Shown here: piece by piece, positions 1-64,000 of the stretch
Numbering within the stretch: the first letter of the stretch is position 1
Layout: every line of letters begins with the position of its first letter
Assembly (NCBI GenBank): GCA_038363925.1
Contig: JAQQWL010000015.1
Coordinates: 496,001-560,000, forward strand
Length of the DNA stretch: 64,000 nucleotides
DNA from: Apiospora phragmitis
Taxonomy: Eukaryota; Ascomycota; Sordariomycetes; Amphisphaeriales; Apiosporaceae
Direction of reading: 5' to 3'
Program-made: the position numbers and the translations under genes
Notes under the pieces: generated by a model
The model's input: only the letters and a program-made list of their open reading frames with translations
Databases searched by the model: none
What the model was told of the DNA's origin: nothing

Positions 1-1
1 C

Positions 2-622
2 GCGGATGACGGCGTACTCGTAGTAGCCGCAGCGGGCGATTGGCTGGGTCTTGCGGACGTCGAGGCGGCCGTCGGTGAGCACATCGTCCGCGATGTGGAC
101 GCCGACGACGCGGCCGATGACGACGTCGACGGAGCCGACGGGCGGGTTCCCGGGCAGGCGCAGGGTGGTGTGGTACACGCACTCGAAGCGGACGGGCGAG
201 GCGGCGACCAGCGGCACGGGGTTAATGCCCTCGCCGTTTGCGGCAGTATCCCCGGGTAGGCTGGTGGAGAAGACCTTCTCGAGCCCCGCGCGCTCGAACT
301 CGTCGACGCCGTAGGCGACCTGCTCGGCCGTCGCGGCGACGCTGTCGCGCAGGGCCCAGGTGGCCAGGCTCCAGCCGAACTTGCCGGTGGCCTCGGCGTT
401 GCGGACCGTGTCCTTGCGCTCCGTGGGAGAGACCTGGTTGGCGCTGAACATGACGTAGGGCGGGTCGAACGTCAGATTGTTGAACTGCGAGTAGGGCGCC
501 AGGTTGTGCGACGCCCCGTCCGGGCTCACCGTCGAGATCCACCCGATCGGCCGCGGCACCACGCACGCCTTGAAGGGGTCGAAGGGCAGGTTGTGCGGGG
601 TCTTGCCTGGCTCGTAGAACAT
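2..622 (-). CDS. Flavin reductase-like (FMN-binding split barrel) protein, partial
   Basis: The frame opens at an ATG at 622 and stays open to the window edge, so the C-terminus is missing. The start follows an A-rich leader (the T tract at 633-644 on the plus strand). The translation begins with a stretch typical of the DIM6/NTAB flavin-reductase-like family: a short lead, VPRPIGWISTVSPDG, then SHNLAPYSQFNNLTFDPPY. Near the cut end it has KTQPIARCGYYEYAVI, the family's usual late motif. Proteins of this fold bind FMN; the partner enzyme and substrate cannot be read here. About 207 residues are present, close to the usual 220-250. No intron is seen. The larger ORF in another frame (222-959) is a shadow. 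Confidence 0.85.
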   Translation of the reverse strand, partial: MFYEPGKTPHNLPFDPFKACVVPRPIGWISTVSPDGASHNLAPYSQFNNLTFDPPYVMFSANQVSPTERKDTVRNAEATGKFGWSLATWALRDSVAATAEQVAYGVDEFERAGLEKVFSTSLPGDTAANGEGINPVPLVAASPVRFECVYHTTLRLPGNPPVGSVDVVIGRVVGVHIADDVLTDGRLDVRKTQPIARCGYYEYAVIR

Positions 623-1124
623 CGCGAGTTCTTTTTTTTTTTTTGCCTCTTTTACTTTTGCTAGTCCAGGTTTCAAGGGTTGCTGAGAGAAATAGATGGT
701 GCGCTCTATTTTGACCGAGGTGGTTTGACTTGGAGGATGTGGACTTTGGATTACTGAACTCCTTCACTCCTTCACTCCGCTCGGTGAGATTTATGTGTTT
801 CTCTAGGTAAGAAGATAACACATCCGATCCGGGGAAAACCCGGAAGGGCAGCCGGCGGGTTCGGAAGAACGTTGGGGAAGTAAGTTCTTTTACCGAATGC
901 GGGGGTGGAGATAGGCTTCGCGTTTCGGCATAGCTGTAAGCCACATCCAAGCAATCCATTATTCATTAAACAAACACCAGCTAGCTATTATACTAATCCA
1001 ATAGATGTCCTTCAAAATACCGTACAGTGCAAAGCGATCGGTTCTGTTGAGTACGTAGTTGTTCGATAACGAACGATATCCACACGCTCCAACCCCTTAT
1101 TGGGCTTTGGCGTAAACCCTGCGT
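623..1124. other. Intergenic, no gene seen
   Basis: Upstream region of the flavin-reductase-like gene and 3' flank of the BTB gene. It holds a homopolymer T tract at 633-644 and otherwise no recognisable coding or RNA feature. Confidence 0.6.
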
Positions 1125-2199
1125 CTAACCCATATCTTCGTCCAAATCCTCATACTTCACCATGTCACTGTCCTCTTCTAACTCGTCAAGTTCCCAACAG
1201 CTGGTACATGTACCTCTGGTCCATCTATTGTCAATCGCCCCTTCAACAGACGCAAAATGGATCAAAGGAAACTTAGGAATGCGATGACACTGTTGACACT
1301 CCCGAGGGAAATGTTGCGGCAGTGGTAAGTTCGAGCTTGTGAAGTCAAAGGAGAGAAGCAGCAGTAAGCGCAGTGCAAATTTGGGATGTTGTGGTATGCA
1401 TGTAAGAAAATTAGGGCGAGTGAGCATGATGTAGCCTGTCCTTTTGACGATCCCAGCAAAGGTTTGTTGAAGACAATTGCTGGTCTCGTATTCGAATTCA
1501 AAGGCCTTGGCCATTCCACCAAAGAATTGGGAGTAGAATTCTGCTTCTGGCATCTTGGCGATGCTTTCAAAGGGGTAGTCAGAGATGGGACTGATCGGAC
1601 CTCTTTGATAGACCTGGAAGACCAGGCTGCATTCCCTGTATAAAATCTCTATGGCGACATGCCGAAGATAGAGTAGGTCGAAGTAGACACCAAGACGATG
1701 AGCTTCGCAGAGGGCAACGAAAGGGTTGGTGTCAAGATCGGCAGTTTTGTCAAAAGAGTACTCTGAGTTTTCGTCAGTGACTTTATGTTAGGAGAAGAGC
1801 ATGTTCAAATCATTAAGAACCAAAAAGAAAACAACTTACGTCCTCCATAGGTGTTATCGCAATAGCCAATTAGCGTGGGCTGAAGACATGCCATGAAGTG
1901 TCACCTTCCTCTCAGAAGCCTCCTTTGAATTGAAGTTGGACAACTATATGTTTGATCGTTACTGTACCTTAAAATCACCGCCAAAAGCCTTGCTGAACCA
2001 CCTTGACCGATAGCTCAGTATCACTCTGTGAACAGCCCAAGTCCTTCCATCACATTCGATCTGGGCATCTGCGAACCGGCCACTGTGGAGGAACCTAAAC
2101 TCATTAGACTCCAGCATGCTTCTGGTGAATAACAATTGCCAGCTTACCCAACCTTGTGTCACTGCCTTTGGATTCCTCCGTCGTGTTCATAACGGGCAT
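1125..2199 (-). CDS. BTB/POZ domain protein
   Basis: A four-exon model fits: 2199-2153, 2094-1968, 1922-1840 and 1780-1125. The spliced N-terminus runs into FLHSGRFADAQIECDGRTW and AVHRVILSYRSRWFSKAF, the start of a fungal BTB fold, followed by KEASERKVTLH. A later piece, IGYCDNTYGG, matches the end of the BTB core. The last exon (ALCEAHRLGVYFDLLYLRHVA onward) matches the helical region after BTB and ends in an acidic tail. Introns have GT-AG ends; the third is GTAAGT with a CTAAC branch site. Oddity: in exon 3 the frame of KVTLH and that of IGYCDNTYGG differ by one base. Either there is a one-base indel, or the second intron ends later (acceptor near 1880), which restores the frame but drops conserved residues. 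BTB proteins mediate dimerisation or cullin-3 binding; the partner is unknown. Confidence 0.7.
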
Positions 2200-2776
2200 G
2201 CTGTCCAAAAAGCGAAAGTGTCATAAGGATACGGCTAGATACGAGTAGTTTGGAAGGACAGGACATCTTTTATTATGCAGGAAGGCCTGTTGACGACGAG
2301 AAAGCCTTGCATGATCATCATCTATCGTCATTGAATGTGCTCGATCAATAATGAAATCTTGGAGAGAAATTGGGCTAGTCTATCGAGGTTGTTCCTGGTA
2401 GTCCAAAACTGTACCTGCATTCGGATGAATGAGACATGCCTATTGGCAGGCAGGTAGCAGTGCTTTGCAGGGTAAACTGCGTATCGTAGGTGTCCTTGCT
2501 TGAAAATTAGCCAGTTCATGGCATATGGTTGACCTTCAAATGAAAGTGAAGATTTGAGATTGTTAACGTTAACCTCGTGCCTCCTGTCTCCAACTGAGGC
2601 GGTGGCATCGTGTGGCTTGTAACCCCACTCATTGTGGCTCATGCTGCGGGGCTACATGCGGGCTGACTGTTGAAGCTCGGGCCCTCTAAAATTATTGGAA
2701 GCAATCTTTGGGATTGGTATATCAGTACAACCGAGGACGATCATCAGCCTCCTTCTGGACCCAAGGACGACGACAC
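2200..2776. other. Intergenic, divergent promoter region
   Basis: Lies between the BTB gene (minus) and uL15m (plus). A 104-codon ORF on the minus strand (2328-2642) shows no family resemblance and is probably chance. Confidence 0.5.
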
Positions 2777-3750
2777 ATGATGCCTCCTCGGATACCGGCG
2801 CGCTTGGCCGCGCAATGTTGCCGGTCGCCCTTCGAATCCACCAATATAAACTCCCTCTGCGGCCTCTTCAATGGCTTGGCAATCCAGACCCGTAACGCCT
2901 CGATTCTGGCCGATCTGAGAGACAACCGGGACGCATACAACAAGCGCATTCGTGTCGGTCGTGGTCCTTCTGCTGGAAAAGGCAAGACGTCTGGTCGTGG
3001 TCACAAGGGTCAGAAGCAGCATGGAAAGGTCAATGCGTGGTTCCAGGGTGGTCAGACGCCTCTGATCCGCCAGAAGGGACAGCTGGGCTTTGAGAACCTG
3101 TAGGTTACGCCTCTCTGTTGACGCATTGGATTGAACGGCATGGGAACACGATTTACTGACTGTTTCGTAGTCGGGCACCTATCATGTCCGAAGTCAACCT
3201 CGACAAGCTGCAAGACTGGATCGACGCCGGTCGCATCGACCCCACCCAACAAATCACCCCCAAAGAGCTCATCCAATCGAACCTGATCGGGTCCATCAAG
3301 GACGGCATCAAGCTTCTTGGCCGCGGCGCCGACGTGCTGAAGCAGCCCATCGACATCATCGTGTCGCGAGCCTCGGCCTCGGCCATTGACGCTGTCGAGA
3401 AAGCCGGCGGCAAGATCATCACGAGATACTACACGAAGCAGTCCATCAAGCGCCTCGTACAGGGCAAGAGCATGAACACGGACCTGCCGTTGCCTTATGG
3501 CACCGAGCACGTGCAGCCTGTGTTGGAAAAGGTGCGAAAGACTGGGTTCTTCTACCGACTGCCCGACCCGACGAGCCGATGGGACGTCGAGTACTACCGC
3601 GATCCCGCGCACCGAGGTTACCTGAGCCACACGCTGCAGCCCGGCGAGTCGCCCAGTTTGTTCTTCAGGGTGCCGCCGAGCAAGCTCAAGAAGAAGGTCA
3701 AGAAGGCGGCAGCGAAGAAGGAGGACACCAAGCTCTGGGAGAAGCTGTAG
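2777..3750 (+). CDS. MRPL10: Mitochondrial large-subunit ribosomal protein uL15m
   Basis: Two exons, 2777-3099 and 3171-3750, give 300 residues. The intron (71 nt) has a GTAGGT donor and a TAG acceptor and joins AACCT to the codons reading RAPIMSE. The N-terminus is rich in Arg and hydroxylated residues with no acidic residue in the first 19, as expected of a mitochondrial presequence. Residues 59-78 carry [20 protein letters not shown], the signature glycine/basic stretch of L15, followed by [20 protein letters not shown]. The C-terminal part is the fungal extension, ending in a Lys-rich tail. Protein of the mitochondrial 54S subunit, single copy and housekeeping. The start could be 2777 or the adjacent ATG at 2780. 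Confidence 0.95.
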
Positions 3751-4271
3751 GTTGTATGATTACGGCGCACTGTACAATTACTTGTATATACGGAGACGTC
3801 ATTTGGATGTCTCTCTGTATATCAGAACCAAGGACATATCCCTTGTCGGATTGGATTGATTTATCGTGATGCACTGCCCATTGGACTTGACTGCTGGAAG
3901 CAACCAAAGAACTGGAGGGAACTCCTGATCAACCCCACTAACATGTCCAACAAAATTTGGAGTTCCTCAAGTGACCCGAGAAGTTAGGGATTCCGGCTAC
4001 GGCCGGAGAACAACGCTTGAGTTGCTTGACATTAAAAATCTCAGATGCTCCACTAGTGACATCGTTTACGTCAGTCACAAACAGGGAAACCCAGTTTGCA
4101 TCTGCCGTGTTACCTTCTCCTACAACTTTCCCACATCGTTGTCTCCAAACGCAATTCTCGAATTGTGCCAACGGCCTTGACTTCAAATGCCAGCATCCAA
4201 TTGAACACTGGTTTTCATGTTTCCTGGCCACCTCATAATCCATCCCACGAATAACATAGCACAGCCCTGAT
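3751..4271. other. Intergenic, no gene seen
   Basis: 3' flank of uL15m and promoter of the CinA-like gene. The ORFs here have no family resemblance. Confidence 0.55.
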
Positions 4272-4847
4272 ATGGCTTCTTCCGGCACATCCGGCAGCTT
4301 CCCGCCCGAGGAGCTCCGGTCCGTCCTCGCCGAAGTCACGGCCCTGCTCAAGTCGCGCGGCGAGTCCGTCGCCGTGGCCGAGACCGCGGCCGGCGGCCTG
4401 ATCTCGGCCGCGCTGATCTCGGCGCCCGGCGCCTCGAGCTACTACCGCGGCGGCCTGACGCTGTACACGTTGGCGTCGCGCCTGCGCTACGCCGGCTGGA
4501 CCCGGGACAGCATCAAGTCGTACGCCGGGCCCACGCCCGACATCGTCGCGGGGCTCGCGCGCCACGTCCGTGCCGACCTCGGCGAGGGCGAGGACGACGA
4601 GCAGAAGTACAAGGGGACCGACATCACGTACGTCGTCGCCGAGAGCGGCACGGCCGGGCCCACGGGCGGCGAGACGCGGAACCGGACGCCGGGGTACGTC
4701 GCGCTGGCGGTGGACTGCGACAGGGGCTGTTTCACGCGCGAGGTCGAGACGGGGCTGGGGACGGATCGGGAGGCGAATATGGTTAGGTTCGCGGTGGAGG
4801 GGCTGAAGTTGCTGAAGGATGTGATCCAAGGGGATGCTAAGCTATGA
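4272..4847 (+). CDS. CinA C-terminal domain protein (PncC-like nicotinamide-nucleotide amidase fold)
   Basis: Single exon, 191 residues, the size of a stand-alone CinA C-terminal domain. The family core is clear: SVAVAETAAGGLISAALI, then APGASSYYRGGLTLYT, and later ESGTAGPTGG, which matches the conserved SGxAGPxGG loop, followed by PGYVALAV. Bacterial members (PncC) deamidate nicotinamide mononucleotide to nicotinic acid mononucleotide in pyridine-nucleotide recycling. The canonical ESCTGG loop reads ETAAGG here (residues 37-42), so the Ser after Glu is Thr. Activity is therefore uncertain, although the rest of the fold is well kept. No targeting signal is seen. GC-rich codon use matches the neighbouring housekeeping genes. 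Confidence 0.88.
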   Translation: MASSGTSGSFPPEELRSVLAEVTALLKSRGESVAVAETAAGGLISAALISAPGASSYYRGGLTLYTLASRLRYAGWTRDSIKSYAGPTPDIVAGLARHVRADLGEGEDDEQKYKGTDITYVVAESGTAGPTGGETRNRTPGYVALAVDCDRGCFTREVETGLGTDREANMVRFAVEGLKLLKDVIQGDAKL

Positions 4848-5298
4848 GAACTGGTATTATTGGTGGATGGATTAAAGGGATTCTGCGTATGGTGTTTATA
4901 CATGGCTGATGGAACCGGAGCTTATGAGGTCTAAAGCTTTCGCCCCGAGTGTGATAGCGGTTTCCATCTTGAGCTCGATGGTGTTTATAATGTTGAGCGA
5001 TGCGGGCAGCAATGGAGAAGAGCAGAACCCTTGTTGGTTCATAATCAGATTCACTTCCCAATGTTGTAGTATCACTTTCAGTCAGAAGATATGACACTAT
5101 GCTGCTAACATCTTTAATCTCAACCACCAAATACTCCCTTCGAGTAATTTCGCCTATGTCCCTCAGACACTTGTACCGGTAGCATCTAAAAACTCATTCT
5201 CCTCCTCGGATGGGATTCGTAATAATGACATCCCTTTTGGTTGCAAAGGAAGTAGCAGCCCCCTTCACCGTACGGCCTGTCATGCTGTACGCGACGGC
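4848..5298. other. Intergenic, no gene seen
   Basis: Between two convergent genes. No recognisable feature. Confidence 0.55.
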
Positions 5299-5466
5299 CT
5301 ACCTCACACTTTGGGCAGGCACCCCCTCCCCCACATGTTCGTCTTTCCAGAAGAAGTGTCCGCAGCCCTTATCTTCGCATGCCCCGAAGGTCCTGCCAGC
5401 GCTGCGAGGTTTGTGTGAGACTCTCCAGACTAGCGTGTCTTTTTCGCACTTGTAACAAAGCGGCAT
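5299..5466 (-). CDS. Small GRF-type zinc-finger protein (55 aa)
   Basis: An ATG at 5466 in a favourable CACC context opens a 55-residue ORF ending in TAG at 5301-5299. It contains a GRF zinc finger: CYKC (Cys4, Cys7), GRTF at 24-27, Cys30, Cys35 and FFWKDE at 38-43. These match the C-x2-C, GRxF, C-x4-C and FFxW pattern of zf-GRF. GRF fingers bind single-stranded nucleic acid and are usually tails on topoisomerase III, APE2 or NEIL3. Here the finger makes up nearly the whole ORF. A donor-like sequence (GTAGGC) overlaps the stop codon, so a longer spliced form cannot be ruled out. Function unknown. Confidence 0.65.
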   Translation of the reverse strand: MPLCYKCEKDTLVWRVSHKPRSAGRTFGACEDKGCGHFFWKDEHVGEGVPAQSVR

Positions 5467-6441
5467 GGTGAGTAATGGAGCACGTTGGGCAGGCGGACGG
5501 TAGCGTTGAAGCCGAAGAAATTGTTGTTTGTTCTTGCTTTTGGTTGTTAGACACGATGCTGATAAAATGGAGAGGTATACTCTGATGCGTTAGGGTCCTC
5601 TTACCGGTAGTTGCGATGGATATGACTCCAATATATAGTGATTCCCAGGGAGGAAAAGTAACCTTATGTGTTTTATATATATAGTATTTGTGTAACCTGG
5701 GGCAGTTTCCAGTCGAATATCCTGGAGGGACAATGAAGGGGAGAAGAGGATGCGAGAAACTCTGGGAAACTCCTATCCTATGATACGAAGACTATTTTCA
5801 TGACTTGAAGCGCCACATACCCAAATATTGAACCTCGTTTTGGCATCACTATTTTGATTATATGATAATGCATGCAACTAACCATCCCAGCTAATTCCCG
5901 GATCTCATGTGTTATGGACCTGCCCGTGTCTCAGTTGCCACATAGAAGGACAATGGAACCTCTCATAATGCGAGCGATCTATCGTAATGGTCGCTGACAT
6001 ATCGATATGATATGTAACTATGCCGCTACGCATCCCACTTGGATTGGAGACAATTTGTGAATCAGAATATGCTATATGATGAGTATAATGCCAACTCTAG
6101 TGCCATAGTGATCCAGACAGGTCAGAGCTCTCAACTAGTTTTGACCTTGGCCGTACAGCCCATCATGATACCCATCAGCTCAGCAAGCACAGTCCCACCA
6201 ATTGCTGCGGGAGTTCAGCTACATGCAGTGAAACATGTGTACCTAGTTATCCTTGCTCCTGGGCTTTGGGGTTGTGATCATCGTCTGGTTATTATATATC
6301 AGCTGGAGGAAAATTAGATAAATAACGGTTGAAAAGTCTGTCTGCAGGTAACAAGATCAGGTACGACTGCCGCTTGTAAAAGACGACTGCTTGGGAAATG
6401 TTCAAAAGCACCTGTAGAACTAGTATCGCCTGTTGAAGCCA
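5467..6441. other. Intergenic, no gene seen
   Basis: About 1 kb with moderate AT content. A 92-codon ORF on the plus strand (6039-6317) has no recognisable features. I see no RNA gene or repeat here. Confidence 0.5.
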
Positions 6442-7535
6442 TCATGGGATGTACAATTTGTCTTTGGCTCCATGGTGTCTTTGGCGCCTCGTGGGCCGTG
6501 TTGAGCGCCGCCGTGCCCACCTCCGTCGTGATGTCCGTATATTCGCCAGCTGTGTTGGCGCTCTGGCAACCAAGATCTGATATTCTTCGGGGTAAAGATA
6601 CTGCAGATCTTCCTTTACCGTTTCATCCCCCTGATTCTCGCGTTGCTGAGTCATGTAGCCTAGGCCGGCCCCATGTGCAATGAGGTCACCCATGACGACA
6701 AACACTGCTCCGTCGGGATCTTCCTTGAAACCTGCGGTAGTGCAAACTAAATTAACAAATTCCCCCCATAGTGAAGGGCCATTCCTCCCTTCAGGACGAT
6801 GGTTAGGATCGGCACCAAGGTTGAGTAAACAGTTGACGATAGTTGGGTTCACGACATCTCGACGAGTCTTTCCAAATCGGTAATCGAAAAGTGCGTAGCC
6901 AAGTAAGTCATGCTCTCGTACATCAATCTGCTGTTTCCCCAGTTGTTGAGTGATATAAAACTCTAACCCATATTGTGCAGCAACGCCATCGAAGTGCAAT
7001 TCCTTATTGTAAACACAAGGGAGTTGATCAATCCTCGGCGAGCTCGAAGATAACATGCCACTGACAATATTAGAAGAACAATAGATCCTCTTCGCCTCAG
7101 CTAAGACGTTATTGATTCTTCGAGTATTTCCAAAACGGGTTTGTATGTCCCTGGCGTGATGCATGAATCTTTGGAATGACATATAAACTTCCGGCATTTC
7201 TTCTTTGGTTCGAGTCCATCTTCTTTTGAAGTTTGCAAGATATGCATGGCACACAAGCACGTATGCATCAAAGTCCTCTTTAAGGTCATTGTCGAAAACC
7301 CTCGTGATTTCTTGCGAATTATGGAGGAAGTCTCGGACCATTCTGTGCAAAAAGTGAATATCGTACGCGTAAGCACCCTAACCACTTAGCGGTCCTACCA
7401 CATAAGCAGCCACCCAAATTGACTACCGATAAGCGAAGCCCCCTAACCCCCTTTTCGCATATAAGTCAGCATCCAACCCCCTCATTAGCAATTAGAGGAT
7501 ACTGCCAGAATCGTCACTTCTCGTGCTTTCTAGCC

Positions 7536-7850
7536 ATGCCCATCCCAACCCCCGAATCCGCCATTCAACGTGCCATTTTGGCCGTATAAGCTGGCGAGTC
7601 GGAACGTGCAGCCTCTAAAAGACTTAAGGTACCCCGAGCCACCTTGCGGGACAGAATTAGGGGCAGACCGACCCGGACCGAGTCCAAGGAGTCCGCCAGG
7701 ACCCTCTCTTCCGCCTAGGAGGAATATCTTAAAACCTGGGCTATCCGACAGGCGCAGCTAGGCCTTGCCCTTAAGTATAACGTGTTCCGGCTATTTAAGA
7801 TAGACCAGCGCGCCCTGCCCTTTGGAATCTATTAGGTAAGGAGATTTATC
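7536..7850 (+). pseudogene. N-terminal fragment of T1 pogo-type transposase
   Basis: An ATG at 7536 opens a reading frame MPIPTPESAIQRAILAV, a TAA, then AGESERAASKRLKVPRATL and further basic residues. This is the psq-type helix-turn-helix start of fungal pogo/Fot1 transposases. In-frame TAA and TAG codons sit where CAA or CAG would be expected, which fits RIP. Past about 7,850 the sequence becomes strongly AT-rich and the frame is lost. Confidence 0.8.
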
Positions 7851-8689
7851 GCCCGTTACCTTAAGTTAAAAACTATATTAGTTATAACGATAGATTTTCG
7901 ACGCGTTTATTATATATTCGAAGAGAATATTTAGCTTTTCTTTTATTTTAAAATAAGATTTTATTAAAGATATTCTTATTCGATTTATTTATAATATAAA
8001 TAAAATTAGTAATATTATAAGCTTAAGTAATAATTATTATATAATTAATTTAATTAAATTAATTGAAATTTTTATTTAAAATATTATTTATTATAAATAA
8101 GCGACCGCTATAAAGTTTATAAGTATAAATAATATTATTTTACTCTTTTTAATTATATTTAAAAGCGTTAATATATAATAGTAATAGTTTTTAAACCGCG
8201 GCGATAATTTTTATAATTTATAAATAAATCTTTAAAACTAGTTATTCGTTTATTTATTTAAAAAACAAATTAATAATAAACTAGCGATAATATAGTTACG
8301 AAAGATTTATTTATTATAAATAAAACTAGAGGACCCGGAGTAATAATGGCTATTTATTTTAAACGGCTACGATACTTACGTATAAAACTATTTTATAACG
8401 AAATATATAATTAATAAAATTTAGCTACTATATATATTAATATATATTTTTTATATATTATAGCTTTTAAATTTAAATCCTTTTTTAATATTAAAGCGAA
8501 AAGTTCGAAAATATTTAATTCTCCGTTATTAATTAACGTTTAATATAAACGTAAATAAGGCTAACTTTATTTAAGCGTAGTACCGGGCCCGGGAATTAGC
8601 TTTTAAACTTAAAGTAATAGCTAGCGGGTAGCGAGCTATTAGAATCTACCCACGGGATATTTCTAAACCCTTGAACTCCCGGTTACGTA

Positions 8690-11600
8690 AGCTAGCTGAC
8701 GGTGCTACGGTCACCCCATGTAACGGCGACCCCTAAATTTAAATAGCTCTTAACAGCATCATATATAAATTAGTATATAAACTAGTTAGCTTTTAATTTA
8801 TAATTAATTAAATAATACTATCGTCTTTTTTTTCTTTTCCTCTTTTTAATAGGCCGTAAACTAAACGAGTTAGTATTGTAACACGCGATTTAAGATATTA
8901 TAAATAGCTTATTAATAAAATAAGCCGCCGAAAAGTATAATGTTTTTAAAATAACTTTAAGGGCTCGGATTTACGGCCGCAAGATTATAAAATAACGGAA
9001 TAAGTCCTTCTAAGCTTTAATAATAGCGGAAAAGTCTTAGATCGTGACTTGGTACTTTGCGTAGTATAATTTAAGTTGCTTACCGGCGTACGTTATTTTC
9101 CGGATATTCGTTTAACGGATTTTTTAAATTAACGGAATTAATATAATACTTGGTAAATATTAAGTTAAAAGATTTATTACTCGTTATTTATTTATTAATA
9201 TTATTTTTTTTTTAAAAGGATAGATTTTTTAAAACTTAACGTAACTTTTATAAAAAAAATTATCGAGTTTTTTAAGCGGCTTAATAATCTTATTTTAAAA
9301 TTAATCCCTTTAAAGTTTCGGTTTAATATTAACGTATCCTACAAGCGAATATCCTATATAAGCGAATGTCCTACTTTTATAAATTTCCTTATAGCCTTAA
9401 CCTTTTTTTATATTCTTTTATGTCCGAAAATGTTATAACTTTAGAAAAAGAGTGATATAATTCTAGCGTTTTAAGCGTTTTAGGAAGACTTAATTTTAAG
9501 CGTATAAAAGGTTATGTTAATTTATTACGTTTTATCGAAAACTTTATAGCGTAAACGAAATAGTTAACCTATACGATACGAAATATTTACGAATTTTCGA
9601 AAGTTTTTAAATTTTAAAGAAAATATAATTATTCGATATATTATTAATTTAAATACGTGATCGTTTTTTCCCCGGTTAAGTAATATAAAAGATATAGCGA
9701 ATCGATTATTTAGTTTACGTAACGCGGGACGTGTCGGCGTTAATTAAGCCTTTAACTTTATACGATAATAACTAGACCTCTAGACGCGTTTTAATCGAAG
9801 AATCGATTATTAAAGAGTTCTCTGCGAAGATCCCGACGCGTATCGCGCGTGGTTTACCTTTATACGGAATATAATTTATAAGTACGGGATTTAAGAGGAG
9901 GATATTTATAACTTTAACGAGACCGGCTTTTTTATAGGTTAAATCTCGTTTAAAATAATTATAATTACCTCCGATCGATACGGAAGGCTTAGGGTAGTAT
10001 AGTAAAGAAACCGGGAATAGGTTATAATTATTTAAGGCGTCGGATTACACGGTTACGCTATCCCTCCGTATATTATCTTTACTAGGAAAACGCACCTCTT
10101 TTTTTAATACGAAAACAGCCTATTACCGAAGGATTGGGTGATCGCAATTACTAAAAATAGTTGGACCACGAATGAAAAAGGTAAAAACTAGATTCGATAT
10201 TTTGATCAATATATTAGGTCTCGTACGAAAGGTCGTTATCGCCTCTTAATCCTAGACGGCTACGAAAGCTATTACTCGATAGCTTTCGAGCTCTATTATA
10301 AAAAGAACTCGATTATTATATTTTATATACCTTCTTATTTATTATATAAGCTTTAACCTTTTAATATTAATTATTTTCATATATTAAAAAAAGTATACGG
10401 GAAAGAAATTAAATGTTTTATACAGGCGTATATTACCTATATTTTAAAGGAGGACTTCTTATTAGCGTTTTTAAAAGCGTTTTAAGCGATTTTCACCGTT
10501 TCGAATATACGAGGAGGCTTTCGAAAAATAGGACTTATCCGTACAATCCGGAATATATTATTTCATAATTAGATATAAAGCTACGTATTTTAATACTTCC
10601 GGGGACGTTTTTCGGCTTATTTATTCTTTAAGAATTAAAAACTTTAAATAACCCGATTAAAGCTTAATTTTAAACCGAATACGTTCGAAACCGTATCGTA
10701 TAGTATTAAAATAATTCTCCGATATTTATTTTAATTAGTTTTAATTAAATCGTAAAAGTTATAACGTATATTATATACCGAGTTATTTTTTTAAAAGGTA
10801 AAAACGCGATACTTCGAAAGGTAAATAAAATGCTTAGCCGGCGCCGCCGTACGAAAAAAAAACGGCTATAAAATAGAGGATCACTTCGTATATAAGCTAG
10901 AGAAGACTTATAGTTTTAAAGGGATATTAATAGATAGTTATAAAACGAATCGCGTTAGAGGAGTAATCGTATAAGAACGTTTAGGACACGTTTATAACGC
11001 TATAGAATTTACGGAGAGCCCGGGTATAATACGCGTACTTATTAAAATAATATAAAAGTATCTAGAGATAAGGATTCCGATTAATTTTAATATATTAAAT
11101 ACGTTATAGTAAAATTAATTTATATTTTATTAAAAAGGGTGTAAAAGAATGGGACATTCGCTTGTGTAGGATATTCGCTTGTGGGATATATTAACGAGAT
11201 TAATAATTAGTTTAGTTATAAAACGAATATAATAATTATTAAACTTATTAAAATAAAAAAAATACTAGTTATAAACTCCCTTAATTAAAAATAAGCTTTT
11301 ATAGTCGAATATAATAACACTTTAAGCCGAGCCTTGCCTCTTTTTATTATATTTAAAGGTTAATAGGTCTAGTAGTAATAATTTCCGGAGGAGGAGGACT
11401 CGCTAACGGATGCTATAGAGGATTAAGTCTTTACGGCATCCCCTAAAGGCTGCACTAATAAAGAACTGGCCTTAGTATAGCTAAATGAGGTCTTTATCCT
11501 TTATATAAAGCTTAAAAACGAGGACTAGTGGCGGCTTATCATCTTAAATAGTCACGCTAGCCACGTAAACGAGAACTTTATTATAACGTATTTAAAATAT

Positions 11601-12473
11601 AAGATATAACTTCTCTTCTTTTTAACATACTCGTCGCACCTATTATAACCCCTAGATCTTAATCTTTTTAATATATTAAAGGATATTTACTACTAAAAAA
11701 TAACCCTATACTATATAAGGCTTAATAATATAAATATAAATAAAAAAGACTTTTTTTAATATTACGAATTAATTAAAAGGTTTACTTTTTAACTATATAT
11801 AATAACTAGCGGCTAAGCCGTAACTAATATATTTCCTCGCGATATTAATAAGCCCTTTAATAACTAAAACCGGAGGATAAAAAACTAAATAAAAATAGAA
11901 CTATTTAAGCCTCCCCCCGACGTTTTTAATAAATAATTCTCCTTTATAGCGTTATTAATATTTATAATTAATTACTAAATTAAAAAGTTAGCGGATACGT
12001 TTAGTAATAATAATATTATTTTCGATAGTATAACGCGCTAAGTTTTATTTTAAAAGTTTTAAAAAAGTTTAAATATTTTAAACGGCTAGATCGGCTAATT
12101 AAAATACGAGAAGTTAGTTTTAAAAAATAATTTAAAAAAAGAAAGAGGTAAAAAAAAGAAAAAAGTAATACTTAACTTTAATTAAAAATTTACGTATATA
12201 CGAGATATTATAGTAATTAAAAGGGAAATAAATAGCGTTATATTAAAACCTTAAACTATTACTCTTTTATTATTAACGCCGGAAGCCGTTATAATTAAAT
12301 TTAACTCTAAATTTAAAATTAAAAATATTATAAAAGCGTTTCGAAATTAAAACGGTATTTTTAAGATTTTATATTAATTTTTAATTAAATTATTCGTATT
12401 ATTATTATATAATATTATTATTAGTTTTTAAGGTCGCCGTTATATAGGGTGACCGTAGTACCGTCAGCTGGCT
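8690..12473 (+). mobile_element. Pogo-type DNA transposon (T2) nested in T1
   Basis: Terminal inverted repeats of about 42 bp start AGCTAGCTGACGGT at 8690 and, on the reverse strand, AGCCAGCTGACGGT at 12473. They differ only by transitions. TA flanks at 8688-8689 and 12474-12475. The right arm (about 11,520-11,720) still reads NSHASHVNENF and, after RIP stops, PLDLNLFNILKD. These match the second-Asp block and the PLD block of DDE_1 transposases. Without T3 the element is about 1,922 bp. Confidence 0.87.
9332..11191 (+). mobile_element. Fot1-type DNA transposon (T3) nested in T2
   Basis: 1,860 bp between TA dinucleotides at 9330-9331 and 11192-11193. Terminal repeats start ACGTATCC (left) and ATATATCC (right, RIP-altered) and contain two tandem copies of an AAGCGAATATCC-like unit. 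Around 10,150-10,400 the plus strand still reads WTTNEKGKNWIRYFDQYIR and RYRLLILDGYESYYS, the catalytic block of Fot1/pogo DDE transposases. Stops sit at positions expected from CAA or CAG. Element D at 50,002-51,861 has the same length and the same ends. Confidence 0.9.
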
Positions 12474-14978
12474 TAGATACGAGCAGGGCCGCGGCTAGGA
12501 AATAGTCCCTTTAAGCCCTAAATAACTTAACGACTAGTAGACACCTATCCGGGAATCGCCTACACTTACTAGCTCCGGTATATACGTTAGATTAAAGCCC
12601 TAGCCCGTAATAGGGATATTTAGCTTAATGGCACCTATAAGAGGCTGCTATCCCGTAAGCTCGAAAAGGGGCTTAACACTTTAAACGCTTAGTTAACTAG
12701 ATTAAAGTAAGAGAGAGATCGTTTATAAGTCGAATTAAATAAAACACGTAAGCTTAAACCTTGTCGAGTAATTAAAGACCTTAATCGTGCTTTTATTATA
12801 ATATAAGATATAATAATAGTTAAGGATAAAATAGTAGGCTAGTAGCATAACCTTTAAAATAAATTAAAGGAAGATAAAGCGATCTAAATTATTAGCTTAA
12901 ATTCGAAAAGCGATTTTAATATTACTAGCTATATTAAAATTAAAATTCGTTAAAGTTATAATTTTCCGATTTCTTTTTAAATAGTTATTAGTAAAATAAA
13001 CTTAAGTTGCGATGTGGTTTAATATTAAGTTTAGGTGGCTGCTTATGTGGTAGGACGGCTAAATGGTTAGGGTGCTTAATACATATTGAGAGAGTCGTTG
13101 CGTTTCACCATCTCCAGCAACCCCTTACATCTGGTATCGAGTCTGTTGGGAATTTGCTTGGTCATTCTCTGTAGGCCTGCCTCCCCTAACGGTATGAAGG
13201 GGACAGCCATTGCGTAGTCATGGTTCCGATGGATTTCGTCCGCGTACCCATGAATAACCAAAGGCAGTGGCGATTCCGCTGCAAGTGCGATTTTGAAGGT
13301 CATAGCCGACTGCGAACGATAGAACTCCGGTATGTCCAGCATTTGTCTAAATAGATCATCCAAGTTGTCTGGTATCGCATCAAGTCGGCAACGCATGTCC
13401 GCTATGTCGTCATCGTATTGTGCCCCTTCCAACAGGGATCGGACCACGAGAACGACCCAGAGGAAGACACCTTGTGCTCTCAACATGACTTGATCCGCTA
13501 TATCGGAGTACCTAACGTCGGTATCCTTGAGCCTGCTGAACTGGGCGTCCGCATCCAACTTGTCGTATACATACTGGCGGATGTCGCCCTTGGTGAGATT
13601 TTCTAGTTTGATGTGCCAGTCGGCATTGTCATCCTCCCCAAATACATGTCTGAATGCGGCCCAAGGTCGACTCGACACACAGATCTTGATGTTAGGGTAA
13701 GAAACAAGTTTCTGAACCAAGTCAACAAGACCTTGCGTGTTGCCTTTGTACTCATCCAGCCCATCGATGAAGAAACAGAACTTGGCTTCCAACTTCTGAT
13801 CCATCAAGAAATTGAACACCTTCAGTAGTGTCGATCGCGTCCAAGTTTGTAATCGCGGATGTTCGGTGAGGATCGCTGATGCACTCAAATCACTTTTGAT
13901 GCTGCTGGCGAGTTCTTCGGGGCACGCCCTGAGTATGTCAAAGAGCAAAGCTCGGACGAGCCCTTCTTCAGACTTTTGGAGTTCATCTCCAGCAGCCCAG
14001 AAGAAGTAGCTCGCCATGACCAGCCTCTCCGTACCACTCCAGGCCTTCAGGTACTTCCGTGTCGATCCATGGTGCCAGCGAAACTTCATCAATGTCGATT
14101 TGCCCGAGCCTGCCTTCCCTGTACGAAGGTTACGTTCCTTGAACGAAGCCATTCAACATACTTGTGTGGCTTCTTCCCCCTGATATGTCTGTGTCGCTCA
14201 AGATCCACTTAAACGTGTTGGCGTGTGCAGTTGAGATGGCATCGTGGCGAGATTCAAAACGCGGGTAGTGTAGACTTTCAATAAGGCCTTGATACCAAGC
14301 AGTGGTTTTCGCTTCCTCGCTATAGTCGCCAACAGTGGTCACGAGTGCCCCTGATTTCTCAGAAAAGCCTTCTGGATACGCTTGGAGAGACTTCAGGACT
14401 TGGAGTACGTCCGCCTCCAAACTTTCAAGGCGACGACTATTTCCATGTGAAGAGTTTTGTTCACTCGCCTCATTCTGGCATCTTTCTGGGCCACTGCTGA
14501 CTGATTGCCCCTATAAATCGATTATTATCAATGGTGTACATTATAATATTGTGGCTATATTGACTTACAGCATGAGGAATTGAATTTGCACAACCAGCTG
14601 TTGTTGCAATCGCTGCAACCGTTTATCCAGGTCGTTGATTTTGCCCTGGCTCCATGTTTCTCTCAAGGCCCCCTTGAAGCTGTCCCATCCCTTGTTCTTG
14701 CCTCCGCCCCTCAACTTCTTGATAGCCGCAAGAATATCGTTCGCCACATTGTTGCATTCAACGCAAAGTACTCGGAGTTGATCAGGGTACGTGGGCAACG
14801 AGACAAGCTGTGTGTTGTGATGGGTGATCTGAGTCGCAATGGTCTCCAAAGCGCGGCTGTTGTCACTGGCACCTGCTGCTGATTTGTAGATAGCCCAGGA
14901 ATCTGAGACCAGTTTGCAGCTAAATTCCACGAATGTGAGGATGTTAGTTGCAAGACTAAATGCTGATAGGGGATCCAT

Positions 14979-15513
14979 GCTTGCACTAGATCAACGCCGT
15001 TCGTTGTTGACAAGCACTAGAGAGCCACAAGATGGGATGAATTGAGACATCTGGGGACGAGAGGGCAAGACCCCGCATTAGGCTATCAACCGCATCACTC
15101 TATGATAGGGAGGCAACCACTACACCATCATCTCCGGATCATCCTTCTTCCTCATGCAAGAACGCGATTTCTTTGACCAATCAGGGGCGAGTACTGTTCG
15201 TCCTTGGTATACCTGATCGAAGGTCTCACTCCCGAGCACCCACACGTCGCTCAAGTCTAGATGTTGTCATATTTAAAGTGTATATTTCTCCATTTATGTA
15301 TTTACACTGACATAAAGAAATGAGGGTGTTGAAAATTGTCCCTCAACCATGCCCGCTCTGCACGGTCTGCCTAGTACGCGTCACTGGTGCCAAGAACATA
15401 CGAGAATAGACGGAAGGGCCTGCATTCTAGCAATCAAACGTGACGACGTTGTATGGTGTTGTAGCTCAGCTCAGAAATGTGATGAGAGAGGAAAGGAAGT
15501 AGTACATCCCCCA
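14979..15513. other. Intergenic, no gene seen
   Basis: Promoter of the NLR gene and 3' flank of the terpene synthase. No recognisable feature. Confidence 0.5.
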
Positions 15514-16672
15514 CTAGCACTGGGCTGGGCAATGATGTGCTAGTGGTGGGGCCCAACACTGCCCATTCTTCCCGTTGACTCCGTTCGGTCCGTTGACTCG
15601 GACCTGTCCATTGAGCAAGGATTTCCCAAACAACTCGCGCAGGCGATACCGCGGCGACGACGTATGAAAGTGGGTGATGCCACGCGCGTAGGCCTCGAAA
15701 TTAGCTTGATACTCCGGGGCGTCGGCCAGCGTGGCCCTGACGCGGTGATAGACGGCGATGCCCTCGTCCGCGAGGGCGCGCTGGGCCGTGATAACGTCGA
15801 CGCCGTCCTTCTCGGCGCGCATGTCGATGTAGTTGCCCTGCTCGCCGGCCAGCAGCTCCTTGTAGAAGGAGATGACGTCGTTGACGATGTTGGTGAAGAC
15901 GATGACGTCGGGCACGGCCTGCACGTAGCGGCCGAAGCCCTCGGCGTGCTTGCGGGCCCGGTCCGAGGGCCGCGCCAGGGCCAGCAGCGCGTACATGGGC
16001 GACAGGCCCGTCTTGAAGCGCAGCCAGTCCGGGAAGCGGTCGGCCTGGGCATGGACCGCGGCGTCCCGCGTCGCGTGCTCGATGCCGATGCCGTTGACAA
16101 AGTCGTAGCAGGCCACGAGGATCATGTTGGCGACGAGCGGGTCGAAGTGGTCCCAGAGCTGCGGCGCGAGCTCGCGCACGAACCAGTCGAGCAGGGGGTC
16201 GCCGAAGGGCCGGCCCGTGGCCAGGTTGCGCTGCAAGTCACGGATCACGCCGGGCTTGTGCTCGAGGATGTCCTCGGCGTGGAAGAACATGAGGGTCAGC
16301 AGGGCGTACACGACCTGGTACTCGAACCCCTGCGCGTGGGCGAAGTCGGCCGCCACGAAGCACGAGTAGTCAAGCTGGTTCTTGGCGGTGATGGCGCCCA
16401 TGTGGTCGCGGAGGCTGCTCGACGCCAGCCGCGACACGACCTCGGTCCGCAGCTTGTCGATGCTCGTCAACGTCAGGGCATCCGCATCTATGCTTCGGCC
16501 CGCGTCAACCCATGTACAAAGTACGACAGGGTGTCACGGATCCTGGCATTATCGGCCTGTATATTCCCCCGTTAGCAAACCTGAGCAGGAAGGTTAGGTT
16601 TTTCCGTTGGGAAAGAACAAGGAATTCAGCGTCATGTCGGGAAAGCCCTACCTCGCACAGTTTCGATGCCAT
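15514..16672 (-). CDS. Tri5-type (class I) terpene synthase, frame broken near the start
   Basis: The main frame (16470-15514) encodes the alpha-helical catalytic domain. The metal-binding NSE motif is NDVISFYKE, followed by GNYIDMRAEKDG. A late RY pair (SSPRYRL) and a Gly/Asn-rich tail follow. The usual Asp-rich motif position reads FFHAEDILEH, so one expected Asp is Glu. A short first exon (16672-16652) and a 95-nt intron (GTAGGG...ACAG) lead into an exon from 16556. That exon stops at TAG (16490-16488) one base out of frame with the main body. The catalytic frame has no ATG of its own at the right place, so this is either a one-base indel or a pseudogene. Family members cyclise farnesyl diphosphate; the product cannot be predicted. 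No other pathway gene is adjacent. Confidence 0.8.
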
Positions 16673-18484
16673 GTTGACTGAAGTTTGTGGCCTTTGGTAA
16701 GAAGCTGTGTGCCATGTTCAAGAGCAAGCGCCTTGAACATATAGACGAAGGCATAGAGTTGTCTATCAAGGAACCATGGACGAGTTGCCGGCGGGATTGA
16801 ACCAATAGCAAGGAGGAACGGGCTTGTAACCAATAGTAAGGGGCCAGCTGCAAGGGATCTGCCGCCAAAGATCTCTGGTAATACCAAGAATCAGCGGTAA
16901 AGGATCTGTAGTAAGCAAACAAAAGCTCGTAAACAACGACAAGAAACCTATATGGCGTCGCTTACCAACCCGATGTGGTCGCACGAATATAGCAATGCAA
17001 GTGTATAATCATTGACGGTACTTTCGGAACTTGGTACGAAGGAGTCCGTACTATTCACCCCTTTCCCACTGCATGCCAATCCGGGTGATGTCTTTGCACT
17101 TGATTCAGGGAGTCTCCGCATGCTGCGTTGAGTACAACAAGGTAGGTAAGCTATGAGACGTGTTGCGAGATATGTAATGGTCCATCAGCGTTTTTAAGCC
17201 TGCCCTGTCCCTACATATTGAAGACAGAAATTACGTACTGCATGTTTGTGTATTGATTCGAGGAGAATTTATAACAACGAATAATGTCAAACGTACTTGA
17301 TGAAATCCTCCCAAAAAATACAATTGCAGGGGTCTGATAAGGGGTCCCCCCAGTAGGGAGAATGCCACTGCAGCCGAACCACCAGCCCAAGAACCAACTC
17401 ACTGGCATGTCCCAGATCCGATGCTGCCATGTCACGAAGGAGAAAAAGGAAGCCGAAAAACAGTGGAATGGAGGAGTGGCTGGATCAATAGTACAGTGAT
17501 AGCAACGCTGTAGTATTCCTTTGGTAATGAGGAATTATCCAACGCAATACCATACGATGACTGACTCGTGCAAACCCTAATGGCAACTACAGAAATATAA
17601 CAGGGCGTACGGATAACGCTCCGGTCCCTGTTTAGGGTCTAGTCAGGTCCTTTTCTGACAACCCCACCGTCCCCGGCTCGGATTTCGGATTACATTCCCT
17701 CCTCGTATTGATCGACAGTCTGTGATTAGAACCCAGGCCAGAACTGAACCTTCCAGATCTGATCGGCTGTTGTCCGTCTTCTAGCGGTAACAGGGGGGTC
17801 CATCTATCGGATGACAGGTGCAGCATGCACACTTCGGCCTGATCTATGCCCCTTTCTATGTATGGTAACTAACACAGGTAACGCAATGCATACGAAAGAA
17901 CGGCCGAGTTCCCTGTCTCATGCAAGAAACAGGGCGGGGTATGTGTCAGCACTGAGTTTTTCAAAGTGACAGGCCGTTCTTGGACATGCAGGCAGTTGAG
18001 AAAAGAGAAAGACGATGTCTGGATGTGGAGAGTCGCAAGCAAGGCATACGAAGATCTTGACCCAAGCGACCTACATATTTGAAGGAGTGCTCCATAATAA
18101 CTAAACCAAGTGGCTGGGTTGCCCCCAGCTTCTGCCCCGAGTTGCATTCCCCAATTGACAGCCGTTGCTACATGCTTACGGAGTACTTTAGTATGTATTG
18201 ACAGAGCACGCCAATGTCGTGATCGAATTGACTAAATAAAATGATTTGAAGTTCTTTCCTGGAGATATTGCCTACTTACTCAACAAAAAACTGCATGGTA
18301 GTGGCACAGTACATGTCAAGGTTGCGGTGAGATCCTTGTTACACCTTGGCATTCTCCAAGCCTTCGGGAGCTTGGGGGGATGATGGGGGTGATGGGGTCT
18401 TCTATTTTGTTTTATCCTTGTTGCTTACTACATGTGCCATTCACCCTGCACCCTTTGCATTTGCGCACACCGACCGCAAGCCGA
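16673..18484. other. Intergenic, no gene seen
   Basis: 1.8 kb. Several minus-strand ORFs of 60-96 codons overlap each other in different frames and resemble nothing known. I see no RNA gene. Confidence 0.45.
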
Positions 18485-19749
18485 TCAGGCTTTGGCGGCA
18501 GGCTTCGGTTGGTTGAGGATCACATCGATGACCTTGTGGTCGTCGTAGGTCGCCACGGTGCGCTCGCAAAGCGACGCGATACGCTCCTTGGACTGAAGGC
18601 CGTCGGGGCAGATGAGCCAGATGACGTTAGTCATGAAGGAGCGCCGGTACTCGGTCATAACCTCGGGGTCGTTGTGGCGGTCGAACTTGGGCCCGCCCAG
18701 CCGGTGCAGGGTATCAAGGTAGTGGTCGAGGATCTCCATCTCGTGCGCGCGGCGGTCCGCGATACTCAGCATCGCCGTCATGTGGTACACGATGTCGTGG
18801 AAGCACGAGCCGAAGTGGAACGCCGACCAGTCCAGGAACCCGATCTCGCCCGTCGCCGTGAAGTAGGTGTTGCCGATGTGCGTGTCGCCGTGCAGCAGCG
18901 TCCGGAAGCGCGGGTTGCGCTCGGCGTAGTACCGGTCCACCGCCTCGTTGCAGCGCTTCCCGTCCATCAGGTACTCGGGCAGCTTGGGGCGCCCCGGCTG
19001 TCGCACCACATCGTCCCACGACCGGACCATGAAGGTCATTGCTGGGTCGTAGTTATTCCAGATCCCTGTCGGGGCGTTGCATTAGCCTGAACCAAGGCAA
19101 AGGAAGAAGCCGAGAAAACGAAAAGGCCCTCACGAAAAGGCCCTCCTCGGCCTCCAATAGATCCCCCCAGAAACAGGAAAAGAATGAAGGGCAATGGAAC
19201 AAATCGAATCAAAACAAGAAGATGGTGTCTTTTCTTACATGGATGGTCTTCCTGACTCTGGCCCCAGTACTTCGCATGAAGGCCGGCCAGCTGCTCGACT
19301 CCATTCATGACCTTCGCGACGGCGTACGAGGCGACCTCGGCCGCGAACGTGCATCCCTCCTTGGTCAGGTCGTTCATGATGGCGATGCCCTGCGTCTCAC
19401 CGACGCCCGACCACCAGCCCTTGGGGAAGATCATGTGGTCCACATGCGGCGCGATCCGGGAGAAGAACTCGGCCTCGCGCTGCGCCAGGCTGACCGTCCA
19501 CGGCTGGGCTGCGATCATCTTGGGGTCAAAGACGCCCTTGATGCAGATGTCGGTCGGCCTCTCGCTTCCGTCGCCCTCATCCTTGTAGGTAATGGCGTAG
19601 AACAGCTTGCTGGCCGTCCCCCAGATGTTGCGTGTGTTCTCGATCGCTTTGACCTTTTGTTTAAGTTTGGAACCCAGCCATTCGGGGTTTATATGCTCGG
19701 GGAGAGTGGGGAGCACCTCTCCAGGTTGCTTTGCTTCCGTACCAGCCAT
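18485..19749 (-). CDS. Aminoglycoside phosphotransferase (APH)-family kinase-like protein
   Basis: Two exons, 19749-19239 and 19065-18485, give 363 residues. The 173-nt intron (GTAAGA...ACAG) splits a Trp codon. The catalytic loop is LLHGDTHIGN (His229, Asp231, Asn236) and the second Asp is in GFLDWSAFHFGSCFHDIVY (Asp249), the order seen in APH/choline-kinase folds. The N-terminal lobe has ASKLFYAITY and then ICIKG, a candidate for the ATP-binding Lys. The start ATG at 19749 precedes AGTEAKQPG with no signal peptide, so the protein is probably cytosolic. The substrate is unknown; fungal genomes carry many such kinases. All expected catalytic residues are present. Confidence 0.87.
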
Positions 19750-21798
19750 GATGTGATTTCGCGTTCTGTTTCCTTCTTCCCTAAAGGTAGGAAAATGCGG
19801 TATTATGTCAAGGTGCAAGAGGCCACGCCCGAAGCCTGGGCTTGGCAGCAAGTCCCGATGCTCTTATATACACCTCCCACGCCGACTGTGCCGTCAAAGC
19901 CACGTGGACCAATAGTTATAACGACACTGATAATCGTTAGTACTTGTGGTGCAAGATGACCCTTGAAACACTGGATCTCAGTGACCGTCTTTTGGCAAAT
20001 CAGGTTGAGTTCTTCCTGGCTGTTGCTGAGCATTACCGGTAATGGTGCTTGGGTCAAAGTCTTGAATTTCCGGGCACTGCTATCGGCAGCGCATGAACAT
20101 CGGGAGCGGGAGCTGCACTCTTACGAGACTAGCCGTGAATACATATGGTGAACGCCCAGGGATGTTTCTCCGGAATGAAGAAGATCCACAGGGATGTTCC
20201 TCCGGATGCAAGGCGCTGCTCAACCGCTTGTACGTATGCAGAATAGGCGAGAGGGGCAATAGCGAGAGGAGCAATGCTTATGGAGACGAGGCAGGAATAA
20301 CCGATAGTCACGGTCAGTGTAGGGGCTCACATTGGGGTATAAGAACGCGCTCTTGGTCTGCCGTCTTGCTATGTTAAACTGCCGGAAGACTTGGTGGGAT
20401 TGGCAGACCGGCCACGCGTGCCAATTTGAGTCCCATATGAGAGTCATCATGCAGACATCCAGCGAACGATCTCGGCTTTGTAACAAAATATGCATATGAA
20501 ATGATGCGCTGCACGAGAGATGGAGCTGCAGCGGTCCCCGGCCCCCGGCCCCACCAAGCGACAAGGGTGTAAATCGACAGCCGAGGACCCCGATGCCCTA
20601 GAATTGACTCCCCGGCCGACAAATACACACGATGAAGGGTGAGGTCAACAATAAACAAGTAAGGAACGTAAGGAAAACTTAATATATGGCTTACCGTCCG
20701 CGATGTAAAGTTTTGGCAAATGTAAGCGAAAGCTTTTCCACTCTGCCAAGAAATGTCGCCTTTCGGGTTCTCACGGTGGTGGGTCGGTTCACATACATAC
20801 GGACATACGGCGCAGCACATACGATAACAGGAATGAATTTCCCGCTCCCCTCCAACTCATTTCCACCCTTGAACTTCCATCCTATCAAGAGCTGCGTGAA
20901 CGTCTAAGAAGCCCAATGTATTCCATGGATATGGGAAAGTTTATCATCCCGGGGAAGTACTTACCCAGCTACCCCCTTCACGGCGAACGCGCTGCTCAAG
21001 CGGATACTGCATGCTGTGGTCTGACCAACTGGGCATGCATCACTTGCGACTTGCTTGCCTTTATCCTTGAAACTATCCCATGCTGGCCCGCGAGTCTCTC
21101 ATTGCAATCGGGTAAGGATCGTCTCAACGGTCGCGGGCCGCCAATGGGAAACGATTCCAGCAAATGCACGAGACATGGATGGTGTCTCCTGTCATTTCAC
21201 TTGGCGTACCGTTCAGATGGTGACATGATATGCTCACCCAGAGTCCTAGCCGAACTCCATTGGCCCAAGCATTGGGTTCTGCACCGGGGTCCGGGCTTCC
21301 CTCCCGGAACGCCTCATGATGGACCCAGCAAACGAATTCGCTTCCCGCGGTGGACGAATCCGATGACTTTAATGGGGAACCCATGTCGTACAGTACGCGC
21401 TAGGAAGCGGCAGCCAGCATTGATCAGGATACGCCTCTGCTGCTGCTGCTGCTTATTACCTCCAAGGTAGTATTAGTCCTTCCCTGGTTAAAAAAAAATA
21501 CCAGTTTCCGAGACGGCAGTCAAAGTAAGATGCTTGGGTTTCCTATACCTGACTCGCTCATGGCATCACTACATATCGACACGTTATTCAATAAACATGC
21601 AGATGGTTAAGAAGGCCTGATGACGCTCACACTTGCTACATACTGCTTCTTGTTTCGACACATCATCTCACAATACACTGTTGCACATGCAACTGTGACC
21701 CCTTTTGCCGCCTGTGGAGGTGTTAGCGGCTTCTAGGCCTTGAGGGTTCCATACTATTATTTGCTGCCTTTCGTTTTTCGTCCCTTCTATTCGCAGCC
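19750..21798. other. Intergenic, no convincing gene
   Basis: 2.0 kb. A plus-strand ORF of 184 codons (20916-21470) has no family resemblance and overlaps other frames. A short (CTG/TGC) run lies near 21,438-21,452 and an A tract near 21,491. Otherwise featureless. Confidence 0.45.
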
Positions 21799-23131
21799 AT
21801 GACCGCCAGAGATAACACCAGCATGGCGGCTGACCCTATAATGCCTGAGGGGCTGGGTAAGACGCTGATGGTGGTGACTATCGTGATGACCATAGTGTCC
21901 AGCATTGTTGTCGCTGTGCGGCTCTACGTGCGCAAGTTATACGATTCTTTCGCCGTGGACGATTGGATGATGCTTGCTGGCTGGGTGAGTAAACCCCTTT
22001 CATAATTAAGTTATTCCGTATTATTCGTGTTCTCAAGACTAACTCCCACGGGCACAGATTCTCAACATCGCCCACAATGCCTCGGTTATTGTCCTCGCCA
22101 CCTACGGAATGGGAGCGCACGACTACGAGCTCACGGCCGGGATGGGGCATAAGATCTCGATGTGGACCATCATCTGGCAGTTCATCTACGTGCTGGACGG
22201 GGCCCTGATCAAGTCGAGTATCGTCGTGACGATGCTGCGGCTCGCCAACAGGAGGGAGTACAAGATCATCCTCTGGACGCTGTTCGGCCTGACCTGGGCC
22301 ACCTGGCAGATCTCGTGGCCCGTCGCCATCTTCCAGTGCAAGCCCGTGTCGGCCGCGTGGACGGGCGTCGGCGACTGCAAGTCGGGCCAGAAGGTGATCC
22401 TACAGGTCTCGTACTTCGTCTCGGCCGTCAACATCTTCACCGACCTCGCGACCGCGCTGACGCCGATCCTGCTGCTGCGCCACCTGCAGATGCCGGCCCG
22501 GACCAAGTACCTGACCATGGCCATCCTGTCGCTCGGTGTCTTTGCGTCCGTCGCCACCACCATCCGCATCAGCTACACCTGGGCCTACACGGCCAAGTCG
22601 GAGCAGATCTACAACATCGGCAAGATCGTGCTGCTGACCGTGCTCGAGTGTGACCTCGGCCTCATCGCGGGATCGCTGCCCATGCTGCGCCGCCTCTTCC
22701 CCAGCCTCAACGGGTCCCAGGCCAAGTCGACCAACAACGTCAACTCGGCGATCCCGGGGCGCTCGGGCGACGTCACGCTCGTCACCATCGGCGGCGGGCG
22801 CCGGGGCAAGGGCTACAAGCTGGAGAAGTCGCAGCACCGGAGCAACCTCAGCGCGACCGACGGGCACTTCCACGACCAAAGGGTGGCCGAGAATAATGGC
22901 AACGGCGACAACACGACGGACACGACGGACAACTCGGTCGACAATGACGGCCAGGAGTCCACCCGCCGCATGATCCACGTCACCCGCGAGGTCGAGCAGA
23001 GCAGCATCACGGAGGGCGGTTCCGACGGCGTCGAGCGCGCCGAACAGAGCCATCAAAGCCATATCGACTATCCCGACAACCGCTTCCAGCATGCCGCGGG
23101 CGCCGGCCGTGGCAGCCCTAGGGCATTCTGA
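21799..23131 (+). CDS. Rhodopsin-domain integral membrane protein (PTH11-like fungal family)
   Basis: Two exons, 21799-21984 and 22058-23131, give 419 residues. The 73-nt intron has a GTGAGT donor, a CTAAC branch site and a CACAG acceptor. Hydrophobic helices begin with MVVTIVMTIVSSIVVAVRLY, then the conserved RKLYDSFAVDDWMMLAGW, and continue through seven predicted spans up to CDLGLIAGSLPMLRRLFP. This is the hallmark of the fungal rhodopsin domain that replaced the older DUF label. The C-terminal 130 residues are hydrophilic, Gly/Asn/Thr-rich and likely cytosolic and disordered. Some relatives such as PTH11 act in surface sensing; the ligand here is unknown. An exceptionally GC-rich reading frame produces long shadow ORFs on the other strand. 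Confidence 0.9.
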
Positions 23132-23850
23132 GTCTAGATCAGCCATGGGAAAGTGATCGATGGTGCATGCCGGCATGAATAACATGGAACGTGCGATGCT
23201 GCTCTGTACGAGCCCATGTATTTGTCACATACGAGGTTCTCTAGCCTATTGTATCATATTCTCAGGATTTGAAAAGCTTTGAAATTTCATTATAAGAACG
23301 AAGGTTTCTCTACATGTATCTAATGAAATCAGCGGCAGAAGCTCATAAGAGCTAGCCCTGAATGTATATATTGCATATAAATTTCTGCCAGCCAAAAATC
23401 AGCGACGTTCTACCGTCAGCCTCTAGTATGTAGTTACATCAGGAATACCGAAAGATGGTGTAGTATCGCCCACATTCTAGCCACGATAAGGGCGGGCATC
23501 AGACCTGTTCGTCCAGAACGACTGGTATCTGGCGATCCTGGTAAAGCGTACGTATTCTAATCAAAGCTTGTGCCATGTTCCTTCTGTCTGATTCTGTCTC
23601 TCGTCGTCGGGGATTTGGCCCTACAGGGTCGTTATTAGACGATCAAAGAAGCCGATGGAATAGTAAACTTAATCCGCCAGGCCCGGCTAAGAGTTCCACA
23701 AGCGGCTCGCCATTTATTAATCCCTCCTATTTGAATAGGCTCATTGCCAAAGTATCTTTTTATGTATGGAGTAGCTGGGGCTGATACTTATTTTGCGTGA
23801 TTAAATGTCCACACTAAGCCGGAACAGCACAGCCGGCGGCCCCGGGCAGT

Positions 23851-23864
23851 CCCCCCCCCCCCCC
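23851..23864 (+). repeat. C14 homopolymer tract
   Basis: Fourteen consecutive C in an intergenic GC-rich patch. It is prone to length variation and sequencing error. Confidence 0.9.
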
Positions 23865-24031
23865 TGTTCCTCCCTATTAGTTGCTGCAGAGGGGGAACCG
23901 TACCGAATGGAGCAACACCCTTCCAGTCAGTCACATATCCCTTGCTTAGCAGGTGGGGGCATTCTATGTGGGTAGTCAGATCTTCATCGCATCGTTGCCA
24001 GTCACACCTATTGGTATATCAACCCAGCTGT

Positions 24032-24063
24032 CTGGGTGACACCCAGTTGCTGTGTCACACAGC
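24032..24063. repeat. Two adjacent 15-bp perfect palindromes
   Basis: CTGGGTG-A-CACCCAG (24032-24046) is followed two bases later by GCTGTGT-C-ACACAGC (24049-24063). Each is a perfect odd palindrome with a single central base, so each could be a dimer-binding site or a short hairpin. No gene start is close by. Confidence 0.8.
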
Positions 24064-26605
24064 AGCATTATGTTAGACTAATTTGATTATCTAATCACTT
24101 TCTTTACTTCGCCGACAACTTCCATCTACCAGAGCCTGGATTTCTACACACGTTCCAAACAATCCTTCTCATAATTGGGATCTCATTGTTTATGTCATCC
24201 AATCATGCCACACCGAATAATGATTATCTCCTCTGGCTGAATGCGTTCTTCAATTAGGGGTTTTGGTAGAGAAAGTCTGCGAGCGTGGTGCCCATCCAAA
24301 GTATGTTATGTATCGGTTGAGCTCAAAGCCAACAGCATCCTCCTCAAGGCGTCGTATGGACCTTGGGTCTGGCTCAAACCTGTTCAGGTTGATTGGATTG
24401 TTTAGGTCTGTGACTAAAAGAATGCATTCTAGATATCCCACATGTCTACAGTATTTCCTTGGACATAGTGAGTACCGAGTTCGTTCAAATGCAGCCAAAG
24501 CAACTGGATGAATAATTTTCAGGCTTCTCGTTTAGTGTTAGATTCATTCCAATATAACGTAACACTAATTTCTGTTTCTAGTAACTGCCGTATAACCGCT
24601 GTGACCTCGTTTGTTTATAAACATGACAAAGGACCAAGTTCCCCCATGGACTGAGAGCTGGCATGAAGCAGCTTCACAGACCGTCCAGCCTGATACTGGG
24701 TCTGGAAGGCAACCCTCAAGTAAGTATGCATATTTCTGCCTATCTTCTAGGGTACCCATAAAAATTCGATGCGGGTAATGTGATCGGTATGTGAGATTCT
24801 TGTGATCTGCTTTCTATTCTACGACTCCCTCGCCCCGCCCCACATGTCCTACAGGTGTGTTTTCTTAAACACCTTTTCAACTGCAGAATCTTTTCCTCCC
24901 CTTTCCTTCTTCATCCATCTTCCTCTCTCCCCCACTTCTTCATGCATCTTCTTCCTCCATATAGTAACCTGTGGAGGGTCATCGAGAGACTATGGGTGCA
25001 AGCTGTTTGATTTTATCAAGATCCAGACCTCTGATGGGGTGGCGCAATGCGTACGTACTTACCTGAGGGACCTAGATACCGACCAGATACCTTCATAGGG
25101 AATGGAAAGTAGGCCATCTCATTGTCTCTAGCAAAGAAACATTAGTTGATTGATCGTGGGAATACATTTCATTGCTATATTCAAGGTTGTCAAAAGCCAA
25201 ACATGCAATTATATTGTTTTGAACGGCTGTAACGAATAGTCATACGTACACACCTGTCTCACCTGTTTGGTTTCAAGACAATAACTTGATCTTTGCAATG
25301 TACTACCTGCTCCTGTTGGGACTGCAAGCCACAATCGTTGTAACAAATGCTGTAGACACTGAAGATCTTGAAATCTCCATCAGGGCTCTTATTTCGATTG
25401 GCACTCCCAGCAATTCCCACAGAGAGGACGCGATTGCATAATAGCCATGGAATAACACACCCAAGACCGCGTCCCGTGCCCGGAAGACTGACCCGATCTA
25501 CTTCCTTGAAGTCTCTGATGTCACAGATGTCGCTAATCACCATTGCCAGAAATTTAGAGCAATAGGATGATGGGCCGAGATATACCGGTCGACATCTGGT
25601 GATTATGTATGAGGGGGCGTGACCTACTGGCAATCGTCTATGTGTAAGCGCTCACGGGTGTCTGCACTGCTCTTGACCATTAATACATTATCCTTGACTG
25701 TGAGACCATATTCCGCTGGTTTGCTCTCCAGTCCTGCCCTTGTGAGCTTCTGTTGCTCTTGTGGGTTGTCGATGTCAACCAGTTTGGCGGCGTTGGTCAG
25801 GTTGACTCCAGCTGCGAGCAGCTGCTTGACAATTCACCAGTTGTCCGACATCCCCTCAGTTGGTCTGCCCCATATCCTTTCTCAATTGGGTCAACTAGTG
25901 TCTGGCCAGGGTTTCCCGCATACCCGGGTCAAGCACTTTAGCGTAGTGGTTGTATATGTTCGTTGGGCCACCCCACGCCTTTGTTCCTGGATTTAGTCAG
26001 TCTATGAGTGTAGTGCCAGGTCTGCGGCTTTTGACAATGAAAGATCGCGTTGGTCAAGGAAGTGGGGCTAAGTCCCGGCATTTTTCGGAGATCTTTCGGC
26101 TATATCCGCTGGTTTCCCTGTCGCGGTCCGGATGCGCCTGAGAAAGCCGTACAAGCTAAGCTGTAGCTCAGAAACAGCTGGCACTCGATCAAAGACTGGC
26201 CTCTGGACTATGTCTCGTCTTGCTGTCAGCCAAACGTGCTCGAGGTGGCTCAAATAAGTGGATATAGCACCATGCGGCTTACACGCTATGCCGACCGCCC
26301 ACAAAGCTAACCTTGTGCTTGTGCGTCCAACTGTCCAGTCAAGCAACGCATCCCTGCGCCACGACCCCATTACCCCACGCTGTCACGAGAGAGACCATTC
26401 CGTAGATAGCCATTAACCCCCCCAAAACAGCCAGCCCTTCCGTCCGTCAGTAGTCCTAACACCCAGCTCCATTCACACACATGTACTGTACCTCCAGCCA
26501 AAGCCAGGCCAGCGTACTGTACTCCGCCTCACCCCACCCCGCCCTCCAATATATTGCCACACAACCGCCGAGTCTTTCAACAATCACGGCCTTGTGGTCT
26601 AGTGG

Positions 26606-26664
26606 GTAAGTTACCATCGCAACTATTCACTTATTCCGTGCAATGCAGCTAACAGTGCTTCGAG
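26606..26664 (+). other. Spliceosomal-intron-like insertion in the tRNA D loop
   Basis: The 59-nt insertion lies after the conserved GG of the D loop (positions 18-19). It begins GTAAGT, has GCTAAC at 26648-26653 and ends CGAG, followed by G. Donor, branch site, acceptor spacing (about 11 nt) and total length all match fungal nuclear mRNA introns. Removal gives D-loop sequence AGTGG+GATGATTC, against AGTGG-TATGATTC in ordinary tRNA-Pro. Confidence 0.75.
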
Positions 26665-26682
26665 GATGATTCGTCCTTCGGG

Positions 26683-26707
26683 ATACACCTTCGGTTTGAC
26701 ACTGAAA
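26683..26707 (+). other. Canonical 37/38 tRNA intron (25 nt)
   Basis: Lies directly after G37 of the anticodon loop and before T38, the only position used by the standard eukaryotic tRNA-splicing endonuclease. Confidence 0.85.
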
Positions 26708-26743
26708 TGGACGAGGCCCCGGGTTCGAATCCCGGCAAGGCCC

Positions 26744-27289
26744 AGAGCCCTGCCTCAGCTCACATATTATCACATATCGTTTTGCAGATATCGCGAAGTG
26801 CCATTTTGTGCAGGTGCTCACGGCTTAGTCAGGGCGAGCTTAAAAAGGACGCTAGCACGGCCGCTGCGGTAGACCGTGCGCTCACTCTAAATCGAGGTTA
26901 TGCTATCAATTCCAGGGCACGGCTTGCAACCTCTCTTTTTCTTTGGCTTAAGTAATTAACCTAGGTGCTGCCGATGACTGATTGTATGGCTGGCTCACTG
27001 CTTGGCACGCACATGTTGCAATTCATTTCTCTCGTCCAGCTTGGCTTGCATTGGATTAGGTATTTTTGGGGATCGCATCTGTCTTTTCACGTTCATTACT
27101 TGGTGTTATTGTGACTTGCGATGATTCATGATTGCATTGCTGCGTGAGGAAACAGCATGCTGCACGAATCCAGTTTGCATCTGTACTGGCGGCGCAAACA
27201 AACAACCTGAAGGTCATTCATTGCGAACAGTCTCGCCCAAAGGGGATGGTATTGCCAGTCCACAACGAACCATCTTACCCAATGAGAAG
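26744..27289. other. Intergenic, no gene seen
   Basis: 3' flank of the tRNA and of gene X. Only the T4 tract is notable. Confidence 0.5.
26780..26783 (+). terminator. Possible Pol III terminator (T4)
   Basis: The first TTTT run downstream of the tRNA, about 36 nt past its 3' end. Short but usable for RNA polymerase III. Confidence 0.5.
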
Positions 27290-28018
27290 CTAAACGTTGG
27301 TCCTTTCTCGCAGCCGTGGATCTTCCCGACCGACTGGGAAGAATCTCGTGAGATAGTCCTCCTTGGGCAGCTCTACACCAATACGGCGCTCCTTCGTCTG
27401 CACGATCTCTTTCCATATGGGTCGGAGCGGCTTGGGGTAGTCGTTCAGCTCCATCAGGCACGAGAATTGTGTTTGGGGAATCGTGGCACGGATTTGCCCG
27501 TCCTTCCACTGGGCGTACTCGACGCTGCATGTCCGATCCAGGTCGAGATGCTGTTCGCCCCACTCTTCGCTGAGGTTCATGCCGTCGACAAGATCTTCCA
27601 GGTCCACCAGCCGTTGCGTCTCCAGCAGAGACTGAACGAGATACTCCGGCTTGGGATAGGGAAGGCCCATCCAGCTCGTCTCGCAGTGTGACTCGTCGCA
27701 GTCGAGAAGTCAGTCCGTGGTGGGCACAAGGAAGAAGACAAAGTGGACGCCCTTAAGGTGGAACCGCGGAAACGTATGCGTGAGGTTCATCGGATATGGC
27801 TCATTCACGGGCCATGGCTCGTACAACTCAGACAGGGGCTCCGAGGAGAAGAGCTCTGCAGCGCATTGGAGCTGGGTATCCGGTACGCACAGCTCCCAGA
27901 CCTTTGATATAGTTAGTAAACCCATCTGCCGGGAAAAGCATAGACTCACCATGGGGATTCGTCTGGCACCGTAGTATCCAAAAGGGTGAGTGCCGACAAT
28001 GCAGGAAGGTAACGTATG

Positions 28019-28224
28019 TATTGAATGGGCTGTCCGTACGAACGGGGGTTCCGGGTTTAATCGGGGTTATATTGCTATATTCTTATTATTTATATCTATT
28101 TTTAGTGCGAGCTACGAGGGGTATCGTATACCCCTTTTTATGAAATAAAAAGGGGTTTATATGCGTAGGTATATAGCACTTTTTTAAAATAATATAAAAA
28201 ACTTTAGTTTTTACTATTTTAATA
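28019..28224 (-). repeat. 3' LTR of copia O
   Basis: 206 bp, matching the 3' LTR of Q (206 bp) in the opposite orientation. It retains more GC than the other copies. Confidence 0.85.
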
Positions 28225-28981
28225 TTAGTAGTTTTTATTTTAATAATAGATTTAGCTAGCTCTTTTTTTTAAAACGAGTCTTTTTTTTATAAGGGTTTTA
28301 TACGAATAGGTTACGATAATTTAGTATTCGGTGCTTATTTAAGCCATATAAATAATGCTATATTTTTCTAATATTAATTTTATTAAATAGTAAGTCTTTT
28401 TAATTAATTATTTTAATTATTTAAAAGTAGTAATAGTAATAAATACGCCGTTATATATCGAGATATGTTATACCTCGTTAAGGAAAAAAATATCTCTTTT
28501 TCTTTTTTTTTTTTTCTTTTTTTTTACTCGCCATGAGTCTAGTTTCTCGACGTACGTTTTTATGCGTACGGTTAACCTATTAATTAATATTAGTTATTTA
28601 AGGGCTTTATTTAGAGATTTTTTAGTGAATGTATTTATAGGATTATTTTAGCCGTCGACTTAATAAATTTCCGAGATTTCTTTTTTTTTATATAATTTTC
28701 GAAATAATATAATATTAATTATTAGTTTTTTCGTTTATTATTCCTAGTTTAATTAAGTATTTATAAAGTGATCTCGAGTTTATATAAAAGATTATTAATA
28801 CTTTTTAAAATTCGAAGCTTTATATAAATTTTTTAAGCGTGATATTAAGTACGATATTATTATTAATATTAAGAATTATATTATATAGTTTATTAATTAG
28901 TATATTTCGAATAATTCTTTTATATTTTATTAAGTTTTAATAAATAATATTACTTTATATTTTAAATTAATCCTTTATATA

Positions 28982-31250
28982 ATGTACTTTATAGTCTAAT
29001 TTCCTACACGGTTTAATTTCTTACTTTTTTATATTTTCGCGTAACGCTTTATTTTTACCGCGTTCTTTTATTATATTACTATAGTCGGCTTTTAAAAATA
29101 AAGTAACGTTATTTTAACGTTATAAGCGCTTTAAAACGACTTAAAATTAAGTATATAACGTGCGGTTAAAATATACGATCTTTTATAAAAAACCTTTTTT
29201 AATCGTCGGCGCGATATAACTTTAAGATTTAATATTCGATTATTAATATAAAAGCTTATTATTATTAAAGAGGAAATAATTATAAGGTATATAAATAATT
29301 ACATTCGCGATCGTTTCTTCCTTATATAAGTAGCGTCGAAGATATAGCGAATCGATTACTCGGTTAACGCGACGCGAGACGCGTCGGCGTTAATTAGGCC
29401 TCGAGCTTTATACGATAATAACTAGACCTCTAGACGCGTTTTAATCGAAGAATTAATTAAAAAGTTTTTTATAAAGATCTCGACGCGTATCGCGCGTAGT
29501 TTACCTTTATATTATAATACGTTTAAACTAATTATTATATTATAAAATAAAAGCTTCGAAAATAACTAAACGATTATTTCTATTTAATTCTACGCTTTAA
29601 GTGCTACCCCGCGGGGGACTAACCCGCCGATCGTAATACTATACCCCTTCTTTAAAGGCATGCCTTTATACTTAAGGCGATAAACTCTTAATAACCGTAT
29701 ACTTTACTTTAATTTAATATAAAAAAACCCTAAGGCTTTTATATAAAGAATTAATTTATATAAGGCCTTATTTATTTCTTAACGATTTTATTTAAGTAAT
29801 TAAGAAAGCTTTTATTTAATAAGTATAAAAATCGAACCTATGTTTTTTATTTAATAAGTATATTTAATTATTATATTATAATACGTTTAAATTAATTACT
29901 ACGCTATAAAATAAAAGCTTTAAAAATAACTAAACGATTATTTTTATTTAATTCAACGCTTTAAGTACTACCCCGCGAGGGACTAACCCGTCGATCGTAA
30001 TACTTTATACGAAATATAATTTATAAATACGAGATTTAAAAAAAGAATATTTATAACTTTAATAAGACCAGCTTTTTTCTAAGCTAAATCTCGTTTAAAA
30101 TAGTTATTATTACTTTTAATCGATATAAAAAGCTTAAAATAATATAATAAAAGAACCGAGAATAAGTTATAATTATTTAAAGCGTCGGATTACACGGTTA
30201 CGCTATCCCGTCGTATATTATCTTTGCCGAAAAAACGCACCACTTTTCCTAATACGAAAACAACCTATTATCGAAGGACTAGGTGATCGTAATTATTAAA
30301 AATAACTAAACTACGAATAAAAAAAGCGAAGACTAGATTCGATACTTAAATTAATATATTAGGTTTCGTATAAAGGGTCGTTATCGCCTCTTAGTTTTAA
30401 ACGGTTACGAAAACTATTACTTAATAACTTTCGAACGTTATTATAAAAAGAACTCGATTATTATACTTTATATACCTACTTATTTATCGTATAAGCTTTA
30501 ACCTTTTAATTTCGATTATTTTTATATATTAAAAAAGTCGTACGAGAAAGAAATACAAGGTTTTTAAAAAATCGGACTCTTTTTATATAACTTAAAATAT
30601 ATTATTTTATAATTAAATATAAAGCTACGTATTTTAATAATTTTAAGGACGTTTTTCGGCCGATTTATCCCTTAAGAATTAAAAACTTTAAATAATTTAA
30701 TTAAAGCTTAATTTTAAACCGAATATATTTAAAACCGTATCGTACGATATTAAAATAGCTTTTCGACGTTTATTTTAACTAAGTTTAATTAAATTATAAA
30801 AAGTATAACGTAGGTTATATACCGGCTCGCTTTTTTAAAAAGTGAGGTAAACATATTATAAAAAATAAATAAAATAATTAATTAACGCCGCCGTACGAAG
30901 AAAAACGGCTATAAAATAGAGGATTATTTTATATATAAATTAAAAAAGATTTATAGTTTTAAAAAGACGTTAATAAATAGTTATAAGATAAATCGTGCCG
31001 GAATAATAGTCGTACGAAAAGGTTTAAAACGCGCCCGCGACTTTATAAAATTTACGGGGAGCCCGGGCATAATACACGCACTTATTAAAATAAAGTAGAA
31101 ATATTTAATAAAAACGATTTTAAATAGTTTTAATTAATTTTAAGCGTTATAATAGAATTAATTATATATTATTATATAACGTTTAAAAAAGTAAGAAATT
31201 AAACCGTATAAGAAATTAAACCGTATAAGAAATTAAACCGTAAGGTATAT
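28982..31250 (+). mobile_element. Fot-like DNA transposon B inside copia O
   Basis: TA flanks at 28980-28981 and 31251-31252. The ends read ATGTACTTTATAG (left) and, reversed, ATATACCTTACGG (right), both from an ACGTACCTTACGG-like end. Subterminal CGGTTTAATTTCTTA units occur twice on the left and three times on the right. The transposase relic on the plus strand (about 30,300-30,560) aligns with that of T3, including the RYRLL...NGYENYY block. A TRIM is inserted at 29,510, and part of the transposase 3' of the catalytic block seems deleted relative to T3. Confidence 0.85.
29510..30002. mobile_element. TRIM-like miniature LTR retrotransposon inside B
   Basis: Two direct repeats of 129 bp (29510-29638 and 29874-30002) flank about 235 bp with no coding potential. 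Ends TATTATAATACG...GATCGTAATA are consistent with TG...CA after RIP. CTTTA duplications (29505-29509 and 30003-30007) flank it, and the uninterrupted target sequence (ACCTTTATACG) is visible in T3. The repeats share a GC-rich core (TACCCCGCG-GGGACTAACCCG). Total length is 493 bp. Confidence 0.85.
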
Positions 31251-31399
31251 TAACTAAGCTTTTAGTTTAATATAATTAAATATTCGAACTAAAAAGTTAA
31301 ATTTTTATTATTTATATTAAATAAGCGTTCGTACATACGTATAAGTGGGGGTTTAAGTGGTGCTATATTACTATATTTTATTATTTATACCTATCTATA

Positions 31400-32029
31400 T
31401 ATAACGAACGCTATCCGGGTTTTAAAAGAAACCTAGTAAGACGTACTAAGGTTAATATTAATAATACGAAAAAGTATTTAAACATGTAATAAAAGTCCGC
31501 TTTTATCGATATAATGGGTAATAGCTCGTAAGAACGAAAATAATTAAGGTGCGTAAACTTTAAAAGTATTCATAATAAAGTTATTAAGGCTATTTACCTT
31601 ATTAATAGGTTAAATTAATACTTAAATTAATTATTAAGGTAAAAAGTATCTATATAAAATATATAGGGAATATTTATTATTATATATTTAATCCTTTCTT
31701 TATTAATTCTTTTAAATTATAGATTATATATTTTTATTTTTATAATCCGTTTAGCTCGTAAGATCGTAGTTTTTTATTTCTCGATTTAATAATCCGTTAT
31801 ATAACTTATATAATTAGTTTCGCCTCGCTTCTCTAAGTGCTTATCCGGCCTATTACTAGTCGTGGTGTTTTTATATGGGGTAACGGTCGGTTATAAAGTA
31901 TAGGTAAGTTTATATTAATATAGCTGGCGGTTTTATTAGTATTAATAATATCGTAGTTTAGTCGGGGTATCGTAGTTTTATGCCGTTAATTTATAGGTTT
32001 AGGCCGTATAATTAAGCTAGGTCGTAATA
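31400..32029 (-). repeat. 3' LTR of gypsy element
   Basis: 630 bp, same length as the copy at 39243-39872. Confidence 0.88.
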
Positions 32030-35000
32030 TTATTTTCTCTTTCTTTATTACTTTATTTTTAAAACGGTTAATCGCTATAAATATCCTAGTTACCCTGTTA
32101 TATTAAGTTTATTATAAATTCTTCCCTTTTTATACTTTTATTATAATATATATTTATTATAATATTTAATCGTATCGAAAAATCTTTTAAGTCGCTTTTT
32201 CGCGGTAAGAAAGCGTTTTAACGTTTTATTTTTATTTACGTTATTTCGTTAAGTTTTATTAAGAGGATACTTATTTGCTCCGCCTATAAGCGTCGTGGCT
32301 TAATGTGTCGGGTGTCTAAATCGGACTCTTCTCGTTATTAAGAGTACGTTGCTCGTAATTTTATAAAATACGATATTTTTAGTTTATTTTTTTAAGATAT
32401 GTAGGCTGTTATATCTTAATATTTAAAGCTAGAGGCGGATTTAAACGCCTTTAAAAAGGAACGGGAGTTATTTAACGCGAAGATTCGTTAGGCGTGTAAA
32501 TAAAAGAAAATATAGTAGGATAAGGTTGTTTGTGTAATTACCCGGGGTTTAAAGAGTGTAAAGGAATTAGACGAGTTGGAGCGTTGTGAGGTTAAGGAGG
32601 CCTTCGTTTTTACGCCCGTTCTTTTAAACGTTAGTTAGCTTTTTATACCTTTAGATTTCGACGTTTTTCCGGAGCTCTTAGTTTCGTTAAGTATGGATTT
32701 TACGCCTTCCTTAAATCTTTAAACCTTTAGATCTCTTTAATAGTATTCCTTAGATGTTTTCTAGGCTTTTAGGTATTATTTTTTAATAGGTAGCCTTTTT
32801 GTTAAACGAAGTATTAGAAGCTTTATCTTTTCTTTTTTTTATTAATAATTCCGTCGATTTTATACTCGTATTAATTTATTTCGATTTTTAGTTATGTATT
32901 AATTAAGGTTTTTTCGGCCGCTAGCTCGAGTAATAAAATATGAAATATAAGGTGTATCCGTATTATTTTAAGTAGCGATAAATAGTAATTAGTTTTTAAA
33001 ACGATTTTTATAATTTTAAATAATCCGATCTTTTTAAAGTCTAGTTTATCGCTTAATCGTTTTATTTTAATATTTTATCGTAAAAGGTAAATTTTTTCTC
33101 TTTCTTTAAAGGTTAGTTCTTTTAACCTTGTTTAGTCGGCGTATCTCTTTATTTATTATTAGAGGAAGGTAAAGTCTTATTATAATGTAATTTAGAGTTC
33201 TTTTAATTTTTTGACTTATATAATTGCGATTAGTGCTAGCTCTTTTTCTAAGGGTTTTCTAGTAATTTCTAGGTCGTATCCGTAGTTTATTCGGAATGGT
33301 AATATACGTATAGTTTCGTTATTTACGCTGTTATAAGCGAATTAAGCTATAGGTAATAATTATACCTAGTTATTTTATTCGTAATTAATATAGTAGCGTA
33401 GGTATTACTTTAATATTTAGTTTATTCTTTCTGTTTATCCATTCGTCTAGGGGTGATAAGTTGTAAATAATTTATATTTAATACCGAGTTGTGCTATAAA
33501 TAATTTCTAAAATTTTGTTATAAATAGCTTGTCTCGGTTAAAGATAATTGTTTTTAATAATTCGTATTAATTAATAATAATACGGAGGAAGGTATAAGCT
33601 AGATTATTAGTATTATTAAACTATTTATACGGTAGGAAGTAGGTATACTTCGTGAATTTATCCGTAATTATTAAGATATTATCGTAATTAGCCTTGGTTA
33701 AGGGTTCTTTCGATAAGGGTAACTTAATTATAAAGTCGAGCGCGATCGTTTTCTACGCCCTATCTAGCGGTAGAATTAGTTGTAATTCTTTATATAGTCG
33801 ATATCTTATAGACTTAGCCTTATTATATAAGTCGTACTTATTAATAACCTTGGCCATAGTTAGCTTAAAGTTCTTATAATTAAATTATTTAGTAATTCGT
33901 TTTTAAGTTTTGAATATTTTTTAATATTTATATATAGGGTACTCGTAAAATTCTTTAATAAAGTTTTTATAATACCGTTTAAAGATATAAATTTTATTTC
34001 GGTAAAAAATAAGGCCGTTATAATTTTTAAAGTAGTTTTTAACGTGGTTAATAAAGTTTAAGGTCCGGCTAAGTTATTAAAACTTAGTAACCTAGTTGTT
34101 ATTATATTAAACATAGTTTATCGCGTTTATTTATTATGATAATACGAGGTTACCGTCCTGGTCATATATTAAAATAGTTTATATCTTAGGTAGAACTTTT
34201 TTTTAATAATTTAGCCGTCGGTTTAATACATTAGCGCGGCCGTTTTCGCTACTCTTCCGATAGATAATAATAAAGTTAAATCTTAAAAAAAATTTAGATT
34301 ATTATATTTATTATTTATTCAATTTTTTAATAATAATAAACGTTGTAAGGTTCTTATAATTAGTATAAATCTTTATTAGTTTTATTATTTTATTAAAATA
34401 ATATTTTTATTCTTTGCAAGCTTTAATAATAGTTATTAATTCTTTATTATAGATTTAATAATTAAATTCTAATCTATTTAATTTCTTTGAAAAGAATACG
34501 ATAAGGTATGACTTTCCGTTATCGTCCCGCTAGCTTAATTATCCTTCGATCGCATAATTCGATATATCGGTTTCGATTTCAAAAGGTTTCGAAAATTCCG
34601 CTACGCGGAATACTAGTTCGTTAAGAATTCGTTTCTTAATATCGTAAAAGGCTCGGTCCTTTTTTTATTTATCGAAATAACTTGTCCTTTTTTATTAGGT
34701 TTATTAGAAGTATTGCTAATTTATTAAATTCGGAAATAAATATCCGGTAATAATTAGCTAGTTTTAAGAAAGATCTAACTTTTGTAACGCTTATAAGCGT
34801 GGGCTATTCTTTAATTATTAAGACTTTAGAAGGCTTTATCCGGATTTCTCTAAGGGATATTATATATTTTATAAATATAACGGATCGTTGGTAGAATTCG
34901 CTCTTTTCCGGGTTAATTAATAAGTTAGCGTTCTATAGCTTCCGGAGTATTAACTTTACGTGTTTTCAATACTACTTATTGTTTTTAGAGTAAATAAGGA

Positions 35001-38000
35001 TATTATTAAGATATATTATAATAAATTTATCGAGGCATTCCCGTAAGATATAATTAATTATAAATTAAAAATTAATTAGTACGTTAATTAAATTAAATAG
35101 TATAGCTTAATATTCGAAATATCCGTACTTAGTTCGAAACGCGGTTTTCTATTCCTCTTTTTTTTTAATTCGAATTAAGTTATATACATTAAAGAGATCC
35201 AGTATTATAAAGATTTTAACGTTTAATAATTTATTTCGTAAGTCGCTAATTAAAGGTAAAGGGTACCGGTTCTTAATAATAATTTCGTTAAACTTTCGGT
35301 AATCGATATATATACGCTACTTAGGTTTCCCGTCCTTGCTTTTTTTAGGATAAAGAGGATAGGGAAGCCTGCTAGCGATGTGGATGGTTATATAACTCTT
35401 TTTTCGAGATTTTCCGTAATATATTCTTTTAAAACTTATTCGTATTTTTAATTAAGTTTATATATAAATATAAATAAGGGTTTTTTCTTATCTTTCAAAG
35501 GTATTTTATAGTTCTATTATATATAAAATAATAAGCTTATTTCTAGTTTTTTATTAAAAAAAGTTTCGAATTACCGGTACTTTTTTAATATAATCGTTAT
35601 AACGTTCGGTTTAAATTCTTTAATAATAATATATACTTTAAAAACTTTAAATTTATAAAGGGGTCGCTTTTTAAACCGCTATTTATTAATTAAACCTTTT
35701 TTTAATATATTTTATTAAAATTAGCCTATTTTTTAATATATTTTATTAAAATTAGCCTATTTTTTAATTAATTTTAAAATTATTTACTTATAATTGAGGT
35801 ATTTTTAAAATTATATCGTATCCTACGACGTCTGTAATATTATACGTAATTTATTTATAACGTTTTTTAATATTAATTAAAAGGTTCGCGATTTCTTTTT
35901 ATAATTCTCTATTGTTATAAGTTATAAATCCTTTATTAACGGTTTTAAATCGGTATAGGGCGTTTTTTTATTATTATTCGAGTTTAAAGCAATTAACGAT
36001 TCGTAATAAAATATAGTTTCTTTATATTCCGTTATTAAATAGCGCTTTAATATAAACTCTTTTTTATACTTATTATTAATATAATATATTTATAAATAGC
36101 TTAATTATTTATTATTTAATATAAGGACTTATTTTAGTCCGCCTATTATTATCCTTTTATAATAAACGGTGTCTGTTTTTTAAACGCTGCTCTTATAAAT
36201 AATTAATAATTTTTTATAATTAATCCTCGTATCGTTGCTATCGTTTTTTCCATTCTTTATAGGGCACTTCTTAGTATATTAGTAGGAGTATTTTTATACT
36301 CCTCTTTATACGAAGTACTGTCCGTAATACTTAAAATCCGGGTTTTTCGAGTAATTCGAAAATTTATTAAGTTCGTAGTAATTTATGAACGTTTTATAAG
36401 TTTTTTAATATATTAAAGAGGTCTTTTTATTAAGTATATATTTATACGTTTTAAAAATATTAAGCGCTTTTTTTTAAACGTTTATAAGCTCGCGATTTTT
36501 TTAAGCGTATTTAAGGTATTAATTTTCGAAACACTCCTTTTAATCTCGTCCTTTTAAATAGTATTATTGTAATTATTATAAATCTTTTTATATTAATAAG
36601 TACGTACGTTATGTATTAAGAGTTAATATTTAAATTTTTTTAATAATATAATCCGGGTATAATTATATAATAAATCGTTTATTAATCCTTTAAAGAAATT
36701 ATTCGTACTTAAGCTTCTCCGCGAGGTGTTTTATATAAACGTTATATACATACGAGATCTATAAAAGCGTGAAGTGTTTTTCGTATATAAAAGGAATTCA
36801 TAAGTCGTTCCTTACGGCGTAATTATTATAAATTCTTTAATTAAACCCGACCGTAATAAATATTTAGTATAAATATTTCGAGTCGGGGTAAAAAATATTA
36901 AAGATAATTAACTATTTATCGGTCTTTAAATTTCTAAACTTAGTAATCTCGTATACTAATTCGTTTATTAATATACTTATTAAGCGTTTATAATTTATAA
37001 ATTATTTTAATTAGTTTATAATATTATTTATTAAATTACTATTTTTATTATAAAGTAGGGATCGTTTTTTTCGCGTTATTATAATACTTCGGCTATAGTC
37101 CTTCTTACTTCCCAGGGCTTTAAAAAACTATCCGATACTTTCTTTATCCGCTAAATAAAAAGTATACCTATTATTATAATAAACTATTTAAAATAGACTA
37201 TTATATTTAATAATAGCGTTATTATTTTTAATAATTATTATAAAAATATCCTCTATTTTAATAATATTAATTTATTATTCGTTTAAAGCTCGTTAAAAAC
37301 TTTTCTTTAATATTTAATATTTTCGAGCATAATATCCTAATTTTTAATAATTATAATAAGTACCGCGTAGCTTTTTATCTTACTTATTATATTTAATAAT
37401 ATCGAGATTTATAAACTTATTATAGTAACTATATATCGTAATATTCTTAAGCGGTATATAATTATATTAATATAATCGCCCCGTATTAATTTAAGTTCGA
37501 TTAATATATCGCTAAAATCCGTTTTACTTTTCACGGCGTCGTTTATATATATAAATATTAATTTTAATAATAAACTTTATATATAAAAAGAAGTTATTAA
37601 GGGTATTAAGCCGGCTAAGTTTATTTTTAATATTGTTTTTTAATTCTCGATAATATATTATAATTTTTATAGCTTCGGTATAACTTAATCGAGTTATAAT
37701 ACGCCAGAACTCGGCTATATAAAAAGCGGTTAATCCTTTTTATTTAAAGGTTTTAAGTTCTTTTTCCGCTTATTACTTTTTATCAGGGTTTTAGAAAAAT
37801 AATTTAAAAACGTGTTCGAAGCCGTCGTAACTTTTAAAAATATATTATACCTTTATGCGGTATAATTTAACTTATTAATCGTTTTTTATAAGTTTATTTA
37901 AATAAGGTTTGAACTAAGCGAGTACCTTATTTTTAAAAAACGAGGCGGCGTAAATAACTCGTTAAGTAACGTTTTAGAACGTTTTTTTGTAAAATTATTA

Positions 38001-38348
38001 ATAAGTTTTAACTTAAATAAAGAAGTTTCGAAAATTCTCGCTTATTTTATTAAAAGGTGTTAACGTATTAATCTTTATACTTTTTTTAATATAATAAGTG
38101 TTTAAATAATATTAATAGCTATATAAAAGAGATATATTTTTTTATATAGCTTATTAATATTATAAAATATTTATTTTAAAGCGTTTTTAATTAAGAGCTC
38201 GTTACACTCTTTTTCGAATTTAACGTAATAATATTAATAATTAGCGCTCTTTTACTCGAGTTTTTTAATTCGTTTAATTAATATTTATCGAGTAGGTTCG
38301 TTATTATTATCGTTACTATTAATATTTATAATAAGGTCTCGTTAAGAG

Positions 38349-39872
38349 GTATTAAAAGTAGCGGTAGGAGTTTTTCTTTATCAGACAGTATTATTAAAGC
38401 TAGATATAAATATAGTTTTTATAATATTATTATTTAAAGGTTTAAATAATAATTCGTAAAAATAAAAATAATTAAAATATAACGAACATTATTTAAGTTT
38501 TAAAAGAAACTTAGTAAAATATATTAAGGTTTATATTAATAATACGAGAGAATATTTAAACGTATAATAAAAGTCGCTTTTATTAATATAATAAGTAATA
38601 GTTTATAAAAACGGAAATAATTAAACTATATAAATTTTAAAAATATTTATAATAAAATTATTAAAGTTATTTATTTTATTAATAAATTAAAATTAATATT
38701 TAAATTAATTATTAAAATAAAAAATATTTATATAAAATATATAAGGAACGTCTATCGTTATATATCTAATCTCCTTTTTTATTAATCCGTTAGATCACTT
38801 GGCTTACCCTCGTATTTTAATAATCCGGGTGATCCCTTCGTTAGTTAGATCACTGGCTCACTTTGTCGTTTCTAGTGATCCCCGTGATCTCTCACGTGAC
38901 GTTATCCTTGCTGCTCTTTAGGGTCGTGTCTAGCCGGCTATTGTTCGGGACACCTTCGTCGTGGTCGCCGTACGCTTTTGTAATATAGTCGCGTTTATGT
39001 TAGTATAGCTGGCAGCGCGGTGGGTGGCCGTGATATCGTAGCCTAGGCGGGGTATCGTAAATCCGGCCCGGTGATTTGTAGGCCTTAGCCGCATGATTAG
39101 GTCAGGTCGTAACATGTTAGGGGTGGCGATAAGGATTTTTCCTTAGCGGACGGTATTATTAGGGCTAGGCGTAGATATAGTTCTTATGGTATTATTATTC
39201 GAGGGTTTAAATAATAACTTATAAAAATAAGAATAATTAAAATATAACGAACGTTATCTAGGTTTTAAAAAAAACCTAGTAAGATATATTAAGGTTTATA
39301 TTAATAATATAAGAGAGTATTTAAATATACGATAGAAATCTACTTTTATTAACATAATAAGTAATAGTTTATAAAAATAAAGATAATTAAAGTGCGTAAA
39401 CTTTAAAAGTATTTATAATAAAGTCGTTAAAATTATTTATTTTATTAATAAGTTAAAATAATATTTAAATTAATTATTAAAATAAAAAATATTTATATAA
39501 AATATATAGAGAACGTTTATCGTTATATATTTAATCCTTTTTTTATTAATTCCTTTAAATCGTAAATTATATATTTTTATTTTTATAATCCGTTTAGTTT
39601 ATAAGATCGTAGTTTTTTATTTCTCGATCTAATAATCCGTTACGTAAGTTATATGGTTAGTTTCGCCTCGCTTCCCTAGGTGCTTATCCGGCCTATTGCT
39701 AGTCGTAGTATCTTTACGTGAGGTAACGGTCGGTCGCGGAGTATAGGTAAGTTTATATTAGTATAGCTAGCGGTTTTGTCGGTGCTGGTAGTATCGTAGC
39801 CTGGTCGGGGTATCGTAGTTCCGTGCCGTTGATTTATAGGTCTAGGCCGCATGATTAGGCTAGGTCGTAATA
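38349..39872 (-). repeat. Tandem duplication of gypsy LTR plus leader
   Basis: Two units of about 760 bp: 38349-39114 (129-bp leader plus 637-bp LTR) and 39115-39872 (128-bp leader plus 630-bp LTR). The inner LTR (38478-39114) has a divergent, less AT-shifted core at about 38,790-39,110. Confidence 0.82.
39243..39872 (-). repeat. 5' LTR of gypsy element
   Basis: 630 bp, flanked on the outside by the CTATA duplication. Confidence 0.88.
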
Positions 39873-42040
39873 CTATAGTGCTAGCTACGAGGGGCATCGT
39901 ATATCCCTCTTAATAAAACAGAAAAGGGGTTTATACGCGCAGGTACGTAGCACCCCTTTTAAAGCAATATAAATAGCTTTAGTTCCCGCTATTCTAATAA
40001 TTTATAAAAAAACTGTCGATAAAAATATATATCTTTATATAATAAAGATTTAGTGAGATATATTTTAAGCTGTGTATCGGATTTTAAATTTATTAATTAA
40101 TTCGTGTATTTAAGCTTTTAATATTTTTATTTTTCAAGGTTTATATTTAAGCGGCGATAAATAAGGTATACGTTATTTTTAATTAATAAATAAAAGCTAA
40201 ATATATTATTAGTTTTTATTAATAGTTTTTAAGTTAATAGGTTTTAATTAATTATCTTATTTCTTTTATTCGAAAAGAATATTATATAATTTTAATTAAA
40301 TTTAATTAGCGTGTTTTCGGTTAAAATATTTTTTAGTTTTATATAGAATTATTTCTTTATTAGCTTTTTTTCCTTTTTTAAAAAAAGGGGTTATAACGAA
40401 ACTAAACGTATCGTTAGTTTATATTATTATAATATTAAAAGTGTTCGGTCTTTTCGTAATAATTAATAAGTAGGCGTTATATATTAAAACTATTATTTTT
40501 AAATTTTATGGTAATAATTATAATACGTTTTATGGTAATAATTACAATACGTTTTAAACTAGTAAATCTTTAATTTTACTAATTTATATAAGGGTAATAC
40601 GATTTAAAATAACGTCCTTTTAAGATATTAAGTTTTTAATTTTATTATTAAACGTACGTAAACTAGTCGGTTTAATTTATTATATAATTAAGTAAACGTT
40701 TATATAACATCGCGTAACTCGCTTTATATATTAGAATTTTAAATCAAGGTCGGTCTAAGGGTTAAAAGAGTGCTTAGCTTATTTTTAAATTATTAATAAT
40801 TAAGTTAAAATAGCTTCTTTTTTTATATTTTCGTAGCCTTATATTATAAGCTTAAATTTCTTATATAGCTTTATAATTTTACCTTTAATCTTTTATACGA
40901 ACCTTATTTTTAAGATTTTTTAACCGGTATATTATCCGGGTCGAATTAAATAAATTCGAAAACTTTTCGTATAACAAGATTATTAATCTCCTCCGCGTTG
41001 AACTCTTAGAATAGATATTTAGACGAGGTAATAACCTCGTTTTATTAAAGCTTAATTATTAAGTCGTAATTATCTTATTTTTTTAAATTAAAAATACGGC
41101 GGTTAAAGCGTTTCGGAATAAATATTTTCTAAGTCGTTTTAGCTAAATTATACGAGAGCTACCGTAATTTCTTCGGCTATCGGTTTAATATCCAAGGTAT
41201 TTACCGGCTATTCCGGATCTAGTTATATATCTAGCTCTTCGTACGGTTCTCCGGCCTCTTTTCGGTAGTACGGCTTAATTTAGGTTATTTAAAACGCTTT
41301 TAAGCCGTTTAAAGTATATACCCGGATTATACGGTTTTCGATAACTATTATTTTTTATAGTTTAGTTTATCCTTTTTTTTTTCTAAATTAAGATTTCATT
41401 TCGAAGCGGGAGTATTAAAATATTATAAATAGCCGGTCCGTTTTAAGTATTTAAAGCTCGGTAAATATCTATATTTACACATATTTTCCGGAGTATTTTT
41501 ATTATTTTTTATACGGCTTTTCTTTATATTTAAATCTTTAATAACGGTAATAAGTTTTTATTAATACGAAGGTATATTTCGAATACGAGCAGGGTAAATA
41601 TTAAGCCGTTAAGGTTAGCCGTATTATTTAACGCTTTAATTATTATTTAAAATATTATCTTCATATTTATTTAATAACCGAGATTTTTTTATAAAATATT
41701 AAAGGTTTTATATAACGAAATATATGCTCGTTTAATTTTATTTATTATTTAATAAGTTTTAATAAGTATTTATTTATAGGTAATTCTTATTATTTATATA
41801 TAATTTTAAATTTTTATTTAAAGAAATATGCCCGGATTATATGAGATGTAATTAAAGGATCCTTAATATATATATATATCTAGTATTTATAAAGGGTATT
41901 TTAAATATTTTATATATTAAGCGAATATAAAAATATAACCGTTTAAAAAAACGTATTTAAATCGATTATATAAAGTATATTTTATTCGTTAATATAAATA
42001 ATATTTATAATAATTTCGTAATTAAAATCTTATTTATTTT

Positions 42041-42185
42041 TATTAGAATAGCTAGAACTAAAGTTGTTTATATTACTTTAAAAGAGGTGCTACGTACCTA
42101 CGCGTACGAACTCCTTTTTTATTTTATTAAAAAAGGTATACGATACCCCTTATTTATATATATATAAATAAAAGCTTATTTAATA
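42041..42185 (+). repeat. 5' LTR of copia Q (shortened)
   Basis: 145 bp, against 206 bp for its partner. About 60 bp are missing from the middle (after GATACCCCTTAT). Confidence 0.8.
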
Positions 42186-44866
42186 TTAATTAATTATTAT
42201 ATAAAGTAATTATAAATTAATAAAAGTAAAGAGACGACTTTACGCCCTTATCGATATAAGGGCGACTGTATTAAAGAGCCTAGAGAATTTCCGCCCGTTA
42301 AAGATTCGGAGGAAGAGCCGAACTAAATTAACCGTACGAGTAGGAACCCATTTTCTCGAGTATATATTATAAGGAAGAGACTAGGTTTTAAATTATACGC
42401 GAAACTAGTTAAATTATATATAATTATATACTTAAATAACTTTATTATACGATTTATAAGATAGTAACCCTTATTAAAATGGAATTAATCACGGTTAGCG
42501 AATCGAAACCGAGCTTAAACGTATTAAACTTAAATAGACCGACGACTTTAAACCTTGAACGATTAAAGTATAAAAATGTATCCTAAGATATTAAAATTTT
42601 ATTAATAATTTAAAAAAGAAACGTTAACCTCGTTTTTTGAGAATTTAAACCTTTAAACGTACTTTTTAAAGAGATAATACTCGAATTATTTATAACGTAC
42701 TTTATACGATACTTTTTTAAAATATTATATATTAAAAATAAAATAAACTTTCCTTTAAAAAGTTTTTAATATAAAATTTAAAAAATAAACCGAATATTAC
42801 TTCGGTTAAATTAATTATACGTTATAAAAAAAGCTTTATTATTATTTCGAAAAAAACGGAGTTAATATATTAATAAACGGATCCTTTAAAAATAAGCTCG
42901 TAAATTTAATACTACCGGCCGCTTTTACCTATTAACAAGACTAACCGATAAAACCGACTTCGAAAACCCGAAAAGAGGATATTTTATACTCTTCCCGAGA
43001 ACAAATAATCTAATAACCGCCGCCTAAACAAAAAATACCCGGTTTTTATACGGAGTAATCGTCCGCGATACCACGGGACACTTTAAGCTTAACGTCTAAC
43101 CTTGAATTCTTAAATACCTAAGCGTTATAAAACATTTATCTCTTTTTTTTTTAACTCCGGTACCACTAGACTAAACCGTACGATTATCTAGTTTAACGTA
43201 CGTTATAAAATACGATATCCCTTTAAGCCGAGCTATTTATAACGGTAAAATCGATTAAAATAAGGTCGTTATTTTTTTAAAAGTATAAAGAAAAGAAAAG
43301 AACTATATTAATAAGCCGTAAAGTATTTTTTATGATAAAGTATAGATATTTATTAAAATATATCGACGGCTAGATATATTAAAAGACTAATATTATAAGA
43401 TCTTTACGGATATTTTCTCCGGCCGTGTAAAAGTATTTTATTTTAATTATATTAAACTTAAAAAGAGATAAAACGAGATATATTACTTTATAAACTCGTA
43501 CTTTAATATAATAATAAAATATACATAATATTTTATAAACTAGACGATAACTTTTTTTATATAAATAAAAAAAATAAAAACGACGAGAAGTAATTTATCG
43601 AGGTTTTAAGAATTCTATTAAATAAGCTTTAACTCGTATAACGTGCCTTCGGAAAAAGATTGGAAAAAAAGATCGCTTTTTATACCATAATTATACGAGC
43701 TTACCGAGGAGTTCCGGAGTTTATACCGGCCTTTATTAATTAGAAATTAATTTATAAAGCGTTATTTTCGAACCTTCGCGTATCGATAAGTATAATTACG
43801 AATTAAAAGCTTTTAAAATAATATTTAACGAAGGATTTTTATCAAAACCCGGCTATAAATACGTAACCTAATTAATAAACTACTTAATCGAAAAACAAAC
43901 TTATATAATAATAATAAATAAAAGCTCTTTATTTAAAATAAATACGAGGATTTCGTCCGGATTTAAAAAGGGAGAAAAAGAGCTAAAACATAACAAAAAA
44001 GAGTATAACTACCTTAATTTAGAAAATATATAATAAAATATTATTTATTTAATAAACACCGCTTTTTATTACCGGCTTATTAATAAAGATATTTATTTCT
44101 TAAAAGTTACTATATAAGTCGACTAATTTAACTTTAATAACCCGTATAATTAAACTTATTAAAAAGAGCTTTAAAATACCGGCGCCGCCTTGTTTTTAAT
44201 AATTAAAAATCCTTAAATAAAAGCCTACGTACGAGAGAATTTAGACGTATAAGTCGATTAAACTTTACAAAACGCCGAAATTAAGTTTAAAACTTATTTC
44301 GTCGATTAAAATAATTAACGTACGGAACCGATTAAAAATAATTAAATATTATAACCCCTTTTTTATTTTTTATATATAATATTAACCGGCTTAAAATATA
44401 TTATAATAATATTAATTTTATTATATAAAAAGATAACGAAATATTACTTATAATTAAGAAATAGGGATACTTATTCTTTAATACCGGCCGTATAGAAACG
44501 ACGTTATATTTTACCGAAAAATAGCTTCGATACTTTTATTAACGATTTAGACACCTTCGTATAAAAAAGCTCTATACGCTCTTAAAAAACGCCGGCTACG
44601 ACGACGTCGACCTTACTATTCTCGACGAAATTTAAAAATTCTGCTCCTAATATTAATCGCACGATTCGGCGCTATAAAGATTTAAATTCTCGCTATAAAA
44701 CGAATACGACTTTAATTACGAAATTATTATAAATATCGTTTATATTAATAAATAAAACGTACTTTATATAATCGATTTAAATATATCTTTTTAAATGGTT
44801 ATATTCTTATATTCGCTTAATATACGAAATATTTAAAATATTCTTTATAAGTATTAAATATATATA

Positions 44867-46668
44867 ACGTACCTTATAAGCGAGCTACGTATATAAGTAA
44901 ACTACGTAATTTTTATTATTAAGCTTTATAAGTTATAAATTAATTCAATTATAACGTTTAAAACTAATTAAATATATTAATAATTATTATGTTTAGAGGT
45001 TTTTATATTATTTTAATAAGTATACGTATTATGCCCGGGCTCTCCGCAGATTTTATAGCGTTATAAGCGTATTTTAAACGTTCTCGTATAACTACTCTTT
45101 CGATACGATTCGTTTTATAATTATCTATTAATATCTTTTTAAAACTATAAGTCTTTTTTAATTTATATATAAAGTGATCCTTTATTTTATAGTCGTTTCT
45201 TTTTTATACGGCCGCGCCGGCTAAGTATTTTATTTACTTTTCGAAGTGTCGCGTTCTTACTTTTTAAAAGAGTAACTCGGTATATAACTTATATTATAAC
45301 CTTTACGATCTAGTTAAAGCTAATTAAAATAAATATCGGAAAGTTATTTTAATATTATATAATATAGTTTCGAACGTATTCGGTTTAAGATTAAACTTTA
45401 ATTAGATTATTTAAAGTTTTTAATTCTTAAGAGATAAGTAGGCTAAAAAACGTCCCCGGAAGTATTAAAATATATAACTTTATATTTAATTATAAAATAA
45501 TATATTCCGGATTATATAAAATAAGTCCTATTTTTCGAAAGCTTCCTTATATATTAGAAATAATAAAAGTTACCTAGAACGTTTTTAAAAACGTTAATAA
45601 GAAGTCCTCCTTAAAGATATAAGTAATATACGCGTATATAAAACCTTTAATTTCTCTCTCGTACACCCTTTTTAATATACGAAAATAGCCTATATTAAAA
45701 AGCTAAAGCTTATATAACGAATGAGAAAATATATAGAGTATAATAATCGAGTTCTTTTTATAATAGAGCTCGAAAACTATTAAGTAGTAGCTTTTATAAC
45801 CGTTTAAAATTAAGAGGCGATAATAACCCTTCGTATAAAACCTAATATTTTAATTAAAATATCGAATCTAGTTTTCGCCTCTTTTATTTATAGTTTAGTT
45901 ATTTTTAATAACTGCGATTATTTAGTCGTTTAATAATAAGCTATTTTTATATTAAAAAGCGAGGTGCGTTCTCTCGATAAAAATAATATACGAAAGGATA
46001 GCGTAACTATTTAATCCGACGCCTTAAATAATTATAACCTATTCCCGGTTCCTTTATTATATTACCTTAAGTTTTCCGCATCGATCGGAGATAGTTATAA
46101 TTATTTCGGATAAGACTTAACTTATAAGAAACCCGGTCTTATTAAAACTATATATATCCTCTTTTTATATTTTATATAATAATAAATTACGCGCGATACG
46201 CGTTAAAATCTTTATAAAGGATTTTTTAATAATTAATTCTTTAGTTGAAACGCGTTTAAAGGTGTAATTATTATTATATAAAGTTAAAGGCTTAATTAAC
46301 GACGACGCGTCCGGCGTCGCGTAAACTACGTAATTAATTCGTTATATCTTTTATACTACTTAGCCGAGGAGGAAAAAACGATTACGTATTTAAATTAACA
46401 ACATATCGAATAATTAATTCTTTTTTAAAATTAAAGAACTTTTAAGAGTTTATAGAAATTTCGGATCGTAATTAAATTCCGCGTCGTCGGCTACGTAACG
46501 CCGATTTTAAGATATAATATATTTATTATAGCTTTTTATACACTTAATTTCAGGTTATTTTAAAGCGTTTAAAGCGTTAGATTAAACCTTTTTTCTTTAT
46601 TTTTTAGTTTTATACTTATTAAAAGAGAAAAGTTAATTAAAAGTACGCAGCTCGCTTATAGGGTACGT
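44867..46668 (-). mobile_element. Fot-like DNA transposon C inside Q
   Basis: 1,802 bp between TA at 44865-44866 and 46669-46670. Terminal repeats start ACGTACCTTATAAGCGAGCT (left) and ACGTACCCTATAAGCGAGCT (right, reversed). The minus-strand transposase relic aligns with T3 and D (shared blocks near 45,030-45,100 and 46,150-46,350). The first bases resemble the ends of B, so B and C may be one subfamily. Confidence 0.85.
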
Positions 46669-49415
46669 TATATTAAAAACCCTTTAATTATATCTCGTAT
46701 AATCTAGGTACGCACTTTTAAAAAGAATTTCGAAACTATATATAAATAATATGAATTATTTATAAATAAATACTTATCGAAGCTTATTAAATATTAAATA
46801 AAATTAAATAAACGTATATTTCGCTACGTAATATTTTAATATTTTATAAAAAGATCTCTCTTATTAAATAAATACCGAAATAATAATTTAAATGGTTATT
46901 AAAAGTTTAAACGATACAACTAACCCCGACGGCCTAATACCTACCCTGCTCGTATTCGAAATATACCTTCGTACTAATAAGAACTTATTACCGTTACCGG
47001 AGATCTAGGTATAAAGAAAAGCCGTACGGAAAGTAATAAAAATACTTTAAGAAATACGTACGGATATTAATATTTACCGAGCTCTAAATACTCGGAATAG
47101 ACCGGCTATTTATAATATTTTAATACTCTCGTTTCGAAATAAAGTCTTAATTTAACGAGAAAAAAAAGGATAAACCGAACTATATAAAATAATAACTATC
47201 GAAAACCGTACGATCTATATAAATACTTTAGACGGCCCGAAAGTCTTTCGAGTAACTTAAATTAAGCCGTATTACCGAAAAGAGGCCGGAGAACCGCACA
47301 ACGAGCCGGATATATAACTAGATCCGGAATAGTCGGTAAATACTTTAAATACTAAACCGATAGCCGAGAAAATATAGTAGCTCCTGTACGACGTGGCCGG
47401 GGACGACCTAAAAAATATCTACTCCGAAACGCTCTAACCGCCGTATTTTTTACTTAAAAAAAATAAGAGAATTACGACCTAGTAATTAAGCTTTAATAAA
47501 ACGGCGTTATTATTTCGTCTAGATATCTATTCTAAGAGTCCGACGCGGAGGAAATTAATAATCTCGACGCATAAGGAGTTTTCGAATTTATTCGATTCGA
47601 CCTAAGTAAGCACACCGGCCGGAAAATCTTTAAAACACGGCTCGTACGAAAAATTAAGGGTAAAACTACGAAGTTATACGAGAAATTTAAGCTCGTAATA
47701 TAAAGTTACCGAGATATAAAAAAGGAGACTATTTTAATTTAGTTATTAATAATCTAGCGGATAAGTTAAATACTTTTTTTAACCTTCGAACCGATCTTAA
47801 TTCGAAACTTTAACGTATAAAGCGAGTTACTTAATATTATATGAGCGTATATTTAATTATACGATAAACTAAACCGATTAATTTACGCACGCTTATTAAT
47901 GAAGCTAAAAAGTAAATATTTTAAAGAAATATTACTTTAAAATATACTACCCTTATATAGACTTATAAAATTAGAACTTTATTAATTTAAAACGTATTAT
48001 AACTATTATATACGAAATTTAAAAATAATAGTTTTAATATATAACGCTTACTTATTATTTATTACGAACGAACTGGATATTTTCGACATTATAATAATAT
48101 AAACTAATAATACGTTTAGTTTTATTATAGCCCCTTTTTTTAAAAAAAGAGGAAAAAAAATTAATAAAATAACGATTTCGTATAAAGTCGAAAAACATCT
48201 TAACCAAACGTACGCCGATAGAATTTAACGGAGGTAAGATTCGATTAAAATCGTATAATATCCTTTTTAAATAAAAGAAATAGGTTAATTAATTAAAGCC
48301 TATCGATTTAAAAATGATTAATATAAACTAATAATACGTTTCTTAACGAGTAAAAAAAGTATACCTAATATTTATTTATTAATTAAAAATAACGTACGAC
48401 TTATTTATCGCCGTTTAAATATAAACCTTAAAAAATAAAGATATTAAAAGCTTAAACGAGCGTATTAATTAATAAATTTAAAACTTAATACGCGGTTTAA
48501 AATATATCTCGTTTAACTTTTATTATATAAAGATATATATCTTTATTAACAGCTCGTTTATAAATAATAAAGACTTTATTTCTTAATTTAAATACTTAAT
48601 TTTATTACATTAAAAAATAAATCGTATTAAAAACTAATTTAAAATTTAAAATAATATTATTTATTAAAGCTGAACGAAATATAAAAGAGTTATACGGAGC
48701 GTATTAATTAACGAACTATATGACACGATTTTTAATATAAATCACGGTATCGTACTAGGTATTACGCTTAAAATAATCGTATAAACCTTAAAATTTTAAA
48801 ATATATTAATAACTTTTTATATAAATTCGAAGTGTTTTTATAAGTATTTAATTAAGTTAAATATAATAAACGAAAAAAGACTTATAATCGATATTATATC
48901 CCTCCGAAAGTTATACGAAAGAAAAGAGATCTTATAAATTTATTATATCGATAATAAGGATAACCTAGCAGACGCCCTCACTAAGGTATCCCTAAATAAG
49001 GCCCTCGAGCAAATAGTCTCGATAAATAACTTTACCGTACGTATAGAAGCGTATATCGAGAGGCTGGACTCGCACGTCCCCGATAAGGTATAACGTATCG
49101 CGATATACGACGGCACCCCTAATACTATTACTATTTTTATACCGTTTTTTTTAATTTATAACGAGAAATAATATATATTAACGTATAATAACTTTCCTTA
49201 TTATTATTATTATTAAACGGTTAAAATAATTAGTTAGAAAAACTTATTACCCGATAAAAATTAATATTAAAAAGGTATAGCATTACCTGTACGGCTTAAG
49301 CAGGCACCGAATACCGAATTAGCGTAACCTATCCGTACGAGACCCTCGAGAAGGGAAGGCCCGTATCTAAAAGAGGGAATAGGCTAATTCTATTACTAAA
49401 ATAGAAAACTGCCAG

Positions 49416-49621
49416 TATTAGAATAACTAGAACTAAAGCTGTTTATATTATTTTAAAAGAGGTGTTACGTACCTACGCGTACGAACCCCTTTTTATTTTA
49501 TTAAGAGGGGTATATAATACCCCTTGTAATTAATATTAAAAATAGATATAAATAAAAGAATATAATAATATAATACTACTTAAACCCTTATTTATACGTA
49601 CGTACGAAAGCTTATTTAATA
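49416..49621 (+). repeat. 3' LTR of copia Q
   Basis: 206 bp, starting TATTAGAATAACTAGAAC and ending CTTATTTAATA. Confidence 0.87.
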
Positions 49622-50001
49622 GTTTTATAACGAGAATTTAAATCTTTATAACGTCGAATTATATAATTAATATAAGGAGTAGAATTTTTAAATTTCGTTA
49701 AGGATAATAAGGTTAATATTATTATAGCCGGCGTTTTTTAAAAGGGTATAAAGCTTTTTTATACGAGGGTTATTTAAACCTAATAAAATATAACGTCGTT
49801 TTTATACAGCCGGTATTAAAAAACGAGTGTCTTTATTTCTTAATTATGAGTAGTATTTCGCCATTTTTCACATAATAAAATTAAAAATATTATTATATTA
49901 CGTTTTAAACTAGTCGGTGTTATATAGTGAGAATAAAACAAGGGTTATAAGATTTAAGATATAATATTTAATTATTTTTAATTAGTTTCATATATTAATT
50001 A

Positions 50002-51861
50002 ATATATCCTATAAGCAAATATCTTATATAAACGAATATCTTATTTTTTTACACCCTTTTTAATAAAATATAAATTAATTTTATTACAACGTATTTAATA
50101 TATTAAAATTAATTGGAATCCTTATCTCTAAATACTTCTATATTATTTTAATAAGTATACGTATTATGCCCGGGCTCTCCGTAAATTTTATAGCGTTATA
50201 AACGTGTCTTAAACGTTCTTATATAATTACTTTTCTAACGCGATTCGTTTTATAACTATTTATTAACGTTTTTTTAAAATTATAAGTCTTTTTTAATTTA
50301 TATATAAAATAATTTTTTATTTTATAGCCGTTTTTTTTAATACGGCAACGCCGGCTAAATATTTTATTTACTTTTCGAAGTATTATATTCTTACTTTTTA
50401 AAAGAGTAACACGGTATATAATATGCGTTATAATTTTTATAATTTAATTAAAACTAACTAAAATAAATATTAAAAAATTATTTTAATACCATATAATACG
50501 GTTTCGAACGTATTCGGTTTAAGATTAAACTTTAATCGGGTTATTTAAAGTTTTTAATTTTTAAAAAATAAATAGGTTAAAAAACGTCCCCGAAAGTATT
50601 AAAATATGTAGCTTTATATCTAATTATAAAATAATATATTCCGGATTATATAAAACGAATCCTATTTTTTAAAAACTTCCTTATATATTTAAAACGGTAA
50701 AAATCGCTTAAAACGCTTTTAAAAATGTTAATAAGAAATCTTCTTTTAAAATATAAATAATATACGCCTATATTAAAAATTTAATTTCTTTTTTATACGC
50801 TTTTTTTAATATATAAAAATAACCGATATTAAAAGGTTAAAATTTATATAATAAATAAAAAAGTATATAAAATATAATAATCGAGTTTTTTTTATAATAA
50901 AGCTTAAAAATTATCGAGTAATAATTTTCGTAACCGTTTAGAATTAAAAAATAATAATAACTTTTCGTATAAAACCTAATATATTAATTAAAATATTAAA
51001 TCTAGTCTTCGCTTTTTTTATTCGTAATCTAGTTATTTTTAATAACTACGATCACCCAGTCTTTCGGCAATAAGCTATTTTCGTATTAGGAAAAGAGGTA
51101 TGTTTTCCTAGTAAAAATAATATATAGAGAAATAGCGTAACCGTGTAATCCGACGTTTTAAATAATTATAACCTATTCTTAATTCTTTTATTATATTACT
51201 TTAAACTTTCCGTATTAATCGGAGGTAGTTACAATTATTTCGGACGAGATTTAGCCTATAAAAAAACCGGTCTTATTAAAGTTATAAATATCCTCTTTTT
51301 AGATCCTATATTTATAAATTATATTCCGTACGAAAGTAAACTACGCGCGATACGCGTTAGGATCTTTATAAAAGACTCTTTAATAATCGATTCTTTAATT
51401 AAAACGCGTATAGAGATCTAATTATTATTATATAAAATTAGAGGCTTAATTAACGCCGACGCGTCCCGCGTTATATAAATTAAATAATCTATTCGCTATA
51501 TCTTTTATATTATTTAACCGGGGAAAAAACCAATATATATTTAAATTAATAATATATTAAATAATCGCATCTTTTTCGAAATTTAAAAGCTTTCGAAAAT
51601 TTGTAGGTATTTCGCGTCGTATAGGTTAGCTATTTCGTTTACGCTGTAAGGTTTTCGATAAAACGTAATAAATTAATACAGCCTTTTATACGCTTAAAGT
51701 TAAGTCTTCCTAGAGCTCTTGAAGCGCTAGAATTATATTACTCTTTTTTTAAAGTTGTGGCATTTTCGGACGTAAAAGAATATAAAAAAAGGTTAATGCT
51801 ATAAGGAAATTTATAAAAGTGAGATATTCGCTTATATAAGATATTCGCTTGTGGGATACGT
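50002..51861 (-). mobile_element. Fot1-type DNA transposon D inside O
   Basis: 1,860 bp, identical in length to T3 and with the same ends (ATATATCC left, ACGTATCC right reversed) and tandem AAGCGAATATC units. TA flanks at 50000-50001 and 51862-51863. The transposase lies on the minus strand and is RIP-ruined. About 75 bp of copia sequence present in Q (near 44,235-44,310) seem to be missing at the insertion point. Confidence 0.87.
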
Positions 51862-54115
51862 TAAGCCTTTATTTAAAGCTTTTTAATTATTAAGAATAAA
51901 GCGGCGTTAGTATTTTAAAGCTCTTTTTAATAAATTTATTTATATAAGTTATTAAGGTTAAATTAGTCGGTTTATATAGTAATTTTTAAAAAATAAATAT
52001 CTTTATTAATAAGCTAGTAATAAAACGCGGCGTTTATTAAATAAGTAATACCTTATTATACGTCTTTTAAATTAAAGTAGTCGTACTTCTTTTTATTGTT
52101 TTTTAGCTCCTCTTTTTTCCTTTTTTAGTCTTAGATAAAATCCTCGTATTCGTTTTAAATAAAAAAATCTTAATATTATTATATATTTAAAGATATTAGG
52201 TTATTATATAAGTTTAGTTTTTAATTAAGTAATTTATTAATTAATAACTTTACTTATAATAAATTTAATAAGTTTTCTATTCGAACTGCCGGTTCTCGTA
52301 TAATAACCTAGATTAGAACGTGTTCGTAGGTCGCTACTTTTTATCTTCTCTTAATGGTCGGCTATTATACGGTAATTTATTATAATAGGTTAGTCGGTTT
52401 TTTTAATACGGTTATTTATAAACCGTTTATTAATTAAATACGTATCTATAGCCGGGTTTCGATATAGGTTTTTTATTAAATATCGTTTTAAGAACTTTTA
52501 ATTTATAATTATATTTAATAATATATAAAAGTTTAAAAATAACGTTTCGTATATTAGCTTTTAATTAATAAAACCGGGTATAAATTTCGGAACTTTTCGA
52601 TAAGCTTATATAATTAAAGTATAGAAAGCGATCTTTCTTTCGAATATTTTTTCGAAGGCTCGTTATACGAGTTAGAGCTTATTTAATAAGATTTTTAAAA
52701 CCTCGATAAATTATTTCTCGGCGTTTTTACTTTTTATTCGTACGAAAGAAGTTATTGTTTAGTCCGTGGAATATTATGCGTGGTTTATTATCGTATTAAA
52801 ATGCGAGTTTATAAGGTAGTATATTTCGTTCTATTGTTTTCGAGTTTAATATAATAAAGATAAAATATTTTCGTATAGTCGAAAAGAATATCCGAAAAGA
52901 TTATATAGTATTAGTTTTTTAATATATTTAGTTATTAATATATTTTCATAAATATCCGTACTTTAGTATAAAAAATATTATATAACTTACCGGTATAGTT
53001 TTTTTTATACCTTTAAAAAGGTAACGACCTTATTTTAATTAATTTTACCGTTATAAATAGCTCGGCTTAAAAAAATATCGTACTTTATAACGTATATTAA
53101 ACTAGATAATCGTACGGTCTAGTCCGGGCGGTACCGGAGTTAAAAAAAAAGAGATAATATTTTATAACGTTTAAGTACTTAGGAATTTAAGGTTAAACGT
53201 TAAGCCTACAGTTTCTCGTAATATCGTAAACGATTACTTCGTATAAAGACCGGGTGTTTCTTATTTAAGCGGCGGTTATTCGATTATTTATTTTAAAGAA
53301 GAGTATAGAATATCTTCTTTTCGAGTTTTCGAAATCGGTTCTATCGGTCGGTTTTATTAGTATATAAGAGCGGCCGGTAGTACTAAGCTTACGAGCTTAG
53401 CTTTAAAAGATCCGTTTATTAATATATCGATTCCGTATTTTTTAAAGTAATTAAAAAGCTCTTTTTAAAATATACGGTTAATTTAAACGAATTAATGCTT
53501 AGTTTATTCGTTAAACTTAGTAATAAATAATTTTTAAAAAGAGGTCTCTTTTATTTTTAATATATAATATTTTAAAAAGTATTATACGAGATACGTTATA
53601 AGTTATTTAAGCGATATTTTCTTAAAAAGTATTTTAAGGGCTTAAACTTTTAAAAATCGAGGTTAATAGTCTTTTTTTAAACTATTAATAAAATTTAAAT
53701 ATATTAAAATACTTCCTCGTATATAATTAGTTCGAGGTTTAAATTTAAGGCTAGGGTTATCGGTTCGTTTAAATTTAATACGTTTAAGCTCGGTTTCGAT
53801 TCGCTAATAATAATTAATTTTATTTTAATAAAGGTTATCGCTTTATAAATCGTATAATAAAGTTATTTAAATATATAATTATATATAGCTTAACTAGTTT
53901 CGCGTATAATTTAAAACTTAGTCTCCTCTTTATAATATTTACTTATAAAAAAGGGTTCCTCTTTATATAGTTAATTTAATTCGGCTTTTTTTCCGAATTT
54001 CTAACGGGCGGAAATTCTCGTGGCTTTTTAACACGGTCGCCTTTATATCGGTAGGGGTGTAAAACCGTCTCTTTACTCTTACTAATTTATAATCGCTACG
54101 AGTAACTATTAATTA

Positions 54116-54323
54116 ATATTAAATAAGCTATTTATATATATAGGGGTTTCGAGTTTAATCGAGGTTATATTACTATATTTTTATTATTTTTATCTATTTT
54201 TAATACGAGCTATAAGAGGTATTACATACCCCTTTTTATAAAATAAAAAAGGGTTCGTACGCGCAGATACGTAGCACCTTTTTTAGAGTAGTATAGAAAA
54301 CCTTAGTTCCTATTATTCTAATA
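54116..54323 (-). repeat. 5' LTR of copia O
   Basis: 208 bp. The reverse complement starts TATTAGAATAATAGGAAC and ends in a CTTATTTAATA-like sequence. Confidence 0.85.
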
Positions 54324-54326
54324 GTA

Positions 54327-56127
54327 TATCACTTTATAACCGACACCCCCCCTTAATTAACACCCTTGTATAGTATTAAAATAACTCACCGCTACCTTTT
54401 TTTATTACTTTATTTTTTAACTAATTTTAACGTAGTTTATTTTATTTTTTTAATATTATATTTATTTATTATTTATAATATTTACTATATAAAATAACAT
54501 TATTATTATAATTATTAATGTTATAAATAATAAATTAATACATTAAGTTTAAATTAAATTATGTTAAAGATTACGCTAGTTAACCGCCTTTATAAAACTA
54601 AATTAAAGCGAGAGGTTATAAAAGTTATTAAAAACTCTTTTTAATATTATAAAAGTATTTAATAGATTAAGTTTTAACTTAAAAAGCCTTTAATATAATA
54701 TCGATATATATATAAATTAAAGAACTAGCTTAACGAGTTTTAAACCTTAAAAGAGACTATTAATTACTCTGTAAAAAATAAATAAAAGCCTTTTTTAACG
54801 CCACTTAACTTTAAAAATAAAGAGGTAACATTAAATTAACTTTTAACGTATTAATAAAGCATTAATTAAAGTAATTCAGTTTTAATTTTTAATTAATTAC
54901 GTATATTTTAAGTTTAAACTATTAAACTTAAAGATAAGTATAATATAAACGAGCACGATATTTTAAAAAATTAAAGAAGTAATAGCTTTATAATAAATAA
55001 TTCGAAATCAAATTTTATTTAATAAAAATAGCTTAATTTAAAGTATAAAATAATTATATTAAAATATATATCGGCACTCGATAAGGCTATCCCTCCTTTA
55101 GGAATTTATAAGGGTAAATTTATCTAAGAGTAATAATTTCTTTAAAAACTCGATAAATTTTAAAGATAAAAGTTTAATATAAATAATAAAGGCTAAACGA
55201 ATAACGAGATCATTATTAAATAACTCGAAGATATTTTATATTAAAAACTACCTTAAATAATTTAAAAGATGCTCGTTTACTTATTTTAAATAAGTATAAT
55301 AGTTATATAACTATCGATTTTATATCCCTTTATTACTAGAATAACATTTATTTACTATTTTTACCCCTTTATTTATTATAATTTTTTTAAACCTTTAATA
55401 TTAAAGTTTTTAACCTTATAAAAGCTTATTATTAAAAAGAGATTAGTTTTTAACTTTATTAATAGATTTATCTTTTATTAATAAATAAAACTTTTTTATA
55501 TATTATATTAAACTTATAAAAAAGCTTTATTAGTTTAAAATATTAAACATGATTAATATAATAACAATCTTTAATTTATATATATTATTAAGCTGTTTAC
55601 TAGCCTTTTTTTACTTAAAAATAATAATTAAAAATAATTAAGAGAAATAATATAAGCTTTAATTAATTAAAATAAAGCTTTTATACTTATTTAAACAATT
55701 TTAATTAATAATATATTATAATTAATATTAATTTAAAGTATTAAATTTAATACTTTCATTTATTAAATTAAAATAACTTTATTATATAACATTAACTATT
55801 TAAAAAAATTTAAAAAAAAATATTATAAAAAGGATTATTTATTAATTAATGCGGAATTATAAATCTAGTCTTTTAAAGAGAAGTTAAAGCTTATAAGGCC
55901 TCGAAAAAAGCTAAGGGTATAGATTAGCCCGAATTCGAAATTCGCATCAATTAAAAGTATACAACGTACAAAAGAGGGGCTAGAAAAGGTTAAAATTAAG
56001 GAATCGGATTCTAAGATATCTATTATATCTATAGTCGAAAGCGATTACATTATAGTCCAAAATTAAAGGAATGGTGGCCATTTAGAGTTGGTGGTCGATT
56101 TCCGCGTTCTATTTTGATGGGGTGACA
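54327..56127 (+). mobile_element. Pogo/Fot-like DNA transposon relic F inside gene X
   Basis: TA at 54325-54326 and 56128-56129 bound 1,801 bp, nearly the length of C. Ends are TATCAC (left; TGTCAC implied by the O duplication GTATG) and, reversed on the right, TGTCACCCC. Beyond that the terminal repeats match only loosely. The plus strand near 55,340-55,470 reads like a decayed PPHxxHxxQPLDVGxFGPLK block of Fot1 transposases. The copia O target duplication includes the first two bases of F, so F was there first. Confidence 0.65.
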
Positions 56128-56312
56128 TACGTTATCCCTGCCTTTTTCAACAAGCGTACCACCTCGAGCATCTCAAAAGTCCCGGATCCGCTGTGGCTGG
56201 CCATTCGGTCTCCAAGTGCGCCGAAGTTGTCCGTCTCCATGACAGCCTGCTCGCTGGGATCAGTGATAGGAGGGGGCCATGGCTCGCCCATAGGCTGCTG
56301 AGGTGCGTTCAT

Positions 56313-56960
56313 CTCACGAGTCCGCACTCTGCTGGGGTTTGGTGTCCATAAAGTCGGTACGTACTCTTTTGCGCCAGTGTTGAGGGCGAATGCGCATCCG
56401 GAATTGGTAGAGGTAAAGAGCAAGGCGATTTGATTGCAGGTACTTACTCCAATCTCGCTAGATTTAACAGACGAATCAAATCTTATTGTTCTCATGTTCT
56501 GTTGTTGCCCCTCGGGCCAACAGTGGCCAGTCAGGATGACCAACATACCGATCTCTTATCTACAATCACCCCCAGCTTTACGAAGTGCTTTATCACAATT
56601 ATTGATCACTAAGACTTGGACTTTAAGCGCCATTTCAGTAGTGCAGGACACTGAGGATCTGTTGCAGTGATCTTTGAGTCACCCCATGGTGATTTTGCGA
56701 TTACAAGCATTGTGAGATTGCGCAACAATGGCGATTATTAGACATACAAATCGCTAAGTGAAACCATCCACTTACGAATATGCGGTCTATTCTGTCCTTC
56801 CAGCGATTTTCTGTGCTCTCAAGCTATCATCTAACTATGTTACGAACCGCCTGCTTTGAGAGATAAATTAGTACAGCCAGAGACAACTGCAGCTAGGCTT
56901 TGATCCTGAAGCTGTATCAACATCCCGTCTACCAAAACCAGCCTTAAATGACCTGCTCTG
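56313..56960. other. Divergent promoter region between genes X and Y
   Basis: 650 bp with no recognisable coding sequence, though the X reading frame extends upstream to 56546. It separates two divergently oriented, probably related genes. Confidence 0.5.
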
Positions 56961-57842
56961 ATGTCTGTGGCAGCACCGCGGCAAGGGCCGCAGAACGCAG
57001 TGGCGGCAACGACGATCCCGAACGGGTATGCGGCCGGAGAGGGTCAGCTGCTCAGTGACGCCAGTCAAGGATCCAACCGGGCTCAGCCCCTATGTGCTCT
57101 TGACTTCATCGTGGAGTTCTTCTAGGAGAATAGTACTTCCGTTGCTGCCATGGGGGGACTGGCGCTCAACCTTCGAGGCTCGTTGAGAGAAACGCACGAT
57201 GTGGATGTTGCTGTCGTTTGCGACATGCACACCCTACGTCAGTCCTGCATGAGCCATGTCCGGTATGTATCTGATAACAGCCCGAATCAACTACCCCTTC
57301 GAAAAAATATTGAATGTTCATGCCAGTATGAAAGTACCAATAGGCCCTGGATCAGGGGTAATGAGGGTGTTTGTCCAAGTGGGGCCACGGTATGGCGAAC
57401 AGGTTGGGGAACTGTGGGTGCAGGTGGATTTGATATTGCCAGGTAAGCGATCAATACTCTAATTGCGATACCATCAAGTCCATCCAATGGTTACTGACCA
57501 CAATGGCCAAGCTCAGGTTCGCTTGAAGCGCCGGAGAACCTGTCGGGCACCACAGAGACCATTGTAACACAAACCGCCACCGGCCCTAGGTCGTACGTTG
57601 TTATTGATTTGCTCCGACACTTTCAGGGCAAACTCGGCGCTTTCTTTATACGTAATGGGAAGAAGGATTATGAGGATTTCTTCTTCATGTGTAATAGGTT
57701 TTTCCAGCAGGTCGGAGGCTTCTGTGGCAGGTTGGACCTGCCTCAGCGGGAGCATTTCATGGAACAATACGCGAGGGAGAACCAAGGTTCTGCAATGGCA
57801 GCTCGGGTGAAGAATATGAAGCTGTTGCTGGGGTTGACTTGA
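56961..57842 (+). pseudogene. Nucleotidyltransferase-fold-like gene Y with one internal stop
   Basis: Three exons, 56961-57262, 57327-57442 and 57517-57842, with clean introns (GTATGT...GCCAG, 64 nt; GTAAGC...CTCAG, 74 nt). The frame holds across all exons except TAG at 57123-57125, where CAG is expected. The core reads MGGLALNLRGSLRETHDVDV (GG and a DVD acidic pair, as in nucleotidyltransferase folds), then SGVMRVFVQVGPRYGEQVGE and LWVQVDLILPG. The last exon has GKLGAFFIRNGKKDYEDFFF, typical of fungal hypothetical proteins of this group. A start at the internal ATG 57150 would still give most of the core. Its biological role is unknown. Confidence 0.7.
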
Positions 57843-58325
57843 CGTTATTGTACGTGGGGGTAGTGGCTTTTGGTTGTTACTCCTAGAGTGCTCTGCTTTG
57901 GCAGGCATCTATGGGTATGATCAAAAGATTCAACAGGGGTAAGCCCTGTTGGACTATGTCCTTACACGGCTTAGACCCATCCCTGGAACCCCCTGTGGGC
58001 GGGTGGCGCCACCTCAAGATAGCATTTCATATACGATGACTGCCCACCCGGACACTTCACTGGCGAAAACTTCGTGGAGCCACCTTCCTACACTGCGAGG
58101 TAATAGAGCGCGGACGTTTCGTTACATTCTCTGAGCCAAATATGACGATATGACAAGCAGCCGCGTGATCTGACGAAACCATGTGCACCGTATACCAATA
58201 TTGATTATTGTCTGACTTCTTTCTCGGAGCTTCAAGGCCATTCTATACTGTTCATCACCGCGATATTACCATTATACCAGTCATCTGTCCCAAGTACCAT
58301 CGGGAAGTCTGCCACATATCATGCA
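57843..58325. other. Intergenic, no gene seen
   Basis: 3' flank of Y and promoter of the flavin oxidoreductase. No recognisable feature. Confidence 0.5.
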
Positions 58326-59315
58326 ATGGCGTCAGGAGCGGAACCGACACACGACGTGCTTATCATAGGCGGCGGACCAGCAGGACTTGCCGCCGCCTTG
58401 GCCTTGTGCCGCCAGAACCACAACTCCATCATCTTTGACTCGGGCGAGTACCGTAACAGGTTCGCCACCGAGATGCACATGGTCTCGACATGGGACCATC
58501 GACCCCCTCGCGACTATCTGGCGGCCAGCCGAGCTGAGCTCACGCGGCGATATCCTGACCAGTGCATATTTGTGGATGGTGAGATCGCCACCATCAAGCG
58601 AGTCTCGGAGGGACCCAGTATCTTCGAAGCGTCCGATGCGGCTGGCAACCAATGGCGAGGCCAGAAAGTCATATTAGCCACGGGCGTTCGCGACCTCCTC
58701 CCCTTCATCGACGGACTCGACGACTGCTGGGGCCACGGAGTGGTGCACTGCCTCCTGTGCCACGGCCACGAGCAGCGCGGGGCCGAGTCCGTCGCCGTCC
58801 TCGCCCTGGACGCGTTCGCAGAACCGTCGGGGGTACTGCGCGTGGTACGGTCCTGCAAGCAGTTCGCGAAGCGCGTGCGCATCTACACGAACGGCAACAA
58901 GCGGGCCGCGACGCAGCTTCGACCGGTGGCGGCCAACGTAGCCGGCTGCGACGTGGAGGCGGGAGTCATCGAACGTCTAGAGATGGTGAAGGATGCCGAC
59001 GGTGGGCATGGGGAGGAGCGGCTTCACGTGGTGCTGGAGGGGGCCGAAGAGGGTGGTCTTACTAAGGAACATATGCACAGCTTCGCCATGTATCATGCGG
59101 GGACGGAGCAGGCCAGTTCGCTCGTGGAGGAGCTGGGCATCCAACTCGACGATGCGGGCAATATCAAGCTCGGGACGTTCGCGGAAACGTCGCAGCCGGG
59201 TATTTTTGCGGCAGGCGACTGTGCCTCTCGGCACAAGTTCGTCTCTATCGCATCTGGCACGGGTTTATTGGCTGGAGACGTCGCAGCGCAGCAATTGCAG
59301 GCCGAAGGCGCTTAG
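58326..59315 (+). CDS. Thioredoxin-reductase-like flavin oxidoreductase with CxxC (GliT-like)
   Basis: Single exon, 329 residues. The FAD-binding start is DVLIIGGGPAGLAAALALCR (glycines at 15, 16, 17 and 20), then the ATG-type motif KVILATGVRDLLP. The redox pair is in GVVHCLLCHGHE (Cys142, Cys145), and the C-terminal FAD motif is GIFAAGDCAS. This layout, with the CxxC in the HCxxCHG context, is that of the fungal dithiol oxidase subgroup (GliT and relatives), which closes disulfides in dithiol metabolites using oxygen. General thioredoxin reductases have CATC instead. Its proximity to an NRPS supports a pathway role, but the substrate is inference. The start ATG precedes ASGAEPTHD. Confidence 0.88.
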   Translation: MASGAEPTHDVLIIGGGPAGLAAALALCRQNHNSIIFDSGEYRNRFATEMHMVSTWDHRPPRDYLAASRAELTRRYPDQCIFVDGEIATIKRVSEGPSIFEASDAAGNQWRGQKVILATGVRDLLPFIDGLDDCWGHGVVHCLLCHGHEQRGAESVAVLALDAFAEPSGVLRVVRSCKQFAKRVRIYTNGNKRAATQLRPVAANVAGCDVEAGVIERLEMVKDADGGHGEERLHVVLEGAEEGGLTKEHMHSFAMYHAGTEQASSLVEELGIQLDDAGNIKLGTFAETSQPGIFAAGDCASRHKFVSIASGTGLLAGDVAAQQLQAEGA

Positions 59316-60240
59316 ATTGGCGCATGAAGAACTGCTTGGTGCATCAAGTGCAGGAGATCCCATGTGTGATGGCTGGGGTCCATAGGCCGGAACTTTGAGG
59401 TGCTACTTAACCGCAAAGAACTGCATTCACCGTGTAGCTCAGCTCCCGTAGTGCTCTCTCCATAGCAGTATGAAACTTCAATTGGGTTCTCTACAGCCCG
59501 TAGCCATCCTGGGGTGATCCATAACCTAAGAAAGCATTCGGTTGCGGAGGCCTAGGCGGCCGAGAGCTCCGGGCGCCTCAAACGCCCGCGCTGTAGAGCA
59601 CAGGTACTGTAGCTGCAACCATCATTTCTCTAACCCCGATACTCTGCCTGAATGCACATGTCCTTCCCCAGAATCCCAGCCCCCGTGATAGCGGGTCGAA
59701 ATGCGACGGTACTGACTCGTGCGGTGGTGCCACCCGAGCCAAGACGTTGCGGACTGTAGTCCCTGCAGAAACAGCTATCATACACACGACTGGCGAATTG
59801 GGGTCCCCTCTTTATCATCAGTTTACCAGCAGCGCAGTAGCCTCGACTTTTCGGACAGAGAGTTCGTAGGAGTCGGGGTCTCGGGCTCCAACATCTTTAA
59901 GTCCAGAGACCTATCTCTGGATTTCTACTCATCCAACCCCTGGGCCACGTCCTACGTATTGCAATGCAAGATGAGCTAGTAGTGTCTGGTGGTACCACGA
60001 CCTTGACTAGTTATGTTAAGTAATCATCAGAACTTGACGGAAAATAAAGTATGAATAGTTCATCGTTCCAAATCCCTCTCATAACAAATCACCTTGTACA
60101 TGTTTCTTGAATCTATTTCCGGACTCTAGCTGACCTCTTGACCACGATACTTGAACTACGACCCCTGATTTCATTTTGAACCCCCCGCAAATACACATAG
60201 ACGCATCTTCATTTCCAAGACGGGCTCACCACCTCACACC
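59316..60240. other. Intergenic, no gene seen
   Basis: 0.9 kb between two co-directional genes. The ORFs present show no family resemblance. Confidence 0.5.
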
Positions 60241-61185
60241 ATGTCCACCAACCCTTTGGCCACAGACATAACACATATTCTAACTCTGAAGGACGGGCGA
60301 ACGCTCTGCTACAGCACCCATGGCGCGAGCGGGTCCAACCCCGCCGAGCTACCCACGGTATTCCACTTCCATGGCTTCCCCGGATCGCATCACGAGGGCC
60401 ACGCAGTCCACAAGGCCGCCTTGACCCACGGTCTCCGGATCGTCTCGGTGAGCCGGCCAGGGTACGCTGGCTCGAGCCCGGAACCGAAGCGAACCATCAG
60501 CTCCTTCGCGTTTGACGTGCTCGAGCTTGCCGACCACCTACACATCCAGCGCTTTGCCGTCCTGGGCATCTCCGGAGGCGGCTCCTACGCGGTAGGCTGC
60601 CTCTTGAAGATCCCGGCCGACCGGCTCGCCGGCACCATGGTGGTCTCGGGAATGTACCCGACGAGCCTGGGCCTCAGCGAGATGATGCTATCGAACCGCT
60701 TCATCTTCAATCTGGCCCCCTGGGCCCCCTGGCTGATCGGTTACCTCTTCGACAGCAGCATCGCTACAGCCGCGCAGGACGTGGCGCACCCGGAGCGGCT
60801 GAAGGAAACGCTCGCGGGGGGCTTCAAGAGCATGCCGGCCGAGGACCGCCGGGTCGTAGAGGCTGATGGCGGCACGCTCCTCGACATCTTCACCACGAGC
60901 ATGCGGGAGGCGTTCCGGGACGGTTCCGCGGGGGCCGCGTACGAGGCGGCGCTGTTTGGCAACCCCTGGGATTTCGAACTCGACCAATTGCCCGTGAGGA
61001 CGGGGGAGCTGGTGATCTACCACGGTGGGAAGGATATTCATGTCCCGCTTAGGATGGCCAGAGAGGCTGTAGCGAGGATGAACGGGGCGCAGCTCCTCGT
61101 GGAAGAAAACGAGGGGCATACCCTCGGATTCTGTAAAACGGATGAGATTATGGGCAAGTTAAGGCAGATGCTAGTGAAAGATTAG
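60241..61185 (+). CDS. Alpha/beta hydrolase
   Basis: Single exon, 314 residues, with a Kozak-like CACACC before ATG. The oxyanion hole is HFHGFPGSH. The nucleophile elbow is LGISGGGS (Ser111), the acid is in YHGGKDIHVP (Asp265) and the base is in NEGHTLGF (His293), so the triad is complete. VSRPGYAGSSP is a typical strand-4 motif of the soluble hydrolase group. Substrate unknown. It lies between the CxxC oxidoreductase and the NRPS and could be part of the same cluster. GC-rich codon use is like its neighbours. Confidence 0.9.
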   Translation: MSTNPLATDITHILTLKDGRTLCYSTHGASGSNPAELPTVFHFHGFPGSHHEGHAVHKAALTHGLRIVSVSRPGYAGSSPEPKRTISSFAFDVLELADHLHIQRFAVLGISGGGSYAVGCLLKIPADRLAGTMVVSGMYPTSLGLSEMMLSNRFIFNLAPWAPWLIGYLFDSSIATAAQDVAHPERLKETLAGGFKSMPAEDRRVVEADGGTLLDIFTTSMREAFRDGSAGAAYEAALFGNPWDFELDQLPVRTGELVIYHGGKDIHVPLRMAREAVARMNGAQLLVEENEGHTLGFCKTDEIMGKLRQMLVKD

Positions 61186-61940
61186 TAAATGATAGAAGTA
61201 GTATATCTTACTCCTTATGCTCGGATATACCCTCAGTCTATGCTGCATTGTACAGTCTTGCCACGGCGGCTGGGTGTGGCGGCTGGGTGTGCCAGCACCG
61301 TGATGGATCGGCATTGCGCTGACGCTTTGCTAGACTCCGTAGGCCTTGAGAGAGACAAGCTTTGGACATACAGGCGGTAGTGCCCTAAGAACGTCCGCTA
61401 AGGTACCTTGGGTACTTCTGTCAGTGCGACACCCCACGGCCCAGTCAGATAGCTCAATTCCTTACCCGAACGGCATGCGATTCTTTGGTAGACATATTGT
61501 TGCAATACCTCTACCAAGGAATTGGCCGACGCGGCATTGAATCAAAGTGAAGACCCATGAGTCCCAAAGGCCTTACATAATTAACTTGTATTTCTTTTGA
61601 CACATTGATAGCTCTGTAGGTCTGGAATTATCATCGAATTACTGAGAACAATATGCGCTGGTGATGCCGGGACCCTTGGGCCCCCACCACTAGCGCATAC
61701 CTACAAGCTCCAGCCAACAGGCTACTAATGGGGGACCAGACCACTTCTCTCTTTCATCATCAACCTGAGCTCACCACACGTCTCGCTTTGCTTTGCTATG
61801 GAAATACATATCAATTCAGCCGGTCGGTCTAGTTGAGTAATCTAACAGACATATTAGGTACATCTTCCTCTCTATTCTGATAGCCATCTGACAGGTTGCA
61901 TGGGAAGCGCGCATGCGCGAAAAGCCAGCCCTCTCTCTAC
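61186..61940. other. Intergenic, convergent 3' ends
   Basis: Between the hydrolase (plus) and the NRPS (minus). No gene seen. Confidence 0.5.
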
Positions 61941-64000
61941 TTATTGATCGTTCGCCCGTACCAGAGTCATTTCCCCTTCTGTGTTTTCTAAATCCTCCTC
62001 TTTTAACTTCAGCAGTTCTGCAACGCCTATGTCCCTCTCATCTGTAAACAGGGCACGTACGACGAAGTCGAGAACAGCAACGAGTCTCTTCACCTCTTTA
62101 TCCGTAACCACCGAATCGGCAAAGTACACCATGACGTCCATACTCTGAAGCTCCTTGCCCCGCATTATCGGGGATATGATGACGATGAAAGGCATCCCAT
62201 TGTCCCAGAACAGGGGCTGAGGCCTCCTTTCCAGACCAATCCCGCCAGCCGGCGGCGCGGCGTACGGATCTACCGCCTGCACATTGACTAGCGGGGCCAC
62301 GGCACAGGCTGCCTGTGCTTCCGGATGCAACTTTGCCACGTCTTTGAAGCTGAATTGCTCGTAGGGTGCAAAGCTTAGGAGCTGCTCCCGCACGTGGGCG
62401 ATGAAGCTCGTCGAGGTGGATGTCCCTTCAGTGTGCCGCAAGCGTAGCGGCAAGTTGTTAACCGTAGGACCGAGCAGATCCTCGATTCCTGGGACCGAGG
62501 CGATGGTTCGACCTGTAGAGACTACGCGCAAGATAGTATCGGCGGTTCGAAGTTGCTCGTGGAAGGCGAGTCCGAGAGCCGCATATGCCAGCTCGGCAGG
62601 TGTTTTATACGCTCGTACCCCGGCCACGCTCTGGGGCAATTTGATACTGTGCCGCAAGAAAGTGTTGGACGAAAGTACCTGTGCTGTCTCCTTAGCAAAT
62701 GCACGCGTTGATACCCCAAGCAGCGCGTCGCGCCAGAACGCCGAGGCATCGGTATGCCCTCGTTGATCAAGGCTCGCCTTCATGAAGTGCCGGAAGTCCA
62801 CTTTCTGCTCCTGCTCAGCCGCGTTTCCATCCGTTCCGTCGGACATGCGCGTATACTCGCGGTCGAGCAACGCGAATAGCTTGTTCAGACTCCAGGCGTC
62901 GTATACGATATGATGCAGCGTCACGACCAGCCACTTCCCGTTCACCACGTTCGCGTGGGTCAGCGCTTCTCCGGAGCCCAATGTTCGCCCCTGATCGGCT
63001 GTAAGGAAGGCTTCGAAGTCCGCGGGTTGGCACTCAGCGCGGACAACCTCGCCAGGGGACCGCAAAACAACCTGCAGAAGTCCGTCCTCAATAGACACTA
63101 CACGGGTGCGCAATATGTCGTGGCTCGAGACAATGCGGCTCCAGGCGCGACCGAGACGGTCCACGTCGACGTTTTCGGGTATCTTGAAAACGTTCTGCAT
63201 CCACAGGGCGCCCGGCCGCACGAGACCGTAGTGGAATAAATCGAGCTGCGTCGGTGTTACGGGATAGGCGTCGACCACCTCTTCCACCCCAACCCCGCAC
63301 CCTCCTGCAGCTTTTGCTTTCAACGAGTCTATGCTCGAGCCAGCCGGTAATCCTGGCAGCAGGGAGAAGGCAGGGATCTCTGCCGGTGACTTACCCTGGA
63401 GATCTGGCGTTCTGCCTTCAACCAATGCTGCCAGGTCACCCAGCTGCGGGCATTTGTAAATGTCTTGCACCGCCAGTGAGACGTTGATGGTACGGGCGAG
63501 GGAGGCTAGCTTAATGGCCACGATCGAGTCTCCGCCGCACTCGAAGAAGTCAGCCTCGACGCCAAAGTCTTCCGGCCCAATGTTCATCACGGTGGACCAC
63601 AAGTTATGCAGAAGCTTCTCCATCTTGGTTCGTGGTGCTTGCACCTCGCGTCGCGTCGTCAAGGCGAAGCGAGCCAGGCCACCATATCCCATGTTAGCCA
63701 CAAGGGCACGGAGGCGCTTCCTGTCTGTCTTGGCCGACGCGTTAAGTGGCATGCTTGTCAGCGCCACGAAGAAGCTGGGAACTGTGAACGCCGGCAGGAC
63801 CAAGGCGAGCTTGCCCGGAGACCTTCGGTACTCTCAATGAAGCTCTGGAGAGCCTCTTCGTCCTCGACAACAGCCACTTCGTTGCGGTTCTGGGGACGAC
63901 CAAATGATGTCGTGCTCACAAACGCCACCAGACGCGATTCCGACCTGTCCGAGGGGTTCTCGATCATCTCGACGGCTACTTCCAGGCCGACCTGGCTCAG
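61941..64000 (-). CDS. Non-ribosomal peptide synthetase, 3' end (A-T-C)
   Basis: The gene enters from the right edge, so the N-terminus is outside. Domains in order: the end of an adenylation domain, with the late motif VALTSMPLNASAKTDRKRL (A10, Lys-bearing motif altered from NGKVDR); a carrier domain with DFFECGGDSIVAIKLA (phosphopantetheine Ser near 63,530); and a condensation domain starting VVDAYPVTPTQ with active-site TLHHIVYDAWSL near 62,910. It ends 16 residues after a Glu-rich stretch, so the C domain is terminal, as in fungal NRPSs that release cyclic products. Around 63,830-63,840 the upstream frame (to 63,967 and the edge) and the downstream frame differ by one base, and no intron fits. 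Product unknown. Confidence 0.88.

Follow-up and report, generated by a model that had tools for sequence, protein, structure and literature searches.

A tRNA-Pro(CGG) gene with two inserts

The window, i.e. the whole analysed stretch of 64,000 nucleotides from Apiospora phragmitis (Sordariomycetes), harbors on its + strand a tRNA-Pro(CGG) gene (26588-26743) that is interrupted twice. The 5' exon (26588..26605; tRNA positions 1-19) comprises the 5' strands of the acceptor and D stems and ends with GG18-19. Directly 3' of these two bases a 59-nt insert of the spliceosomal intron type (26606..26664) is located in the D loop, between positions 19 and 20. It starts with GTAAGT and carries GCTAAC near its final AG; the branch-site motif CTAAC (26649..26653) contains the putative branch A, base 26652, which precedes the last base of the insert by 12 nt. 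The middle exon (26665..26682) contains the remainder of the D loop, the 3' strand of the D stem, the 5' strand of the anticodon stem, the anticodon CGG and G37, and is followed by a canonical 25-nt tRNA intron at the Sen-type position 37/38 (26683..26707). Position 38, the 3' strand of the anticodon stem, the variable loop, the T arm, the 3' strand of the acceptor stem and C73 form the 3' exon (26708..26743). The Pol III A box TGGTCTAGTGG (26595..26605; C15:522595-522605) is intact, with the D-loop insert starting directly 3' of it, and the B box GGTTCGAATCC (26722..26732; match start C15:522722) is intact as well. A TATA-like element, CAATATATTG, lies upstream (26547..26556). The nearest downstream run of four T (26780..26783, +37 to +40) is found 36 bases past the gene and represents a weak Pol III terminator. 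The two inserts, the intron signals of the longer one and the survival of both internal promoter boxes had been proposed in a preliminary description of this DNA, and all of them hold at these positions.

Removal of both inserts leaves 72 nt, which ARAGORN identifies as tRNA-Pro(CGG). Without introns allowed, ARAGORN found no tRNA in the unedited window, and no Rfam model, group I intron models included, matched the window at the gathering threshold. With introns allowed, ARAGORN reported a tRNA-Phe(GAA) with one 82-nt intron; this was rejected because its anticodon stem forms 3 of 5 pairs (manual count), whereas all five form in the Pro(CGG) stem. When only the D-loop insert was removed, the program called a tRNA-Leu(CAA), which places the 37/38 intron before position 37 and has a variable loop of five bases. 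A loop of this length is too short for a tRNA-Leu, and since the fully joined exons are moreover recognized as Pro(CGG), the Leu call was rejected too. The gene, missed by Rfam and either missed or misnamed by ARAGORN, is an example of an annotation blind spot. In the tRNAscan-SE 2.0 paper the search for non-canonical introns is described for archaeal candidates (PMC8450103), so fungal genes of this type may be missed or misnamed.

Five further interrupted tRNA genes

Four genome searches revealed one single further tRNA-Pro(CGG) gene (copy 2), and this gene is interrupted by a 52-nt insert at the same D-loop site. An intact tRNA-Pro(CGG) elsewhere, which according to the preliminary description would, together with a missing spliced transcript, speak for a dead insertion, was thus not found in these searches. 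The exons of the two genes are identical at 71 of 72 positions (18/18 in the 5' exon, 17/18 in the middle exon and 36/36 in the 3' exon), and so is the TATA-like element in the alignment. The canonical introns share 20 of 25 aligned columns and the D-loop inserts 39 of 64; the latter differ in much of their sequence outside GTAAGTTAC and ATGCAGCTAAC, both of which are kept. In the flanks, identity amounts to 35/73 for the downstream 60 bases and to 42/67 upstream, compared to 46 +/- 5% for random pairs. In this gene pair the exons and the predicted splice signals are preserved and much else has drifted. A and B boxes are intact in both copies, and copy 2 carries a run of six T three bases 3' of the gene. 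Its joined exons (72 nt) are likewise called tRNA-Pro(CGG) by ARAGORN; the lowest-energy fold of this 72-nt tRNA lacks the D stem (-30.4 versus -27.5 kcal/mol for the cloverleaf). A BLAST search of 26500-26850 against the whole genome returned the paralogous gene only and thus no introner-like family of D-loop insert copies.

Four more tRNA genes, one Pro(AGG), one Pro(TGG) and two Arg(TCG), harbor an insert in the T loop, exactly at position 53/54. ARAGORN detects no tRNA in any of the four as long as the insert is kept, and calls Pro(AGG), Arg(TCG), Arg(TCG) and Pro(TGG) once it is removed. The Pro(AGG) insert (54 nt) is present in one of the six genes found for this isoacceptor, and the other five lack it. 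For Arg(TCG), comparison of an intact gene with an interrupted one, the insert being disregarded, gives 88 identical positions out of 89, and the single difference lies in the 37/38 intron; the exons of both interrupted genes are identical to those of the intact copy. The intact Arg(TCG) and Pro(AGG) siblings represent exact empty sites for the putative introns. At the 3' edge of the insert the four genes read AG followed by TTCGAATCC or by TTCGATCCC, in place of GG followed by TTCGA, so that with the AG supplied by the insert the B box is re-formed except for one base. The acceptor stem of the Pro(TGG) gene contains two U-U mismatches, and this host gene may be dead.

Taken together, six tRNA genes from four isoacceptor groups are interrupted, two at 19/20 and four at 53/54. 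All six inserts begin at the exact exon edge with a 5' splice site of the form GTRNGT (GTAAGT in four, GTATGT in two) and terminate in AG; each contains CTAAC, whose putative branch A lies 10-14 nt from the end. The canonical 37/38 intron is additionally present in five of the six genes, and runs of at least four T occur downstream of all six. The six inserts do not reflect six independent events, because the Arg pair and the Pro(CGG) pair each consist of paralogues.

Weight of the intron signals and scope of the searches

The intron motif alone is poor evidence for the insert in the window. GTAAGT..CTAAC..AG matches the 64 kb four times (at two places) where 1.17 matches are expected, and four or more matches were seen in 3 of 100 shuffles. 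The weight lies in the match between the ends of the insert and the cuts needed to restore the tRNA, and in the recurrence of this match in five other genes. The same grammar is found in a protein-coding intron of the window (GTGAGT...GACTAAC...CAG; confirmed, 73 nt). The tRNA inserts measure 52-59 nt versus 44-86 nt in 30 intron-like motifs, a small set that includes chance matches (34 matches with the tRNA inserts included, 16 in the reversed control). None of the six inserts holds a run of more than two T, which is true for 6 of the 30 other motifs (DNA fetched from the same genome); this contrast fades when lengths are matched, with 5 of 11 motifs of up to 62 nt lacking such a run, or when the reversed control is used, with 9 of 16 lacking it, and the T-run comparison is weak support for the spliceosomal reading.

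The Pro(TGG) gene and both Arg(TCG) genes were first found by a pattern that requires CTAAC and AG before TTCRA, and for these three genes independent support is confined to the 5' splice site, the place where it lies and the surrounding tRNA. A pattern without CTAAC, GGTANGTN{30,60}AGTTCRANYCC, matched eight times (reversed control: 6) and recovered the same four T-loop genes; the other four matches were inspected and are not tRNAs. CTAACN{3,20}AGTTCRANNCC gave 13 matches (reversed control: 16), of which four are tRNA genes, eight are not recognizable as tRNAs, and one, C5:3561548, has a B-box-like 3' part and no recognizable 5' exon. Eleven of these 13 were inspected, and C11:3855769 and C11:7069240 were judged by the matched letters alone. 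An A-box plus GTANGT pattern matched 15 times (reversed control: 17), with a B box within 250 bases only in the two Pro(CGG) genes. Patterns of CTAAC, AG and B box for insert positions from the D loop to the T stem yielded 14 and 14 matches (controls: 15 and 7), comprising the known Pro(CGG) pair, tRNA genes with a native CTAAC in the D arm (by eye) and others; four of the others were inspected and none is a tRNA, the remainder being judged by the matched letters. Since the pattern counts are barely or not above those of the reversed controls, the genes rest on their context and not on numbers. Searches for related genes in viral contigs gave 9 and 15 stretches, none with a B box nearby. The Rfam tRNA scan of the genome, with 63 places listed of 1715 first-look candidates, missed known genes, and the census is therefore incomplete; an intact tRNA-Pro(TGG) may exist elsewhere in the genome.

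Proposed splicing of tRNA precursors by the spliceosome

The D-loop insert is probably a U2-type spliceosomal intron within a Pol III-transcribed tRNA-Pro(CGG) gene, and the tRNA genes of this genome would then hold at least six introns of this kind. The preliminary description had offered this reading next to an ectopic endonuclease site, and the spliceosomal reading is the best supported. The T-loop inserts of the same type in tRNA-Pro(AGG), tRNA-Pro(TGG) and tRNA-Arg(TCG) were beyond the reach of that description. That inserts of the mRNA type interrupt six tRNA genes suggests that the spliceosome helps to make some of the tRNAs of A. phragmitis.

Dead insertions would be the obvious alternative: the interrupted genes would be pseudogenes carrying an insert that resembles an intron, and intact tRNAs elsewhere would do the work. 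According to the review by Yoshihisa, D- and T-arm insertions in eukaryotic tRNA genes mostly affect a single gene among many synonymous ones, and the affected genes are presumed pseudogenes (PMC4090602). The five intact Pro(AGG) genes, the intact Arg(TCG) copy and the mismatched acceptor stem of Pro(TGG) would all fit such a scenario. Pro(CGG) does not, as both genes found are interrupted and their exons have nonetheless stayed nearly identical, even as the downstream flank and much of the insert drifted; gene conversion over the whole tract would have homogenized the insert as well. The interrupted Arg(TCG) genes, too, have kept exons identical to the intact one. Furthermore, chance inserts would not all show a GTAAGT or GTATGT start, an AG end and a CTAAC 10-14 nt before it. 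We therefore regard dead insertions as improbable.

A different scenario shares the spliceosome with the main reading and changes the polymerase. The genes would be transcribed by Pol II, or by read-through from neighbors, the introns would be spliced from these transcripts, and the Pol III tRNA output would be lost or minor. Spliceosomes normally work on Pol II transcripts (PMC8527467), and the B box of the T-loop genes is altered by one base. The intact A and B boxes of the D-loop genes and the T runs downstream of all six genes argue against this scenario, which we consider quite improbable.

Ectopic introns of the splicing endonuclease, which the Sen complex would cut out at structured D- and T-arm sites, seem very improbable. 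The review by Yoshihisa (PMC4090602) reports non-canonical introns in the D and T arms of tRNAs from archaea (including position 53/54), from the red alga Cyanidioschyzon merolae and from nucleomorphs, sometimes combined with a 37/38 intron as in five of our six genes. The archaeal and, seemingly, the C. merolae introns carry a bulge-helix-bulge for the tRNA endonuclease, and those of the Guillardia nucleomorph measure 3-24 nt (PMC4090602). In sharp contrast, the inserts of A. phragmitis measure 52-59 nt and display a full spliceosomal grammar. At their boundaries at most two of the four central pairs of a bulge-helix-bulge form in each of the six genes, whichever allowed register is taken. 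As none of the six genes offers a fitting bulge-helix-bulge at these boundaries, the endonuclease alternative of the preliminary description is disfavored. We also know of no role of a conserved GT..CTAAC..AG in recognition by Sen, and between the splice signals the insert is mostly unconserved across the two Pro(CGG) genes. Finally, an assembly or sequencing artefact, conceivable for a single assembly, is practically negligible given six loci on five contigs with four clearly different insert sequences and exact tRNA ends.

Under the spliceosomal reading, Pol III would start from the internal A and B boxes left usable by the introns. The placement of the inserts spares these predicted boxes, with the A box intact in the D-loop genes and the B box nearly rebuilt in the T-loop genes. 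The spliceosome would then read GTAAGT or GTATGT, CTAAC and AG and remove the insert in the nucleus, restoring the D or T loop. The Sen endonuclease measures from the folded tRNA body. RNase P and Sen would presumably act next, taking off the leader and the 37/38 intron. The latter resides at another site, shows other signals and would be removed by another machinery than the D- and T-loop inserts. The introns probably originated from a spliced intron that was inserted into a tRNA or its gene, e.g. by reverse splicing and copying back.

Two other known systems come close. U6 snRNA introns of the mRNA type are found in some fungi besides fission yeast. In fission yeast a Pol III transcript, the U6 snRNA, likewise carries a spliceosomal intron, for which an origin by reverse splicing is assumed (PMC10484740). 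In that case, however, the host is the spliceosome's own RNA and the intron lies near the catalytic nucleotides, while the hosts in A. phragmitis are tRNAs that possess their own intron-removal machinery. The nuclear rDNA of lichen fungi contains introns that are also short (57 bp in the tested case), spliceosomal and outside Pol II genes, and that, once introduced into yeast, were excised from Pol I transcripts (PMC8527467); these differ in residing in Pol I rRNA and not in Pol III tRNA, with no interplay with RNase P or Sen. Among the titles and abstract beginnings listed in searches of open-access full texts, none reported tRNA genes with spliceosomal introns.

In its strongest form the argument would make the spliceosome an obligate tRNA-processing enzyme of A. 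phragmitis that acts before RNase P and Sen, would make the decoding of CCG depend on it, and would imply a repeated invasion that left the Pol III boxes usable; on the sequences at hand we hold the case for and against this extended claim to be evenly balanced. Among the proline codons of four open reading frames of the window, CCG is the most frequent (28/67). In eukaryotes, the splicing of tRNAs is taught as a process apart from that of mRNAs, and spliceosomal tRNA introns, if true, would unite both in one precursor. They would also provide a test of the spliceosome's need for Pol II, and would offer cases of intron gain (or loss) whose exact empty sites lie in the same genome.

Two interrupted tRNA-Pro(CGG) genes

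The window gene (26588-26743, + strand) reads GGCCTTG-TG-GTC-TAGTGG, a 59-nt insert, GAT-GAT-T-CGTCC-TTCGGG, a 25-nt insert, and T-GGACG-AGGCC-CCGGG-TTCGAAT-CCCGG-CAAGGCC-C. Without both inserts 72 nt are left, which ARAGORN names tRNA-Pro(CGG); the cloverleaf identity is thus restored, as the preliminary description had expected. The 25-nt insert is an ordinary 37/38 tRNA intron. The 59-nt insert (26606-26664) lies directly after G19 and carries the mRNA-intron-like signals ascribed to it: it opens with GTAAGT and closes with AG, and the branch A of its GCTAAC sits 12 nt ahead of the last base. Annotation by standard tools fails on the unspliced gene, which is missed or misnamed. Across the whole window neither ARAGORN without introns nor an Rfam scan at gathering score reported anything. 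With introns allowed, ARAGORN called the gene tRNA-Phe.

The region 26500-26850 was used as BLAST query against the whole genome (52.67 Mb, 19 contigs) and gave two matches, the window locus itself and C13:1412579-1412741. The latter is a second tRNA-Pro(CGG) gene, its joined exons being named Pro(CGG) by ARAGORN. Its D loop is interrupted at the same site by 52 nt (GTAAGTTAC...ATGCAGCTAAC...AG), and its 37/38 intron measures 24 nt. At BLAST sensitivity the D-loop insert has no relative elsewhere in the genome except this paralogue. The exons of the two genes agree at 18/18, 17/18 and 36/36 positions. After the insert, the exon of copy 2 starts with TATGATTC, giving the D loop TAGTGGTAT as in the six tRNA-Pro(AGG) genes; in the window copy its first base is G. 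The D inserts are identical in 39 of 64 aligned columns, both splice signals among them. Over 60 bases downstream, 35 of 73 columns match, as many as random pairs would give (46 +/- 5%); over 60 bases upstream, 42 of 67 do, with CAATATATTG common to both genes. The near-complete exon identity (71/72) against a diverged insert and downstream flank therefore indicates that the exons were held while much of the rest drifted. Whole-gene conversion would have homogenised the insert too.

T-loop genes and their empty sites

Of six tRNA-Pro(AGG) genes, one is also interrupted (C11:5946690-5946860), by a 54-nt GTAAGT...GACTAAC...CAG between G53 and T54, and was recovered with a pattern free of intron grammar. 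When CTAAC..AG was required ahead of a T loop, 13 places matched, against 16 in the reversed control. Four of the 13 are tRNA genes with the insert exactly at 53/54: Pro(AGG) on C11, Pro(TGG) on C6, and one Arg(TCG) each on C1 and C6. A second pattern, in which the 5' splice site took the place of the branch site, matched eight places (control 6), among them the same four tRNA genes. ARAGORN recognised none of the four with inserts kept, and named them Pro(AGG), Arg(TCG), Arg(TCG) and Pro(TGG) with inserts removed. For three of the six interrupted genes (Pro(TGG) and both Arg), the search that uncovered them already prescribed some of the intron grammar. The six represent about four insertion events.

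Intact siblings of the Arg(TCG) and Pro(AGG) genes are exact empty sites. An intact tRNA-Arg(TCG) on C11 is identical to the interrupted gene without its insert at 88 of 89 positions, and five intact Pro(AGG) genes run uninterrupted across the 53/54 site; one of these, locus L095, departs from the regular-expression pattern by one base, outside the insertion site.

Eukaryotic tRNA genes with D- or T-arm insertions are mostly supposed to be pseudogenes (PMC4090602), and the Pro(TGG) gene (locus L123, C6:2113700-2114000, - strand) has two U-U mismatches in the acceptor stem besides its T-loop intron, so that it may be dead. It is the sole tRNA-Pro(TGG) detected on nuclear contigs, in an incomplete census (out of 1715 candidates, the Rfam scan lists 63 places). 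On contig C19 many tRNA hits extend from 4180 to 220746, over more than 216 kb; it is probably a large mitochondrial genome. An intact tRNA-Pro(CGG) elsewhere, which the preliminary description had linked to a dead insertion, was looked for across the genome with an exact A-box search (28 places), a D-stem/anticodon-loop pattern (49 places) and a T-arm pattern (2 places), and none without the insert was found; a tRNA-Pro(CGG) whose D and T arms both differ could escape these patterns. Apart from the two Pro(CGG) genes, the D-stem/anticodon-loop places include ten with TTCGGG; all ten were read, and ARAGORN detects no tRNA in them. In four window ORFs proline is most often encoded by CCG (28 of 67). 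If tRNA-Pro(TGG) is not sufficient, the interrupted Pro(CGG) genes must work.

Intron grammar and Pol III signals

All six inserts are 52-59 nt long and run from GTAAGT (four) or GTATGT (two) to a terminal AG; each contains CTAAC, whose branch A lies 10-14 nt from the insert's end. A local example of mRNA intron signals is the coding intron at 21985-22057 (GTGAGT...GACTAAC...CAG) in a PTH11-type rhodopsin-domain gene. The window further holds a TRI5-type terpene synthase (15514-16470, - strand) and a nonribosomal-peptide-synthetase-like fragment with carrier and condensation domains (61941-63803, - strand).

Two further loci resemble parts of this grammar. L146 (C4:2638350-2638520, - strand) is by eye a tRNA-Tyr(GTA), called Glu(TTC) by ARAGORN; its anticodon-loop intron region starts with GTAAGT and contains TTCTAATAATC...AATAG, and the intron is probably an ordinary 37/38 one. 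In L122/L158 (C5:3561480-3562480, - strand), CTAACACAAAAGCCACAG precedes TTCGAATCCGGGTCGTTGCA and a run of seven T, which resembles a tRNA 3' part behind an intron end; no 5' exon was recognised in about 900 bases upstream.

The D-loop genes keep both Pol III boxes intact, as first described for the window gene, and their intron lies directly 3' of the A box. In the T-loop genes GG|TTCGA is split by the intron, whose final AG stands in for GG; the rebuilt box, AGTTCGAATCC or AGTTCGATCCC, is one base off that of intact genes. Runs of at least four T follow all six genes; the one nearest to its gene is that of copy 2, and the window copy has the weakest. Pol III is halted by T runs. None of the six inserts has a T run longer than two. 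Only 6 of the 30 other intron-like motifs from the examined DNA of this genome lack such a run, but so do 5 of 11 when motifs are limited to at most 62 nt, and 9 of 16 reversed-control motifs; the short runs are compatible with Pol III transcription but prove little.

Removal, origin and known systems

Position, signals, exon conservation, empty sites and promoter boxes are read directly from the sequence; removal by the spliceosome, the preferred one of the two routes initially proposed, is inferred. Removal by an ectopic endonuclease is disfavoured, because judged by bulge-helix-bulge geometry no such motif fits the insert boundaries, with at most two of four central pairs formed, whatever the register, in each of the six genes. 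The lowest-energy folds of the joined tRNAs have a shifted D stem (window, -31.1 kcal/mol) or no D stem (copy 2, -30.4 kcal/mol), against -27.5 kcal/mol for the cloverleaf; such computed folds are common for unmodified tRNA sequences. Spliceosomal removal would precede the Sen step, since Sen presumably locates its cuts by measuring off the folded body of the tRNA (PMC4090602), which the inserts disrupt. The introns may have arisen by reverse splicing, a conjecture modelled on U6 (PMC10484740).

Apiospora belongs to the Sordariomycetes, Amphisphaeriales. Non-canonical tRNA introns are known from archaea, red algae and nucleomorphs (PMC4090602). Outside Pol II genes, spliceosomal introns occur in fission-yeast U6, a Pol III transcript (PMC10484740), and in Pol I-transcribed lichen rDNA, from which they are excised in yeast after transplanting (PMC8527467). 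Searches of open-access full texts turned up no tRNA gene described as having a spliceosomal intron. The tRNA genes of the A. arundinis genome were predicted with tRNA-scan 2.0.5 (PMC10999098). Such fungal genes could have gone unnoticed, since the non-canonical intron search of tRNAscan-SE 2.0 is described for archaeal candidates (PMC8450103). Spliceosomal introns are a known kind of intron; as far as could be seen, tRNA genes are new as their hosts.
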